Shown here: in pieces, positions 1-55,574 of the stretch
Layout of the letters: the number at the start of each line of letters is the position of its first letter
Numbering within the stretch: position 1 is the first letter of the stretch
IMG/VR virus record: IMGVR_UViG_3300033148_008370
Span: 1-55,574 of that record
Strand: one strand, 5' to 3'
DNA: 55,574 nt
Origin: a virus
Program-made: the position numbers and the translations under genes
Notes under the pieces: model-generated
Told to the model about the DNA's origin: nothing
What the model saw: only the letters and a program-made list of their open reading frames with translations
Databases searched by the model: none

Positions 1-138
1 ATGCTGATGTTGTAGGAGCTATCAATGTTCTTGAGAGAGTAAGTAAGGAGGTTCCGTCCCTTAGAAAAACTTTGAATGAAAGATGTGATGAGAATGTTTT
101 TCTATAAAAGTTTTGACGGAAAATATAATCTGTGTAGA
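1..138 (+). ncRNA. Predicted omega-RNA 3' part and guide of TnpB copy A
   Basis: TnpB guide RNAs come from the 3' end of the tnpB gene and continue past the right end of the element, so the bases just outside the element act as guide. Comparison with the second copy shows similarity ending at GTTTTGACG (110-118), against GTTTTAACG in the other copy. The predicted guide is therefore about 119-138. The hairpin near the stop codon is weaker here than in the second copy. The RNA itself is inferred from the family. Confidence 0.35.
3..107 (+). CDS. tnpB: TnpB C-terminal end (cut by window edge)
   Basis: This frame runs from the window start to TAA at 105-107. It encodes about 34 residues almost identical to the last residues of the complete TnpB at 2276-3397: both carry ADVVGAINVLERV and end in ENVFL. 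It is the 3' end of a second TnpB copy. Whether the rest is intact upstream cannot be seen. The A-D-V-V-G-A stretch carries the third RuvC acidic residue of TnpB, so this catalytic position is kept. Differences from the complete copy (a Gly to Ser, a Ser to Pro, one extra codon near the end) show two diverged copies rather than a recent duplication. Confidence 0.8.
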   Translation, partial: ADVVGAINVLERVSKEVPSLRKTLNERCDENVFL

Positions 139-231
139 AGAATTGCTTCTCAGGATTTATTGAATGATTGGTTTAGAGATGGATGTCCATTAGACTGGAG
201 AAAGAAAAGAGGTTTTTTTTTAAAAATCTAA
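76..231 (+). CDS. Small HTH-like ORF reading out of a TnpB right end
   Basis: An open frame of 51 codons starts at ATG 76 (also ATG 88 and 94) and stops at TAA 229. It begins inside the TnpB 3' end in another frame, crosses the element boundary near 118, and continues into IASQDLLNDWFRDGCPLDW. That segment resembles a short helix-turn-helix of the Nu1/excisionase kind, where a recognition helix is followed by W..DG.P. The first 14 or so codons come from the element, so this may be a phage gene whose 5' end was replaced by the insertion. No good ribosome binding site precedes any start. It ends 11 bases before the convergent gene at 243. Expression is uncertain. Confidence 0.35.
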   Translation: MKDVMRMFFYKSFDGKYNLCRRIASQDLLNDWFRDGCPLDWRKKRGFFLKI

Positions 232-242
232 TAACTGAATAA

Positions 243-1455
243 TTATTGGTCTTCACAAACTTTTATTCTATAATGCCAAGTGATTCCCCATTCAGGGTGA
301 TAACCATACAAGATTTGTTTAGCTTGAGAGATTTTTCCAAGTCTTTCAACGCTAAAGTCAAGTTAGAAATGTTCCATTTGCAATAATTGTTTTTTCATTT
401 ATATCAGTCATGAAGCAAGTATGGAAATGTCCTAAGTTAAAGATTTTAGCTTCTGGGAATATAGAACCAAAACTTTTAAATCTATCTTCTACTCCATACC
501 AAGGTGTTCTATTATACATTTTAATACCATGTCCATGATAGAGAAAGAATGGGGGATCATTCATTATAAACAATTTGTTATTATCCTCAGTAAAACATGC
601 TATTTTCCAGTCTATATTCTTATAATTCTGAAGGGATATTTTTAGTGAGTTATAAAGAATTAAATCCCAGTTTGTAACTTTATCTGAGAATTTACTATTT
701 CTTCCATGATTTCCAGGGACACATCTTATTTTTATTCTTTTAAAATGATGTGTCAGATTAGCAATAAATTTAGTGAGTGCTGGGATTAGAAGGGAATATA
801 TTTGTTTTGCTACTCCATAATTAACTTCAAATTGTTGTCCAGGGAATAGACTTTCATGATCGGCAATATCCCCAAGGAAATGAATTCTAAGAGTATTTAT
901 ATTATATGTTTTTCTTAGGATTCCATTTATTATTTTAAGCATATTTTTTTCAAGAATATCAATTCTCTTACATAATATACTTGGGTTAAAAGAAGGTGTA
1001 ATTCTTCCACCATGCAAATCAGATAATAGGAGGACTGCTGTTTCTTCTATGTTGTTGGGATTTTCTTTTGGAATATATTTTGGTGAATAATAATCTATTG
1101 GTTCTATGAGTGATTCTAATGTATCAACAATTATTTCAGTTTTTGCACTTTCTTTTCTGAGGATGTCCTCTAAACTTTTAATTCTTTTCTGATAGATTTT
1201 TATTTTTTCTTTGCTGACTGAATTTTTTAGTTTAGTATTCTCTTCTTCTAATTTTTTTAGTTTCTCTTCTATTTGTGGTGGGATTGAGTCAGTATGAGAT
1301 ATTCCTTTTTCATATACTATTTTTTTCAGATAATCTTTGTATTCTTTACATCTTCTCTGAGCTGTTCTTACTGATATGTTTATTTTCTCAGCTATTTTTT
1401 TTGTGTTACCATCATTTTCCCAGAAAATCTTTTCAAATTTTTTTATTTTGTTCAT
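243..1455 (-). CDS. HTH-coiled coil-metallophosphoesterase, frame break near the 3' end
   Basis: This is the only convincing minus-strand gene. The main frame (1455 down to the stop at 360-358) gives 365 residues: an N-terminal helix-turn-helix (about 15-45), a coiled coil (about 60-105), then a calcineurin-like metallophosphoesterase domain with SDLHGGR, GDIADHE, GNHGR, GHG and GHFHT, which supply the usual metal ligands. The stop is TGA followed by C. A +1 shift there (ACT TGA C to GAC) opens 38 more residues, DFSVERLGKISQ and onward, ending at TAA 245-243, which read as a natural continuation. The break is either an indel or a recoding site like that of prfB. GGAG lies about 8 bases before ATG. 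The HTH suggests a DNA substrate; the actual substrate is unknown. Confidence 0.8.
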
Positions 1456-1563
1456 TTGTCACACTCCAAAAAAGAATTTTATTATCATTTAGATGGGTTT
1501 CTTATATAATATATTAGATGACCAGTCAGTCATTAAGTTTTTATAATATAGAGAGGTGTTATA
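1456..1563. promoter_or_regulatory. Divergent intergenic region with promoter-like AT boxes and a small inverted repeat
   Basis: This 108-bp gap separates the minus-strand phosphoesterase from the + strand packaging genes, so it should hold promoters for both. On + there is TATAAT at 1542-1547, close to the GAGAGGTG ribosome binding site. On the other strand TATA-rich boxes lie at 1503-1514. The arms ATGAC (1518-1522) and GTCAT (1529-1533) form a short inverted repeat between them that could be an operator. No clear -35 box was found, so the exact promoters are uncertain. Confidence 0.3.
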
Positions 1564-2199
1564 ATGAGCTATAAACCTAAAGATCAGAAACCTAAGAGAG
1601 GTCAAAGAACTGGTAAGGGTCATATAGATAAAGAGACAAAGAGGAGGGCTTTTGAGCTTTATGCTGTATGTCGTAATTGTGAACAAGTCGCAAGGGAATT
1701 AGGTCTTAAACCAGGCACTGTTAGAGATTGGAGAAAGAAACAACATTGGGAAGACATAATAAGAAAGCAGATGAGAGAGACAGGTTTAGTATTTGGGACA
1801 AGGAAGATGGAAGTTAAGAATACCATGCAGAGGATAATAGAGGAGAGTGAGTATGATGACTTGACTTCTACAGTAATGATTCCTTCAGCAGTGAGAGATA
1901 TAATTGATGTTCCAGCTCCTACTGAAGATGATATAATGAATTTGGCGGCTTTTAATTATTTTCTTAGTCAGTATCATATTCTGACTATAATAGAGAGGAA
2001 GCTTTCTGAATCTTTAAGAACAATGAAAGCAAAACCGGATAACTGGAATGAGATATTAAAGACAGCTGACTTTTTAAGCACTAAGTTTAGACAACTTAGG
2101 GAAGACTTAATTAAGTCAGGTTTTGCTAATAAGTTCAAGGATGAGGAGAAGGATACTCTGGAAGCTTCATATTATATTGGAGAAATTGAGGAGGATTAA
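1564..2199 (+). CDS. HTH protein, probable small terminase subunit
   Basis: A 211-residue protein. Residues about 30-60 form a helix-turn-helix (NCEQVARELGLKPGTVRDWR) after a basic N-terminus; the rest is predicted helical. A DNA-binding protein of this size just before the large terminase is the usual arrangement for the small terminase, which recognises the packaging site and forms a ring with the large subunit. Assignment rests on HTH plus position. A TnpB element sits between the two terminase genes. The start is supported by GAGAGGTG seven bases upstream. Confidence 0.6.
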   Translation: MSYKPKDQKPKRGQRTGKGHIDKETKRRAFELYAVCRNCEQVARELGLKPGTVRDWRKKQHWEDIIRKQMRETGLVFGTRKMEVKNTMQRIIEESEYDDLTSTVMIPSAVRDIIDVPAPTEDDIMNLAAFNYFLSQYHILTIIERKLSESLRTMKAKPDNWNEILKTADFLSTKFRQLREDLIKSGFANKFKDEEKDTLEASYYIGEIEED

Positions 2200-2227
2200 A
2201 TTTGTTTAATTAATTTATAGTTTTTTG

Positions 2228-2256
2228 TTGCAATTTATATAAATTTATGCTATAAT
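2228..2256 (+). promoter_or_regulatory. Sigma-70-like promoter of tnpB
   Basis: TTGCAA at 2228-2233 and TATAAT at 2251-2256 are separated by 17 bases, a near-consensus promoter directly in front of the tnpB ribosome binding site. The bases TTTATGC just before the -10 box recur before another strong -10 at 37357. Confidence 0.6.
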
Positions 2257-2275
2257 AGATAACAGGTGAAGAATT

Positions 2276-3397
2276 ATGCTTAAGTCATTTAAGCTCAAAA
2301 TATATGCAAACAAGGGAAAGCTCAGGAAGTTAGACAGTCTTATTGATTTTTGGAAGAATCATGTGAATAAGAAGATAGATTTGTTTTGGGACTTTGATGA
2401 GGTCAAAGGTTCATTTCCTCCAAAGGAATATAAAAGAGGAAGTAGATTTATTAACGATTCTTCTACAAAGGCTTGGAGAATAGTAAAGGGAGTCAAGAAT
2501 AGGACAAAGAAGTTATGCTTGGATCTTCAAGAATTAGATTTTTATTCTAAGCATGGGAAAGAGCTAAGAGAGAAAATAAATAACATCTACAAGAAACCTA
2601 TTTTTAAGGGAGAAGAAGTAGATTTGAATGAAGCAACAATAAAGTTTTCTCCTCATAAGAATCACTTTGACTTTTGGGTCAGAATTTCCAACCTTATAAA
2701 AGGAAAAAGACTGAGAATTCCTTGCAAGAAGTTTGAAAGATTTAATAGATTTTTAAAGAAAGGGAAGTTGAAAAAATCAGCTAAATTGTTGAGAAGAGAT
2801 AATGGCTATTTTCTTGAGGTCTATATAGAGATACCAGAGAAAGAGTCCAATAACAAGGAGAAGATTGGCTTAGACATAGGGATGAATAACCCTGTAGCTT
2901 CTTCTGATGGAAAATTCTATGGGAAAGAACTGAAAGAATTGAGGATAAGGACTAAATGGAGAAAATATAAGAACAAAACTTCTCCTTACAAGCAAGGTCT
3001 GAATAGAATAGTGAAAGAAGTTATAAGAGATAATCCTTGCAAGGATTTTGTTGTAGAAAAGTTGTTATTTAAAGGAAAGAAAGGGAGAACAAAAAGGTTT
3101 AGGAGAAGGAATAACAATTGGAGTTATAATTTCTTTTTGAATAAGTTAGAGGAACATGGAAAAACGGAAGGTTTCGAAGTTATTCGTGTTCCAGCTTATT
3201 ATACATCTCTGAAATGCCCATCCTGTGGGCAAATCAGTAAACTGAATCGGAATGGAGATATCTTCTGTTGCATCAACTGTTCTTATAAGAATCATGCTGA
3301 TGTAGTAGGAGCTATCAATGTTCTTGAGAGAGTAGGTAAGGAGGTTTCGTCCCTTAGAAAAACTTTGAATGAAAGACATGAGAATGTCTTTCTATAA
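2276..3397 (+). CDS. tnpB: TnpB RNA-guided nuclease
   Basis: 373 residues. TnpB is the RNA-guided DNA endonuclease of IS200/IS605 elements and the relative of Cas12. The RuvC acidic residues are all present: D200 in GLDIGMN, E261 in VVEKL and D342 in NHADVVGAIN. The zinc finger is intact (C314, C317, then C332 and C335). It is therefore not one of the inactivated TnpB-like repressors. The N-terminus MLKSFKLKIY is typical of the family. It has its own promoter and sits between small and large terminase genes, ending 12 bases before the large terminase. No tnpA is adjacent. Likely role: keeping the element, or its neighbouring allele, in the phage population by cutting copies that lack it. Confidence 0.9.
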   Translation: MLKSFKLKIYANKGKLRKLDSLIDFWKNHVNKKIDLFWDFDEVKGSFPPKEYKRGSRFINDSSTKAWRIVKGVKNRTKKLCLDLQELDFYSKHGKELREKINNIYKKPIFKGEEVDLNEATIKFSPHKNHFDFWVRISNLIKGKRLRIPCKKFERFNRFLKKGKLKKSAKLLRRDNGYFLEVYIEIPEKESNNKEKIGLDIGMNNPVASSDGKFYGKELKELRIRTKWRKYKNKTSPYKQGLNRIVKEVIRDNPCKDFVVEKLLFKGKKGRTKRFRRRNNNWSYNFFLNKLEEHGKTEGFEVIRVPAYYTSLKCPSCGQISKLNRNGDIFCCINCSYKNHADVVGAINVLERVGKEVSSLRKTLNERHENVFL

Positions 3398-3428
3398 GGG
3401 TTTTAACGAATGCTTAAGTGTCCAAGAA
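3290..3428 (+). ncRNA. Predicted omega-RNA end and guide of TnpB copy B
   Basis: The 3' end of tnpB holds a perfect 9-bp hairpin (GAAAGACAT at 3371-3379, loop GAGA, ATGTCTTTC at 3384-3392), followed by the right-end motif GTTTTAACG ending at 3408. By analogy with known TnpB guide RNAs, bases about 3409-3428 would be the guide, which are the first codons of the large terminase gene. The 5' limit of the RNA is a guess. Confidence 0.45.
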
Positions 3429-4896
3429 ACAGAAAGCAACTTTATGAGTATATAAGGGACAAGTTAGGATATACAGTTCCTGATGTTGCTGTTGCTGATG
3501 GAAATATTTCTCCATTTGATTTTATTTATGATATTTTCTTTGAGAAGGTTTCAGATGTCATAGTAGTGGGTTCAAGGGGATCAGGTAAAACTCTTGATTT
3601 AGCCATTATACATATTCTTAATAGTATTTTCAAGGCAGGATGCGAGACAGTAACAGCTGGTGCTATTGAGAAACAGGCAAAGAGATGTTATAGTTATTTC
3701 CAGAAGATGCTTAAGAAGTATGCTGGGACAGGTAGAGTTGGGAATTCTTTTATATCAGAAACTATTTTTCATACTCCAGCTAAGGTAGAAATACTCACAG
3801 CTACTATGAATCAGATGAATTTCTCCCATCCTCAGAAGGCTTTTCTTGATGAATTTGATTTAGTTGAGTGGGCAATATTTATGGAATTCTTAAATATGAC
3901 ACAGAAGGATAGTAATAGTAATAGTAATATTATTGCTCAGAATGTTCTTACTACCACTTATAAGTATCCAAATGGAAGTGCTGTTAGACTTATAAGACAG
4001 AGAGAGGAAATGGGATTTGATTTTAAGGTGTGGTCTATATGGGAAGCTTCAAAGAGATGCACTTTAGATTCATGTTCTCATTGTGAAAATATTGTTAAGG
4101 GAACTTTTTCTGATGGTAGTCCAAGAACATTTGCAAGAGTATGTGGGAAGAAGTTAAAGAGATCAAATGGTTTTCTTGATATTAAGGATGTATGGAGAAG
4201 ATTTAAGAGTTTGGATATTGATATATGGCTTGCTCAGCAAGAATGCAGACGCCCTTCAAGACGGACAGCTGTGTTCTATTGGTTTGATCCAGAGAGAGAT
4301 GCTAATTTAGTTTTCAATGTAGATAGGAGTGCTAATTTCTATGAGGGTATTGACTGGGGTGGTGCATCTCCAAATGCTTATGTTTTATGGATGGAGAAGA
4401 ATGGTATTTGGTATTTAGTTGATGAGATATATGTTAAGAATATACCAGCAACTGAGTTTGCAGATATGGTAAAAGCTAAAAGAAGTAAATATGGAATAAA
4501 TAATGATAATTTGATTGCTTCTTATGCTGACCCAGAGAATACAATTGCAATGTTAGAATTTGAGAAAAAGGGTATTAATCTGACTGGTGCTAAGAAGGGA
4601 AAGGATAGTGTTATAGCTGGTGTAGCAATTATGAATTCTCTTGGAACTGATGGTAGGATTAAGATACATGCAAGGTGTAAGAATGCAAAGAGAGAATTTA
4701 CAGAATATCATTATTCACATAGCACTGTTGAAAGGAATTCTTCATCTAAGCCAGTTAAGATTCACTGTTTGATGAATATGATAATGAAGAAGAGGATAAA
4801 TTTACAGATGAATGGGATTTGTCTTTCAGGAATCTTTATGGTGTTTCTTTTCCATTCTCTGACACAACAACTATATTGAATTTGGGAGATTTTTAA
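3410..4896 (+). CDS. Large terminase (packaging ATPase-nuclease), frame break near the C-terminus
   Basis: The main frame (3410-4879) encodes the packaging motor: Walker A GSRGSGKT at residues 54-61, Walker B FLDEFD at about 145-150, then a RuvC-like nuclease beginning at GIDWGG (about 317) with ADPEN further on. After PVKI (about 451) the frame turns into unlikely sequence (MNMIMKKRINLQMN) and stops at 4877. Another frame from 4765 gives 43 sensible acidic residues starting LFDEYDNEEED and stops at 4894-4896, one base before the portal start. The true C-terminus is probably in that second frame. The usual final Asp motif (D..DA.RY) is not found at the junction, so bases may be missing. The start has only a weak AAGGG ribosome site, perhaps because the TnpB element lies immediately upstream. 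Confidence 0.85.
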
Positions 4897-4897
4897 G

Positions 4898-6643
4898 ATG
4901 AGTTTTTTAGAAGATGTTGAAAGATATGAAATTTTTCTCAAGAAGAAGAAAAAAAAGACTGATGATGGAATGATGTCTTATCCAGGTGATTCTGAGATAG
5001 GATATTCTGGGCTTGATATTTCTTCTGGAATTATAAATGAGGAATACAATAGTGAGCTAAGGAGTAATTCTGATAGAGCTAATTTTTATACTCGTATGAG
5101 ATATGATGCTTCAGTTGATACAGCTTTAAATTTAGCTGAGCTACCCATTCTTGTAGCAAATTATAATATTCTTCCAACTGGTAGAGATTCTGTTGAAATG
5201 GAGTCAGCTGAATTCTTGAGAGATATTATATATAATAGGTCAAATATTACAACTACTTATTCATATAGAGATACACTTAAAGAAGAATGCAAGTTTATGC
5301 AATATGGATTTTTTCCATATGAGAAGGTATATGATAGAAGGGATTGGAATGGAGAGAATTTTAGTAGGAAGAATATGATAGTTCTCAAGAAACTGGCACT
5401 GAGGCATCCAAAATCTGTTGATAGATGGAAATATAAACCTGATGGAAGCTTAGAAGGAATGTATCAGGTTCCTTCTACAAATATAGATAGTTTAGGAAGT
5501 GATGAGATATTCATTCCTGTAGAGAAGCTACTTATTTTGGTGCATAATAGGATTGGGAATAATTTTGAGGGTATTTCGATTCTTCGTCCTTTAGTGAAAC
5601 ATTGGAGCTATAAGAATGGTCTTTATAAGATAGAAGCTTTAGGGCTTCAGAAGAATGCTATGGGTATTCCATCATTGGGGATGTCGAAACCTAATAGTGA
5701 GAAGCTCAATAAAGCAAAGAAGATGCTTCGTTCTTTAATGGTCCATGAAGAAGCAGGTATTATTTATGATAGGGACAAACAAACATTTGATTATAAGCAA
5801 GGGGGAATTCATACAGTTGCTATTCACAGGAGTATTTCTCATCATGATAGTAAGATATATCAGAATGTTCTTGCTGGATTTATGCTTTTGGGGCAAGAGT
5901 CAAGAGGAGGGGCAAGGAATCTTGGTGGTTCTTTGATGGATTTCTATCTTATGATGTCTCAGAATATTGTTGATTTAAGATGTGATATAAGGAATCGTTA
6001 TTTATTGCAACCTCTTGTATCTTATAATTATTCTAACATAAAGAGATTTCCAAAAGAGGTAGGAAACCTTAACAGTATGAAAGATAAGGTTGCTCTTTCT
6101 AATATTCTTAAGACTCTTGCTGATTCAAATTATATAGATCCATCAGAATTATCTATGAGGGAATATGTTCATAGTCTTTATGGATTTCCAGAACCAAAGA
6201 AATTAAGTGATGAAGCACAAAAGAAAGCAGTTACAGAGACAGATAAAGATGCTTCTGAGAATAAGAAAGAACCAGCAAATAAAGCTGAGATGTCCTTGCT
6301 CAAATGGCTTGGGAGAATAAAACCATTAGATAACTTGCCTGTGGATTATAGAGAGAGATGGATAAAAGCATCAAGAAAAATTGAAGAATTGCAAAGGAAA
6401 GAAATATCTGAGTCAGTTTCAGAATTAGTAAAGATGGGTCAAGTCCCAAATATAAATTATATAGATGTTCCATATAATGATCATTTGAGAAAGCTGATGA
6501 GGGAATATGTTAATTTTCATTCTGAGCTTTCTAAGGATGATAGTTACAGTGATTTTGTGGTTGAGTCAGCTATTCATACTCATAATAATGAAATGAAGTG
6601 GGAGATTCTGGATACTTTGCTCAATATTTCAAGAAAATTATAG
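4898..6643 (+). CDS. Portal protein
   Basis: 581 residues. The portal is the dodecameric ring at the capsid vertex through which DNA is packaged. Support: position between large terminase and protease/capsid genes, normal portal length, and typical core stretches such as ALNLAELPILVANYNI (bilayer of past contacts), KFMQYGFFPYEKVYDRR and PVEKLLILVHNRIGNNFEG, like those of DUF935/gp6-type portals. The C-terminal 130 residues are highly charged and helical. Its start is one base after the stop of the shifted terminase frame, arguing for translational coupling. Confidence 0.85.
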   Translation: MSFLEDVERYEIFLKKKKKKTDDGMMSYPGDSEIGYSGLDISSGIINEEYNSELRSNSDRANFYTRMRYDASVDTALNLAELPILVANYNILPTGRDSVEMESAEFLRDIIYNRSNITTTYSYRDTLKEECKFMQYGFFPYEKVYDRRDWNGENFSRKNMIVLKKLALRHPKSVDRWKYKPDGSLEGMYQVPSTNIDSLGSDEIFIPVEKLLILVHNRIGNNFEGISILRPLVKHWSYKNGLYKIEALGLQKNAMGIPSLGMSKPNSEKLNKAKKMLRSLMVHEEAGIIYDRDKQTFDYKQGGIHTVAIHRSISHHDSKIYQNVLAGFMLLGQESRGGARNLGGSLMDFYLMMSQNIVDLRCDIRNRYLLQPLVSYNYSNIKRFPKEVGNLNSMKDKVALSNILKTLADSNYIDPSELSMREYVHSLYGFPEPKKLSDEAQKKAVTETDKDASENKKEPANKAEMSLLKWLGRIKPLDNLPVDYRERWIKASRKIEELQRKEISESVSELVKMGQVPNINYIDVPYNDHLRKLMREYVNFHSELSKDDSYSDFVVESAIHTHNNEMKWEILDTLLNISRKL

Positions 6644-6655
6644 GAGGTGTTTAAA

Positions 6656-6835
6656 ATGGAAAAAGAAGTCATTGGGAGGATAAGGTCCATTGATGATGAT
6701 GGTGTGGTTATTGCCATTATTGATGATAATGATGGTGAGGAATATTATCACATTAAGCTTAACAACAAACTTTTTAAAGGTAAAGATGTCAAATGTGGGG
6801 ATCTTGTTGTTCTCAACATCTTTGTTGGTGAATGA
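6656..6835 (+). CDS. Small acidic protein between portal and protease
   Basis: 59 residues beginning MEKEVIGRIRSIDDDGVV. An upstream in-frame GTG at 6647 overlaps the AGGAGG (6642-6647), so ATG 6656, eight bases further on, is the start. The pattern of beta-strand residues with VGD/GDLVVLN-like phrases suggests a small beta-barrel. No family is recognised. Its place in the head operon suggests a head or assembly role. Confidence 0.7.
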   Translation: MEKEVIGRIRSIDDDGVVIAIIDDNDGEEYYHIKLNNKLFKGKDVKCGDLVVLNIFVGE

Positions 6836-6888
6836 CAAAAAAGTGTTCAATGGATGTTGTTGGAGTATAATAATAAGGAGGTGGAAAA

Positions 6889-8445
6889 ATGAGTTTACTT
6901 CCAATAGCTGATAAAGGTCTATCTTGGGATGCTTCAGAAGCAAAGAAGAGAATTGCCAAATATGCTGGTGGTCCAGATAAGGACAAAATTGATTGGGGAA
7001 AATATGGAAAGGGATTCTTTTGGAGTGAGAAAAATCCAAGTAATTTTGGGGATTTCAAACTTCCATTTGCAGATGTTATAGATGGAACTCTAAAGGCAAT
7101 TCCAAAGGGAATATACTCAGCATCAGCCGCCATTCAGGGAGCTCGTGGAGGAGTAGATATTCCTAAAGATGACATAGAGGATGTTAAGAGAAAAATTTCT
7201 TCTTATTACAGTAAGATGGGGGAAGAACCTCCATGGAAGAAGGAACAATCAGTGGACAATAATCAATACTTAGTTCAATTTTCTTTTCCTATTAAACTGA
7301 GTGGGCATTTAGAGCCATTGTCAGAGGTTCAGTTAGCAAAGGAGGGAAGTTTTGAGTATCCAGGTTTTTATGGTTCAAATACTCTAAAGTTTGATCAAAG
7401 TGTTTATAATGCTATGATCAAGAATTTTAATGATAATGTATGGGGAAGCGAACTTTCAGTGGGACTTCCTTTTGATGTTGAACACATGGAATACTTGGGT
7501 GCTTTTGGGTGGATAAAGTCATTATATACTAAAATGACAGATAGTGGTTTAGGTTTATTTGCTCAGGTTGAATGGACAAAGACAGGAAAAGAGTTTATTC
7601 AGGAGGGTCGGTTTAAATATACAAGTCTAACTTATTTTAAGACTTACAAACATCCAGAGAGTGGTAAGGTTTATAATTATGTTGTAACAGGTGCAGCTCT
7701 TACAACAAAACCATTCTTAACTGGTATGGAACCTGTTTCTTTGAATAAGTTTAAGGAAATATTTGACAAAAATGAAAAGGAGGTCAAAGAAATGGATGCT
7801 ATTAAGCAGGCAATTGAAGACTTGAAGAATCAGCTTTCTAAGAATTCTGAGATTCTGGAAAGTTATGGAAAAAGGATTGAGGAACTTTCTCAGTCCAAAG
7901 AAGATGAGAAGGAAGAGGAAGCTGAAACTGATGAGGAACTAAAAACACTGAACCTGGAAATACCTAATATTACAGAGGAAGTGAAGAAAGTTACTCTTGC
8001 TTTGCAAGAACAGGTTAAAAAACTTGCAGAAGACAACAAAGAGCTTCAGGAGATGAATATTGAAGCTGAATGTAAGAAACTTTCAGCTGAGTGGTTTGAC
8101 AAGAGATCTGATGATGGTAAGGAGAGTATGATGAAGTTCAAACCTGATCAGAGGGAAACTGTTGAGAGCTTTCTCACAACTCTTACAAAGGTTGATAGGG
8201 GTTTGATAACTTTTTCAGAAGCTTCAGCAAGACTTGGCAAGAAACTTTCAGAGTCATTTATTGAGATTATCAATGGAATGCCCAATATGACTGTTGATCT
8301 TTCTGAGAAGGGTCATAATGACAATGAAGCAGAGATTCAAGAGGAGTCGAATGATATTATTGAACTTTCTGTAGTTGAGAAGTATATGAAAGAGAAGAAT
8401 ATTGATGACTTTGCTCAGGCACTGAATGAAATCACAAAAAGTTAA
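6889..8445 (+). CDS. Head maturation protease fused to scaffold region (Mu I-like)
   Basis: 518 residues. Residues 1-110 form a conserved phage domain (SEKNPSNFGDFKLPFADVID, IYSASAAIQGARGG, an RKISSYYSKMG helix) often found at the start of such proteins. Residues about 120-300 match Mu gpI-like prohead proteases, including GLPFDVEHMEYLGAFGWI and GRFKYTSLTYFK. Residues about 300-500 are a long charged coiled coil that probably serves as internal scaffold and is released when the head matures. The protein precedes decoration and capsid genes. AGGAGG lies eight bases before ATG. Confidence 0.8.
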   Translation: MSLLPIADKGLSWDASEAKKRIAKYAGGPDKDKIDWGKYGKGFFWSEKNPSNFGDFKLPFADVIDGTLKAIPKGIYSASAAIQGARGGVDIPKDDIEDVKRKISSYYSKMGEEPPWKKEQSVDNNQYLVQFSFPIKLSGHLEPLSEVQLAKEGSFEYPGFYGSNTLKFDQSVYNAMIKNFNDNVWGSELSVGLPFDVEHMEYLGAFGWIKSLYTKMTDSGLGLFAQVEWTKTGKEFIQEGRFKYTSLTYFKTYKHPESGKVYNYVVTGAALTTKPFLTGMEPVSLNKFKEIFDKNEKEVKEMDAIKQAIEDLKNQLSKNSEILESYGKRIEELSQSKEDEKEEEAETDEELKTLNLEIPNITEEVKKVTLALQEQVKKLAEDNKELQEMNIEAECKKLSAEWFDKRSDDGKESMMKFKPDQRETVESFLTTLTKVDRGLITFSEASARLGKKLSESFIEIINGMPNMTVDLSEKGHNDNEAEIQEESNDIIELSVVEKYMKEKNIDDFAQALNEITKS

Positions 8446-8465
8446 CATTTTGGAGGTGAAAATAA

Positions 8466-8879
8466 ATGGCAGGTGTTAGTGAATATGGTTATAGAACCTT
8501 TAAGGTTAATCAAGCTGGTGGGGTAGTGATGGATAGATTTGTTGCTTTGTCAGATGGAGGCGATGATGAGTCAGCTATTTCATACCCTACTTCTGGTGGT
8601 AGAGCTGTTGGGGTAAATAAAGAGGACAAGGATAATGGAGAATACACTGCTGTTATGGCAATGATTGGTGCTTCAACTTGGGTAGAATGGGATAATATTA
8701 ATGGAGATCCCAGTCCTGGTGATGAAGTTACTACTGATGCAAATGGAAGAGCTATTGCTATTCCAGTCAATGCCACTCCTATCTGGTATCATGTGAATGG
8801 TGAGGTTCTGGAGATTAATGATAATGGAACTAAGAAACTTGCGAAAATACGGTTGGTATCATACCGTAAACAATCATAA
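8466..8879 (+). CDS. Head decoration / DUF2190-like protein
   Basis: 137 residues. Glycine- and Val-rich beta protein with phrases such as GRAVGV, GDPSPGDEVTTDANGRAI and KLAKIRLVSYRKQS, typical of capsid-stabilising proteins of the DUF2190 type that precede the major capsid gene. It would bind the outer surface of the mature head. GGAGGTG precedes ATG. The family call rests on pattern and position rather than on a catalytic motif. Confidence 0.65.
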   Translation: MAGVSEYGYRTFKVNQAGGVVMDRFVALSDGGDDESAISYPTSGGRAVGVNKEDKDNGEYTAVMAMIGASTWVEWDNINGDPSPGDEVTTDANGRAIAIPVNATPIWYHVNGEVLEINDNGTKKLAKIRLVSYRKQS

Positions 8880-8905
8880 AAATTTAGGAAGAAGGTGAAA
8901 ATAAG

Positions 8906-9823
8906 ATGAAACAGCTTTCAGATGTTTATTTTGATAAAACACTGACCAAGTATTCTATTTCATACAAACAGGGTAGTATGATTGGGGATACAATTTGTCC
9001 TTATGTAAAGGTTTCTCAGGAGAGTGGGAGATTTTACAAGTTTGGTAAGGAAGCTTTTTATCCTGAAGATGATTTGAGGAGACCTGGGGCGTTATCAAAT
9101 CAAGTGAGATGGGGAACAAGTTCTGATACTTATGCTTGTGAGGAACATGCATCTCGTATTGTTATTCCTGAGAGGATAGTAAAGAATGCTGATTCAGAAG
9201 TTCAGGTTATGCTGAGAAGCACTGAGACTGTGGTTAATAAGGTTAAGATTAATAGGGAGAAGAGGATTAAAGAGCTTCTTGTTGATTCTGGCACATTTAA
9301 CAGCACAACTCTTAATGCAGCTTCTAAGTGGGATAATTATACTGGAGCGACTTCTCATCCATTTCAGAATGTCGCAGATGCGGCAGAGGCTGTAAGAAGT
9401 TCTATAAATATGTATCCTACTCATATAATAATTCCTGCTGAGGTTGCACATGAGTTGTCTAATCATCCTGATTATATTGATAGAGTCAAATATACTCATG
9501 ATAATCTCATAACTGTTTCAGGGATACCGAAAACATTTATGGGAATGAAAGTTTTAATTCCTTCGTGTTCTACTAAATCAAGTGAAGATGGTACGACTTC
9601 ATCAACTTCTCTCTGGGGAGACAATGTAATTGTAATTTATGTCAACTCCAGACCTGGACTGAATTCTATTAATACTATAAATACATTCGCTACTGTTCTT
9701 GGTAAAATTAGAAAATGGTTTTATGAGGATAGAAGATGCTACAATATTGAATTCTCTCAGATACTACAAGAGAAAGTTGTAGTTAGTGGTGGTGCTTATA
9801 TCATCAAAGATGTTCTGACATAG
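8906..9823 (+). CDS. Major capsid protein
   Basis: 305 residues; builds the icosahedral head, probably with the HK97 fold. Early residues DTICPYVKVSQESGRFYKF and later CEEHASRIVIPERI, NREKRIKELLVD, IIPAEVAHELSNHPDYIDRVKY and MGMKVLIP match the major-capsid proteins that accompany Mu I-like proteases and DUF2190 decoration proteins. It is followed at once by the strongest terminator in this part of the window, as expected for a highly expressed gene. GAAGGTGA precedes ATG. Confidence 0.85.
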   Translation: MKQLSDVYFDKTLTKYSISYKQGSMIGDTICPYVKVSQESGRFYKFGKEAFYPEDDLRRPGALSNQVRWGTSSDTYACEEHASRIVIPERIVKNADSEVQVMLRSTETVVNKVKINREKRIKELLVDSGTFNSTTLNAASKWDNYTGATSHPFQNVADAAEAVRSSINMYPTHIIIPAEVAHELSNHPDYIDRVKYTHDNLITVSGIPKTFMGMKVLIPSCSTKSSEDGTTSSTSLWGDNVIVIYVNSRPGLNSINTINTFATVLGKIRKWFYEDRRCYNIEFSQILQEKVVVSGGAYIIKDVLT

Positions 9824-9829
9824 TTCTGT

Positions 9830-9860
9830 GGGGGTGTAAAAACCCCCTTTCTTTTTTTTA
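9830..9860 (+). terminator. Rho-independent terminator after the capsid gene
   Basis: GGGGG (9830-9834) pairs with CCCCC (9843-9847) around an A/T loop and is followed by a T-rich run to about 9860. It lies seven bases after the capsid stop. Confidence 0.75.
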
Positions 9861-9874
9861 TTTTGAGGTGTTTT

Positions 9875-10381
9875 ATGGCTTATTGCACTGTTGATGATGT
9901 GTATTCTGTTGGTCTTCATGGGGGTGATTCTTTTACAGACACTACCAATCCAACAATTGCACAAGTAAATGAATGGATAAGCAAGATTGCAAGAAAGATT
10001 GATGCAAGGCTTAGTGCTTCAGGTGTTACTACTCCTGTATCTCAGGTAGATTCTCCAAAAGCATTTAATTTGCTTAAGGATCTTAATGCTTTTGGGACTG
10101 CTGTTTATGTTGAGATGATGAACGCTAATAGGTGGGGATCAGATGATGAGAGGAAGACATTAAAGATACTTTTAAATGAGTATGAGGAATGGCTGAAGGA
10201 GTATGAGGAATTCCCAGTGAGGCTTGAAGATGCTGTGTTATCAAACAAGCATCATTTATTAGAGACAGCAGAGGAGAACATCATTTGGAGTGGAACATCA
10301 GAAATTTATGATTATTCTCATGTCAATGAAATGAGTGAAGGAGATTTGAAGCCATTTTTTAGGCATGATACAGAATATTGA
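9875..10381 (+). CDS. Head-tail connector (DUF1320/gp36-like)
   Basis: 168 residues from ATG 9875 (GAGGTG four bases before; an upstream TTG would overlap this site). The N-terminus MAYCTVDDVYSV and the helix PTIAQVNEWISKIARKIDARL match DUF1320-type connectors, which sit below the portal. It is the last head gene before the sugar cluster; the next morphogenesis gene follows only at 18233. Confidence 0.7.
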   Translation: MAYCTVDDVYSVGLHGGDSFTDTTNPTIAQVNEWISKIARKIDARLSASGVTTPVSQVDSPKAFNLLKDLNAFGTAVYVEMMNANRWGSDDERKTLKILLNEYEEWLKEYEEFPVRLEDAVLSNKHHLLETAEENIIWSGTSEIYDYSHVNEMSEGDLKPFFRHDTEY

Positions 10382-10396
10382 TCTAAAGGAGTTTGA

Positions 10397-11389
10397 ATGA
10401 TGAGAAAAAAGAAAATTCTGATAACAGGGGGAGCTGGGTTTCAGGGTAGTAATCTCTGCAAGTATTTAAATGAGAATAGGGATTATGAAATTACAATTTT
10501 GTCTTCTCATTCAGAGAGATCAAAACTGAATATTGAGAGATTTGGGTTGGGGAAATTTTCTTCTATTATTTTTGGATCAATTACAGATCCAATTTTAGTT
10601 GAGAAGACAGTGAGGGATCATGATATAGTATTTCATCTTGCATCAAATATACATGTGGATGAGAGTATAAAGTATCCAGTTAGATTTTTCCAGAATAATG
10701 TTATTGGGACTGTTAATATATTGGAAGCATGTAGGGAACATAATATTCCTATAGTTCACATCTCATCATGTGAGATTTATGGTGGATGTAGATTATGTCC
10801 TAAGAGGGATAGATGTGATAGGAGGATAAATGAGACCTGTCCCCAGAAACCTCAGAGTCCTTATGCGTCAAGTAAGGCTGGTGCTGAGAATGCTGTTTTT
10901 GCTTATGGGCAAACATACAAAATCCCATTCATTATTGTTCGTCCCTTCAATGTATATGGGAGAGGACAGAGATATGGAAAAAGGGGTGCTGTAATTCCAA
11001 TATTCACAATGAGAGCTCTTAAAGGGGAGGATATAGAGATTTATGGGGATGGAAAACAAGGAAGAGATTTTATATGTATAGATGATTTAGTAAGAGCTTA
11101 TGACTTAATTATATATAATTTCTTTAATAGACCTTCTCTTGTTAGAAATAAAATTTTTAATGTAGGTAGTAGTAGGAGTGTCAGCATAAATGAGCTTGCT
11201 CATAAAATAAACAATATTGCAGGGAATAAGAGTAGAATTGTTCATAGAGAAGGGAGAAGAGGAGAAGTAGATAATTTTGTGTCTGATAATTCTAAGATAA
11301 ATTCCATTGGATTTTTTACAAGATTTGATATAGGGAGTGGACTTGCTGAATATATTCAGTGGTTTAATGAAAATGAACTGGTGATTTAA
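10397..11389 (+). CDS. NAD-dependent nucleotide-sugar epimerase/dehydratase
   Basis: 330 residues, extended short-chain dehydrogenase. TGGAGFQGSN (10-19) is the NAD-binding glycine motif; SSC (123-125) and Y156xxxK160 are the catalytic residues; VRPFNVYGRGQR and FICIDDL are typical of sugar-nucleotide 4-epimerases and 4,6-dehydratases. It probably makes an activated sugar for the glycosyltransferases downstream. Unusual feature: four cysteines, C131, C134, C140 and C148, in an insert just before the catalytic Tyr, looking like a metal site. First gene of an eight-gene cluster; AGGAG precedes ATGATG. The exact sugar cannot be told. Confidence 0.85.
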   Translation: MMRKKKILITGGAGFQGSNLCKYLNENRDYEITILSSHSERSKLNIERFGLGKFSSIIFGSITDPILVEKTVRDHDIVFHLASNIHVDESIKYPVRFFQNNVIGTVNILEACREHNIPIVHISSCEIYGGCRLCPKRDRCDRRINETCPQKPQSPYASSKAGAENAVFAYGQTYKIPFIIVRPFNVYGRGQRYGKRGAVIPIFTMRALKGEDIEIYGDGKQGRDFICIDDLVRAYDLIIYNFFNRPSLVRNKIFNVGSSRSVSINELAHKINNIAGNKSRIVHREGRRGEVDNFVSDNSKINSIGFFTRFDIGSGLAEYIQWFNENELVI

Positions 11390-11391
11390 AC

Positions 11392-12669
11392 ATGAAAAAA
11401 ATTGTGCTCATAAATCCTCCTCAGTTACAACTCTTTAATCCTCTTTCATATCCTCCATTATCCTTGATGTATATTGCTTCATCTCTTGAAGAAAAAGGTT
11501 ATGATGTAGAAATTCACAATCAACCTCACAAATCATTTGAAGATCAAAAAGATGAAATTCCTGATGGGAATATTTATGGAATAACAACTACTACAGCAAC
11601 TCTATATGAGACAAGAAAAATAGTTAGTTTTTTAAAGAAAAGAAATCCAGATTCTATAACAGTGGTAGGGGGTGTTCATGCAACTGTAAATCCTGAAGAG
11701 ACAAAACAGATTACAGATGCTGATTATATATTTTCTGGAGAGGGAGAGATTCTTTTCCCTAAAGTATGCAAGAATTTGAGTAAAAAGGGAGGGATACTGA
11801 GAGCTGAGAGAATTTCTGTTGATCAACTTAATATGCTTCCATTTCCAGCTCGTCATCTTATCAAAAAATCAGTAATTCAGGATGAATCAGGTATTCATCT
11901 ATCTGGGAAATATAAAAAAAATAATTATGCAACAACTATTATTTCTTCAAGAGGTTGCCCTTATAACTGTGCATTCTGTTGTAAAACATGTGTAACAAGT
12001 GGTTTTCGTTATCGTTCAGTAGATAATTTTTTCAAAGAACTTATTCATCTTAGAGATAAATATGATATTCATCAGTTTAGGATTATTGATGATGCTTTTA
12101 CAACAAATAAGAAGCGTGTTCTGTCACTAATGGAGAGGACAAAAGGAGAAGAATTATATTTTACAACTATATTGAGAGCTGATTCTATTGATTCTAAGGA
12201 TATGTTGTATAGGATGTGTGATGGAGGTGTGAGGATAATTTCAATAGGTGTTGAATCAGCAAGTCAGAAGATTCTTAATATAATAAATAAGAGAGAAAGT
12301 ATTGATGAGATAAAGAGGGTTATAAGATGGTGTAAGGAAGTAGGAATAAAGATAAAGGTATTTTTCATATTTGGTCTGCCTGGTGAGACACTTGAAACAG
12401 TAGAAATGACAAAGAGATTTTTCAGGGAGATGAAACCAGATATGTTTACATTATCTTCTTTTGTTCCATTACCAGGGAGTGCAATATATGAGAATCCAGA
12501 GAGATTTGGCTTGAAGCCAAGATATAATAGAGGGGAATATGAGAATTTTTGGTTTTATTGGGAACCAGAAGACATAGATAAAGGTTTCTTTTTTGATATG
12601 CCATTAGAACTGAGGAAGGCAAGAGGGGATCTGATTAGATATTTGAGATTGGGAGAATGGAGGAAGTAG
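11392..12669 (+). CDS. Radical SAM protein with N-terminal B12-binding-like domain
   Basis: 425 residues. The N-terminal domain (1-150) has the pattern of B12-dependent radical SAM proteins (INPP, GGVHATVNPEE, GEGE). C189, C193 and C196 form the CxxxCxxC motif for the 4Fe-4S cluster. ISIGVESAS and IFGLPGET are normal radical SAM strands. Such enzymes methylate or rearrange unreactive carbons, including those of sugars. Starts two bases after the epimerase stop and overlaps the next gene. The substrate is unknown; a sugar or lipid-linked glycan is likely from context. Confidence 0.8.
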   Translation: MKKIVLINPPQLQLFNPLSYPPLSLMYIASSLEEKGYDVEIHNQPHKSFEDQKDEIPDGNIYGITTTTATLYETRKIVSFLKKRNPDSITVVGGVHATVNPEETKQITDADYIFSGEGEILFPKVCKNLSKKGGILRAERISVDQLNMLPFPARHLIKKSVIQDESGIHLSGKYKKNNYATTIISSRGCPYNCAFCCKTCVTSGFRYRSVDNFFKELIHLRDKYDIHQFRIIDDAFTTNKKRVLSLMERTKGEELYFTTILRADSIDSKDMLYRMCDGGVRIISIGVESASQKILNIINKRESIDEIKRVIRWCKEVGIKIKVFFIFGLPGETLETVEMTKRFFREMKPDMFTLSSFVPLPGSAIYENPERFGLKPRYNRGEYENFWFYWEPEDIDKGFFFDMPLELRKARGDLIRYLRLGEWRK

Positions 12670-13346
12670 TTGTGAAATCTGTTCTTATCATTATCAATAA
12701 CAAAGATGATGCAGAATATTTGCCTGATGTGTTAGATTCCATTGTAGGTCAAATTAATCAGGATTTTAGCATAGTTGGGATTGATGCTGGTAGTAAGGAT
12801 GAGTCAGCTGATATTTATAATCAGTATGATGTTCCAGTTGTAGATTGCACAGGTCTTAATCAAGCTCAGTCTGTTAATAAAGTTCTGAGAATGACAGATG
12901 AGCCTTTCATTGGTTGGATAAATGCTGATGACATATATAAGGAGAATTATATTTCTTCTCATTTATATGAATTCAAAGACCCTACAGTAGGTATAGTCTA
13001 TAGTGATTATGATATTTTTTGGCAAGAATTTCCAGCAAGAAGAAAAATTAGAACCAGAATTGGAAATATTGATAAATTATTCAAGGAAGGTAAAAATCCT
13101 ATAGCACATCCAACTGTGATGATTAGAAGAAGTGTTTTTGATAGAATTGGTTTGTTAGATGAGTCGTTGACTTATGTTATTGATTATGAATTCTGGCTAA
13201 GGGCATGGAAAAATAATGTGAAGTTTAAACATATTGTTTATTCAACTGCTGAGTTTAGAGTGAGAAAGGACAGTCTTACAAACACAAGGAGAGAATGTAT
13301 TCTGGCTGAAATGAAGCAGGTTCAGAGAAGATATCTGGGTGGATGA
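12657..13346 (+). CDS. Family 2 glycosyltransferase
   Basis: Up to 229 residues. GT-A fold pattern: SVLIIINNKDDAEYLPDVLDS, a DAGSKDES nucleotide-binding loop, INADD as the metal-binding DxD-type motif, and DYEFWLRAW near the acceptor site. It transfers a sugar from a nucleotide donor. ATG 12657 overlaps the preceding gene by 13 bases. GTG 12672 is an alternative start with GGAGGA correctly spaced before it, and gives the usual N-terminus for this family. Confidence 0.8.
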   Translation: MEEVVVKSVLIIINNKDDAEYLPDVLDSIVGQINQDFSIVGIDAGSKDESADIYNQYDVPVVDCTGLNQAQSVNKVLRMTDEPFIGWINADDIYKENYISSHLYEFKDPTVGIVYSDYDIFWQEFPARRKIRTRIGNIDKLFKEGKNPIAHPTVMIRRSVFDRIGLLDESLTYVIDYEFWLRAWKNNVKFKHIVYSTAEFRVRKDSLTNTRRECILAEMKQVQRRYLGG

Positions 13347-14341
13347 TGATGAAAAAAATTCTTTATGTAGTATCAACAGCTCTCATTGGGGGCGTTGAGA
13401 AACTGGTTGAGCGTCTCGGGAGAGATCTGAGTCATAGATATAAGATTGATGTTGCAGTCATCGGAAGTAATGGTTCCCTGCTCAGTAATTATAATAAGAT
13501 ATTCAATCATGTGTGGGATATATGGGCTCACAAGTGTGCAGGTAGGATAAATCTCAGAGATATTCCCAATATGCTTCCTCTTGCTAATTATGAGATTATT
13601 CATATTTTCAATCATTTTGCACTTTCTAAGATATTAGCTGAGAAAAATGTAAGTAAGATGGTTCAGTCTATTCATTTTCATCCAGATGCAATGAAAACTG
13701 AATATAGGGAAATGCTTATAGAGAATCAAAATTTATTTAAATCTATAATAGTAGATTCTAAGCTTCATAGCTATTTAACACATTATGTTTACATACCTAA
13801 TTTTGTTGATACTGATTTCTGGTTTTCTAAAGATGGGAATCAGAATAGGATAATATGGGTTGGAAAATTCAATGATGTTAAGAATTATAAACTGCTAATG
13901 AAAATTATTGATATAACAAATAGAGAATTTATTATTGTAGATGGTTTATCTTGGCTTCTAACATCTAAGGAATATAAAAAAATAATTAAGAGGAAGTATG
14001 GGAATAGGGTAAAGATTTATACTGAGGTTGATGAAAATGTTTTAAGAAATCTTTATCAGGAGTCAAGTCATATGTTAATAACTTCTAAATATGAGGGAAC
14101 TCCATTATCATTACTTGAAGCAATGTCATGTGGAGTAATTCCTGTGTCAACTCCTGTTGGTAATATTCCAAATATTATTAAGCATGGTAAGAATGGTTTT
14201 ATTTATAATTCTTGTGATGAAGCAATTAATTATCTCAGCTATTATTCTGATAAAATGAAAAGGAAAGCAAGAGAAGAAATGGTAAAGAATTTTAGTCAGG
14301 AAGAAATTATTTCAAAATACTTTGAGGTTTATGAAAAATGA
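13343..14341 (+). CDS. Family 4-like glycosyltransferase
   Basis: 332 residues, GT-B fold. STALIGGVEKLV at the N-terminus is the glycine loop of GT4 enzymes; IWVGKFNDVKNY begins the second Rossmann domain; YEGTPLSLLEAMSCGVIPV is the donor-binding E-x7-E type motif. Starts at ATGATGATG overlapping the previous stop and ends in an ATGA overlap with the next gene, so the cluster is translationally coupled. Confidence 0.85.
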   Translation: MMMKKILYVVSTALIGGVEKLVERLGRDLSHRYKIDVAVIGSNGSLLSNYNKIFNHVWDIWAHKCAGRINLRDIPNMLPLANYEIIHIFNHFALSKILAEKNVSKMVQSIHFHPDAMKTEYREMLIENQNLFKSIIVDSKLHSYLTHYVYIPNFVDTDFWFSKDGNQNRIIWVGKFNDVKNYKLLMKIIDITNREFIIVDGLSWLLTSKEYKKIIKRKYGNRVKIYTEVDENVLRNLYQESSHMLITSKYEGTPLSLLEAMSCGVIPVSTPVGNIPNIIKHGKNGFIYNSCDEAINYLSYYSDKMKRKAREEMVKNFSQEEIISKYFEVYEK

Positions 14342-15387
14342 AAGTAAATGTTGAAGAATTATGGAAAAATACTTATATAATTGGTAGAGAAAATTCTTGC
14401 AGGAGGAGTATATATAGTTTAGGTATTGCACATCTTCAGACTGCCAAACTATTCAATTCTGGTAAATTTCCATATTATAAGGAGACTCCATCATATAAGA
14501 TGTTTATGTCTCATGGTTATGAGAAGATGTTTGGTATGTCTTCAGCTGAGGAATTTCTAAGAGGTTATATGAAGCAGTTTGCTGATAATTTTAAGTCAAT
14601 TAAGAAATATGGATACAGATCAGATAGGAGTAGGATCTCCATTGATACGATTGGTGGTAAGCAGTTTCTGATTGATGGTAACAGGAGAATTGCTTCTATT
14701 ATGGCAATTGGTGAGCAAAGAGAAATAGAAGTTATGGAAGGTGAACATAGATTTAGAAGAGAAAATGTAGAGAAATATCTCAGGAATTTAGCTTTACAGA
14801 GTCCTTTTATAAAGAATGACAAACATATACTTTATCAGCCAACTTTAGGATTTACAGAGAACAATGACCCATGTAGGACTGAAGAGTTCAGAAAAATGAA
14901 AAGATGTATATTAAGAGGGATAGGTGATACTAAAGGAAAGCTTATTCTTGATGTTGGTTCTTGTTTTGGTTATTTTTCCTTTGCTTTAGCTCAGCTTGGT
15001 TCATATGTAGTAGGGGTTGAGAGGAATAATAATAGAGTTGAAGCTTCTCGTTTAATTTCTGGTTATTATAAGTTGGACTGGTCTAATCCCAAGTTTATCT
15101 GTGCTGACATTTCAGATTATATGAAAGAATCTGATATGAATTATGATATTGTTCTTATGATTAGTATATTCCATTATCTGTGTAGAGAGAATTTAGAAAA
15201 TGCATGGAAGGTTATTAATAAACTTGCTGAGAGATCAGATAAGATCATATTGTGCATGGATCATAATGGGATAATTGAGAGTCAGGAAAATGTTAGAGAT
15301 TTTATTCTTGGTAATTCAGTTCTGAAGAATGCTGAATTTCTTGGTAAAGTTTATAATAATAGGCTTCTTTATTCTTTTTCAAGGTAG
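14338..15387 (+). CDS. ParB/sulfiredoxin-like domain fused to SAM methyltransferase
   Basis: 349 residues. Residues about 95-135 (SIDTIGGKQFLIDGNRRIAS, then AIGEQREIEV) follow the pattern of ParB-like nuclease/sulfiredoxin domains, in which DGNRR binds a nucleotide phosphate. Residues about 200-345 are a class I methyltransferase: LILDVGSCFGYFSFALAQLG (motif I), VVGVER (motif II), YDIVLMISIFHYL (motif IV). The target may be a sugar or a nucleotide-linked intermediate; this is not shown by sequence. Sits between two GT4 enzymes with an ATGA overlap. Confidence 0.7.
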   Translation: MKVNVEELWKNTYIIGRENSCRRSIYSLGIAHLQTAKLFNSGKFPYYKETPSYKMFMSHGYEKMFGMSSAEEFLRGYMKQFADNFKSIKKYGYRSDRSRISIDTIGGKQFLIDGNRRIASIMAIGEQREIEVMEGEHRFRRENVEKYLRNLALQSPFIKNDKHILYQPTLGFTENNDPCRTEEFRKMKRCILRGIGDTKGKLILDVGSCFGYFSFALAQLGSYVVGVERNNNRVEASRLISGYYKLDWSNPKFICADISDYMKESDMNYDIVLMISIFHYLCRENLENAWKVINKLAERSDKIILCMDHNGIIESQENVRDFILGNSVLKNAEFLGKVYNNRLLYSFSR

Positions 15388-15395
15388 TCTGTAAT

Positions 15396-16460
15396 ATGAA
15401 AAATGTGAGAAAAAAGAAAATTGTTTGGACTGTAGATTTTTGTTCAAAAGACCCTGATTTTTGGGTAAAGAAAAATGATTCTTTTCAAGAGTCTTTGATT
15501 TATTTGACTAAATTTTTTGATGTTCATATTGTAGCTTTACATATTAACAGCAATAAAGACTGTATGATAAATGGAGTTAATTATCATTTCTGTCTCAATA
15601 TGAATGAAATGATTGGAAAAGTTGTCAGGATAAGACCTGATATCATCAACATGTGGGGATTTGAGAGACCTATAAATAAAATGATTATATCTCATAGGCG
15701 TTTGGTAAATGTTGCTAAGACTGTTTATATAGTTGGAGAGGATACAATTAATTGTAGGGGAGATTTTCCTTATTGTTCAAGGGTTTTTGTTTCAACAGAG
15801 GGTCAGAAGAGAATATTAGAAAGGGAAACTCTTTATCCAAATAAGCAGATAGTAGTAGCTTCTTGGACAGCGACGAACATATATAATTTTAAGGATTATA
15901 CTAAACAGGATAGATATGATGTGATATATGTTTCAGACTGGAAGAGGATGAAGAGACAGCATTTACTTTTAGAAGCATTAAACCTGAGAGAATTCAAATA
16001 TGATAGAATATGTTTTCTTGGCGATATTAGGGATGTCAGGTATTTTAATGAACATAAAAACAAAATTGAGAATAATAGTGAGGGTGGATATATAGAAATA
16101 ATTCATAGAGTTCCAGGGTATGCTGTGTCTAATTATTATCATGAATCAAAGATAGCAGTTCAGCTTTCATCAAGTGAAGGGGGTTCACGTGTTGTTGCAG
16201 AAGTTCTTTCATCAGGTGTTCCTTTGATTGTATGCAATGACTGTCAATCAAATGTAGATCAGGTTAAAGATGGGGTAAATGGATTTGTAGTTGAACCTAC
16301 TCCAATGGCAATATCTAAGAAGATTAAACTGTTATTATCAAATAAAGATTTGAGGAAAAAGGTAGGTTTGAGAGCTTTAGAAATGGCAAAGAAGACTATG
16401 TCAAGTTATTCGATGAGAGTTGTGTTTGAGAGGGAATTCAAAAAAATTGTTTTTGAGTAA
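15396..16460 (+). CDS. Family 4-like glycosyltransferase
   Basis: 354 residues with GT-B organisation. The N-terminal half is divergent (IVWTVDFCSKDPDFWVKKND). The C-terminal half has IYVSDWKRMKRQHLLLEAL and SSEGGSRVVAEVLSSGVPL, the usual GT4 donor-binding region, followed by VNGFVVEPTP. The ribosome binding site is weak, so translation may depend on the preceding gene nine bases upstream. Related in fold, not closely in sequence, to the enzyme at 13343. Confidence 0.8.
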   Translation: MKNVRKKKIVWTVDFCSKDPDFWVKKNDSFQESLIYLTKFFDVHIVALHINSNKDCMINGVNYHFCLNMNEMIGKVVRIRPDIINMWGFERPINKMIISHRRLVNVAKTVYIVGEDTINCRGDFPYCSRVFVSTEGQKRILERETLYPNKQIVVASWTATNIYNFKDYTKQDRYDVIYVSDWKRMKRQHLLLEALNLREFKYDRICFLGDIRDVRYFNEHKNKIENNSEGGYIEIIHRVPGYAVSNYYHESKIAVQLSSSEGGSRVVAEVLSSGVPLIVCNDCQSNVDQVKDGVNGFVVEPTPMAISKKIKLLLSNKDLRKKVGLRALEMAKKTMSSYSMRVVFEREFKKIVFE

Positions 16461-16474
16461 GGAGTCTGTTGTCA

Positions 16475-17533
16475 ATGATACAATTTAAATATGCACTGTT
16501 TGGTTTTTTTGGATATGGTGCAAAAGCTGATGACATGATCAGAGCTATTACAGAAGATATGATTAGAGAATCTCTTGGATATGTAGATATAATTACAAGA
16601 GTTAACACAAATATACCTTGTTCTCCAGATAAGATAGCCAGATATTTAAATTTAAATTGTGATGGAGTGATACTTGGTGGAGGTAGTTTGCTTGGGAGAT
16701 TGAGATTACCTCCATTTGATACTATAGAACAGTGGGGAAATGACCTTCAGATACCTCTTATAATTCTTGGAACAGGGTGGAGGGAAGAGAAGAAACCTCT
16801 TACAAAGGAGGAGAGAAGTAAGACTAAATTTCTTATAAATAGAGCTGATTATGTTGGAGTTAGGGGATATTATAGTTTAGAGAAGATAAAGGGTAATCAT
16901 CTGCCATATAAGAAGGTTAATGTGATTGGAGATCCAGGATTATGTTATATAAATAGATTTGGCAAATGTAAGTTAGATAATAAGTCTATGGGTGTAGTTG
17001 TTAGAAACATGTCACAAGTTGAGATAGAACAGGATGATAGAATAGGTAGCAATATGAGGATGTTTTCTATATTTGCCCAAATACTTGATAACGCAAGAGA
17101 AGAGGGATATGATATATATTTCTTTCCATTTTCTTCTAAGAATAGAACTACTGATAATGATTATATTGCTATGGGGCAAGTTCAGGCATTTATGAAATAT
17201 CCAAGTAGTCTTATTCAGGTTAATTTACCATTAGAACAAATGGTTGCATTTATGGGGAATATGGATTTTGTAGTATCTCAGAGATTACATGGAAGTTTGT
17301 TATCTCTTGTTCAAGGTGTTCCAATAATGCCAATTGAATATCAGTTTAATAAGTTGGAAGATTCTCTAAGTTTAGATGGATTTGAGGAAGTCAGGGATGA
17401 TATAATTGATGCAGGTGAATTCAGTTTGAAAGAGTATAGGGAATGGAGAAGGAAGAATAGGAAGTATGATGTAAGGAAAGCATGTCAGCAGGTGAGGAGG
17501 AATTATATTGAGATTATCAAGAAATGCCTTTAA
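16475..17533 (+). CDS. Polysaccharide pyruvyltransferase-like protein
   Basis: 352 residues. GVILGGGSLLGR (early) and VSQRLHGSLLSLVQGVP (late) are the two signatures of the polysaccharide pyruvyltransferase family (CsaB-like), which adds ketal-linked pyruvate to sugars from phosphoenolpyruvate. ATG 16475 is preferred, ten bases from GGAG; a TTG lies at 16469. A pyruvylated or similarly acidic sugar product is suggested, although some family members have other roles. Confidence 0.8.
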   Translation: MIQFKYALFGFFGYGAKADDMIRAITEDMIRESLGYVDIITRVNTNIPCSPDKIARYLNLNCDGVILGGGSLLGRLRLPPFDTIEQWGNDLQIPLIILGTGWREEKKPLTKEERSKTKFLINRADYVGVRGYYSLEKIKGNHLPYKKVNVIGDPGLCYINRFGKCKLDNKSMGVVVRNMSQVEIEQDDRIGSNMRMFSIFAQILDNAREEGYDIYFFPFSSKNRTTDNDYIAMGQVQAFMKYPSSLIQVNLPLEQMVAFMGNMDFVVSQRLHGSLLSLVQGVPIMPIEYQFNKLEDSLSLDGFEEVRDDIIDAGEFSLKEYREWRRKNRKYDVRKACQQVRRNYIEIIKKCL

Positions 17534-18236
17534 AGTTGGTATAATGCTTCCTGTTCGAAATAGAGCAAGAATTCTTCCATTTACATTAGAGAAGATTAAG
17601 GAACAGAATTATGATCTTAAATCATTAGGAATAAAGTTTCTTATTAATGATTCAGAAGATAGAAGTTTAGATATAGCAGATGAGTTTTGTGCCAATATGA
17701 GGGATAGGATGTATAGATGTGATATTATAGAAATGAAATGCAATATGTGTAGGGATATAAGGAATGATAGAAGACATAATGGAATGCTTCACCACATGGC
17801 TTTTTTGAAAAATACTTTATTCAGTTCTATGGTAAATGATGGATATGATTATTTGATGTATATGGATAGTGATATATTACTTGGTAATGATACAGTAAGA
17901 AGACTTGTAGATTTTGGAAAGGATATTACAGCACCTCTATTAGACATTGTCTCAGGACATTATAATTACTTTATGTGGGATAGAGAAACAGGAAAATATA
18001 AGAGAGGTCATAAGTATCCTGAGAAGCGTTTTATTTGTGATTATACCTGTGGATGTTATATAATAAAGGGGAATATGTTTAAATTTGTAAAATTTGGACA
18101 TGAAAATCAATTAGGTGATGATGATACACTGATGAGGATATGTAGGGAGAAAGGAATAAAAATCTGGATGATACCAAATTTAGGTGTAAGACACATCTAT
18201 GACATTGACAGATTCCTGATGGAGAATAAAAGATGA
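17508..18236 (+). CDS. Family 2-like glycosyltransferase
   Basis: 242 residues starting at TTG 17508, seven bases after AGGAGG (17495-17500) and overlapping the previous gene by 26 bases. VGIMLPVRNRARILPFTLEK begins a GT-A fold; YLMYMDSDILL carries the DxD metal motif; DDDTLMRICREKG resembles the catalytic acid region. Two CxxC-like groups (MKCNMCRD, CDYTCGCY) are unusual. Last gene of the sugar cluster, overlapping the tail completion gene start (ATGA). Confidence 0.75.
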   Translation: MRLSRNAFKVGIMLPVRNRARILPFTLEKIKEQNYDLKSLGIKFLINDSEDRSLDIADEFCANMRDRMYRCDIIEMKCNMCRDIRNDRRHNGMLHHMAFLKNTLFSSMVNDGYDYLMYMDSDILLGNDTVRRLVDFGKDITAPLLDIVSGHYNYFMWDRETGKYKRGHKYPEKRFICDYTCGCYIIKGNMFKFVKFGHENQLGDDDTLMRICREKGIKIWMIPNLGVRHIYDIDRFLMENKR

Positions 18237-18778
18237 GAAAGAGACATCTTGACATAACTGTTACTTTTTATGATTTGAACAATAAGAAACATTATGACTC
18301 TTCAACTTGGATTCAGTCCAGTATTAAGAGTATAAGGCAGGATTTGTTTGATCCAGATTTAGAATATGATAAAGCTTTTCTTCAGGTTGCTGATTTGATA
18401 AGAAATTCAATTGCTGAGTGTTTTGAAACAGAATCAAGTCCAAGGGGTGAACCTTGGGAACCAAGAGTAAATGAAGAATCGTGGCCACTATTAAGGAAGA
18501 CAAATGCTATGTATGAATCAGTAGTGTTTGGTGAAGCAGAGATGACAAAGAGTCAGATGATATTGGATATAAATCCCAATAAAGTTCCATATACTATTGT
18601 TCATCAGATGGGAAGTATAATGAGACATATACCTCCAAGACCATTCTGGATTCCACTTCATGAGAATATAGACATGAAGAGGAAGATTAAGAATATAATT
18701 ATAGATTATGGGATTACAAAGGGAGGCAAGTCTAAGAGAACGGCAAGAAGAAGGAAACATGCATTTTGGAATAGGTGA
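18233..18778 (+). CDS. Virion morphogenesis / tail completion protein (Mu gpG-like)
   Basis: 181 residues. The C-terminal half, with PYTIVHQMGSIMRHIPPRPF, is the signature of the phage virion morphogenesis (tail completion) family, where HQxG and IPxRPF are conserved. It probably joins head and tail. It resumes the structural order broken by the sugar cluster. The C-terminus is strongly basic. Confidence 0.75.
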   Translation: MRKRHLDITVTFYDLNNKKHYDSSTWIQSSIKSIRQDLFDPDLEYDKAFLQVADLIRNSIAECFETESSPRGEPWEPRVNEESWPLLRKTNAMYESVVFGEAEMTKSQMILDINPNKVPYTIVHQMGSIMRHIPPRPFWIPLHENIDMKRKIKNIIIDYGITKGGKSKRTARRRKHAFWNR

Positions 18779-18787
18779 TGACTGAAA

Positions 18788-19345
18788 GTGGAAATTTTGA
18801 CTACAAGAATAATAGACACATTGAAGCAGGATCTACCAGATATGCTGAAAGTTTTTAGTGATTATTATTCTGCTGAAGATGTTGCTTTATATGGTGAAGA
18901 GATTCCATTACCAGCACCTCCTTCTGATAATTGTTATTTTTATGGTTCAGCTATGGCTGTTATATCAGATTATCCTGCCATAGAGGTTATTCCTTTAGGA
19001 TATGAAGTAAAGGACAATGGTAGTGTTAATAGAAGTGGATTTCTTTATGAGCTACATGAATTTCTTGTTGTATGCAGGTTCAGGTATTCTCGTTCAGAGG
19101 AACCAGAGAGAATAACAAAGGGGAGTTTTAGATTTACCAGAGCTGTTGAAAAGGTTCTGAAGAACAATCCAGGGCTTGCAATACCATCTACTGCTGAAGA
19201 CCCTATAGGACATTCTGTAGAAATTACTGATGTAAATTTTTATAATAATGTGCCAATTAAATCTATGTTTTTCAAGAAGTCAGACTTGAGAGTTGTTTAT
19301 AAGACATTGAACCTGATGGACAACAGATTGGGTCATGGTTTATGA
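18788..19345 (+). CDS. Probable tail terminator / neck protein
   Basis: 185 residues from GTG 18788, seven bases after AGGTGA. Placed between the gpG-like protein and the major tail protein, the normal slot for a tail terminator. Alternating strands and helices with FYELHEFLVVCRFRYSRSEEP would fit that fold. No diagnostic motif, so the call is by position. Confidence 0.5.
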   Translation: MEILTTRIIDTLKQDLPDMLKVFSDYYSAEDVALYGEEIPLPAPPSDNCYFYGSAMAVISDYPAIEVIPLGYEVKDNGSVNRSGFLYELHEFLVVCRFRYSRSEEPERITKGSFRFTRAVEKVLKNNPGLAIPSTAEDPIGHSVEITDVNFYNNVPIKSMFFKKSDLRVVYKTLNLMDNRLGHGL

Positions 19346-19382
19346 TGACAATTTAAAAAAAATCATTTAAGGAGGAATAAAA

Positions 19383-20186
19383 ATGTCAATTGCAAAAAAC
19401 TATCCAGTAATTACCAATGATGATGATGTTCATATTGGTGATGGGTATATGTTTCTTGGTGATGCTAATGCTGATTATGATGAGACTGCAATTTATAGTG
19501 TTGGGTGTATAAGGGGGACATCAACTTTTACACCAGTTATTGAGACTGCTCAGTTAAAGGCTGGATCACCAAGGGCATTAACAATTGTAGAACCACAAGA
19601 AGTTGGTTGCACTTTAAAAGTAACATTTGTTGAGCTGAATGCTATTAGACTCAGCAAGATATTTGGTATGGGCACAGTAACTGATAATGCCACTTCAACT
19701 CCAAGTGTTACAGATGAGCAGGTTTATCTGTATAATAACTATTTTATGCGTTTAATTGGTAGTAATATTTCAGATGCACCAGCTCCTACTGTAACTGATG
19801 GAGGTGCAACTCCTGTTAGTTATACTGAAGATGTTGATTATGAGATAGACTATGATAATGGTCTAATAAGACGCATTTCAACTGGTTCTATTACTGATGG
19901 GCAAAAGGTGTATGTTACTTATACTTATAGCAGGAAAGCATATAAGGAATTGAAGATGGGCGTTGAGACTTCAATTAATACATATCCTTTGCTTTATGTA
20001 GTTCCAATGAAAAACCAAGGGAGAATAAAAATCAAGATTTGGAAAGCTGTTCCTACTGAATTTGGTGAATTACCATTTCAGTCAGATGAATTCTCTCAGA
20101 TTGATGTAACTTTCTCAGCACTTGCTGATAGGACAAAATCACCAGACAATATGTTTTATAGTCTTGATTGGGAGTATTCTGCATAG
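19383..20186 (+). CDS. Major tail (tube) protein
   Basis: 267 residues. Beta-rich protein with FTPVIETAQLKAGSPRALT, VGCTLKVTFVELNAI and a C-terminal QSDEFSQIDVTFSALADRT, as in siphovirus tail tube proteins that polymerise into the tail. Followed by a hairpin and then the frameshifting chaperone gene, the canonical order. AAGGAGG precedes ATG. Confidence 0.8.
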   Translation: MSIAKNYPVITNDDDVHIGDGYMFLGDANADYDETAIYSVGCIRGTSTFTPVIETAQLKAGSPRALTIVEPQEVGCTLKVTFVELNAIRLSKIFGMGTVTDNATSTPSVTDEQVYLYNNYFMRLIGSNISDAPAPTVTDGGATPVSYTEDVDYEIDYDNGLIRRISTGSITDGQKVYVTYTYSRKAYKELKMGVETSINTYPLLYVVPMKNQGRIKIKIWKAVPTEFGELPFQSDEFSQIDVTFSALADRTKSPDNMFYSLDWEYSA

Positions 20187-20195
20187 TTAAATGTT

Positions 20196-20220
20196 GAGGG
20201 GAGGGGTTTTCCCTTCCCTC
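20196..20220 (+). terminator. Hairpin after the tail tube gene (weak terminator)
   Basis: A GAGGGGAGGGG arm at 20196-20206 faces CCCTTCCCTC at 20211-20220. The following bases are not a good T-run, so this may be an attenuator or RNA-processing hairpin that reduces transcription into the chaperone genes. Confidence 0.45.
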
Positions 20221-20248
20221 TAAGAAAACTTAATGAGGAGGTATTAAG

Positions 20249-20830
20249 ATGAAGAAAGATGGCATTGAAGTTTATGAGCCTTTACATAAAAAGATATATT
20301 TGAAGGTTTATCCAGATAGGGTTACAGAAAAACCTAAGAAAAAGATTTCTTTTCTTGATAGAATCATGTTCTGGAAGAAGAAAGATGAGAATGAATCTAA
20401 TGGAAGAATAATTGAGATAACTCTTTCAGAAGTTCCAGCAATAAGAATTTTCAGATACTTAAAACTTATTATGGATTCTTCAAATGACTTGAGAGATGAA
20501 ATAATGAGAGAGGGTTATTCAGAGGAGACAGAAATTATTGATGAAGATGGAAAGAAGTTTAAGACATTAGGTGTTGATGAACTTCTCGTCTCAGCTATAG
20601 TGAGATCACTGAATGATGTATCTAATCCTGACAGAGTTGTTAGATTTATTCTTGAAGGTGCTAAGGTAGATAATGAGGATTTAGTTCCACTTCTGTCAGA
20701 GTCTCAGAGAGTTAAGATAATAAGGGCTTTTGAGGAAGTTAATCCAATAATATCTTCATCTCAAAAAAAAATATCAGAAATGGTGAAGAGGATTTCAGAA
20801 GAAGAGACAAGAGGACAAGTAAACAGATAA
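20249..20830 (+). CDS. Tail assembly chaperone, short form (G-like)
   Basis: 193 residues. Lies between tail tube and tape measure genes, where lambda has gpG. Acidic and helical. Near its end a nine-A run (20763-20771) is read CAA AAA AAA ATA; most ribosomes continue here to the stop at 20828. The long form is listed separately. Confidence 0.8.
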   Translation: MKKDGIEVYEPLHKKIYLKVYPDRVTEKPKKKISFLDRIMFWKKKDENESNGRIIEITLSEVPAIRIFRYLKLIMDSSNDLRDEIMREGYSEETEIIDEDGKKFKTLGVDELLVSAIVRSLNDVSNPDRVVRFILEGAKVDNEDLVPLLSESQRVKIIRAFEEVNPIISSSQKKISEMVKRISEEETRGQVNR

Positions 20831-21090
20831 TTTATGACATGGCTGAAGAGCTTGGCTCTGTGTTCAACAAGGATCCTTATGATGATATTCTATGTAAATG
20901 GAGTATGAGGAGGATTCTTGAGTCATATTCTTCTGTAATTGAGAGAATTGAGAGAGATAGGGCTTTCTTATGTGCCATTAATGGTATTGATTATGGCAAG
21001 AGTAGTAGGAAGAAAGAAAAGAGAGATGGTCCAGACATAGCAAAGCTGAGAATGCTGAGAGCAATGGGAGCGAAAGGAATAAAGATTTGA
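20249..21090 (+). CDS. Tail assembly chaperone, -1 frameshift long form (GT-like)
   Basis: A -1 shift on the A run joins the first ~173 codons to a frame open from there to the stop at 21088, adding about 107 residues (NIRNGEEDFRRRDKRTSK, then MAEELGSVFNKDPYDDILCKW). The second frame has an ATG at 20839 but no ribosome binding site, which supports frameshifting rather than separate initiation. In lambda and most siphophages the long product links chaperone to tape measure protein and tail tube protein. Length and position fit that role. Confidence 0.85.
20763..20771 (+). promoter_or_regulatory. Slippery A9 frameshift site
   Basis: Nine consecutive A residues provide A AAA AAA in the zero frame. 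The -1 frame is open on the downstream side and contains the second half of the chaperone. Confidence 0.8.
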
Positions 21091-21116
21091 TATTTTTGTT
21101 GAGAGGACATGATGTG

Positions 21117-21395
21117 ATGTTTAAATTTGAATCAATACCTTGTGTGGTTGATAAAATGGATCAGTCTTTTGTTATAGTTACTTTTATGGATTCTAAGAAA
21201 CATAGAAAGACTATGAAGTTTCCCAAAGAAAAAATGGGCGTGAAGCAACTACGAGTGAATAAGCAATTATTGTTCAATGTGTTATATACTGATAATAAAG
21301 TGAGATGTTGGTTTGAAGAACAAAATGATACATTTTATGTTTCTCCTGAAGAATGGGAAAAAGGAGTTCAACAAATTTTGGAAGATTTGCGTTGA
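21117..21395 (+). CDS. Small tail-region protein
   Basis: 92 residues from ATG 21117; GAGAGG lies about 12 bases before, and GTG 21114 is a possible alternative. Beta-rich then helical (VIVTFMDSKKHRKTMKF, EEWEKGVQQILEDLR). No family recognised. Between chaperone and tape measure gene, so probably tail assembly. Confidence 0.65.
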   Translation: MFKFESIPCVVDKMDQSFVIVTFMDSKKHRKTMKFPKEKMGVKQLRVNKQLLFNVLYTDNKVRCWFEEQNDTFYVSPEEWEKGVQQILEDLR

Positions 21396-21426
21396 TTGAT
21401 AATATACATTGAAAGGAGGTGAAAGA

Positions 21427-22971
21427 ATGGCTGATGAGTCAATGAGAATTAAAATTAATGTGCAAAGTGATACAAGTGGAATAAAGGAACTTGCAGATAA
21501 GCTTAAGTGGTTAAAAAATAATGTAAAAGGTTATGAGGAAAGGATTTCAGGACTGAATAATCTCCAAGATGTACTTATTAGAGATATGAAGAAAGCAGAA
21601 AATGAATATGAGTCGTTGAAGAAAGCTACTGAGGGGAGAATTCATGCTCTGCAGTCAGAATCAGCAGTTGTATCTGATAATATTGCTAAGAATAAAAAAG
21701 TTCTGAAGCAGATTGAAAATGAAATTAAAAGTAGTGAAATGCTTATTTTTGCTACAAAGAGAACAATCGAGAGGAGAAGGGAGGAAGGACAAGTTGTAGA
21801 TAAAGAATTAGCTGATCTTAAGAATTTTATTGCACAGAAGAAAAAGGAGACGCTGGCAAGATCAGAAGTAGTCAGGAAGATTATGGAGGAAGAGATATCA
21901 CATAAGAAAATCAGAGATAGGATAGCTAAAGAAAGAAAATCACTTCAAGTGCTTATAGAAGCTCAGAAAAGGGAGAATAATGAAAGGACTAAGTCTATTA
22001 ACGCTGTTAAGAGAGAGACTGCTGTTGCAAAAAAGTATCTTGCTGAAACAAAGAAACAGATATCTACTATTACTAAGCGTATAAATGCTCAACCTATTAA
22101 TGTGATATCAAATTCAGTTAAAAGGTTGGGCAATGTGATAGCAAGAGCAGGTGAGAAGATAGATCAGTTTGCAAATAGTTCAAGTGATTCTTTAACTAAA
22201 ATTACTGGTTCTTATGAGAATTTTAATAGAATTCGTTATTCTCTTTTGGCACTTAATGCTTCTGTTATTATGGCTGGAAGAAATTTTGTTAAGACAGCAT
22301 CTGATTTTGAACAATATAGAATTAAGCTTCAAGCAGTTACAAAGTCTCAAGAGAGATCAATACAAATAGTTCATGCAGGTGTTCAGCTTAGGGTTTATGA
22401 TCAGCAAATAGAGAAGACTTTACCATTAGCAGCTGCACTTGCTTCAGCCATGAATAGAGATGTATCTGAAGCTGCCAGAGCTATGGGAAGAGCAATAAAG
22501 GGTTCTACTTTTGGTTATAGACAATTGAGGGAGACATTTGGTATTACAACTTTTGAATTGGAGAAGTTTGGTGCTATAGTTAATAAGGGAAAGTTAGTTC
22601 TCAGAGAACATGTAGATGGAATTGAAAAAGCTGCAGAAGCACTCAAGAAGTTAGTGAAATTTAAATATGGTTATATTCTTGAACTTCAAGCAGAAACAGC
22701 AAAGGTTGCAATGGCTAATTTAAGAGATGCTTTTGTGAACATGAGTGCTGAGATTGGTGATTATTTTCTTCCTTCTGTCAAAGGTGTTGCAAAAGATTTA
22801 AAGGCATTAATAGGTCTTGTAAGAAAAAATAAGGGTGTTTTTGCTGGTTTATTTGCAGTTGGAACAGGTGCTGTTGGTGGAATTAGTGCAATTACTGGCT
22901 TCTCCAAGCTAAAGAAGCATTATCAACTATGGGGGAAACTTGTGAGACTTTGTCTAAAGGGATGGGTATAG
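21427..22971 (+). CDS. Tape measure protein, N-terminal part
   Basis: 514 residues from ATG 21427 (AGGAGG seven bases before). Residues 1-230 are a long charged coiled coil; about 260-440 is the conserved tape-measure domain (ASDFEQYRIKLQAVTKSQE, LAAALASAMNRDVSEAARAMG, GSTFGYRQLRETFGI); a hydrophobic segment follows (GLFAVGTGAVGGISAITGF). The frame ends after unlikely residues (YQLWGKLVRLCLKGWV). The natural continuation is in the -1 frame, listed next. The protein sets tail length and is ejected with DNA. Confidence 0.85.
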   Translation: MADESMRIKINVQSDTSGIKELADKLKWLKNNVKGYEERISGLNNLQDVLIRDMKKAENEYESLKKATEGRIHALQSESAVVSDNIAKNKKVLKQIENEIKSSEMLIFATKRTIERRREEGQVVDKELADLKNFIAQKKKETLARSEVVRKIMEEEISHKKIRDRIAKERKSLQVLIEAQKRENNERTKSINAVKRETAVAKKYLAETKKQISTITKRINAQPINVISNSVKRLGNVIARAGEKIDQFANSSSDSLTKITGSYENFNRIRYSLLALNASVIMAGRNFVKTASDFEQYRIKLQAVTKSQERSIQIVHAGVQLRVYDQQIEKTLPLAAALASAMNRDVSEAARAMGRAIKGSTFGYRQLRETFGITTFELEKFGAIVNKGKLVLREHVDGIEKAAEALKKLVKFKYGYILELQAETAKVAMANLRDAFVNMSAEIGDYFLPSVKGVAKDLKALIGLVRKNKGVFAGLFAVGTGAVGGISAITGFSKLKKHYQLWGKLVRLCLKGWV

Positions 22972-25900
22972 CCGCCAGAGGTGCTTCATCCTTTCTTGTA
23001 TCACTTGGAGCTGCAATGCCTTACATTGTAGCTATATCTGCATTTTATTTAGCTGTAAAGCATCATACACAGAAAGTAATTGATAAGAACTTAGAAATTC
23101 AGTTTCAGCTTGCTGAAGAGAATAGGATAATGATAGAGGGTAAAAATGTTCTTGAAGAAATTGAAGAGATTAGGAGGAAGGGTATAGAAGCAGGCAAAGA
23201 ACAAATTGAAATTGAGAGAGAGATACTTGCATTAGGTGAAGAAAAATTGAAATCAGCTGAGGAGTCCCTTAAAATAAGGATAAAGAATATGAAACTGGCT
23301 GTTTTAGGTGTTAAGGAGAGGAAGGTAACATTTTGGGGGGAGAAACAGGAGAAATCTGAATATGAAAAGATTTTTGATATTATAAAATCCCGCTATAGTA
23401 AGTTTGTAGAAGATGAAGAAAAGATTAAACTGAAAGCTCTTGAGATAAAACCACCTGAAGAAGTTAGAAGAGAAGATTTGGAATATATTAAAGGTGTTTT
23501 TGAAAATATTCGGTTTCGTAAATGGCAGAAAAACATCTTAAAAACTGGTAAGTTGTGGGGAGGTGATGTTACTGAAGAAGCTTTGTATAGAATAATTGCT
23601 TATGATATTAGTGATCTTGACAAAATGATAGAAAGATATTCAACAATAGAAAAGCTTCAGGAGGATGCAGATGAAAAAAATGAGAAATTGCTTCTTATAA
23701 AACAGTCAGAAGCCATTCTTCAAGAGAAGATTAATAGACTTAAAGAGAAGGGATATATAATAGATGAAGATACTTTCAAGTTCTACAAGAAGAAATATGA
23801 AGCTGGTATTATATCTAAACCATTTACTTTTGCAGAGAAGCTCATGGCAAAGGATGTGAAAGTTCCAGAATCAGCTTTAAAGATGAGGGAGGAGATTCTT
23901 TCAGAAGCTAATATAACTGAAGAAGCTTATAAGAAGATGGGGAGAAAAGAAAAGGAGTATTGGGATTTATATGTTTATAAGGAGATATATTCAGGATATA
24001 TAAAATTTTTAAGAATACTTTCTGAAGGAGTTGGGAAGGAATCTAAGAAAGCTCGTAAAATACTTCTTGGTGCTATGAAGGATTATAAAAAGATTGTTGA
24101 TAGATGGATAAGAGCTGGTGAATCACTTGACAAACTGAACATAAAGAAACTTAGAGATGAAATGAATAAAAAGATTGCTATAGTCAAGGCAAAAGCTGAT
24201 TATGGATTTCCAACAGAGTTGGATGAAAAGGGAGAAAAGGGGAAAACATCTGAGCAAATTGCACTTGAACAAAAGAAGAAGAGATTAGAGATAGCAAGAT
24301 TAGAATATACTGAGCTTTATAAGATTCATAGTAAACTGATTAAAAGAAAGAAGAAGCTTGAAGATGACATGTTGAAATACCAAAAAAAGATAGTTGATGA
24401 AGAAATCAAGCTTAGAAAGAAAAGGGGGGAGATGATTAGTCTTTCTGAGGAGAAGAAACATTATGAGGAGAAAGTTATGATAACAAGAGGGAACATCATT
24501 AAATGGACCAGGTGGTTGGATAAAGCAAAGGAAGACTATGATAAACTGGTAGAAGCAGGTATGTCAAAAGAGAAAGCAAAAGAAGAGTCAAGGTTGGGAA
24601 GATATGAACTTGATATTAAAGATCTGAAAAAAGAGCTGATAGATTATAATGAGAAACTTGATGAAACTAATAAAAAGATAGACAAAATAACATCTGGAAT
24701 GAGGAAATATAAAAACGCAATTACTAAAGCGAGAAAGGAAAGTGAGCGTATAAATAAGGAATTGTCTAAAATGGAGCTTAAGGAGCTTCCTCGTTCATAT
24801 AAAGTGTATAAACAGTATCTGGCTGATTGGAGAAAATCAGGATTAAAAATTAAGGAGGATAGAAAGAAAGAAGAGAGAAAAGCAGAGAAAGAGAGGATGA
24901 GGAGGGATCTTGATAGAAAGAAAGCTGATCTCAATGAGTTCCTGATAGAACAAGAGAAGAGATATCAGAAAGCAATAGAGAACAGAGGTGATACAGCTTG
25001 GAAGCAGATTAATAGGGAATTACAGGCTTCACAGGAGTATTTAGAAGCAATAAAAGCAAGAAAACAAGCACTTGAAATAGAATTTATGGGAAAAGAGAGA
25101 CTCAAATCACTTGAAGAGGAAATCTATCGGCTTAAGAATAGTAATAAGAAGGTTGATGAAGATAAAATAGCAAGATTAGAGAATGAATATTATGAGCAAA
25201 AGAGATTGGGTGATTTAGTTCAGAAATTAGCAAAGAAGGAGATTTCTTTACATAAGAAGGTAATTGATGCTTTGAAGAGAAAGAGGGATACTTTTGTAAG
25301 TTCAATGGAACAAGTATGGGATGACATATATGCACTGACACATACTCAGGAAGAAATTGAGTTAAGGGAAATTACAAAGAAGTATAATAAGCTTAAGGAG
25401 ATGGCTGAGGATAATGCTAAGGAGTTATTGGATATTGATAAATGGTATTATCTTCAGAAGAAGAAAATAAGAGATAAAGACAAAGCTGAAAGTGTGGAAG
25501 CAAGGAAGGGAGAATTCACATCAGGTGGAATGAGATTCATAGGTGGGAAACCTTTTCCTATAATGTCTCTTGAACAAGCAATGATTGATAAGAGTAGCTT
25601 TGCTTATGAAATTGCAAAATTTAGAGAACAAATGGAGAAACCAATAGGTGGAAGTAAGAAATTATGGTGGTTAGAAAGGGAAACACCTTCTCGTTTTCAG
25701 ACAAGTATAGATGCAGAGATTCAGAAATCTTTAGAAGAACAGAAAAGGAAGAAGAAAGAACTTGTCAATCAGATGAACGCAGAAATAAAGAATATGAGTG
25801 TCAATTCTAAGACTGTTACAATAAAAGCAAGTAGTGTGGAAGTGAATGGTAAGGAGAAGAGTGGTAGAGTCAGGATGAAGAAGGAGAGTAATACAAGTCC

Positions 25901-26081
25901 AAAGTCTTCACAACCAGTGAGTAATTCTTCTCAGTTTTCTCAACCAGCTAATAACTCTTCTCAGTTAGAGAAGAATTCTTATACACCAAATCAGATTCCC
26001 ACAATTGCTTCAAAGGACATTCCTACTATTGGCTCTGTTAGTATGACAGATTGGCATGATTTTAGTGGGTTTTTGTATTGA
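22887..26081 (+). CDS. Tape measure protein, C-terminal part (-1 frame)
   Basis: Open from 22887, after a TAG at 22884. The codons after the likely junction read AKEALSTMGETCETLSKGMG and continue into a membrane-type segment (AAMPYIVAISAFYLAVKH) and then nearly 900 residues of Lys/Glu-rich coiled coil. The first internal ATG is 22929 but lacks a ribosome binding site. With the previous frame it makes a tape measure of about 1,550 residues. The break near 22905-22912 fits one missing base or a -1 frameshift; no classical slippery heptamer is seen. The C-terminal ~100 residues are Ser/Gln/Asn-rich and end in DWHDFSGFLY. Confidence 0.8.
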   Translation, partial: CNYWLLQAKEALSTMGETCETLSKGMGIAARGASSFLVSLGAAMPYIVAISAFYLAVKHHTQKVIDKNLEIQFQLAEENRIMIEGKNVLEEIEEIRRKGIEAGKEQIEIEREILALGEEKLKSAEESLKIRIKNMKLAVLGVKERKVTFWGEKQEKSEYEKIFDIIKSRYSKFVEDEEKIKLKALEIKPPEEVRREDLEYIKGVFENIRFRKWQKNILKTGKLWGGDVTEEALYRIIAYDISDLDKMIERYSTIEKLQEDADEKNEKLLLIKQSEAILQEKINRLKEKGYIIDEDTFKFYKKKYEAGIISKPFTFAEKLMAKDVKVPESALKMREEILSEANITEEAYKKMGRKEKEYWDLYVYKEIYSGYIKFLRILSEGVGKESKKARKILLGAMKDYKKIVDRWIRAGESLDKLNIKKLRDEMNKKIAIVKAKADYGFPTELDEKGEKGKTSEQIALEQKKKRLEIARLEYTELYKIHSKLIKRKKKLEDDMLKYQKKIVDEEIKLRKKRGEMISLSEEKKHYEEKVMITRGNIIKWTRWLDKAKEDYDKLVEAGMSKEKAKEESRLGRYELDIKDLKKELIDYNEKLDETNKKIDKITSGMRKYKNAITKARKESERINKELSKMELKELPRSYKVYKQYLADWRKSGLKIKEDRKKEERKAEKERMRRDLDRKKADLNEFLIEQEKRYQKAIENRGDTAWKQINRELQASQEYLEAIKARKQALEIEFMGKERLKSLEEEIYRLKNSNKKVDEDKIARLENEYYEQKRLGDLVQKLAKKEISLHKKVIDALKRKRDTFVSSMEQVWDDIYALTHTQEEIELREITKKYNKLKEMAEDNAKELLDIDKWYYLQKKKIRDKDKAESVEARKGEFTSGGMRFIGGKPFPIMSLEQAMIDKSSFAYEIAKFREQMEKPIGGSKKLWWLERETPSRFQTSIDAEIQKSLEEQKRKKKELVNQMNAEIKNMSVNSKTVTIKASSVEVNGKEKSGRVRMKKESNTSPKSSQPVSNSSQFSQPANNSSQLEKNSYTPNQIPTIASKDIPTIGSVSMTDWHDFSGFLY

Positions 26082-26094
26082 GAGGTGATCACAA

Positions 26095-26520
26095 TTGGCT
26101 TCAGACAATTCTGCTTCAGATGAGTATTTTGCTACATTGTCAAACACAAACAAATGTTACATGGACATTGATAATGTTTCATTTGATGTCATAGGGATAA
26201 AATCTGATTATGATGTAATTGAGAGAACTTTGCCCAATTATTCTGATGGATCATATAAAGCAGGTAAAGTCATTCAAATAAAGTTGGGGTTATATGAGGA
26301 TATAAAGGAATTGTATTATGAGAGAGTTCTTGATGATACTCTGGCTGATATGAAGACTTTTAGGGATAATTCTCTTGAGACAGATTTCTTATATTCCCCT
26401 GACGATGGTGTAACTAAGTATAGGGTGAACTTTACTGGTAGAGATTCTATGATCATTGAGCAACCAGAGAAGACAACAAAAACAATGAAATTGAGACTGA
26501 TTTTTAAGGGAACTTTATAA
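26095..26520 (+). CDS. Probable distal tail protein
   Basis: 141 residues from TTG 26095, seven bases after GAGGTG. Follows the tape measure gene, the usual place for distal tail components. Beta-rich (IDNVSFDVIGIKSDYDVI, KAGKVIQIKLGL, KTMKLRLIFKG). No named family. Confidence 0.6.
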   Translation: MASDNSASDEYFATLSNTNKCYMDIDNVSFDVIGIKSDYDVIERTLPNYSDGSYKAGKVIQIKLGLYEDIKELYYERVLDDTLADMKTFRDNSLETDFLYSPDDGVTKYRVNFTGRDSMIIEQPEKTTKTMKLRLIFKGTL

Positions 26521-26533
26521 AGAAGGTGATAAA

Positions 26534-26647
26534 ATGGCAAAAGGAAAGCCAAAGAAAGATGGTTCAGGTGGAGGAATGAGGAAAAATAAGGGAAGAGGAG
26601 GATGTCCCAGTTCTAAACACCCAAAAGTTGGAAGGGGTAGGAGATAA
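26534..26647 (+). CDS. 37-residue Gly/Lys/Arg-rich protein
   Basis: ATG 26534 with AAGGTGA five bases before, stop TAA 26645 overlapping the next start as TAATG. Very basic and glycine-rich (KPKKDGSGGGMRKNKGRGG, one Cys, GRGRR at the end), suggesting disordered nucleic-acid binding or a virion-internal peptide. The good ribosome site and the TAATG overlap make it a real gene despite its size. Confidence 0.65.
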   Translation: MAKGKPKKDGSGGGMRKNKGRGGCPSSKHPKVGRGRR

Positions 26648-27465
26648 TGGCTGTAGAAGCAAGTGACATAAAACTGTTTAAAAGTGTAAATCATCCCACT
26701 GATGATACCACTGTTTCGGGTGGTGCAATATCAGCCACTCAGATAATAGGTGCTTCAATAGGAGAGATTTTTCCTCTTATGGAAATAGATCCTGTTTCAT
26801 CAACAACATGGTATTATAAGATTTTTGTGAAGAATGATCATGCAACTGATACATTTTACAATGTAAGATTTTATATGGTTAATGCTCTTATTCAGCCTGT
26901 TGCTACAGGGACTGTTGCCATTACTCCAAGTTCTTCAGATGAAACAGGGAGATATGTAAGGATAATTGGTTATGTAGGTTCATCATGGACTTATGAAGAT
27001 GTTACCCTTAATGGGACAAACACTGTTTATTCTACACAGAATTTTCAGTATGTGAAGAGAGTGGAATTAAGAAATTCTACAAATAATCTTCTTGTTGATT
27101 GTTATGATGATATTATTATAGTGAGAGGGATAACTCTTGGTAAGATATTTTATGATACTCAAAATTCCAGAGGAACAAATGGTGCATGGGGTGAGATATC
27201 AATGTCTCTTGCCCCTACAGTAGATGATTCAGGAGACACTACAAATAGACTTACATGCCCTGATGATGGACTTGCAACTCCTACACCTTTGACTTTTTCA
27301 GTTCCAAATACTCTTGCAACAGCGTTAACATGTGTATCAGTTGATACTAATTTAGATGCACAAGAAGCACAAGGTATATGGTTAAAGTGGGAAACACCTG
27401 GAGGAATATATGGTGGAGAAGACATCCCTTTAGTGATTGTTGCGTATGGAGCAAATTCTGCTTGA
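26647..27465 (+). CDS. Tail structural protein, beta-rich
   Basis: 272 residues. Two or more beta-sandwich-like segments; ASTTWYYKIFVKN-like phrases (SSTTWYYKIFVKNDHATDT) and YVKRVELRNSTNN suggest a carbohydrate- or protein-binding fold. Sits among distal tail genes, so a tail-tip or fibre component is likely. Function not recognised. Confidence 0.6.
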   Translation: MAVEASDIKLFKSVNHPTDDTTVSGGAISATQIIGASIGEIFPLMEIDPVSSTTWYYKIFVKNDHATDTFYNVRFYMVNALIQPVATGTVAITPSSSDETGRYVRIIGYVGSSWTYEDVTLNGTNTVYSTQNFQYVKRVELRNSTNNLLVDCYDDIIIVRGITLGKIFYDTQNSRGTNGAWGEISMSLAPTVDDSGDTTNRLTCPDDGLATPTPLTFSVPNTLATALTCVSVDTNLDAQEAQGIWLKWETPGGIYGGEDIPLVIVAYGANSA

Positions 27466-27481
27466 TTTTGGAGTATGTTTT

Positions 27482-27691
27482 ATGGCTATTGTTTATCAGA
27501 ATTTATTGAGTAGGTCAGAATCAGTTGAGGGTATTATGGTTCCTCTTCTGAGTAGAGCTACACATAAAGTTGTATTTCAGAATTTCCTGAGCAGGGCAGA
27601 ATCACAGAGTCTTGTATTTGCTAATCTGTTGAGCAGGGCAAGGTCATATGAGAAGGATGTTCTTGAAAATCTTTTGATGTCAGAGAGTTGA
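27482..27691 (+). CDS. Small protein of repeated NLLSRA motifs
   Basis: 69 residues from ATG 27482 (GGAG seven bases before). Made almost entirely of short repeats: YQNLLSRSES, VPLLSRATH, FQNFLSRAES, FANLLSRARS, LENLLMSES. Each unit is 13 to 18 residues. Such spacing suggests a repeated beta-turn or short helix that makes a fibre or docks repeatedly. Overlaps the end of the preceding frame's downstream region only slightly and abuts the hub gene. Confidence 0.65.
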   Translation: MAIVYQNLLSRSESVEGIMVPLLSRATHKVVFQNFLSRAESQSLVFANLLSRARSYEKDVLENLLMSES

Positions 27692-29118
27692 TTATAGTGG
27701 CTGAAGACACCAAACTTTTGTCATATGGATTTAAATTTCAGATTGGTGAGACACCATCTACTTACATTGACCTCTCTGATTATTTCGTTTCAGCGAAAAT
27801 AGACTATAAAATCAATTCACACTGTTCTTGGAATATAGTTTTACAAGATGATGAGAATTTAACTTTATCTCCATCAAAGACACTTGGGAAGAAGCTATTA
27901 CCAGATGTATATGATACTGATAAATGGAGTTTAAAGAGATGGTTTGAGATAAAAGTCAGGCATGGTTCAAAGTGGAAGAAGACAAGCAAGCTTATCCCTC
28001 ATGGGTATAATTATAATGAGAAGACTGGTCAGATAAGGATTTCTGGTTATGACAAGAGCAGGAATCTTTATATTAAGGGTCAGAATATGGACCCATGGGA
28101 AAATGAGAAAGCAAGTGTTATAATAAAGGAGATTCTTGAGAATTTCAAGATAGAGCAATACAATATAAATCTTGCAAAGGATTGGTATATAAGAAGTTTT
28201 GATTTTGCCAATTCTTCAGCAATAGACAAGCTTAGAGAAATATTCTTTGTTGGAATGGCTACTTGGTTTTACTATGATGATACTTTTTATGTTGTCCCTG
28301 ATAATGATAAGGACATGCCTGATTGGGAATATGAAAACAGAAAAAATATATATGAGCTCACCTATGATAAATCTCTTGGTGAGTATTATAATAGGGTTAA
28401 AGTTGGAAGAACTATGAAGGGGACTAATGTCTGTGAGTATGAGGGAACTCAAGTTGGTTTTCATTTAGAAAGTCTTTGTGCCAAGTTAAATAATCCAAGA
28501 CCATATGTTGTAGATGTTAAGTCAGGGACTATAGAGCAGATGACATTTCTGGATGATGATGGTGGTTATTCTCCATGGGGTTGGGATCCATCAGTAACAC
28601 CTCCTCCTCAGCAAGGGTGGCATTTAGGGCTTTCTGGACCAGCTACTCAATTTTCTTTTATATATAAACAGAAAAATGGTCTTGAGCCAACTGATTTATT
28701 ATATTATAAGATAAGGGTAAAGGGTATTAATCCAGATAATATTGGACCATATGGTGTTTATGAAACTTTTCATCATACAGAAGATGATGAAGATGGTCAG
28801 AAGGAATATGGTATATGGGAATATTCATCAGTTGTAGATAATCCTTTAATTCCATATCCAAATTGGGCTGAGACTCTTGCAAAATGGATTTTGAGAAAGA
28901 GTAGGAGAAATGTTAATAGAGTTACTTTAAGAGTCCCTTTAAACATGTTCTTGAGACCTACTGATACAATAAAGATTGAAACATATAGGACAGGTCTTTC
29001 TGATTTATTTCACTTAGAAGCATTTAGTCATACATTGTCAGCAAGTAGGATTGATACAGCTATTACATCATGTGCTCAGTATAAGGACAGTCATGTTGAA
29101 CTGCCTGTGAAAGGTTGA
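27688..29118 (+). CDS. Baseplate hub / tail tip protein
   Basis: 476 residues. KWSLKRWFEIKVRHGSKWKK, GYDKSRNLY, SAIDKLREIFFVGMATWFYYDD and FLRPTDTIKIET resemble hub proteins of the gpD/Mu gp44/T4 gp27 type, which form the ring closing the tail tube. The start is TTG 27688 overlapping the previous stop, or GTG 27697; neither has a strong ribosome site, so coupling is likely. Confidence 0.6.
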   Translation: MIIVAEDTKLLSYGFKFQIGETPSTYIDLSDYFVSAKIDYKINSHCSWNIVLQDDENLTLSPSKTLGKKLLPDVYDTDKWSLKRWFEIKVRHGSKWKKTSKLIPHGYNYNEKTGQIRISGYDKSRNLYIKGQNMDPWENEKASVIIKEILENFKIEQYNINLAKDWYIRSFDFANSSAIDKLREIFFVGMATWFYYDDTFYVVPDNDKDMPDWEYENRKNIYELTYDKSLGEYYNRVKVGRTMKGTNVCEYEGTQVGFHLESLCAKLNNPRPYVVDVKSGTIEQMTFLDDDGGYSPWGWDPSVTPPPQQGWHLGLSGPATQFSFIYKQKNGLEPTDLLYYKIRVKGINPDNIGPYGVYETFHHTEDDEDGQKEYGIWEYSSVVDNPLIPYPNWAETLAKWILRKSRRNVNRVTLRVPLNMFLRPTDTIKIETYRTGLSDLFHLEAFSHTLSASRIDTAITSCAQYKDSHVELPVKG

Positions 29119-29145
29119 TGTTTCTTGGGAAAGGAGTATATTTAG

Positions 29146-29382
29146 ATGAAGGAATACATCAGAGATTTTTTGGGTTATAATTCAGCTTTCACTCAAGGTA
29201 ATTGTAATGGGGGAGGTAATTATAAGAGTGATATTATTTTAAATGATTCAGGGATTCTGAAAGATGTTTATGGAGTTGGAAATGTAAAGGAATATGAGGA
29301 TAATGATACTGTAGTTATTGGGCAATTTGCTGGGAATAAGTTCATTCTTGGGAGAAGCCCATATATAAGCAGAAAGTCTTAG
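29146..29382 (+). CDS. Small tail-tip protein
   Basis: 78 residues. AAAGGAG precedes ATG. GNCNGGGNYKSDIILNDSG then VVIGQFAGNKFILGRSPY suggests a small beta domain such as the OB/spike-type inserts found next to hub proteins. No family recognised. Confidence 0.6.
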   Translation: MKEYIRDFLGYNSAFTQGNCNGGGNYKSDIILNDSGILKDVYGVGNVKEYEDNDTVVIGQFAGNKFILGRSPYISRKS

Positions 29383-29386
29383 TTTT

Positions 29387-29704
29387 ATGAGTAAGAAAAG
29401 AAAAAGGAAAAAGAGAAAGAAGCAGAAAGGATGGAGTAAAAGGAGATGGGATAAGAGATTTGGACATATGGTTGAAGGGTATGAGGGTTCCAGCTACACC
29501 AATATTCCTTTACCCAGAATTGGAGATATTCTTATAAAGAAGGATGACGTGAGCAGGTGGTTAGTTGTGAAACCTCTTGATGATTTAAATGTTAGGATTA
29601 TTAATACAGATGGAGAAGTCAAGATGTTTTTAGGAGCAGGTGTAAATTTCCATTTTAGGAGAGAAAGGGTGAAAAATCATGGCAATCAAGGTCAGACTGA
29701 CTGA
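29387..29704 (+). CDS. Small protein with a very basic N-terminus
   Basis: 105 residues. The first ~25 are almost all Lys and Arg (KKRKRKKRKKQKGWSKRRW), then a small beta domain (IPLPRIGDILIKKDDVSRWLVVKP). Starts five bases after the previous stop without its own strong ribosome site. Overlaps the start of the following gene. Function unknown. Confidence 0.6.
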   Translation: MSKKRKRKKRKKQKGWSKRRWDKRFGHMVEGYEGSSYTNIPLPRIGDILIKKDDVSRWLVVKPLDDLNVRIINTDGEVKMFLGAGVNFHFRRERVKNHGNQGQTD

Positions 29705-30076
29705 TACTGAGTCAGGTCATTTTATTGATGCACTTACAGGTATTTCATTAGACAATGAAAATACATAAAAGGAATTTCAGATGGAATTTTGGAACTTATT
29801 TCTGGTTATCTTGGACCAGTTTTCTTTGAAGGAACTGTGGGTGCTGATATTGATTATGATTTCCTTGCTCAGGCTGATAGGGAAGTAAGTGAAATATGTA
29901 TTAAATGTGATGGTCCAGGGGACATTGAAATAATATTTGATGGGAATATCACTGATTTAGGTGCAATTGTGAAAACTGGTGAGTCTTTTTCTTATATTTT
30001 TGATTATCCAGTGAGCACAGCTAAAGTTGTATTAGACTCTGGAGTTAGTGCTGATTTCAGAATGGTGGTGAAATAA
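29679..30076 (+). CDS. Small tail protein split by a frame break
   Basis: ATG 29679 with AAGGGTGA before it encodes 29 residues (MAIKVRLTDTESGHFIDALT to DNENT) and stops at 29766. The -1 frame then reads YIKGISDGILELISGYLGP and continues for about 100 residues to 30076, with no good start of its own (only TTG 29789). The joined product DNENT-YIKGISDG looks natural, so a single ~130-residue gene with one base missing, or a recoding event, is the best reading. The second part is a beta-sandwich-like domain. Confidence 0.6.
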
Positions 30077-30078
30077 GG

Positions 30079-30795
30079 ATGAGTTGTTCTGTGAATGGCT
30101 GGTCATCAAGTTCTGGTTCTGGTCAAGCAAAGTGGGGAGAAATAACAGGGACTCTTACTGATCAGACTGATCTCAAGAATAGTCTTGATAGTAAGTTATC
30201 TGATACTGATGATTCAGTTAAGGATAATAATATTGATTGGGGTTCTGCAGTTGGTCAAGTTGATGCTGATGATATACCTGATGGATCAACAAATATAATT
30301 CCAACTAAGACTCAAGAGACTAATTGGGATAATCATATTAATACAGATCATGATTATTCATATATATCAAGTAATGATGCTAATACAGATATCACTGGAG
30401 TAGAGTTGGAGACTTTGAGTGATGGTTCAAATGCTGATTCATTACATACACATTCTCCTGATATTGCAACTTCTGTTATAACATCAGATTTATCACCTTT
30501 AGTAGTGATGACAAGATATATTGTGAATAAAACATCTGGAGGAACTTGCTTGATGGTTCTTCCTGCTTCATTTTCTGTAGGTGATAGGGTACTGATAGTA
30601 GGGAAGGGTTCTCAGGGATGGAAAGTAACATCTGCTACAGGGGATACAATTGTATATGGGAATCTTACAACAGTATCAGGAGGATATATTGCTTCTACTC
30701 ATTGTAAGGATTGTGTAGAATTGGTATGCACAGAGGACAGTGCTGAGTGGCAAATAACTAATTCTGTTGGTAATATTGAGGTTGAGACTTCATAA
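30079..30795 (+). CDS. Tail fibre-type protein
   Basis: 238 residues. KWGEITGTLTDQTDLKNSLD is a linker motif common in phage tail fibres, followed by THTH-like NADSLHTHS and a C-terminal beta domain (YIVNKTSGGTCLMVLP, WKVTSATGDTIVYGN). Probably trimeric and on the tail tip. Starts two bases after the previous gene. Confidence 0.65.
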   Translation: MSCSVNGWSSSSGSGQAKWGEITGTLTDQTDLKNSLDSKLSDTDDSVKDNNIDWGSAVGQVDADDIPDGSTNIIPTKTQETNWDNHINTDHDYSYISSNDANTDITGVELETLSDGSNADSLHTHSPDIATSVITSDLSPLVVMTRYIVNKTSGGTCLMVLPASFSVGDRVLIVGKGSQGWKVTSATGDTIVYGNLTTVSGGYIASTHCKDCVELVCTEDSAEWQITNSVGNIEVETS

Positions 30796-30814
30796 GTTAT
30801 AAGGAGGTTTGGTG

Positions 30815-31492
30815 ATGATTCAGAATTCAGGAGGAATTCCAAATAATTTCTCAGCTACATCAGCACCTACTGTTAATGATGATGTAGATGATGGTTATCT
30901 TGTAGGTTCTCATTGGTATGATACTACTAATGATAAGATATACACATGTATAGATAATTCATCTGGTTCTGCTATTTGGAAGAGTTTGGGTCTTGGTGAT
31001 ACAGGTCTTGAACTTATTGATTCTTATACTGTTACAGGGTCAGCTGTGTCAGAGATTGCATTTAGTGGTATATCAGGTAATGATTATTCAGAGATGATTT
31101 TACTTGTATGGTTATATAATCCTGATTCAAGTGCAAGGACATATTCGCTTATATTTCAAGATGATTATTCTGTTTCACATTACTATGAAATGTATTACTA
31201 TCATGTTTATGGTAATAATCCTACTTATGGTTCAGCTAATAGTGCTGATTTTCAACAATTAGAAGCAGGAGAATATGGGTTTGTTGTATTCTATGGGATT
31301 AGTAGGAGTGCAGATAATAGAATAAGATATTTCAAGGATGGACTTAGAAATTATGGAAGTAATATGGTTAGAGAGGGAGGGACAAGAACTTATACAGAGA
31401 CGGTAACAGAGATTACTGATATTACTATTTATCAAAGTGGTAATTACATTGGTGTAGGAAGCAAAGTTTTGCTGTATGGGAGAAAGGTGTGA
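30815..31492 (+). CDS. Tail fibre / receptor-binding protein A
   Basis: 225 residues from ATG 30815, seven bases after AAGGAGG. Residues 1-55 (IQNSGGIPNNFSATSAPT to SGSAIWK) are nearly identical to those of the protein at 31738, while the rest is unrelated. The shared part is thus an adaptor that docks on the tail; the C-terminal beta domain (ELIDSYTVTGSAVSEIAFSG) likely touches the host. Confidence 0.65.
   Translation: MIQNSGGIPNNFSATSAPTVNDDVDDGYLVGSHWYDTTNDKIYTCIDNSSGSAIWKSLGLGDTGLELIDSYTVTGSAVSEIAFSGISGNDYSEMILLVWLYNPDSSARTYSLIFQDDYSVSHYYEMYYYHVYGNNPTYGSANSADFQQLEAGEYGFVVFYGISRSADNRIRYFKDGLRNYGSNMVREGGTRTYTETVTEITDITIYQSGNYIGVGSKVLLYGRKV
30818..30983 (+). repeat. Direct repeat, adaptor copy 1
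   Basis: 166 bp about 94% identical to 31750-31915. It encodes the shared N-terminal domain of two fibre genes. Confidence 0.9.
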
Positions 31493-31498
31493 TCAGTC

Positions 31499-31726
31499 AT
31501 GAAATGTAAAGATTGCAAATACGAACAAGTGAGCAAGCATGTTTGGGTGTTAAGAGAGCGTTGTTCTAAATGCCAAGCTATTGCTGATTTATTAGAAGAA
31601 GAAGCAATTGCTGAATATGAGAGAAGAGAAAGGAAGAGAAAGATACAAGAGAGGATTCATAAAAATGCTTATGAACAAGCAGAGGCAGAGCTTATAAATG
31701 AAGGTGTAATTTCACAGAGAAAATAG
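31499..31726 (+). CDS. Small CxxC zinc-ribbon-like / coiled-coil protein
   Basis: 75 residues. CKDC and CSKC pairs (residues 3-6 and 22-25) may bind one zinc; the rest is a charged helix (LLEEEAIAEYERRERKRK). It lies between the two duplicated fibre genes, so it could be a fibre chaperone or a passenger gene. AAGGTG precedes ATG. Confidence 0.6.
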   Translation: MKCKDCKYEQVSKHVWVLRERCSKCQAIADLLEEEAIAEYERRERKRKIQERIHKNAYEQAEAELINEGVISQRK

Positions 31727-31737
31727 GAGGTCTGGTA

Positions 31738-32397
31738 ATGGCGGTTAATATTCAAAATTCAGGAGGAATTCCAAATAATTTCTCAGCTACATTAGCACCT
31801 ACTGTTAATGATGATGTGGATGATGGTTATCTTGTAGGTTCTCATTGGTATGATACCACCAATAATAAAATATACACATGTATAGATAATTCATCTGGTT
31901 CTGCTATTTGGAAGGAGCTGGCGTTAAGTGGAAGTAGTGGTGACACACGTGATTATATTCTGATTAATGATACTAAATCAAGTGGAACACATGGAGGAAC
32001 TTTTTCTTCTGGAGCATGGAGAACAAGAGATTTAAATACTATAGTGTCAGACACCGGAGGGCATGCATCTTTATCTTCAAATCAGATTACTCTTGAAGCA
32101 GGAACTTATGAATGTTTTATTTCTTGTCCAGCTTTTGATGTTGAAAATCATAAAGCAAGATTGTATAATGTTACTGATTCTGTGATGGAATTATTAGGTT
32201 CACCAGAGTATTGTCGTGCTTTTTATGCTCAGATAAGAAGCATTGTTAGGGGCAAATTTACAATTACAGATACAAAAGTTTTTGAAGTCCAGCATTATTG
32301 CACAAGTTCAGCGGACAACAATGGGTTTGGTTGTGCATCATCTATTGCAGGAACTGATGAAGTTTATACAGTTGTTCAATTCTATAAAATTTTATGA
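31738..32397 (+). CDS. Tail fibre / receptor-binding protein B with C1q-like domain
   Basis: 219 residues. The N-terminal ~57 residues repeat the adaptor of the protein at 30815. The C-terminal part (GTHGGTFSSGAWRTRDLNT, ITLEAGTYECFISCPAF, EVYTVVQFYKI) follows the pattern of C1q/TNF-like trimeric domains found in phage fibres. AGGAGG precedes ATG. Confidence 0.7.
   Translation: MAVNIQNSGGIPNNFSATLAPTVNDDVDDGYLVGSHWYDTTNNKIYTCIDNSSGSAIWKELALSGSSGDTRDYILINDTKSSGTHGGTFSSGAWRTRDLNTIVSDTGGHASLSSNQITLEAGTYECFISCPAFDVENHKARLYNVTDSVMELLGSPEYCRAFYAQIRSIVRGKFTITDTKVFEVQHYCTSSADNNGFGCASSIAGTDEVYTVVQFYKIL
31750..31915 (+). repeat. Direct repeat, adaptor copy 2
   Basis: Second copy of the 166-bp adaptor-coding repeat at 30818-30983. 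Confidence 0.9.
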
Positions 32398-32458
32398 TTG
32401 GTTTTAAAATTATTCTTGATAATTGATAATATATATCACTGAATGTTAAGGAGAAGAG

Positions 32459-32815
32459 ATGATGAATGAAACACAGCTTATAGCAATAATTTCAACATTA
32501 GTTTCTTGTATGACAGTAGCTTTTACTAAACTGATTGATTTTGTTATTTCTTATTTTAAGCAAAATCATACTGAAGAACAAGCTACTTTAGAGAGGAGAG
32601 CTATTACTGAACTTGTGCAGAAGAATGTTTATGTAATAGACACAGTTGCTGATAGACTTGAGAATCTCGATGATGATCATTCTGAACTCAGGAGCCTTAT
32701 TCTGGAAGTTCAGAGAGATAATCTTGAAGTTATCAAACTTTTGAATAAGTCTGAAGTTAATATTGATTATATGAAGGAAAGAATTGACAAGGTGATGTAT
32801 AATGAAGAGGATTAG
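32459..32815 (+). CDS. Holin-like membrane protein with coiled coil
   Basis: 118 residues (ATGATG). Residues about 5-30 are one membrane segment (LIAIISTLVSCMTVAFTKLI); the remainder is a charged helix (LERRAITELVQKN, LRSLILEVQRDNLEV). Following the tail fibres, this shape fits a holin or a membrane-anchored tail-associated protein. No endolysin is next to it; the cell-wall hydrolase is at 49321. Confidence 0.5.
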   Translation: MMNETQLIAIISTLVSCMTVAFTKLIDFVISYFKQNHTEEQATLERRAITELVQKNVYVIDTVADRLENLDDDHSELRSLILEVQRDNLEVIKLLNKSEVNIDYMKERIDKVMYNEED

Positions 32816-32957
32816 AAAGAAAAAATATGATTTTGTTTCTCTTGTCTATGAACCTTCTGATACTATAATATCTATAGTCAGAAAGGGAATAGAAGAGATA
32901 GACAAGAAGCTTGAGAAGATCAGAAAGAATGGAAAGACTGTTGAAAAGGAGAAGTAA
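32802..32957 (+). CDS. 51-residue basic helical protein
   Basis: ATG 32802 with AAGGTGA before it, overlapping the previous gene by 14 bases, stop TAA 32955. Begins MKRIRKKKYDFVSLVYEPSD and ends in a Lys/Glu helix. No family recognised. Tight overlaps on both sides support it. Confidence 0.6.
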   Translation: MKRIRKKKYDFVSLVYEPSDTIISIVRKGIEEIDKKLEKIRKNGKTVEKEK

Positions 32958-32960
32958 TTT

Positions 32961-35138
32961 GTGTCTTTTCTTAAGAGAAATTTGAATGATTTTGTAGATG
33001 TATTCACTGCTTATATTGATTCAGACCAGACAGATGTTCCAAATGGTTATTATAATCTTCTTTTAATGGGTGGAGGTAAAAGGAGGAAGGTTCCAGTTTT
33101 ACCTGATTCAATGAATAATAACTATGTAGAGGGAGATGCTGTTCTTGTAGGTAGATTAAATAGGAATGATCAAACTCCTTTTATTATTGGTTATGCATCT
33201 AATATAAGTAAATATACAGTTCCTGAAGAACCTTCTACTGGAGGTAGATTATTACCATTGCAGAATTTTTATGGTAATATGGGAATGACAAGATGGCTTC
33301 CTGGTGCTACAAAGGATATAACACCTCTTGGATTTTCTTCAGAAGTGGCATATTTATTTTCAGCAGGTGAAATACCAGGATTATCTGATGAAGGATTTAT
33401 GTACACAAATAAAAGAAGATACAGCTTCACAGATAATGGTTCTGTGTTAGATATTCATGAAGATGTTGCAACCCCGAATATAGAAGCATCTGGTAAATAT
33501 CCTGTATTTGATCAATTATTTTATGGTCCAGTTTGTGTGCATACTTGTCCAATATTGTTTTATAGAACTCCATTTGTTGATGATGGAAAAGTTTATTGGG
33601 CAGAATATGATCCTATTTCAGGAATTTCTGATTATTATGAACTAAATTATTCTCGTGATACAGCTATTAATGTATTTACAGCTGATCCATCAGATACTCC
33701 AGTTGGTAAAACATTAAGTCTTGGAGGACAATATAATGCAGGACAATGGATTAGAACCTTTTTAGCAACTCCCTGTTCATCCGCGGATTCGGATGGTCCA
33801 TACAGTATCTGTCATTATTCTCCTGATAATTCTCCAGGTACAAAAATGCAGCTCTCTACTTTTCCTTCTAAAAGATATTCTGTTTTTTCTCAATATATTA
33901 CATATACTGGAAATATATTCAGTCTGAACTTTGGAACTTCTGATTATTATAGATGGTGTGACCCTACTCCTCCAGTTGTTTATTATCCTCATTTTCATGA
34001 TGAATATAATTCTCTATGGAAATATTATGATACAAGTGTGCAGAGAACATTTTCATGGAATGGCACTGTTGATTATTTCTCTACAATTAGATCACCTTTT
34101 GTAAAGCTTTGGTATGAATGGGAGTATTTTGGGCTCAAAAATGGAGTTTATGACTATTACTTTGAAGATTTTGATTCAGTAGGGAGTGGTAAGTCTGATT
34201 ATCCTTATTCAGTTACTTCTCATGTTGGAGTAAATCAAGATGGTCTTGGACCATATAACTGCCATAGTATTTTGCCCAATCAACAGTCTTATATTTTTAT
34301 TCATAGTAAAGTTTATGAAACAAGTAATGGTTTGATAACAAAATTGTCTCTTGGAAGCTTTTATTTTGTATCATATGGCTGGGATGGAAATTATGTTTAT
34401 GATCTTCACAAAGTGGATATTAATCCATCCAGTGAAAGCAATTACTGTTTTTTAAACAATGATGGAGAAATTATTTCTAATGATTCTCATATAAGAATGA
34501 ATGGTTTTGATATGCCAAACTTTTTTGGAAATGATAGTATTTGGTGGAGTAATGGAAAATATGCAATTGGTTCAGAACCTAAAGATTGGATAGATTGGCC
34601 AGCACCTCCACCTGACATAAGCCATGTTTCAGCTCATTCTTTGGTGTCTTATGTTGCTGGTGGCAGATATACCCGAAATGCTTGTTCGAATGATACATAC
34701 ATGGTATTATTTGATGAAACAACAAGAATGAAGTGGGTAGTACTTGATAAGGAGTTTAATAATGTTTATGAGGGGGAAATTACTAATTCTCTGTGGCCAC
34801 CTGTATGGTTCTATTCTTTTGGGGATGATAATGGTACAGGTTTTATAACTGATGATAATTATTATTATACTACATTCTTTGGCTGGTATGATGCTCCTAT
34901 AAACAAATATATTAAAGGTATCATTGGAATAGATCTGATGACCAGCACTATGATATATTGGTATATATATATATGGGATTATAATCAATTTGTTGCAAAT
35001 GGTTATGATCCAGCTGATATTGAAGATTATCAAAATTATATATTCTTTTATGGAGGTTATATTGCCATTTGTATATGGAATGCTTATCAGCACCCTACTA
35101 ACTGGCGGTGGATTTTGATAAAAGCGAAAGATTCTTAG
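32961..35138 (+). CDS. Large aromatic-rich tail adhesin
   Basis: 725 residues from GTG 32961, nine bases after AGGAG. The first ~90 residues (YYNLLLMGGGKRRKVPVLP, GDAVLVGRLNRNDQTPFIIG) look like an OB-like tail-attachment domain. The rest is very rich in Tyr, Trp, Asp and Gly with repeated strand-turn units, as in beta-propeller or carbohydrate-binding proteins. Position after fibres and size suggest the main receptor-binding protein or a tail-tip enzyme. No catalytic motif identified. Confidence 0.6.
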   Translation: MSFLKRNLNDFVDVFTAYIDSDQTDVPNGYYNLLLMGGGKRRKVPVLPDSMNNNYVEGDAVLVGRLNRNDQTPFIIGYASNISKYTVPEEPSTGGRLLPLQNFYGNMGMTRWLPGATKDITPLGFSSEVAYLFSAGEIPGLSDEGFMYTNKRRYSFTDNGSVLDIHEDVATPNIEASGKYPVFDQLFYGPVCVHTCPILFYRTPFVDDGKVYWAEYDPISGISDYYELNYSRDTAINVFTADPSDTPVGKTLSLGGQYNAGQWIRTFLATPCSSADSDGPYSICHYSPDNSPGTKMQLSTFPSKRYSVFSQYITYTGNIFSLNFGTSDYYRWCDPTPPVVYYPHFHDEYNSLWKYYDTSVQRTFSWNGTVDYFSTIRSPFVKLWYEWEYFGLKNGVYDYYFEDFDSVGSGKSDYPYSVTSHVGVNQDGLGPYNCHSILPNQQSYIFIHSKVYETSNGLITKLSLGSFYFVSYGWDGNYVYDLHKVDINPSSESNYCFLNNDGEIISNDSHIRMNGFDMPNFFGNDSIWWSNGKYAIGSEPKDWIDWPAPPPDISHVSAHSLVSYVAGGRYTRNACSNDTYMVLFDETTRMKWVVLDKEFNNVYEGEITNSLWPPVWFYSFGDDNGTGFITDDNYYYTTFFGWYDAPINKYIKGIIGIDLMTSTMIYWYIYIWDYNQFVANGYDPADIEDYQNYIFFYGGYIAICIWNAYQHPTNWRWILIKAKDS

Positions 35139-35147
35139 AAAGAAGGG

Positions 35148-35507
35148 ATGATTGTGGTCATAGATGGTTTTGTGTCCTTTAAAGTGGATGGTTTCAATGA
35201 AAGTATATACCCAAGGATGAAATGGCATAGGTCTTGTTTTGAATTTACAGAAGATTCTGAGACTCCAGCTCAAATAAGTGTTAATAATGTTAAATTTGGT
35301 CAAACAGATGGAGATCCAATTATAACTAAGTCAATTGCTCAGAGCTTAGAAGATGGAGTATCTGATATAATAACTGTAATTACTGATTTGAGGATTGATG
35401 GGACAACATTACAGAAGAAGACAAGAGATATAACTTTTTCTTCAGGAGTTGTAACTGATATTTCAGCTGAGAGTTCTTGGATGAATGTGGGAGATGTGAA
35501 TCCTTGA
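35148..35507 (+). CDS. Small beta-rich tail protein
   Basis: 119 residues (ATG 35148, or GTG 35154). FEFTEDSETPAQISVNNVKF and TLQKKTRDITFSSGVVTDIS suggest a beta sandwich. Last gene of the tail operon before the terminator at 35539. Function unknown. Confidence 0.6.
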   Translation: MIVVIDGFVSFKVDGFNESIYPRMKWHRSCFEFTEDSETPAQISVNNVKFGQTDGDPIITKSIAQSLEDGVSDIITVITDLRIDGTTLQKKTRDITFSSGVVTDISAESSWMNVGDVNP

Positions 35508-35538
35508 TTTCTCCTCCGGTTGATCATATAATATAAGT

Positions 35539-35571
35539 TAGGAAAGAGTCCTTCTCTTTCCTATTTTTTTT
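35539..35571 (+). terminator. Strong terminator ending the structural region
   Basis: Perfect 10-bp stem TAGGAAAGAG (35539-35548) with CTCTTTCCTA (35554-35563), five-base loop, then eight T residues. It separates tail genes from replication genes. Confidence 0.85.
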
Positions 35572-35587
35572 CATAGGAGTTTGTGCT

Positions 35588-35872
35588 ATGGATGATTACA
35601 CACATGATGCAATTTATAATATAGCTAAAATGTTTTCTCAAATTTCAGCTGAGAAGACAGGAAAGAGATATTTTAGTATATGGAAGGAGATAACTCCTGC
35701 TCAGTTGCTTTCAGAGAGAGCTTTTAAAGTTTGGGAGAAGAGAAAGAAAGCAGGTATTGTAAGTAGGAAACAGCTTGACAAATTTGAGATTGTAGATACA
35801 ATAATTAATCGTTTTGGGAATGATGTCTTCAATTATGGTTTAATAGATGAGAAACATGGTGTTATTTCATAA
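35588..35872 (+). CDS. Hypothetical protein before helicase
   Basis: 94 residues, helical and charged (MDDYTHDAIYNIAKMFSQ, ERAFKVWEKRKKAG). AGGAG precedes ATG. Overlaps the next gene, which overlaps the helicase, so the three are coupled. No family recognised; a helicase loader or accessory role is only a guess. Confidence 0.6.
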   Translation: MDDYTHDAIYNIAKMFSQISAEKTGKRYFSIWKEITPAQLLSERAFKVWEKRKKAGIVSRKQLDKFEIVDTIINRFGNDVFNYGLIDEKHGVIS

Positions 35873-36083
35873 GGTTGATATTTCTTCTTTCAAGAGGGGT
35901 ATAGATAGTGATGTTGCAAAGAGGATTAGAAAATTCAAGGAATTTCTCGATGAGATTAAAATGACAGATTTACCTGAGAAGGTTAAAGAAAGATTAATTG
36001 CTGAGAAAAAGAAGATGTTGAAATTATATGTATCATCAGCTAAAGAACTATTGAAGATCAAGAGGGAGAGAGAAAATGTTTAG
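35856..36083 (+). CDS. Hypothetical helical protein
   Basis: 75 residues from ATG 35856 (an upstream ATG at 35847 is possible). Rich in Lys and Glu, helical (RKFKEFLDEIKMTDLPEKVK). Overlaps the helicase start. Function unknown. Confidence 0.55.
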   Translation: MVLFHKVDISSFKRGIDSDVAKRIRKFKEFLDEIKMTDLPEKVKERLIAEKKKMLKLYVSSAKELLKIKRERENV

Positions 36084-37323
36084 TGAAAAATTTTATATGA
36101 CAACATTAAAGCTTTTGATTGAAGATTCATCTTTTCAGTCTAACATATGGAAACTTTCTGATAGTTTCTTTTATAATTCTGATTTTTCACTTAGAGTTTT
36201 TGTAAAAATCAGAGATATATATAAGAAGTATGGTATAATAAATGCTGATATATTTGAAGAGGAGAATAAAGAGGAATGGGAAAGAATAGAATTAGAAGCA
36301 AGTCAGAGTTTGGTAGATTATGTTAAAAAGAATGTAAGGAAACATATATTTCTTTCTTCTGTAGGTGAGGGTTCCAAGAAGCTTGCAAGGGAGATTGAGA
36401 AGGGTTATAGAGAAGCAGATGAGGAGGAAGTAAAGAGGATATTAGAAGATATTCTTTCATCTTATATAGGGGAAGAAGAAGGAGGAAAACTATGGTATTT
36501 TAATCATCCAGAGAGAAGGATTTTAAATATAGATCAATTTAGTGGAACACCTACAGGGATATATGGATTAGATGAGGTTTTATTTGGTGGAGGTTTATGC
36601 CCTGGTGAATTAGGAATAATTCTTGGACTTCCAAGTAGAGGCAAGAGTGGAGTACTGATTAATTTTGCAGCTTCAGCACTTGCACACTCAAAGAAAGTTC
36701 TTTATATAACATTAGAAATTAGTGAAGAGAAGACTGCACATAGATTTGATATGAGGTTGTCAGGTTTTTCAAGTTCAGAGCTTATGGAAAATTTTGGGTA
36801 TGCTTCAAAGAAAATCAAAAATTTTAAACAGATAACAGGAAGTGATTTGATCATAAAGGAATATCCTACAGGTAAAGCAACAGTGTTAGATGTAGCAAAT
36901 TGTATAAGAGAACTTGAGAGGAGTGATGGTTTTCATACAGACATATTGTTTATAGATTATGCTGATATTCTGAAACCACATTTATATACAAATGAGAAGA
37001 GACTTTCTCTTGGTGCTATATATGAGGCACTTAGAGGAATTGCTGTTGAGTTTAAGATTCCAGTATGGACTGCTTCTCAAGGTAATAGACAAGGTGTAGA
37101 AGAGATGCTTGATATGCATCATATGGCTGAAGATTGGAGCAAAAACTTTACATCAGATGTTGTAGTTAGTATTAATTACCCCAAAGATAGTGAAGATGTG
37201 ATGAACTTGTTTCTGGCTAAGAATAGGAGCTACAAAGCAAGAAAGAAGATTAAATGTTTTTATGATTGGTCAAAGATGCTTGTAACTGATTATTCTGATC
37301 ATGATTTCTTGCAGAATATGTAA
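36076..37323 (+). CDS. DnaB-like replicative helicase
   Basis: 415 residues. RecA-fold ATPase of the DnaB/T4 gp41 type: Walker A GLPSRGKS (about 192-199), then KVLYITLEISEEKTAHRFD (the H1a region after it), Walker B ILFIDYAD, and PVWTASQGNR as the sensor strand. The N-terminal 140 residues would be the helicase collar/primase-interacting part. It would unwind the fork ahead of the DnaE polymerase encoded further on. No primase domain is seen in this protein. Confidence 0.85.
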   Translation: MFSEKFYMTTLKLLIEDSSFQSNIWKLSDSFFYNSDFSLRVFVKIRDIYKKYGIINADIFEEENKEEWERIELEASQSLVDYVKKNVRKHIFLSSVGEGSKKLAREIEKGYREADEEEVKRILEDILSSYIGEEEGGKLWYFNHPERRILNIDQFSGTPTGIYGLDEVLFGGGLCPGELGIILGLPSRGKSGVLINFAASALAHSKKVLYITLEISEEKTAHRFDMRLSGFSSSELMENFGYASKKIKNFKQITGSDLIIKEYPTGKATVLDVANCIRELERSDGFHTDILFIDYADILKPHLYTNEKRLSLGAIYEALRGIAVEFKIPVWTASQGNRQGVEEMLDMHHMAEDWSKNFTSDVVVSINYPKDSEDVMNLFLAKNRSYKARKKIKCFYDWSKMLVTDYSDHDFLQNM

Positions 37324-37333
37324 GTTCATTCTC

Positions 37334-37362
37334 TTTACTCACTGCAAATTTTATGCTATAAT
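37334..37362 (+). promoter_or_regulatory. Promoter of the TTCATTCTCTTTACT class (P1)
   Basis: TTTACT at 37334-37339, 17-base spacer, TATAAT at 37357-37362, 32 bases before the sigma-like gene. TTCATTCTC precedes the -35 box, as at 38165; the third site has TTCATTTTC. Confidence 0.75.
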
Positions 37363-37393
37363 TAAATCAGTTTAAAGAAAAGGAGAAGAAAAT

Positions 37394-38035
37394 ATGAAAG
37401 AAGAAGATTGTATTGAACAGTTAGTCAGGAAGAACACAAAGTATGTTTGGAAGATGGCTTATTCTCTGGCGAATGGAATAAATGATCCATCTAAGAGTCC
37501 AGAGGATTATTACCAAGAAATCATGATAAGATTATATCAAGGAAGAAAGAATATTGATGAAAGCAGAGACCCTGCTCAGATAGAAGGTTATATCAGAAGG
37601 ATTATACAAAATGCTGGCAGAGGTCTTTTTCATTTTTATAAGAGAAGAGATTTCACTATCCCAGTTGGTGATTTTTTTTCAGAGGATACTCATACAAAAT
37701 TCTATGTATTAGATGATAAACATGATCCAGTAAGAACTGTGCTTAAAAGGATGATAGAGAGGAATAAGGACAATAAAGAAGATTTGAAGTTTTTGATTAG
37801 AGTAATAAAGATATCTCTGATAATGCCAAAAGGATTTGTGAAATATATTGTAGATGGTTATAGCATTTTAAAATCTCTTTCTCTGTATATGAAAATTCCA
37901 TGTAGTGAAGTAAGTAGAAGACTCAGGAGAATAAGGATGAGGGTGAGTGAAGGAGAAATTAGTGATGCTGAGAACAGAAGAATTTACAGATATTTAAATG
38001 AGGAAGAGACAAAAATTCGAGATTTTAATAGATAA
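37394..38035 (+). CDS. Sigma-70-like factor
   Basis: 213 residues. N-terminal part resembles sigma region 2: VWKMAYSLANGI, PEDYYQEIMIRLYQGRK (DDLxQE-like) and IEGYIRRIIQNAGRGLFHFYKRR, the promoter-melting helix. The C-terminal end, LSLYMKIPCSEVSRRLRRIRMRV, would be the region 4 helix-turn-helix. It has its own promoter and probably redirects host RNA polymerase to phage promoters. It could be a distant sigma-like DNA-binding protein without sigma activity. Confidence 0.65.
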   Translation: MKEEDCIEQLVRKNTKYVWKMAYSLANGINDPSKSPEDYYQEIMIRLYQGRKNIDESRDPAQIEGYIRRIIQNAGRGLFHFYKRRDFTIPVGDFFSEDTHTKFYVLDDKHDPVRTVLKRMIERNKDNKEDLKFLIRVIKISLIMPKGFVKYIVDGYSILKSLSLYMKIPCSEVSRRLRRIRMRVSEGEISDAENRRIYRYLNEEETKIRDFNR

Positions 38036-38040
38036 TTTTT

Positions 38041-38130
38041 ACTCTCATACAATTATAAGCCCATAGACATACATCATTTTATTTCTATGACCTAAGATAC
38101 ATCTTACACTCTAAACTGTGTTCTATGAGC
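38041..38130. repeat. Long inverted repeat, left copy
   Basis: About 90 bp matching the reverse complement of 53999-54089 at roughly 85% identity, with a 19-base identical core (AATTATAAGCCCATAGACA). Lies in the 205-bp gap after the sigma-like gene. The right copy ends just before the gene at 54097. Confidence 0.85.
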
Positions 38131-38164
38131 CTGTTATTGTGTCTTATGTTCCTAAAAAAAGTTT

Positions 38165-38201
38165 TTCATTCTCTTTACTTGGAGAGATGAAGGAGTATAA
38201 T
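38165..38201 (+). promoter_or_regulatory. Promoter of the TTCATTCTCTTTACT class (P2)
   Basis: TTCATTCTC then TTTACT (38174-38179), TGGAG, 16-base spacing and TATAAT (38196-38201). Forty bases further is ATG 38241. Confidence 0.75.
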
Positions 38202-38240
38202 ATAATTAGTTTTAAAAAAAATAATAAGGAGGAGAAAGAT

Positions 38241-38969
38241 ATGAACACAGGGAAAATTATGAAGAAGGATTATGCTGAGAAGTTTCTTCAGTTTTTAACT
38301 GAGGAGAAACAATTGGAGGATTTCTCAGCAAGGGATCAAAAGAAGATCCAGAAAGACTGGGATGAATTCTCAAGAATTCTTTCAGAAAGTAGGACTATTG
38401 AAGAAGTCCCTGAGAGATACAGAGAATTCGCAGGAATGTATATGAAAGATGATTCATCCTCAGACTTGGATGATGAGTCAGAACTGATTACAGATGAGAT
38501 AGTGGATACCCTCTTAGCTGAGATTGATGAGGGGGTAGAAGATGAGATAGAAGAAGAGAGTCCAAAATCTCTAACATTAGTGGATGATCTCAAACAACAG
38601 CTTTCTGAGGTAAAGATTGAAAGAAAGGAAAAGAAGAAGAAAAAGAAGAAGAGCTCATTAATGGATGATTATATCACTGTGCAAGGACAGAGATATGGTG
38701 ATATTAAGTCCATGACTCGTCAGGCAAGGTTTGAGAAAGGTATTTTGCCATGGAATTTCACAGGAGCTGCAGCTCATTTCTGGGAGGAGATGGATAGGGT
38801 TGCCAAGGATAATCCAAATGCTAATCCAGAGGAAATAAGAGAAGTGGCGACTCCTGCTTTCTTTCAGAAGGTTGAGGAGGAAGGTTATAATTGCAATCCT
38901 GCTGGGAGAGTAAAAACACTTTTTCCTTATTGGAAGAGATATTCAAATTTGTCACCAGTTAGGAAGTAA
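38241..38969 (+). CDS. Hypothetical acidic protein
   Basis: 242 residues from ATG 38241 (AAGGAGGAG before it); an ORF open from 38118 would include the promoter, so the later start is chosen. Middle (75-120) is strongly acidic; a Lys tract (KEKKKKKKKS-like) follows; the C-terminal ~85 residues form a conserved-looking domain (SMTRQARFEKGILPWNFTGA, FQKVEEEGYNCNPAGRVKTL). First gene of the replication operon downstream of P2. No function recognised. Confidence 0.65.
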   Translation: MNTGKIMKKDYAEKFLQFLTEEKQLEDFSARDQKKIQKDWDEFSRILSESRTIEEVPERYREFAGMYMKDDSSSDLDDESELITDEIVDTLLAEIDEGVEDEIEEESPKSLTLVDDLKQQLSEVKIERKEKKKKKKKSSLMDDYITVQGQRYGDIKSMTRQARFEKGILPWNFTGAAAHFWEEMDRVAKDNPNANPEEIREVATPAFFQKVEEEGYNCNPAGRVKTLFPYWKRYSNLSPVRK

Positions 38970-38978
38970 TTGTTTATT

Positions 38979-39018
38979 GGGGAAGGGAAATTTTCTTCTC
39001 TTCCCTTTAAAATTTTTT
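38979..39018 (+). terminator. GGGAAG/CTTCCC terminator
   Basis: Stem GGGGAAG at about 38979-38985 with CTTCCC near 38999-39005, followed by TTTAAAATTTTTT. Member of a hairpin family also at 47326, 51115 and 55549. Confidence 0.65.
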
Positions 39019-39040
39019 AAGTAAATGGGAGTGATATTAA

Positions 39041-40099
39041 ATGGCAAATATATTAGTAATATTAGGTTTTGGTCTTGTAGGAAAATCTATATATACTGTT
39101 CTGAAAGATATGATATCTGATGATAGAATAATTGTTATATCAAAAAGGTTTTTACCCTATACTGAAGAGAAGAACTGGTATATTATGGCTGAAAGCAATT
39201 TAGTCAATAGTGATCAGTTTCCTACTGAGCTTAAGAAGTATTTGGGTAATAAGATATATACAAAATATAGCTATATAGGTGAGTATAGCAATATATATAA
39301 ATATGAGGAAGTATATAGAAAGAAAACAATTTTCTTTCCCAGAGGTTCATCTAAGAGGATAGGTTTCAGGAAGTATATATTTGACAAAAAGGGTAATAAG
39401 CAGGAAGGAAAGATTGTTAAGACAAAAATATATGGTTTTGGAGATTGGGCAAGAATAGTTACTCCTTCTTGTGAATATTTTACTGGAGATGTGATGTCTG
39501 TAAATGTTGCTAATAAAACTGTTACAGTTCAGACTTCTGATGATTCTAATGAGACAGTCATACAATATGATGTCTTGATTAACACTCTTCCTCTTACAGT
39601 TTTAGAGGAGAAGTTAGGAAGTGAATCCTTAAATAACTGTGATATAGACAAAGAGATTGGTAAAATTCTTGAAAATTGTCCAGTATATATGGACAGGAGA
39701 ACTTTTGTTACAGATGAATTTCTTTCATCTATGAGAAGATATAAGCTGTTTGGGAAGTATATTTTAGAGAAGAGATTTAAAGTAGGTGATCACTTAGTGA
39801 TTTTTGACTTTGATGCTAATTCTCAGTATTACAAGCATATAGTTTACAGGGCTGAAGAAGAGATTTTTAATGTTTATAGTCTGTCAATTAATCATAGTAA
39901 TGATTTTCTTTCATATAAGATAAATGATCCAGGTAGAATAAGGTGTACAGACCAAGTAAGGCTTTCTGAATATCTGGAAGCTTTGAGAAAAAACAGCATT
40001 TTCAGTATGGGGAGATATGGTGTCTGGGATGGTGGTAGAAGAGTTATTGATGACATGAGATATATGTTAAAAAATGCATCTTTGGTGATAGGAGGTTAA
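39041..40099 (+). CDS. FAD/NAD(P)-binding oxidoreductase-like protein
   Basis: 352 residues. N-terminal Rossmann motif ILVILGFGLVGKS; YDVLINTLPLTVLEEK corresponds to the central strand of amine oxidase/UDP-galactopyranose mutase-like flavoproteins; FSMGRYGVWDGGRRVIDDM resembles their C-terminal FAD-contacting motif. It precedes thyX by four bases. It may be a flavoenzyme for nucleotide or sugar chemistry; the substrate is unknown. Good ribosome site (GGGAGTGA). Confidence 0.6.
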   Translation: MANILVILGFGLVGKSIYTVLKDMISDDRIIVISKRFLPYTEEKNWYIMAESNLVNSDQFPTELKKYLGNKIYTKYSYIGEYSNIYKYEEVYRKKTIFFPRGSSKRIGFRKYIFDKKGNKQEGKIVKTKIYGFGDWARIVTPSCEYFTGDVMSVNVANKTVTVQTSDDSNETVIQYDVLINTLPLTVLEEKLGSESLNNCDIDKEIGKILENCPVYMDRRTFVTDEFLSSMRRYKLFGKYILEKRFKVGDHLVIFDFDANSQYYKHIVYRAEEEIFNVYSLSINHSNDFLSYKINDPGRIRCTDQVRLSEYLEALRKNSIFSMGRYGVWDGGRRVIDDMRYMLKNASLVIGG

Positions 40100-40103
40100 A
40101 TAA

Positions 40104-40919
40104 ATGAGAGATGTTTTATATGGTTCTGAGTATATCAAGGTTCAGTTAGTGCAACATCCTACTGGTCAAGATTTTTATTTCACTGCTCAGAGGATAAAAG
40201 CTGAATATTCTGGAGCTGTGAAAGATATGAATGATGAAGAAGCTCGTAAAATAGTGTTAGAGAAATTGAAATCTCCAGGTGGTTTAGGGAATGCTGGTGA
40301 GCATCTTTTCTTTACATTTGTTGTTGATGGGGTGAGTAGAGCTACTACTCATCAATTAGTGAGAACAAGAATTGGTGCTTCTTTTTCTCAAGAGTCTCAA
40401 AGACTTAATGATGTTAGGGAAGCTCCATTTAGAATGCCTGAGACAGTTAAAAGATATATTGAGAAGAATACAAAATGTGTTGATGAAGTGCTAAGGATAT
40501 ATGAAGCAATTAGGAATTCAAGGGAAGTATATGAGATGTTGATAGACTCAGGGGAGGTTCCATATCAAGACGCCAGATATTTTCTTCCAATTGGGACAAC
40601 TACTCATATATATTGTTCTTATTCATATACTACTCTTTATAACCTGGCAAGGAGGAGATTGTGTAAAGGAGTGCAATGGGAGATAAACACTGTTCTCAGA
40701 CTAATGAAGAAAGCAGTGTGTGATGTGTCATCATTTTTAGATTCTTCGTGGTCAGTAGTTATGGAAACAATGGCTGATGCCCTACAACCTCCTTGTAAGA
40801 CATCAGGAAAATGTTTTAGTAATGAACTGATATTTCCTTCATGTATGAAAAAAGAACAAGGTGATTCTTTGTTTCCACATTCTTTAAACGCCAACCAATT
40901 TAGTCAGGAGGAGAAATAA
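40104..40919 (+). CDS. thyX: FAD-dependent thymidylate synthase, variant motif
   Basis: 271 residues. ThyX converts dUMP to dTMP with methylenetetrahydrofolate and FAD/NADPH. EHLFFTF (66-72) and HQLVRTRIGASFSQESQRL (83-101) correspond to the EHxxFTF and RHRxxSxNExSxR motifs, but with RTR, one extra residue and SQ in place of NE. YQDARYFLPIGTTT matches the later ARxxLP segment. Downstream of the oxidoreductase-like gene; its stop overlaps the polymerase start (TAATG). A second, different ThyX is at 48377. Confidence 0.85.
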   Translation: MRDVLYGSEYIKVQLVQHPTGQDFYFTAQRIKAEYSGAVKDMNDEEARKIVLEKLKSPGGLGNAGEHLFFTFVVDGVSRATTHQLVRTRIGASFSQESQRLNDVREAPFRMPETVKRYIEKNTKCVDEVLRIYEAIRNSREVYEMLIDSGEVPYQDARYFLPIGTTTHIYCSYSYTTLYNLARRRLCKGVQWEINTVLRLMKKAVCDVSSFLDSSWSVVMETMADALQPPCKTSGKCFSNELIFPSCMKKEQGDSLFPHSLNANQFSQEEK

Positions 40920-43900
40920 TGCAGTTTGCACATTTACATTTACATACAAATTATAGTTTATTAGATTCAATTATCAGGATTGATGACTTGGTGAAAAAGG
41001 TTAAAGAGATGAAACAACCAGCAGTTGCAATGACTGATCATGGTAATATTGATGGAGCTGTTAAGTTTTATCATGCTTGTGAGAAAGAGGGTATAAAGCC
41101 CATAATAGGTTGTGAATTATATCTTGTGGATAATTTGTATGAAAGACCATCATATAAGAAGATAGAGAAGGAGGTTGAATTTATAACTTTATTCTTTACA
41201 GATGATACAAAGAAAGAATTTAAGTATGATGATGTCCTTGAGATCAAATTAAAGACTAAGAATGGAACAAAGAATAGAAAGACATCTACAGTTAAAGTTG
41301 GAGATATTGTGAAAGTAGATGGTCAATTTTTAGAAGTTAAGAATATTAGAAGCAGAAAGAAGAAAACTTGGGTAGATTCCAAGAAGAAGGAAAAGGAGAA
41401 GAGACTTCATTGCACTATTTTGACCAAAAATTGGGATGGTATGAAGAAGTTGATGAAGCTTCTTAATATTGCAAATAAAGATGGGTTTTATTACAAGCCA
41501 AGAGTAGATAAAAAACATTTGTTTGAGATATGTGATTCTGATGTCATACTGATGTCAGCCTGCACATCAGGTCTTTTATCCTTAGATAATTATGAAGAAT
41601 TAGTTATGGATTTTCATAATAAGTATAAAGATGACTTTTATTTAGAGATAATGCCCTTTTCTGATTTTGAGCTTCAAGATAAGATTAATTCAAGAGCTAT
41701 TGAAATGAGTAAGAAATTGGGTATAAAGGTAGTATGCACAAGAGACTGTCATTATTTAAATGAAGAGGATAATGAATTACATGAAGTCTTTCTTGCTATA
41801 GGTCAGAAGGACAAATATGGTAGGAAAATAAAATGGAATGATCCAAATAGATGGAAATTTGATGTAACAGGTTTATATGTCAGCACTGCGAAAGAGATGA
41901 TGAGAGATTTAAAGAAATGTGGTATATCAAATGATATAATAGTAAAGTGTTTTAAGTCAGTAGATGAAATAATATCCAAGTGTAATACTAAGATGGAGAA
42001 GATATACCCTGCTGTTTTGCCTGAAATAAAAGGAAGTGTTGAAGAAGACAGAAAAGAATTTATTAGACAGATAATGGAGGGGAAGAAGAGAAGAGGGTTA
42101 TCAGGTAAAGAAGTGGATGATAGACTTAAAGAAGAAATAAGAGTTATTGTGAATGGAGGTTTTGAAAAATATTTTCTTATTACTTCTGACCTTATAAGAT
42201 ATGCTCGTTCAGTCATGCAGGTTGGAATATCACGTGGGTCAGTAGGTGGATCATTGGTTGCTTATTGTATGGGAATTGTAGATATTAATCCTTTGAAATA
42301 TGATTTGCTTTTTTCTCGTTTTCTTTCAGAGGGAAGAATTGACCAACCAGATATTGATATTGATTTTCAGAAGGACAAGAGATGGATGGTTCAAAAATAT
42401 TTAGAAGACAAGTATGGTTACAATAATGTTGCAACATTGTCCACTTTTCAGATTATGAAAGGGAAAAGAGCAATAAGAGATGTTGGTTCATTGTTTGATA
42501 TACCAAATGATGAAATCAATAAAGTTGCAAATTCAATTAAAACTCGTTCAGCTGGTGATATGAGAGCTGAAGACTCTCTCAAGGATACTTTTGAGCTATA
42601 TGAAGAAGCAAAGAGATTTTATAAGAAGTATCCACACATAAGTGATCTTGCTTGTAGATTAGAGGGATTATATAGACAAGCTGGTTCACATGCGGCAGGT
42701 GTAGTTGTATGTGGAGATGATTTATATTCTGGGAATCAGTGTGTAATAGTCAAGAGAGGTAGTGCTGATAAGGTTATTAATTGGGATAAGAAGGATTTAG
42801 AGTTTATGGGTCTTATTAAGTGGGACATACTTGGTCTTGCTGTCCTTTCTGTTATAGACAATACAAAGGAATTATCTGGACTTTCTCAGGAGGAAATAGA
42901 TAATATTTATCAAGGAGAAATGGATGATCCCAAAGTTTATGAACAATTTGACAAGGGGAATACTATAGGGATACATGAGTTTAAATCCTTTGGTATGAGA
43001 GATTATACCAGAAGGATGGATGTGAAAGAATTTGAAGATATAGTCTCTCTGAATACTTTGTTTCGTCCAGGGACTCTTCGTTCAGGTCTTGCAGAAGAGT
43101 TTCTGATGAGAAAGTCAGGAGAAAGACCAACAGTATATAAAAATGATATAATAAAGAAAATTACTGAGAAGACTTATGGGATTATTCTGTATCAAGAACA
43201 ACTTATGTATGCTCTTGCTTGGCTTGCTGGAATACCTTGGAGAACCTGTGATACAGTGAGAAAAGTTGTAAGTAAGTCTCAGGGAGTAGAAAAGCTACTT
43301 ACATTTAAGCAATTATTTGTTGATGGATGTGTTAAGAAAGGAACTTTATCCAGAAATGAAGCTGATGAACTATTTGATACTTTGAAAGATTTCGGTGCGT
43401 ATTGTCTGTCAAAAGATTCTATAATAGGTATTAAGAATCCTATTAGGATTGATGAATTGTATAATAAATTTGTTTCAGGTGAAGTTCTGAGCACAGAATC
43501 TTTTTATGAAGGAAAAGTAGTCAATAATAAAATAGTTAATATGTGGAAGTCAGGGAAGAAGGAGGTCTTTTTAGTTTCATTCAAGAATGGGATGACCTTG
43601 AAAGCAACTGAAGATCATGCTATTATAACTAAGTATGGAGAAAAGAAAGTTAAGGATATTGTTATTGGAGAGGAAGTTATAACAGCTAAAGGTTATACAT
43701 ATTCAGATGATTATAATGTTGAGATAACAGAAGTTAAGAAGATAGAACCTGTTGGAAAAGAAGAAACTTATGATATAGAAATGGAATTTCCAATTAATAA
43801 TTTCTTTGCTAATGGAGTATTGGTTCACAATAGCTTTAATCGTTGCTTGTCAGGTGATACTGTAATAAATGAATCAGTAAAAGGTAAATCAGGAGCTCAG

Positions 43901-45829
43901 TGGAGAAGGATAACTATAAAAGATGCCTATGAGAAACGAGCAAAGAGAATACAAGTTTATAATACTGATACTGGTAAGTCTTTTGCTGGTAAAGTTAAAG
44001 AGATTGTAAAGACAGGTAGGAAATTTGTTTATGAATTAAGAGTAGAAATTCCAGTCAGTGAAAAGCAGAAAAGAACTCATAAAATAAAAGCAACAGCTGA
44101 ACATAGGTTCTTTACAGATACTGGTTGGAAATGTCTTGGTGATATTAGGATAGATGATAATGTTTTAGTTGAAGATGAAAATTCAGAAAATCCTTTTGAA
44201 TTCCATAAAGTTGTTTATATTGAACCTATAGGGGTTGAAGAAACTTATGATATACATGTGGATGAAAAATATCATAACTATGTTGCAAATTTATTTGTAG
44301 TTCATAATTCACATTCTGTTTCATATTCTATGCTTGCGTATTTAAGTATGTGGCTTAAGGTAAATTATCCAGCTGAGTATATGTGTGCATGTTTAAATTA
44401 TTTTGAGAAGGAAATGGAGAAGATAGATTTGATAAATGACATTAGGAGATTAGGTTTAAAGATAGAGTATCCTGATGTAAATTTAAGTGAAAAGAAGTGG
44501 ACAGTAAAAGATGGTAAACTGATATGTGGTCTTATGGAAGTAGATCATCTTGGAGAAAAAGCTGCTGATAATATAATATCAGCAAGGGGTAATGAGCCTT
44601 TTGAGAATGAAGAAGATTTCATGAATAGGATAGACAAGAGGAGGGTGAATAAGAGAATTATTGATAATCTGAAAACTTGTAATGCTTTATTCAATAGGGG
44701 AGAGAATCCTCCAGATGTAGCTGAATCAGTTTTTAAATTTAATTGGTTTTATGATGAAGCAAGAAAATACAAAGATTATTTGAGTAAAGCGAAACCAAGG
44801 TCTTGGCTTGAGGATTTGGATGTAAAGGATAGGGTTCTCAGCTGTGAAGAAAGTGTAGATTTTCCTTGTCCAAGGAAGGGAAAGAGAAATTATGTTACAT
44901 ATGGGAAGATAGAGAAGGTTCATTTTACTTTTAAGGATTTCTTAAAAGAGAAGGTGGATGGAAGCTGGACTAAATATTTCCATCTTATGGATATGAAGGG
45001 ATTTATGAATACTAACTTTGATCACAGATATTTCTTTGAAAAGAAAGAATTCTGTGAGAATTTAAATGATAAATGGATACTCATGCCTTGTGAAAAATGT
45101 TATCATAAGACAGGGAGAACACTATGGAAAGCACATACAATATTTGAGATGAAAGAATTTTTCAAATGTCCATGGAAATTTCAAGAAGGGATAGATGATA
45201 AGAGATTTCATTATCCTGATGCATGGCCTGTTACTATTATTAGACAACCCAATAGAGAAGAACTTACAGAATGTGTTAAGATTATTAAAAAATGTAAAGA
45301 CTGTCCATTCTCTAATACCTGTGAAGCCTCAGCAACTCCAGTGCCATTATGGATAGGTAGGAAGGCAAAGAATATACTGATTGTCGCTGAATCGCCAGGT
45401 GCTAATGAGGAAAAGGAAGGAATTCCTTTAGTTGGAAGAGCAGGTCAAGTATTATGGGATGGACTTAAAAAGTATAACTTGAATAGAGATCAATTCTGTA
45501 TAAGTAATATATTGAAATGCAGACCCAAAGACAATAAGATATCTCTTTTGAATAAGAGAGATATAAATAAATGTAGTCAGGAGTATTTGAGAAAGGAGAT
45601 TCTTGCTTTAAAACCATCAATAATATTATCACTTGGTGCTTATAGTAAGAACTTCTTTGGGAAAGATGATTCTATGTATAATTTGTCAGGAACATTTGAA
45701 TGGGATAAGAATTACAAGTGTTTTGTAGTTTATGGGATACATCCTTCAGCTGTTCTCTACTCATCTGGAAGTCAGGTATATTTAGATAAAGCATTGGAGA
45801 CTTTTTATAAACTGACATATAGTGTGTAA
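40919..45829 (+). CDS. dnaE: DnaE-type DNA polymerase III alpha with two mini-inteins and C-terminal uracil-DNA glycosylase
   Basis: 1,636 residues. PHP domain 1-260 (HLHTNYS, TDHGN, GCELYLVDN); an unusual 76-residue insert at about 86-161; polymerase core with GSVGGS and PDIDIDF (about 477-483); inteins at 829-971 and 976-1130; helix-hairpin-helix and OB-like parts about 1131-1450; then a family 4 uracil-DNA glycosylase (about 1452-1636) with VAESPGANEEKEGIPLVGRA, LKCRP and IHPSA, and cysteines for a 4Fe-4S cluster (KCKDC, KCRP, a later Cys). After splicing the polymerase keeps FGAY-SFNR-SHS, matching normal DnaE. It would replicate phage DNA; the tethered glycosylase may remove uracil at the fork. 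No 3'-5' exonuclease motif seen. Confidence 0.9.
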   Translation: MQFAHLHLHTNYSLLDSIIRIDDLVKKVKEMKQPAVAMTDHGNIDGAVKFYHACEKEGIKPIIGCELYLVDNLYERPSYKKIEKEVEFITLFFTDDTKKEFKYDDVLEIKLKTKNGTKNRKTSTVKVGDIVKVDGQFLEVKNIRSRKKKTWVDSKKKEKEKRLHCTILTKNWDGMKKLMKLLNIANKDGFYYKPRVDKKHLFEICDSDVILMSACTSGLLSLDNYEELVMDFHNKYKDDFYLEIMPFSDFELQDKINSRAIEMSKKLGIKVVCTRDCHYLNEEDNELHEVFLAIGQKDKYGRKIKWNDPNRWKFDVTGLYVSTAKEMMRDLKKCGISNDIIVKCFKSVDEIISKCNTKMEKIYPAVLPEIKGSVEEDRKEFIRQIMEGKKRRGLSGKEVDDRLKEEIRVIVNGGFEKYFLITSDLIRYARSVMQVGISRGSVGGSLVAYCMGIVDINPLKYDLLFSRFLSEGRIDQPDIDIDFQKDKRWMVQKYLEDKYGYNNVATLSTFQIMKGKRAIRDVGSLFDIPNDEINKVANSIKTRSAGDMRAEDSLKDTFELYEEAKRFYKKYPHISDLACRLEGLYRQAGSHAAGVVVCGDDLYSGNQCVIVKRGSADKVINWDKKDLEFMGLIKWDILGLAVLSVIDNTKELSGLSQEEIDNIYQGEMDDPKVYEQFDKGNTIGIHEFKSFGMRDYTRRMDVKEFEDIVSLNTLFRPGTLRSGLAEEFLMRKSGERPTVYKNDIIKKITEKTYGIILYQEQLMYALAWLAGIPWRTCDTVRKVVSKSQGVEKLLTFKQLFVDGCVKKGTLSRNEADELFDTLKDFGAYCLSKDSIIGIKNPIRIDELYNKFVSGEVLSTESFYEGKVVNNKIVNMWKSGKKEVFLVSFKNGMTLKATEDHAIITKYGEKKVKDIVIGEEVITAKGYTYSDDYNVEITEVKKIEPVGKEETYDIEMEFPINNFFANGVLVHNSFNRCLSGDTVINESVKGKSGAQWRRITIKDAYEKRAKRIQVYNTDTGKSFAGKVKEIVKTGRKFVYELRVEIPVSEKQKRTHKIKATAEHRFFTDTGWKCLGDIRIDDNVLVEDENSENPFEFHKVVYIEPIGVEETYDIHVDEKYHNYVANLFVVHNSHSVSYSMLAYLSMWLKVNYPAEYMCACLNYFEKEMEKIDLINDIRRLGLKIEYPDVNLSEKKWTVKDGKLICGLMEVDHLGEKAADNIISARGNEPFENEEDFMNRIDKRRVNKRIIDNLKTCNALFNRGENPPDVAESVFKFNWFYDEARKYKDYLSKAKPRSWLEDLDVKDRVLSCEESVDFPCPRKGKRNYVTYGKIEKVHFTFKDFLKEKVDGSWTKYFHLMDMKGFMNTNFDHRYFFEKKEFCENLNDKWILMPCEKCYHKTGRTLWKAHTIFEMKEFFKCPWKFQEGIDDKRFHYPDAWPVTIIRQPNREELTECVKIIKKCKDCPFSNTCEASATPVPLWIGRKAKNILIVAESPGANEEKEGIPLVGRAGQVLWDGLKKYNLNRDQFCISNILKCRPKDNKISLLNKRDINKCSQEYLRKEILALKPSIILSLGAYSKNFFGKDDSMYNLSGTFEWDKNYKCFVVYGIHPSAVLYSSGSQVYLDKALETFYKLTYSV
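43403..43831 (+). other. Mini-intein 1 in DnaE
   Basis: 143 residues (829-971). Starts CLSKDSIIG after FGAY, has TEDH (block B), EETYDIEME and FFANGVLVHN before +1 Ser. No homing-endonuclease domain. Insertion site corresponds to the one used by the split DnaE intein of cyanobacteria (AEY/CFN). Confidence 0.92.
43844..44308 (+). other. Mini-intein 2 in DnaE
   Basis: 155 residues (976-1130). Starts CLSGDTVIN after SFNR, has TAEH, EETYDIHVD and NYVANLFVVHN before +1 Ser (SHSVSYS). No endonuclease domain. Only the four codons at 43832-43843 separate it from intein 1. Confidence 0.92.
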
Positions 45830-45874
45830 ATTAACAACTCTCTGTGAAAATTAAAGTTTTAGGAGGTGTGAATC

Positions 45875-46354
45875 ATGAGCAAAGATTTTTTCTATGAGGA
45901 GGAGGGAAATCTTTATGTAAATCTTGGTGAGCCATTTGGAGTGTATAGTATATCAAACATTTTGAGTATTAATACTGAAGACTTGAATAATGCTATGTCA
46001 GAGCAACCTGAGCTATACTTCAAGATAGGTGTTTTTGCTTCTACTGTAGAACATTTAGAGAAGATCAAGAAATCTGATAGAGATTTCATTAAGGCACAAA
46101 TTGATAATGAAATAAGGGAGACTTCTCAAAAGAAATTAACAGAAGCCAAGATTAGTAATCTTATACTTCTGGATAGTAGGTATAAAGAAGCAGAGAAGAA
46201 ATACTTATACATTAAGAAGATAGCTTCTATGGCAAGTGTTTTGCAGAAATCGATGGAACACAAAAAAGACATGCTTGTTTCTCTGTCATCAAATTTCAGA
46301 GAAGAGATGAGATCGGAAATGAGCAATCTAATGAAAAAATTTAAGGAGGTATAA
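45875..46354 (+). CDS. Helical protein before SSB; possible UvsY-like mediator
   Basis: 159 residues, almost all helix and coiled coil, e.g. HLEKIKKSDRDFIKAQ and SMEHKKDMLVSLSSNFREEM. Its size, composition and position next to gp32-like SSB and a RecA-like recombinase are those of T4 UvsY, which loads recombinase onto SSB-coated DNA. Sequence similarity is not evident to me beyond the pattern, so this is an analogy. AGGAGGTG precedes ATG. Confidence 0.45.
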   Translation: MSKDFFYEEEGNLYVNLGEPFGVYSISNILSINTEDLNNAMSEQPELYFKIGVFASTVEHLEKIKKSDRDFIKAQIDNEIRETSQKKLTEAKISNLILLDSRYKEAEKKYLYIKKIASMASVLQKSMEHKKDMLVSLSSNFREEMRSEMSNLMKKFKEV

Positions 46355-46357
46355 ATT

Positions 46358-47305
46358 ATGAATGATGAGGAAAGACAACTCAGGGATTTTCTAAACTACA
46401 AGCCTGAGAAGGCTCAGGTTGAGAAGGATTCAAACTACATGAAAGAGAAATCTGGAGGTTCTGGAATGAACTTTCTGGAAATCTCGAAGGGAGAGAATAG
46501 AGTCAGGTTTCTTCCACCCAGAGATCCATCATCAGGTTCAGCTTATGTTAGAGTGAAGAAACACTATTTAAGAGTTACTGATGATGAGGGTAATGAAAAG
46601 AGTGTTTCTATTACCTGCACAGGTGATGACCTTGGTTGTAGGGCAGTCAAGTATCTTCAGTCTCTTGGAGGAAAGGATAACTTGAAGCTTGCAAAGGACA
46701 TAAGGTCAAAGGAGAATGTATATTTTATTGCTTATGACAGGGATTATGAGAAAAACTGCTTAAATAAAGGAAAAGATATAGAGATGAGCAGGGCAGTTGG
46801 AGTTGTAAGGGCTTCATATACTCTTGCTAATAGGATAATTGGTGGTCTCAAACTTGATCTTGATGCTTTTCATCCTTTAAAGGGAAGAGATTTTATTATT
46901 TACAAAGATACAAGTAGAAAGTATCCTGATTATTCTTCTTCCCAGTATGATCTTAAATCAAGTCCTTTATCAAAGAGCAAGGATATCTTGCTTGAGATTC
47001 TGAGAGCTATACCTGATCTGTCAAAACTGACTTCAGTGAGTAGTGAAAAGGCTGAAGAAGCTTATAGACAGGCTTTGAGCAAACTTGTAGATATTCAGGC
47101 AATGGAAGAGTATGAAGCAAAGCTTGCAAGAAATGAAGAAGAATTTGATGCTTCAGAGATTGTTTCTGAATCTGAGATGGATGACTTTTTTGACAATCAA
47201 GAACATAAAGAAGTCAGCGATGTTGAAATTGATGAGTCTGCAAAAAAGAATGATGATGAAGATGATATTGGTAGCATGTTAGATGAGCTGATGTCTTCAG
47301 ACTAA
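46358..47305 (+). CDS. gp32-like single-stranded DNA-binding protein
   Basis: 315 residues. GENRVRFLPPRDP followed by VKKHYLRV is the start of the OB fold in T4 gp32-like phage SSBs; the last 60 residues are strongly acidic and end in DDIGSMLDELMSSD, the usual protein-interaction tail. It would coat single-stranded DNA in replication and recombination. Cysteines at ITCTGDDLGC could belong to a zinc site, not certain. Overlaps nothing; terminator follows. Confidence 0.75.
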   Translation: MNDEERQLRDFLNYKPEKAQVEKDSNYMKEKSGGSGMNFLEISKGENRVRFLPPRDPSSGSAYVRVKKHYLRVTDDEGNEKSVSITCTGDDLGCRAVKYLQSLGGKDNLKLAKDIRSKENVYFIAYDRDYEKNCLNKGKDIEMSRAVGVVRASYTLANRIIGGLKLDLDAFHPLKGRDFIIYKDTSRKYPDYSSSQYDLKSSPLSKSKDILLEILRAIPDLSKLTSVSSEKAEEAYRQALSKLVDIQAMEEYEAKLARNEEEFDASEIVSESEMDDFFDNQEHKEVSDVEIDESAKKNDDEDDIGSMLDELMSSD

Positions 47306-47325
47306 CTGATAGCAGAACATGTGAT

Positions 47326-47365
47326 GAGGGAAGGGTTCTCCTTCCCCCTTCCCTCTAAAAATTTT
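47326..47365 (+). terminator. GAGGGAAGGG terminator
   Basis: 10-bp stem GAGGGAAGGG (47326-47335) with CCCTTCCCTC (47346-47355), then TAAAAATTTT. Fourteen bases before the RecA-like gene start, so it may also act as a leader hairpin. Confidence 0.7.
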
Positions 47366-47378
47366 GAAAGAGAGGTTA

Positions 47379-48350
47379 ATGATGAGAAAACCAACAGAAA
47401 AGAATGATAAGTTCATAACATTATCTCAGTATGTGAAAGAAGTTGGGATGACACGTTGGCTTTCAACAAATATTCTTCCTCTTGATATTATCATGGGTAA
47501 AGGTATGCCAATGGGAAGAATAATTGAGATTTTTGGTGCTGAGTCAGCAGGTAAAACCACTCTTTCTCTTGTGATGATGAAAGCATTACAAGAAGCAGGT
47601 GGTTATTTTCTTTATGTGGATGCAGAGAGTGCTTTATGTCCAGAGAGGGCAATAAATTTTATTGGAATAGACCCAGAGAGATGTATTATATTGGAAGAGA
47701 ATGTGATAGAGAAGATATTTCAATATATAGATGATTTCATAGAATGGGTGAGAAGTAAAGATGAAAAGTGTCCCATAGGTATAATGTTAGATTCTATTGC
47801 AGGGACAACTACTGAACAAGAGTCAAAGGGAGATTATATTGGTAAGACTTATAGTGAAAAGCCAATAATAATTTCCAGAGCTTTGAGGAGATTATCCAAG
47901 ATTTTTTCAAGGAATAATGTTTTTTGTATTCTTGTGAATCAGACAAGAGAGATAATGAATGCTCCTATGTATGGGGAGAAAGAGAGAACTCCAGGTGGTA
48001 AAGCAATTAAATTTCATGCTTCTATAAGAATAAAGGTTTCAAAGAGGACAACTTTAGTTTCCAAGTCTCAGAAAGTAGGTATCCTTGCAAAGTTAGAAGT
48101 CAAGAAGAATAAGGTTGCTCCATCAGACAGATGGGTTTTTATTCCCATATATTATGATGACAGGGGAATTCCAAATGATATTGCAACATTTGCTCATTTA
48201 AAAGAAACTAAAATTGTTGAGAAGACGGGAATAAAGAATATTGTTATTCATTACAAGGGAAAAGAAATAGCTTGGAAAGACTGGAATAGCTATATATCTG
48301 AACACAAGGAAGAGATAGCTGAGGATATTCTGTCTTCTATGACAAAGTGA
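47379..48350 (+). CDS. RecA/UvsX-like recombinase
   Basis: 323 residues from ATGATG 47379 (GAGAGG before; an upstream TTG falls before the ribosome site). Walker A GAESAGKT (53-60), FLYVDAESA (Walker-type Glu region), IGIMLDSIAGT (Walker B), ILVNQTRE and GGKAIKFHASIRI (loop 2 region and beyond). It would form filaments on ssDNA and promote strand exchange, with SSB and Mre11-Rad50. Confidence 0.88.
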   Translation: MMRKPTEKNDKFITLSQYVKEVGMTRWLSTNILPLDIIMGKGMPMGRIIEIFGAESAGKTTLSLVMMKALQEAGGYFLYVDAESALCPERAINFIGIDPERCIILEENVIEKIFQYIDDFIEWVRSKDEKCPIGIMLDSIAGTTTEQESKGDYIGKTYSEKPIIISRALRRLSKIFSRNNVFCILVNQTREIMNAPMYGEKERTPGGKAIKFHASIRIKVSKRTTLVSKSQKVGILAKLEVKKNKVAPSDRWVFIPIYYDDRGIPNDIATFAHLKETKIVEKTGIKNIVIHYKGKEIAWKDWNSYISEHKEEIAEDILSSMTK

Positions 48351-48376
48351 AAGATTAATGATTGGAGTGTGATTAA

Positions 48377-49324
48377 ATGTCATTAAATACATCTTATAAG
48401 ATTGAACTGCTCAGAGACAATATACTTGGATTTAGAGAGAATGGGGATGCTGTTATTGAAGCCTCATCTATGAGCTACCAGAAGCCTGTTAAGACTGAAA
48501 GAAAGAAATTTCTTTTGTTTCTTCTCAATAATGGTCATCATTCATGCTTTGAACATACAGATTTTGTTGTAGAGATTAAGTTAGTTAAGTTAGGTAGTAT
48601 AATGAACTTGAATGATATTCAGCATATTAACCTGAAGGATAGATTTGGAAATTTAGGATTACTTTTATTTTCAGATTTTAATGTTAATTCTTATGTATTT
48701 TCTGGTTCTTTGAGAGATTTTATTGATTTTCATAATTATTTTCTCAAGAAGAAGGAATCTGGTTATTTGTTTAGTAAGAATAGGAAATTTAACAGAATTT
48801 TAGATTCTATAAATAATTTCATAGTAGATTTCTTTGATCAGTCTGACAGCTATGAAGGGGATGGTTATAGTATTATTTCTTGGGATGATTTAGGTTTTGA
48901 TACATTTAATAAAAGAGTTCAGTTTAAGTTCAGGTCAAGTAGATATACAATGGATCAACTTAGAACACATAGAAGTCTTTCTTTTATTGCTGAATCACAG
49001 AGAAGAGTTTCTTATTCTGATGATTTTAGAGTTGTGTTACCAGAGATGAAATATCTAAAGGATCATAAGAATGTAAATGACTTGCTGGACAGTGCTATGG
49101 AATATAGTCATAACACATATTCACAGCTTAGGAAATTTAAAGTGAAGAAAGAAGATGCAAGGTGTGTTCTTCCTATGTGCATTGTTAGTAATTATATTGT
49201 CACAGCTTCTTTAAAAGACTGGTGTGATTTTATAAGGAAGAGGATGATACCTGAAACTCAGAAGGAATTAAAGACTATTGCTTCTGGGGTTGACAATATT
49301 TTAAAGGAGGTTTTTAAAATATGA
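48377..49324 (+). CDS. thyX: Second ThyX-like protein
   Basis: 315 residues, longer than usual ThyX. GHHSCFEHTDFVVEI (53-67) and QLRTHRSLSFIAESQRRV (194-211) are the two ThyX signatures, here RTHRSLSFIAESQR; DARCVLPMCIVSNY and WCDFIRKRMIPETQKEL match the C-terminal ARxxLP and lR...aQ.E motifs. An insert of about 60 residues (105-165) separates the halves. It differs strongly from the ThyX at 40104 and keeps more of the C-terminal motifs. May be the main thymidylate synthase, or a related enzyme acting on dUMP. Confidence 0.8.
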   Translation: MSLNTSYKIELLRDNILGFRENGDAVIEASSMSYQKPVKTERKKFLLFLLNNGHHSCFEHTDFVVEIKLVKLGSIMNLNDIQHINLKDRFGNLGLLLFSDFNVNSYVFSGSLRDFIDFHNYFLKKKESGYLFSKNRKFNRILDSINNFIVDFFDQSDSYEGDGYSIISWDDLGFDTFNKRVQFKFRSSRYTMDQLRTHRSLSFIAESQRRVSYSDDFRVVLPEMKYLKDHKNVNDLLDSAMEYSHNTYSQLRKFKVKKEDARCVLPMCIVSNYIVTASLKDWCDFIRKRMIPETQKELKTIASGVDNILKEVFKI

Positions 49325-49977
49325 AATTTGGAGATAGAATTGCCAGAGAAGCAAAGAAGGCAGTCAGGGAAGGTTATATTCCATCAGTTAAGCCTGCCTG
49401 TGCCAATTTTGTTTCAGCTATGCTGAGTAGAGCAGGTTGGAAAGGTTCTCTTACAAATTATGTTCCAGACTTTTTAAGTATGGGAAAACAAGTAAATGAT
49501 ATAAGACCAGGTGATCTTGTTATATTTGAGAGGACTTATGATGCTGTTCCTCCTGCTGGTATTGGAAAGGAAGATGATTTAACACATGTAGGTATTATAT
49601 GTGGCAAGGATGATGAAGGTGTTTGGGAATTTGCTCATTTTTCTTCTTCAGCTGATAGACCAGTTATTTCACATCTCTTGGGATATTGGAAGGATCATAC
49701 TCAGCTTTTTATTCGTTTACCTGATAGTCTTTCATCATCAAAGAATTATATTGATTTCAAGATTTTTTATCACCCTACAGCTTCAGCACCCAAAGCTATT
49801 GTTGATTATAAGAAAGAAACAATTAAAGAATTGCTTCTGACTGCTTTGACAGATGATGAGACTGAAATTACTGTAATGAGTCATAAATATGAGAAAGATC
49901 CATTTATAAGAATTGATGATGAAGATGGTAGAGTTGTTTCTGTTGAATTACATATTAAATTTGAGAAAGAGGTGTAA
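49321..49977 (+). CDS. NlpC/P60-type cell-wall hydrolase
   Basis: 218 residues. KPACANFVSAMLSRAGW carries the nucleophile Cys (about 27); RPGDLVIF and DLTHVGIICG carry the catalytic His (about 89). The C-terminal ~70 residues are a separate charged domain. Would cut peptidoglycan peptides. ATGA overlap with ThyX. Its place in the nucleotide-metabolism cluster, 17 kb from the holin-like gene, is unusual. Confidence 0.7.
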   Translation: MKFGDRIAREAKKAVREGYIPSVKPACANFVSAMLSRAGWKGSLTNYVPDFLSMGKQVNDIRPGDLVIFERTYDAVPPAGIGKEDDLTHVGIICGKDDEGVWEFAHFSSSADRPVISHLLGYWKDHTQLFIRLPDSLSSSKNYIDFKIFYHPTASAPKAIVDYKKETIKELLLTALTDDETEITVMSHKYEKDPFIRIDDEDGRVVSVELHIKFEKEV

Positions 49978-49981
49978 GAGA

Positions 49982-50515
49982 TTGAAATTTCAGTTAAATT
50001 ATCTTAAAATTGATGATTCTCTTCCTGATTTAAAGTATGAGGAAGAGAACAGTGGGATTGATTTATATGTGAGAGAAAATGTTCTGATACCTCCAAGTCT
50101 GGGTTTGATACAATTAGGGGGTCAACAGAATGGTATAATACTCCCTGACAAGAATATGAATCAGAGGAATATAGTTACTGTGGGGCAAGTTAAACCTGCA
50201 TCATCTGTTCCTCTCAACATTGTATTGAAGGGAGATTATAGAGTCAGCTATTTACTTGTTTCAAGGTCATCTCTACATAAGAGGTCATTATATTTAGCAA
50301 ATTCAGTTGGAGTAATTGATCCAAGCTATGAAGGTGAGAATGATGAAATAAGAGCAATGATACTTAATTTCTCTCCAATTCCAGTGTATATCAGAAAGGG
50401 AGAGAGAATATGTCAATTGTTATTTTTGGGTAGAGCTCAAATAAATGATTTAGTAAAAGTTAAAGAACATTGGGGTTCCAGGTCAAGAGGCGGTTTTGGT
50501 TCCACTGGAATTTAA
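49982..50515 (+). CDS. dut: dUTPase
   Basis: 177 residues from TTG 49982, seven bases after GAGGTG. All five trimeric dUTPase motifs are present: SGIDLYV, SRSSLHKR, GVIDPSYEGEND, ERICQLLF and RSRGGFGSTG. It hydrolyses dUTP to dUMP, which supplies ThyX and keeps uracil out of DNA. Lies between the hydrolase and two small paralogues. Confidence 0.92.
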   Translation: MKFQLNYLKIDDSLPDLKYEEENSGIDLYVRENVLIPPSLGLIQLGGQQNGIILPDKNMNQRNIVTVGQVKPASSVPLNIVLKGDYRVSYLLVSRSSLHKRSLYLANSVGVIDPSYEGENDEIRAMILNFSPIPVYIRKGERICQLLFLGRAQINDLVKVKEHWGSRSRGGFGSTGI

Positions 50516-50530
50516 AAGAAGGAGGTGAAG

Positions 50531-50797
50531 ATGATGAGCTTTTTTGATATTCTTTCAATTTTGTCTGTTTTTCTTAGAGACCCTGACATCGCTGAGTTTG
50601 CAACAGAATATGGATTAGGGTTTCTGATCAAGCTGATTTCTTATGTAAGGGAAGCTGAAAAGACCTTCTCTGGTCGCAAGAGAGGGGAAGAGAAACTTGA
50701 TTTTGTCTTGAAAAAGATGTCTTATTTAGACAATGTAAACCTGCAAGAATTGATTTCAGTTATTGTTAAACTTGTGAATAAGCTGAGTAGGAGGTGA
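50531..50797 (+). CDS. Small helical protein (paralogue 1), LLH-holin-domain-like
   Basis: 88 residues from ATGATG 50531 (GGAGGTG just before). YVREAEKTFSGRKRGEEKLDFVLKK resembles the soluble C-terminal part of LL-H-type holins (E..F.G.G..K...V...L), followed by LISVIVKLVNKL. No clear membrane segment. Shares YVREAE, EKL.FVL.K and IVKLVN with the next gene. Confidence 0.6.
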   Translation: MMSFFDILSILSVFLRDPDIAEFATEYGLGFLIKLISYVREAEKTFSGRKRGEEKLDFVLKKMSYLDNVNLQELISVIVKLVNKLSRR

Positions 50798-50802
50798 GGA
50801 GA

Positions 50803-51099
50803 TTGAATTTTCAGTTTGTAAATAAAAAAATTATTGAGTTTTTTGAGAATGCACATGTAATTGATTTTTTGACTTTATATGGAACTTCAGCTATTAGAGA
50901 AATGTCTGAGTATGTCAGGGAAGCAGAAATTCTTTTTTCAGAACCTGGAAGAGGGAAAGAAAAGCTTCTGTTTGTTCTTGAGAAAGTTCATGACTTGATG
51001 GTAAAAATGGAAACAATTGAAGAAGGTGATCAGATCCCTGATTGGATTGAAGATGTAATAGAAGCCATAGTGAAACTTGTAAATGCATTCACTGATTAA
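50803..51099 (+). CDS. Small helical protein (paralogue 2), LLH-holin-domain-like
   Basis: 98 residues from TTG 50803, eight bases after AGGAGG. MSEYVREAEILFSEPGRGKEKL and VIEAIVKLVNAF parallel the previous protein, so the two arose by tandem duplication. Followed by a terminator. Confidence 0.6.
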   Translation: MNFQFVNKKIIEFFENAHVIDFLTLYGTSAIREMSEYVREAEILFSEPGRGKEKLLFVLEKVHDLMVKMETIEEGDQIPDWIEDVIEAIVKLVNAFTD

Positions 51100-51114
51100 T
51101 TTGTGTGTTGTTGG

Positions 51115-51152
51115 GAGGGAAGATTTTCATCTCTTCCCTCTCAAAATTTTTC
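51115..51152 (+). terminator. GAGGGAAGA terminator
   Basis: GAGGGAAGA (51115-51123) pairs with TCTTCCCTC (51132-51140), then TCAAAATTTTT. Confidence 0.75.
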
Positions 51153-51189
51153 TGACTATGGGTGATTCACTGTCATTGAGAAGGAGAAA

Positions 51190-54006
51190 ATGATGAAAAA
51201 GAGCTTTCTGGTGTTTTCAGATTTACATGTGAAAAATGATAACTTGGATGAATGTATTTCTGTTTTGAATCAGATTGAAGAATGTTCTTCAGAGAATGAT
51301 ACTGACAAGATATTCTTTCTTGGTGATTTATATGAGAAGAAGAGATATGTAGATTTAAATATTTTCAATAGGGTATATTCTGAGCTTTATAAATTATCCG
51401 AATGCTGTAATAGATTATACTTAATGGTTGGAAATCATGATAGGTCATTAGAGAATAGCGAACACTGTATGTCAAGCATGTTTCCGTTTTCAGAAATAAT
51501 CTCTGATTTTAGTATCATATATGATAAAGATAATAAGATAGAATTTCATTGTGTGCCTTATTTGACTGGAGGATTGATGAAGTCAGGTTTTAAGGTAGAA
51601 CCAACACATAGAGATTATAGACAAATATTATTTTTTCATGGGAGTTATAGTGGTTTGAGAATTAATAATCATAGTCTTTCATCTGATTTTACAAAAGAGG
51701 AGATGAATTTACATTTCTATGACTTAGTCATGGGAGGGCATATCCACAAGAGAATGCAGTTTGATAAGAATGCTCTTTATGTTGGTTCACCTCTTCATAA
51801 AGATTTTTCTGACTGTGGAGAGGATAAGGGATTTTACACTGTGGATTATGAGACTTTAACTCCTATTTTTCACAAGTTAGAATATCCAGAATTCATTAAG
51901 ATAGTTACAAAGAGAGACATAAAGGAATACAGAGATAAACTTAGGAATAGTCATATTTGGTTATTTCTTGATGGTGATGAAATCCATAATAAGCTTAAGA
52001 AAATTGCAAAGTCAGTTAGATATACTCCTATAATTGAAGAGAGGGAGAAGGAGGAATATAATGATATTCTCAATATTGAATTAGCTTTGGTATCATATTT
52101 GAAGGAGAAGAATGAAGATGTAGAGAAAAGGTTGTTTCAGTATAAGGATAGATGGGGTAAATTCTCTTCAGTTCATAAAGATGTTAAGATAGGAATGTTG
52201 AGAGCCAAGAATTTTCTTTCATATAAGGATTTGGAGTGGGATTTCAGTATTCTTACTGATTCACCCATAGGTATATTTGGTAAGAATGGGGCAGGAAAAT
52301 CTTCTTTTGTAGAATCTATAGTATGGGGTATATATGGTTCTACTATAAGAAATGCTTCAGCTGACAGTGTTGTTAATAGGAAATTCAAAAATAATTGCCA
52401 TGTTAATATTGTTTTTCAGAGTGGTAGTAAGAATATAGAGATTAACAGATATAGAAAACATGAAAAGGAGAAGAATAATTTAAACATAAGTGAGGGTAAA
52501 GGTTCAGAAAAGAGATTGACTCAGATCTATATAAATAATTTGTTATGTCCTTTATCTCATTTTAAGACTTTGATTACTATGGGAAGTGGTTCAGTTCCAA
52601 TTATGAGACTTAAACCATCTGATAGAAAGTCTGTTATAGAAAATGTAATAGGGATGAACTGGATAGAGGAAGAATATAAAAGTATAAAGAAGGAGCTGAG
52701 CAAGAGGGAACAAGAATACATGAAGATAAGTATGGGTTTGGAGAATGTCAAGGATAGATACCAAGATTTACAAAATGAATTATTAAAAGTAGATGAATTA
52801 TGTAAACAAGCTGAAGATGAGAAGAGAGAGAAGAGAGAAGAAATAGAGAGAAGAATAGATGAGATAGGTATTATAGCTTCTAATATGCATTCTAAGTTAG
52901 TTGAAAGAGAGAAGATAGTAAATAGTATAGAAGAGAAACTATTGCTTAATTCTAAGGTGATTTCTGAAATTACAGAGAAGAAGGATAATTCATTGAGAAT
53001 GATTGAGAAGGAGAGAATCCAGTTAAGAAATGAAATTAGACAAATGGAAAGTGAGATAAGGAAGTGGAAGAAGAAAATTAAGAATGATAACTCTGAAGTT
53101 TCAGTCTGTGATTTCTGTTTATCCAAATATAATCCTAAAGATGTTAATAGGAAAATAGAGAAGATAATATCAGAGAAGGAAGATGAATTAAAGAGAGTAA
53201 AGAATATAATAAAGAAGAAAGATGAGGAAGCTGATAAAATCAGAGTAAAATATTCTGAAAGACATGAAATGTATGTTAAGGAGAGAGAAATTCTTGAGAA
53301 AGAACTTTCTAATGTTGGGATCACAGAACTCAAGATGAAAATAGAAAGACTGTTGGGTGAGAGAGATCAGTTGGAGAGAGAACTGAATTCTATTGAGTCT
53401 GAAAATAAATGGAAAAAGTATTATAATGAACTAAGAGATAAAATTTCAAGTCTTGAGGAAGAGATGAGAATGTCAGAAAAGGAAGAAAGAAATTGTAAGA
53501 GAAAGCTGGATTACTGTAAATTCTGGAAGGAAGCATTCAGTCTTTCAGGCTTCAGGAAAAATCTTATAAGAATTGTTCTCCCATTCTTAGAAAGAAAAAT
53601 CAATAATTACCTTTCTCAATGGAACCTGAAATGTAAAATAACTATGAAAGGAAAAAGAGAAGATATAAATATATCTCTTATAGAAGAAAATAAGAATGTA
53701 GAATATAGTCTGTATTCTGGTGGAGAGAGAAATAGAATTGACTGTGCAATTCTGTTTTCGCTTTACGAAATTGCTTCCATGTTGACCATGAAAATAAATG
53801 TGCTGATTTTAGATGAAGTTCTCACTGGTCTGGACGAGGAAGGTGCTTCAGATGTGTATAAGATGACAAAAGATTTCATGAATAGAATAAAAATACAAGT
53901 CTATATGATTACTCATAATGTTCACATGCAATCTCTGTTTGAGAAGTATATTAGAGTAAAGAATGAAAAAGATTTTTCCCAGATTTACCCAGTAATTAGC
54001 TCATAG
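51190..54006 (+). CDS. Single-chain Mre11-Rad50 (SbcD-SbcC) fusion
   Basis: 938 residues. Residues 1-300: SbcD/Mre11 nuclease, with SDLH (10-13), GDLY (45-48), GNHD (81-84), HGSYSG and GGHIH motifs. Residues about 330-938: SbcC/Rad50 ATPase with Walker A GKNGAGKS (about 364-371), long coiled coil, zinc hook CDFC (640-643), signature YSGGERNRID (about 842) and Walker B LILDEVLTGLDEEG (about 872). In T4 and bacteria these are separate genes (gp47/gp46, sbcD/sbcC). The fused protein should process DNA ends for recombination and fork repair. AAGGAG precedes ATGATG. Confidence 0.9.
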   Translation: MMKKSFLVFSDLHVKNDNLDECISVLNQIEECSSENDTDKIFFLGDLYEKKRYVDLNIFNRVYSELYKLSECCNRLYLMVGNHDRSLENSEHCMSSMFPFSEIISDFSIIYDKDNKIEFHCVPYLTGGLMKSGFKVEPTHRDYRQILFFHGSYSGLRINNHSLSSDFTKEEMNLHFYDLVMGGHIHKRMQFDKNALYVGSPLHKDFSDCGEDKGFYTVDYETLTPIFHKLEYPEFIKIVTKRDIKEYRDKLRNSHIWLFLDGDEIHNKLKKIAKSVRYTPIIEEREKEEYNDILNIELALVSYLKEKNEDVEKRLFQYKDRWGKFSSVHKDVKIGMLRAKNFLSYKDLEWDFSILTDSPIGIFGKNGAGKSSFVESIVWGIYGSTIRNASADSVVNRKFKNNCHVNIVFQSGSKNIEINRYRKHEKEKNNLNISEGKGSEKRLTQIYINNLLCPLSHFKTLITMGSGSVPIMRLKPSDRKSVIENVIGMNWIEEEYKSIKKELSKREQEYMKISMGLENVKDRYQDLQNELLKVDELCKQAEDEKREKREEIERRIDEIGIIASNMHSKLVEREKIVNSIEEKLLLNSKVISEITEKKDNSLRMIEKERIQLRNEIRQMESEIRKWKKKIKNDNSEVSVCDFCLSKYNPKDVNRKIEKIISEKEDELKRVKNIIKKKDEEADKIRVKYSERHEMYVKEREILEKELSNVGITELKMKIERLLGERDQLERELNSIESENKWKKYYNELRDKISSLEEEMRMSEKEERNCKRKLDYCKFWKEAFSLSGFRKNLIRIVLPFLERKINNYLSQWNLKCKITMKGKREDINISLIEENKNVEYSLYSGGERNRIDCAILFSLYEIASMLTMKINVLILDEVLTGLDEEGASDVYKMTKDFMNRIKIQVYMITHNVHMQSLFEKYIRVKNEKDFSQIYPVISS

Positions 54007-54089
54007 AACACAGTTTACATAGTAAGATGTATTCTGTATCATAAAAATAAAATGATGTGTGTCTATGGGCTTATAATTGTGTGAGGAGT
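53999..54089. repeat. Long inverted repeat, right copy
   Basis: Reverse complement of the 38041-38130 element, about 85% identical. It overlaps the last codons of the Mre11-Rad50 gene and ends in the ribosome site of the gene at 54097. Confidence 0.85.
54014..54042 (+). promoter_or_regulatory. Promoter inside the right inverted-repeat copy
   Basis: TTTACA (54014-54019), 17-base spacer, TATCAT (54037-54042). A second -10-like TATAAT is at 54072. In the left copy the matching bases are TTTAGA and GTCATA, so that promoter is weaker or lost. Confidence 0.5.
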
Positions 54090-54096
54090 GATAATA

Positions 54097-54315
54097 ATGA
54101 AGAAAACAATATACATTATTCCCGAAGAATGTTATGACAATGGCAGTGATATGTTCAAGGATAAAGTTGATGTTCTTTCAGTTGATGGGAAGATTATTAT
54201 GATCCCTTTTAATGGAACTGAGGAAGAATGCATTAGTTTTGTGAGAGGGAAGCTGAATGATGATGTGCTTGATTATATTGATAAGAATTTTCATTTTGAG
54301 GTGACATATAAATGA
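54097..54315 (+). CDS. Hypothetical protein
   Basis: 72 residues from ATG 54097 (GAGGAGTGA before). TIYIIPEECYDNG and GKIIMIPFNGTEEECISFV suggest a small alpha/beta protein. ATGA overlap with the resolvase gene. Function unknown. Confidence 0.65.
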   Translation: MKKTIYIIPEECYDNGSDMFKDKVDVLSVDGKIIMIPFNGTEEECISFVRGKLNDDVLDYIDKNFHFEVTYK

Positions 54316-54797
54316 TACATATAATTGGGATAGATGTTGGTCTTCATGGTGCAATTGCTTCTATGACTTTATCAGGTGAAGATGTAGAAGTAATAGATAT
54401 GCCCATATATAAGGTCAAGAGAGGAAAGAGAAAGAAGAATCATTATGATATATCAAGGATTGTCAGGATTTTGATAGACAAGAATCCAGAATTTGCAGTG
54501 CTTGAGAAACAACAAGCAATGCCCAAACAAGGTATTGTCTCGATGTTTAATATTGGGTATGGGTTTGGTCTATTTGAAGGAATTCTCTCAGCACTTGCTA
54601 TCCCGTATGAAGTAGTTCATCCCAAAAAATGGCAAAAAGAGTTTGGTATTAGAAAGGGTAATACTAAAGCTCAGTCTTATGAGATAGCTTCTAAGCTCTT
54701 TCCTGATGTTGAGATTAAAGGGAAGAGAGGGGGAATGAAAGATGGAAGAACTGATGCTCTTTTAATTGCTGAGTTTGGAAGAAGATTAAAAAAATAA
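54312..54797 (+). CDS. RuvC-like Holliday-junction resolvase
   Basis: 161 residues. IIGIDVGLHGAIA (first Asp at 8), AVLEKQQAMP (Glu), VHPKKWQKEFG and DGRTDALLIAEFGRR (last Asp) form the RNase H-like active site of phage RuvC resolvases. It would resolve recombination intermediates before packaging. Confidence 0.85.
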   Translation: MIHIIGIDVGLHGAIASMTLSGEDVEVIDMPIYKVKRGKRKKNHYDISRIVRILIDKNPEFAVLEKQQAMPKQGIVSMFNIGYGFGLFEGILSALAIPYEVVHPKKWQKEFGIRKGNTKAQSYEIASKLFPDVEIKGKRGGMKDGRTDALLIAEFGRRLKK

Positions 54798-54800
54798 TTT

Positions 54801-54836
54801 TCATTTTCTTTACTTGGAGTAATGTTAGATTATAAT
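54801..54836 (+). promoter_or_regulatory. Promoter of the TTCATTCTCTTTACT class (P3)
   Basis: TTCATTTTC, TTTACT (54809-54814), TTGGAG overlapping it, 16-base spacer, TATAAT (54831-54836). Drives the coiled-coil gene at 54884. Confidence 0.75.
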
Positions 54837-54883
54837 AGAATTAGTTCTAAGGAAGAAAAAAAATATTTCAAGGAGGAGAAAAA

Positions 54884-55255
54884 ATGACAGAATTAGAGAA
54901 GGAAATCAGAGAGTTGGAGGAGGAGAATGCCAACCTCCAAGAGGAGAACAAGGAGTTGAATAATGAGCTTGCTCAGTTGGATGATGAAGTTGACAGACTC
55001 AAAGATGAGATCCACCAATTGATGGGTGAGCTCAAGGAAGCTGAGGAGGAGAAGGAGAGTCTGGAGAAAGAGCTGGAGAAAGAATATGCATATCTTTCTC
55101 AGGTGATTTCAGATTATGATGAGAAGCTTGAGGAGGCTGAAGAAAAGATTCAAGAATATGATAATGCACTAACTGAGATTGCTGATGTCCTTCAGGATGG
55201 AGAAGATACTGAAGATATCATTTCTATTCTGAGAAATGTAGGTTTTTTAAAATAA
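54884..55255 (+). CDS. Acidic coiled-coil protein
   Basis: 123 residues, almost all heptad repeat (EIRELEEENANLQEENKEL). Its own promoter and AAGGAGGAG suggest good expression. No function recognised. Confidence 0.75.
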   Translation: MTELEKEIRELEEENANLQEENKELNNELAQLDDEVDRLKDEIHQLMGELKEAEEEKESLEKELEKEYAYLSQVISDYDEKLEEAEEKIQEYDNALTEIADVLQDGEDTEDIISILRNVGFLK

Positions 55256-55273
55256 GAAAGGAGGAGAAGAAAA

Positions 55274-55540
55274 ATGGTGAAAAGCAAAGAAGATTTTCTG
55301 AAAGAGGTTAAGGATGCTCTTGTCCCCTATGAAGATGAGATCTTTTACATCTGGCTTGATGATGATGAAGATGACTCTGATGGAGTCAAGTTTGTAGGTC
55401 TTGATGACAATACATTTGCATTCAGAGTTGAGACTTACTCACTTAATGGGGACTGGAAGTTATTAGATGAGAGAGATTATTCAGATTGTGATGAACTATT
55501 TTCTGAAGTTAAGAAAGAAATTGAAAAATATCTTTTTTAA
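55274..55540 (+). CDS. Small acidic protein
   Basis: 88 residues, Asp/Glu-rich (WLDDDEDDSDGVKFVGLDD), perhaps a DNA mimic or inhibitor of a host protein; this is only a guess from charge. AAGGAGGAG precedes ATG; terminator follows. Confidence 0.65.
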   Translation: MVKSKEDFLKEVKDALVPYEDEIFYIWLDDDEDDSDGVKFVGLDDNTFAFRVETYSLNGDWKLLDERDYSDCDELFSEVKKEIEKYLF

Positions 55541-55548
55541 TGCTTATT

Positions 55549-55574
55549 GAGGGAAGGGATCTTCTCTTCCCTTC
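55549..55574 (+). terminator. GGGAAG/CTTCCC terminator (reaches window end)
   Basis: GAGGGAAGGGA faces TCTTCTCTTCCC. The T-run, if any, lies beyond the window. Confidence 0.6.

Follow-up and report, generated by a model that had tools for sequence, protein, structure and literature searches.

Two class 1 mini-inteins four residues apart in a phage DnaE polymerase

Introduction

The DnaE inteins of cyanobacteria are split between two genes and are followed by Cys at the +1 position. Their insertion point, in the Ssp and Npu examples, lies after a conserved Tyr and before [C/S]FN[KR]SHS, and they adopt the HINT fold; the phage intein called intein 1 here shares both features. Liu and Yang reportedly described a multi-intein DnaE from Trichodesmium erythraeum in 2003 (a study cited in PMC5874633). 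This cellular protein contains several inteins, one of them at the cyanobacterial split site.

Two inteins within one replication protein have also been described in haloarchaeal MCM (MCM-a/MCM-d), in Pyrococcus abyssi CDC21 (CDC21-1/-2), and in the DNA polymerase of Thermococcus kodakaraensis. Neighboring inteins in those genes are 27 (PMC6801210) or 48 (PMC8966425), and 85 residues (PMC8966425) apart. The haloarchaeal MCM pair has active endonucleases, and its members interfere with each other (PMC10643990); the P. abyssi pair has none (PMC6801210).

Here we describe a phage DnaE that likewise carries two inteins, separated by 4 residues rather than the 27–85 of the published pairs found. 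The parts are ordinary and the arrangement is unusual; the spacing is much closer than that of the other intein pairs found in this work.

The dnaE gene and its phage

The window analyzed comprises an entire IMG/VR virus record, 55,574 bases long. Because it carries genes for terminase, portal, head maturation protease, DnaB, SSB, RecA, and ThyX, it can be assigned to a tailed phage. Its dnaE reading frame, unbroken throughout, encodes a DnaE polymerase that is interrupted by two inteins and carries a family-4 uracil-DNA glycosylase (UDG) domain at its C terminus (Table 1). The multiple alignment shows no variation at residues D480, D482, and D636, presumably the catalytic aspartates.

Table 1. 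Features of the dnaE locus, in window coordinates
Feature	Positions	Strand	Evidence
dnaE ORF, 1636 aa	40919..45829	+	ORF list; Pfam PHP, DNA_pol3_alpha, finger, HHH_6, UDG, Intein_splicing; NCBIfam
N-extein, residues 1-828, ending DFGAY	40919..43402	+	End = E. coli alpha Y754 / Taq 811 (solved structures); Y828 invariant (multiple alignment)
Intein 1, residues 829-971, 143 aa, CLSKDS...VLVHN, site 1 (Y/S junction)	43403..43831	+	PF14890 41.0 bits, E 2.1e-10; TIGR01445, TIGR01443; HINT model; Foldseek
Middle extein SFNR, residues 972-975	43832..43843	+	Aligned with E. coli alpha 755-758; xFN[KR] in homologues
Intein 2, residues 976-1130, 155 aa, CLSGDT...FVVHN, site 2 (R/S junction)	43844..44308	+	PF14890 44.8 bits, E 1.5e-11; TIGR01445, TIGR01443; Ssp DnaB mini-intein
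C-extein, starting SHSVSYS; HHH domain, then UDG	44309..45829	+	Start = E. coli alpha S759 / Taq 816 (solved structures); S1131 and H1132 invariant
Family-4 UDG domain fused to DnaE, residues 1451-1627	45269..45799	+	NF040953 E 1.9e-27; TIGR00758; PF03167

The fusion of DnaE and UDG in one ORF is also present in the seven closest relatives (L038–L044), all of them intein-free; a literature search found no paper describing such a fusion. Elsewhere in the same phage are two ThyX-like thymidylate synthase genes (40104–40919 and 48377–49324), a TnpB/Cas12f-like gene immediately before the terminase gene (2276–3397), and a 938-aa ORF (51190–54006) in which SbcD-like and SbcC-like parts are fused.

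Two mini-inteins without endonucleases

A preliminary description of the locus had placed two mini-inteins of 143 and 155 aa at 43403–44308, flanking an SFNR spacer; the ORF, the lengths, and both boundaries agree with the sequence. Profile searches bear out the identification. Each segment alone exceeds the curated PF14890 cut-off (35.8 bits), and the NCBIfam models for intein N and C termini (TIGR01445 and TIGR01443) are likewise above cut-off for each. As also proposed there, no homing endonuclease domain was found in either intein with the Pfam and NCBIfam profiles, which returned intein models only; at these lengths, both are mini-inteins.

Profiles and signature residues place both in class 1. 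Each keeps Cys1, the TxxH of block B (TEDH in intein 1, TAEH in intein 2), the YD of block F, the penultimate His, the last Asn, and Ser at +1. Two substitutions count against a splicing interpretation. In intein 1 the His of block F is replaced by Asn (INNFF), as it is in the site-1 intein of another viral DnaE (L127); in intein 2 the usual Gly before the C terminus is replaced by Leu (ANLFVVHN).

The AlphaFold2 model of intein 1 has the HINT fold (mean pLDDT 93.5), with Foldseek matches to the Mtu RecA, Ssp DnaB, and DnaE intein structures (E 2e-11). Intein 2 matches the Ssp DnaB mini-intein of Synechocystis over its full length (E 1.2e-13); the host protein and the insertion site differ. 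A model of the tandem with its flanks shows two successive HINT patterns and again has intein matches in Foldseek, at a modest mean pLDDT of 72 that makes it too uncertain for judging the geometry between domains. The codon usage of both inteins matches that of the phage, and composition is uniform. A search for the junction patterns gave one match in the window and none in any of 100 shuffles.

Empty and occupied insertion sites

Both inteins are in-frame insertions into a conserved protein and are absent from homologues. In intein-free DnaEs from Moorella phage MTATph1, Geobacillus phage GBK1, a faecal phage, and a Poribacteria genome, the equivalent of Y828 is followed by four residues and then by the equivalents of S1131 and H1132. 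Exactly four residues also separate these flanks in the best seven (L038–L044) of the 80 viral DnaE loci retained by an alignment-based scan, and their match extends nearly to the end of the query. That scan ranks intein-free genes higher, so it shows the existence of the empty site and not its frequency. Solved structures agree, with four residues between the two junctions (Table 1). The preliminary description had named intein-free homologues unalignable across 829–1130 as a refutation; such homologues do align across the region, and the four-residue middle extein thus stands. The motif predicted after splicing is FGAYSFNRSHS; among the DnaEs examined, xFN[KR] is almost always conserved. In the multiple alignment, single site-2 inteins are divided, one part falling under intein 1 and the other under intein 2; the division is an artefact and was not used as evidence.

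Site 1 follows the conserved Tyr (Y828, E. coli 754) and is the site of the cyanobacterial split DnaE intein, as the preliminary description had it. In keeping with this, NF007079, which from its length and description we take to be the N-half of cyanobacterial DnaE with the start of its split intein, aligns without a break from the N-extein into intein 1 (residues 153–910). The insertion site is all that intein 1 has in common with the split arrangement: unlike the cyanobacterial inteins, it is contiguous in one ORF, terminates in HN, and is followed by Ser at +1. Two further viral inteins occupy site 1, in L032 (295 aa) and L127 (253 aa), with inserts that were judged HNH-like by eye.

Site 2, FN[KR]/SHS, is commonly occupied in viral DnaE: of 25 contigs recovered by a pattern scan, 24 read as DnaE genes with an intein start at this point. 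The site-2 inteins of L026, L017, and Rhodococcus phages NiceHouse and Grayson share the insertion point of intein 2; they differ from it in standing alone, with site 1 free of an intein, and several are split or have long inserts. The nearest relative of intein 2 found is that of L026 (35% identity in BLAST, 78 bits). Each site is thus used singly by other viral DnaEs.

The site-2 inteins of NiceHouse and Grayson (L036 and L037) are mini-inteins that are not annotated as inteins. In six viral loci (L008, L011, L014, L022, L023, and L024) the site-2 intein is split: the N-gene ends after about 96–128 aa of intein sequence, and the C-part, 36–52 aa before SHS, opens a same-strand gene that lies about 0.6–1.5 kb further downstream. 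The DnaE of L032 has two inteins that lie far apart, a 375-aa one after GIFQLE and its site-1 intein.

Search for other tandem pairs

No other DnaE with tandem inteins at this junction was found with the patterns used, among 2.9 million viral contigs (three patterns) or 84,980 genomes (two patterns). In these patterns [SCT]FN must be preceded by HN (in one viral scan, by N alone) and followed by Cys; the genome scans would therefore miss pairs whose ends differ, for instance one with a cyanobacterial site-1 intein that terminates in SN. Two of the viral scans gave 0 matches and the looser one 9; the genome scans gave 0 and 3. All 12 are chance matches in short frames rather than DnaE inteins; the match at L029 lies just upstream of an intein-free dnaE. 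Single-sequence patterns recovered no close DnaE relatives, a 36-aa probe across the junction matched phages to one side only, and a search of plasmids gave no match to either intein. The pair is known from a single sequence, which counts against the explanation preferred here. A close intein pair in the Trichodesmium DnaE, if there, would reduce its novelty.

Predicted splicing of the pair

We consider it probable, at roughly 0.85, that the locus encodes two different class 1 mini-inteins at adjoining insertion sites of one DnaE, separately excised to restore FGAYSFNRSHS. After translation, each intein would fold as its own HINT domain, excise itself, and ligate the sequences on either side; FGAY, SFNR, and SHS would then run on without a break, forming the conserved motif of the DnaE-UDG polymerase. 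The two excisions would most likely be separate reactions of separate domains and could take place in either order; once one had occurred, the remaining intein would see an ordinary single-intein precursor.

Order may nevertheless matter because SFNR is at once the start of the C-extein of intein 1 and the end of the N-extein of intein 2. One intein might then have to leave before the other could align its junctions, which would make maturation of the polymerase ordered and possibly slow. Such ordered or coupled splicing is conceivable, though we think it doubtful. In the tandem model the two domains have little room between them, but the N and C termini of a HINT domain are next to each other at the surface, and on such general knowledge a short link is not obviously impossible. 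Elsewhere, the two DnaB inteins of M. smegmatis splice at very different rates (PMC6195587), which would be in keeping with an order. Splicing across the pair is another matter: the N-half of intein 1 and the C-half of intein 2 would together remove SFNR along with both inteins, giving an FGAY-SHS polymerase short of four conserved residues. The two are homologous (32% identity) and of the same class, so that an exchange of halves can be imagined, but each is a contiguous, complete domain able to fold alone, and with xFN[KR] so widely conserved the product would probably be inactive; we regard this outcome as very improbable. No more credible is a pair acting as a coupled unit of alternative protein splicing, in which the normal and the SFNR-less products would give two polymerase forms from one gene.

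Origin of the pair

The two inteins were likely acquired separately, and their homing endonucleases then lost. A recent tandem duplication of one intein into the adjoining site might be suggested by their similar length and common broad family, but it is unlikely in the extreme because the two are only 32% identical (50 bits) and each is closer to inteins elsewhere: intein 1 scores 71 bits against that of L017 and intein 2 scores 78 bits against that of L026. An intein tree of 18 rows, weakly resolved, also leaves the two unjoined. As judged from these comparisons, two acquisitions fit better than recent duplication. The record is a metagenome assembly and might in principle be a chimaera of one strain with a site-1 intein and another with a site-2 intein. 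Between the inserts, the sequence common to two such strains would be the 12 nt of SFNR and nothing more, a stretch too short for an assembler to join on. The frame is also intact and the composition uniform; we give this reading almost no weight.

Homing and outlook

A homing endonuclease specific for either site would have the 12-bp spacer within its DNA target, and an intein at one site should therefore block homing into the other. If so, the doubly filled state would need either endonucleases tolerant enough to allow the entry of one intein after the other, or recombination within 12 bp. Such disruption of the target by an intein at either site of the phage dnaE would parallel the interference between haloarchaeal MCM inteins (PMC10643990). 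With both sites filled, the locus is therefore informative on the spread of inteins and on the reported mutual interference of neighbors.

As a naturally occurring substrate, the pair could also show whether two inteins with a tetrapeptide in common act independently, one after the other, or crosswise; the closeness of its members makes both splicing order and mis-splicing directly testable. It may, in addition, provide a compact tool for tandem protein splicing.
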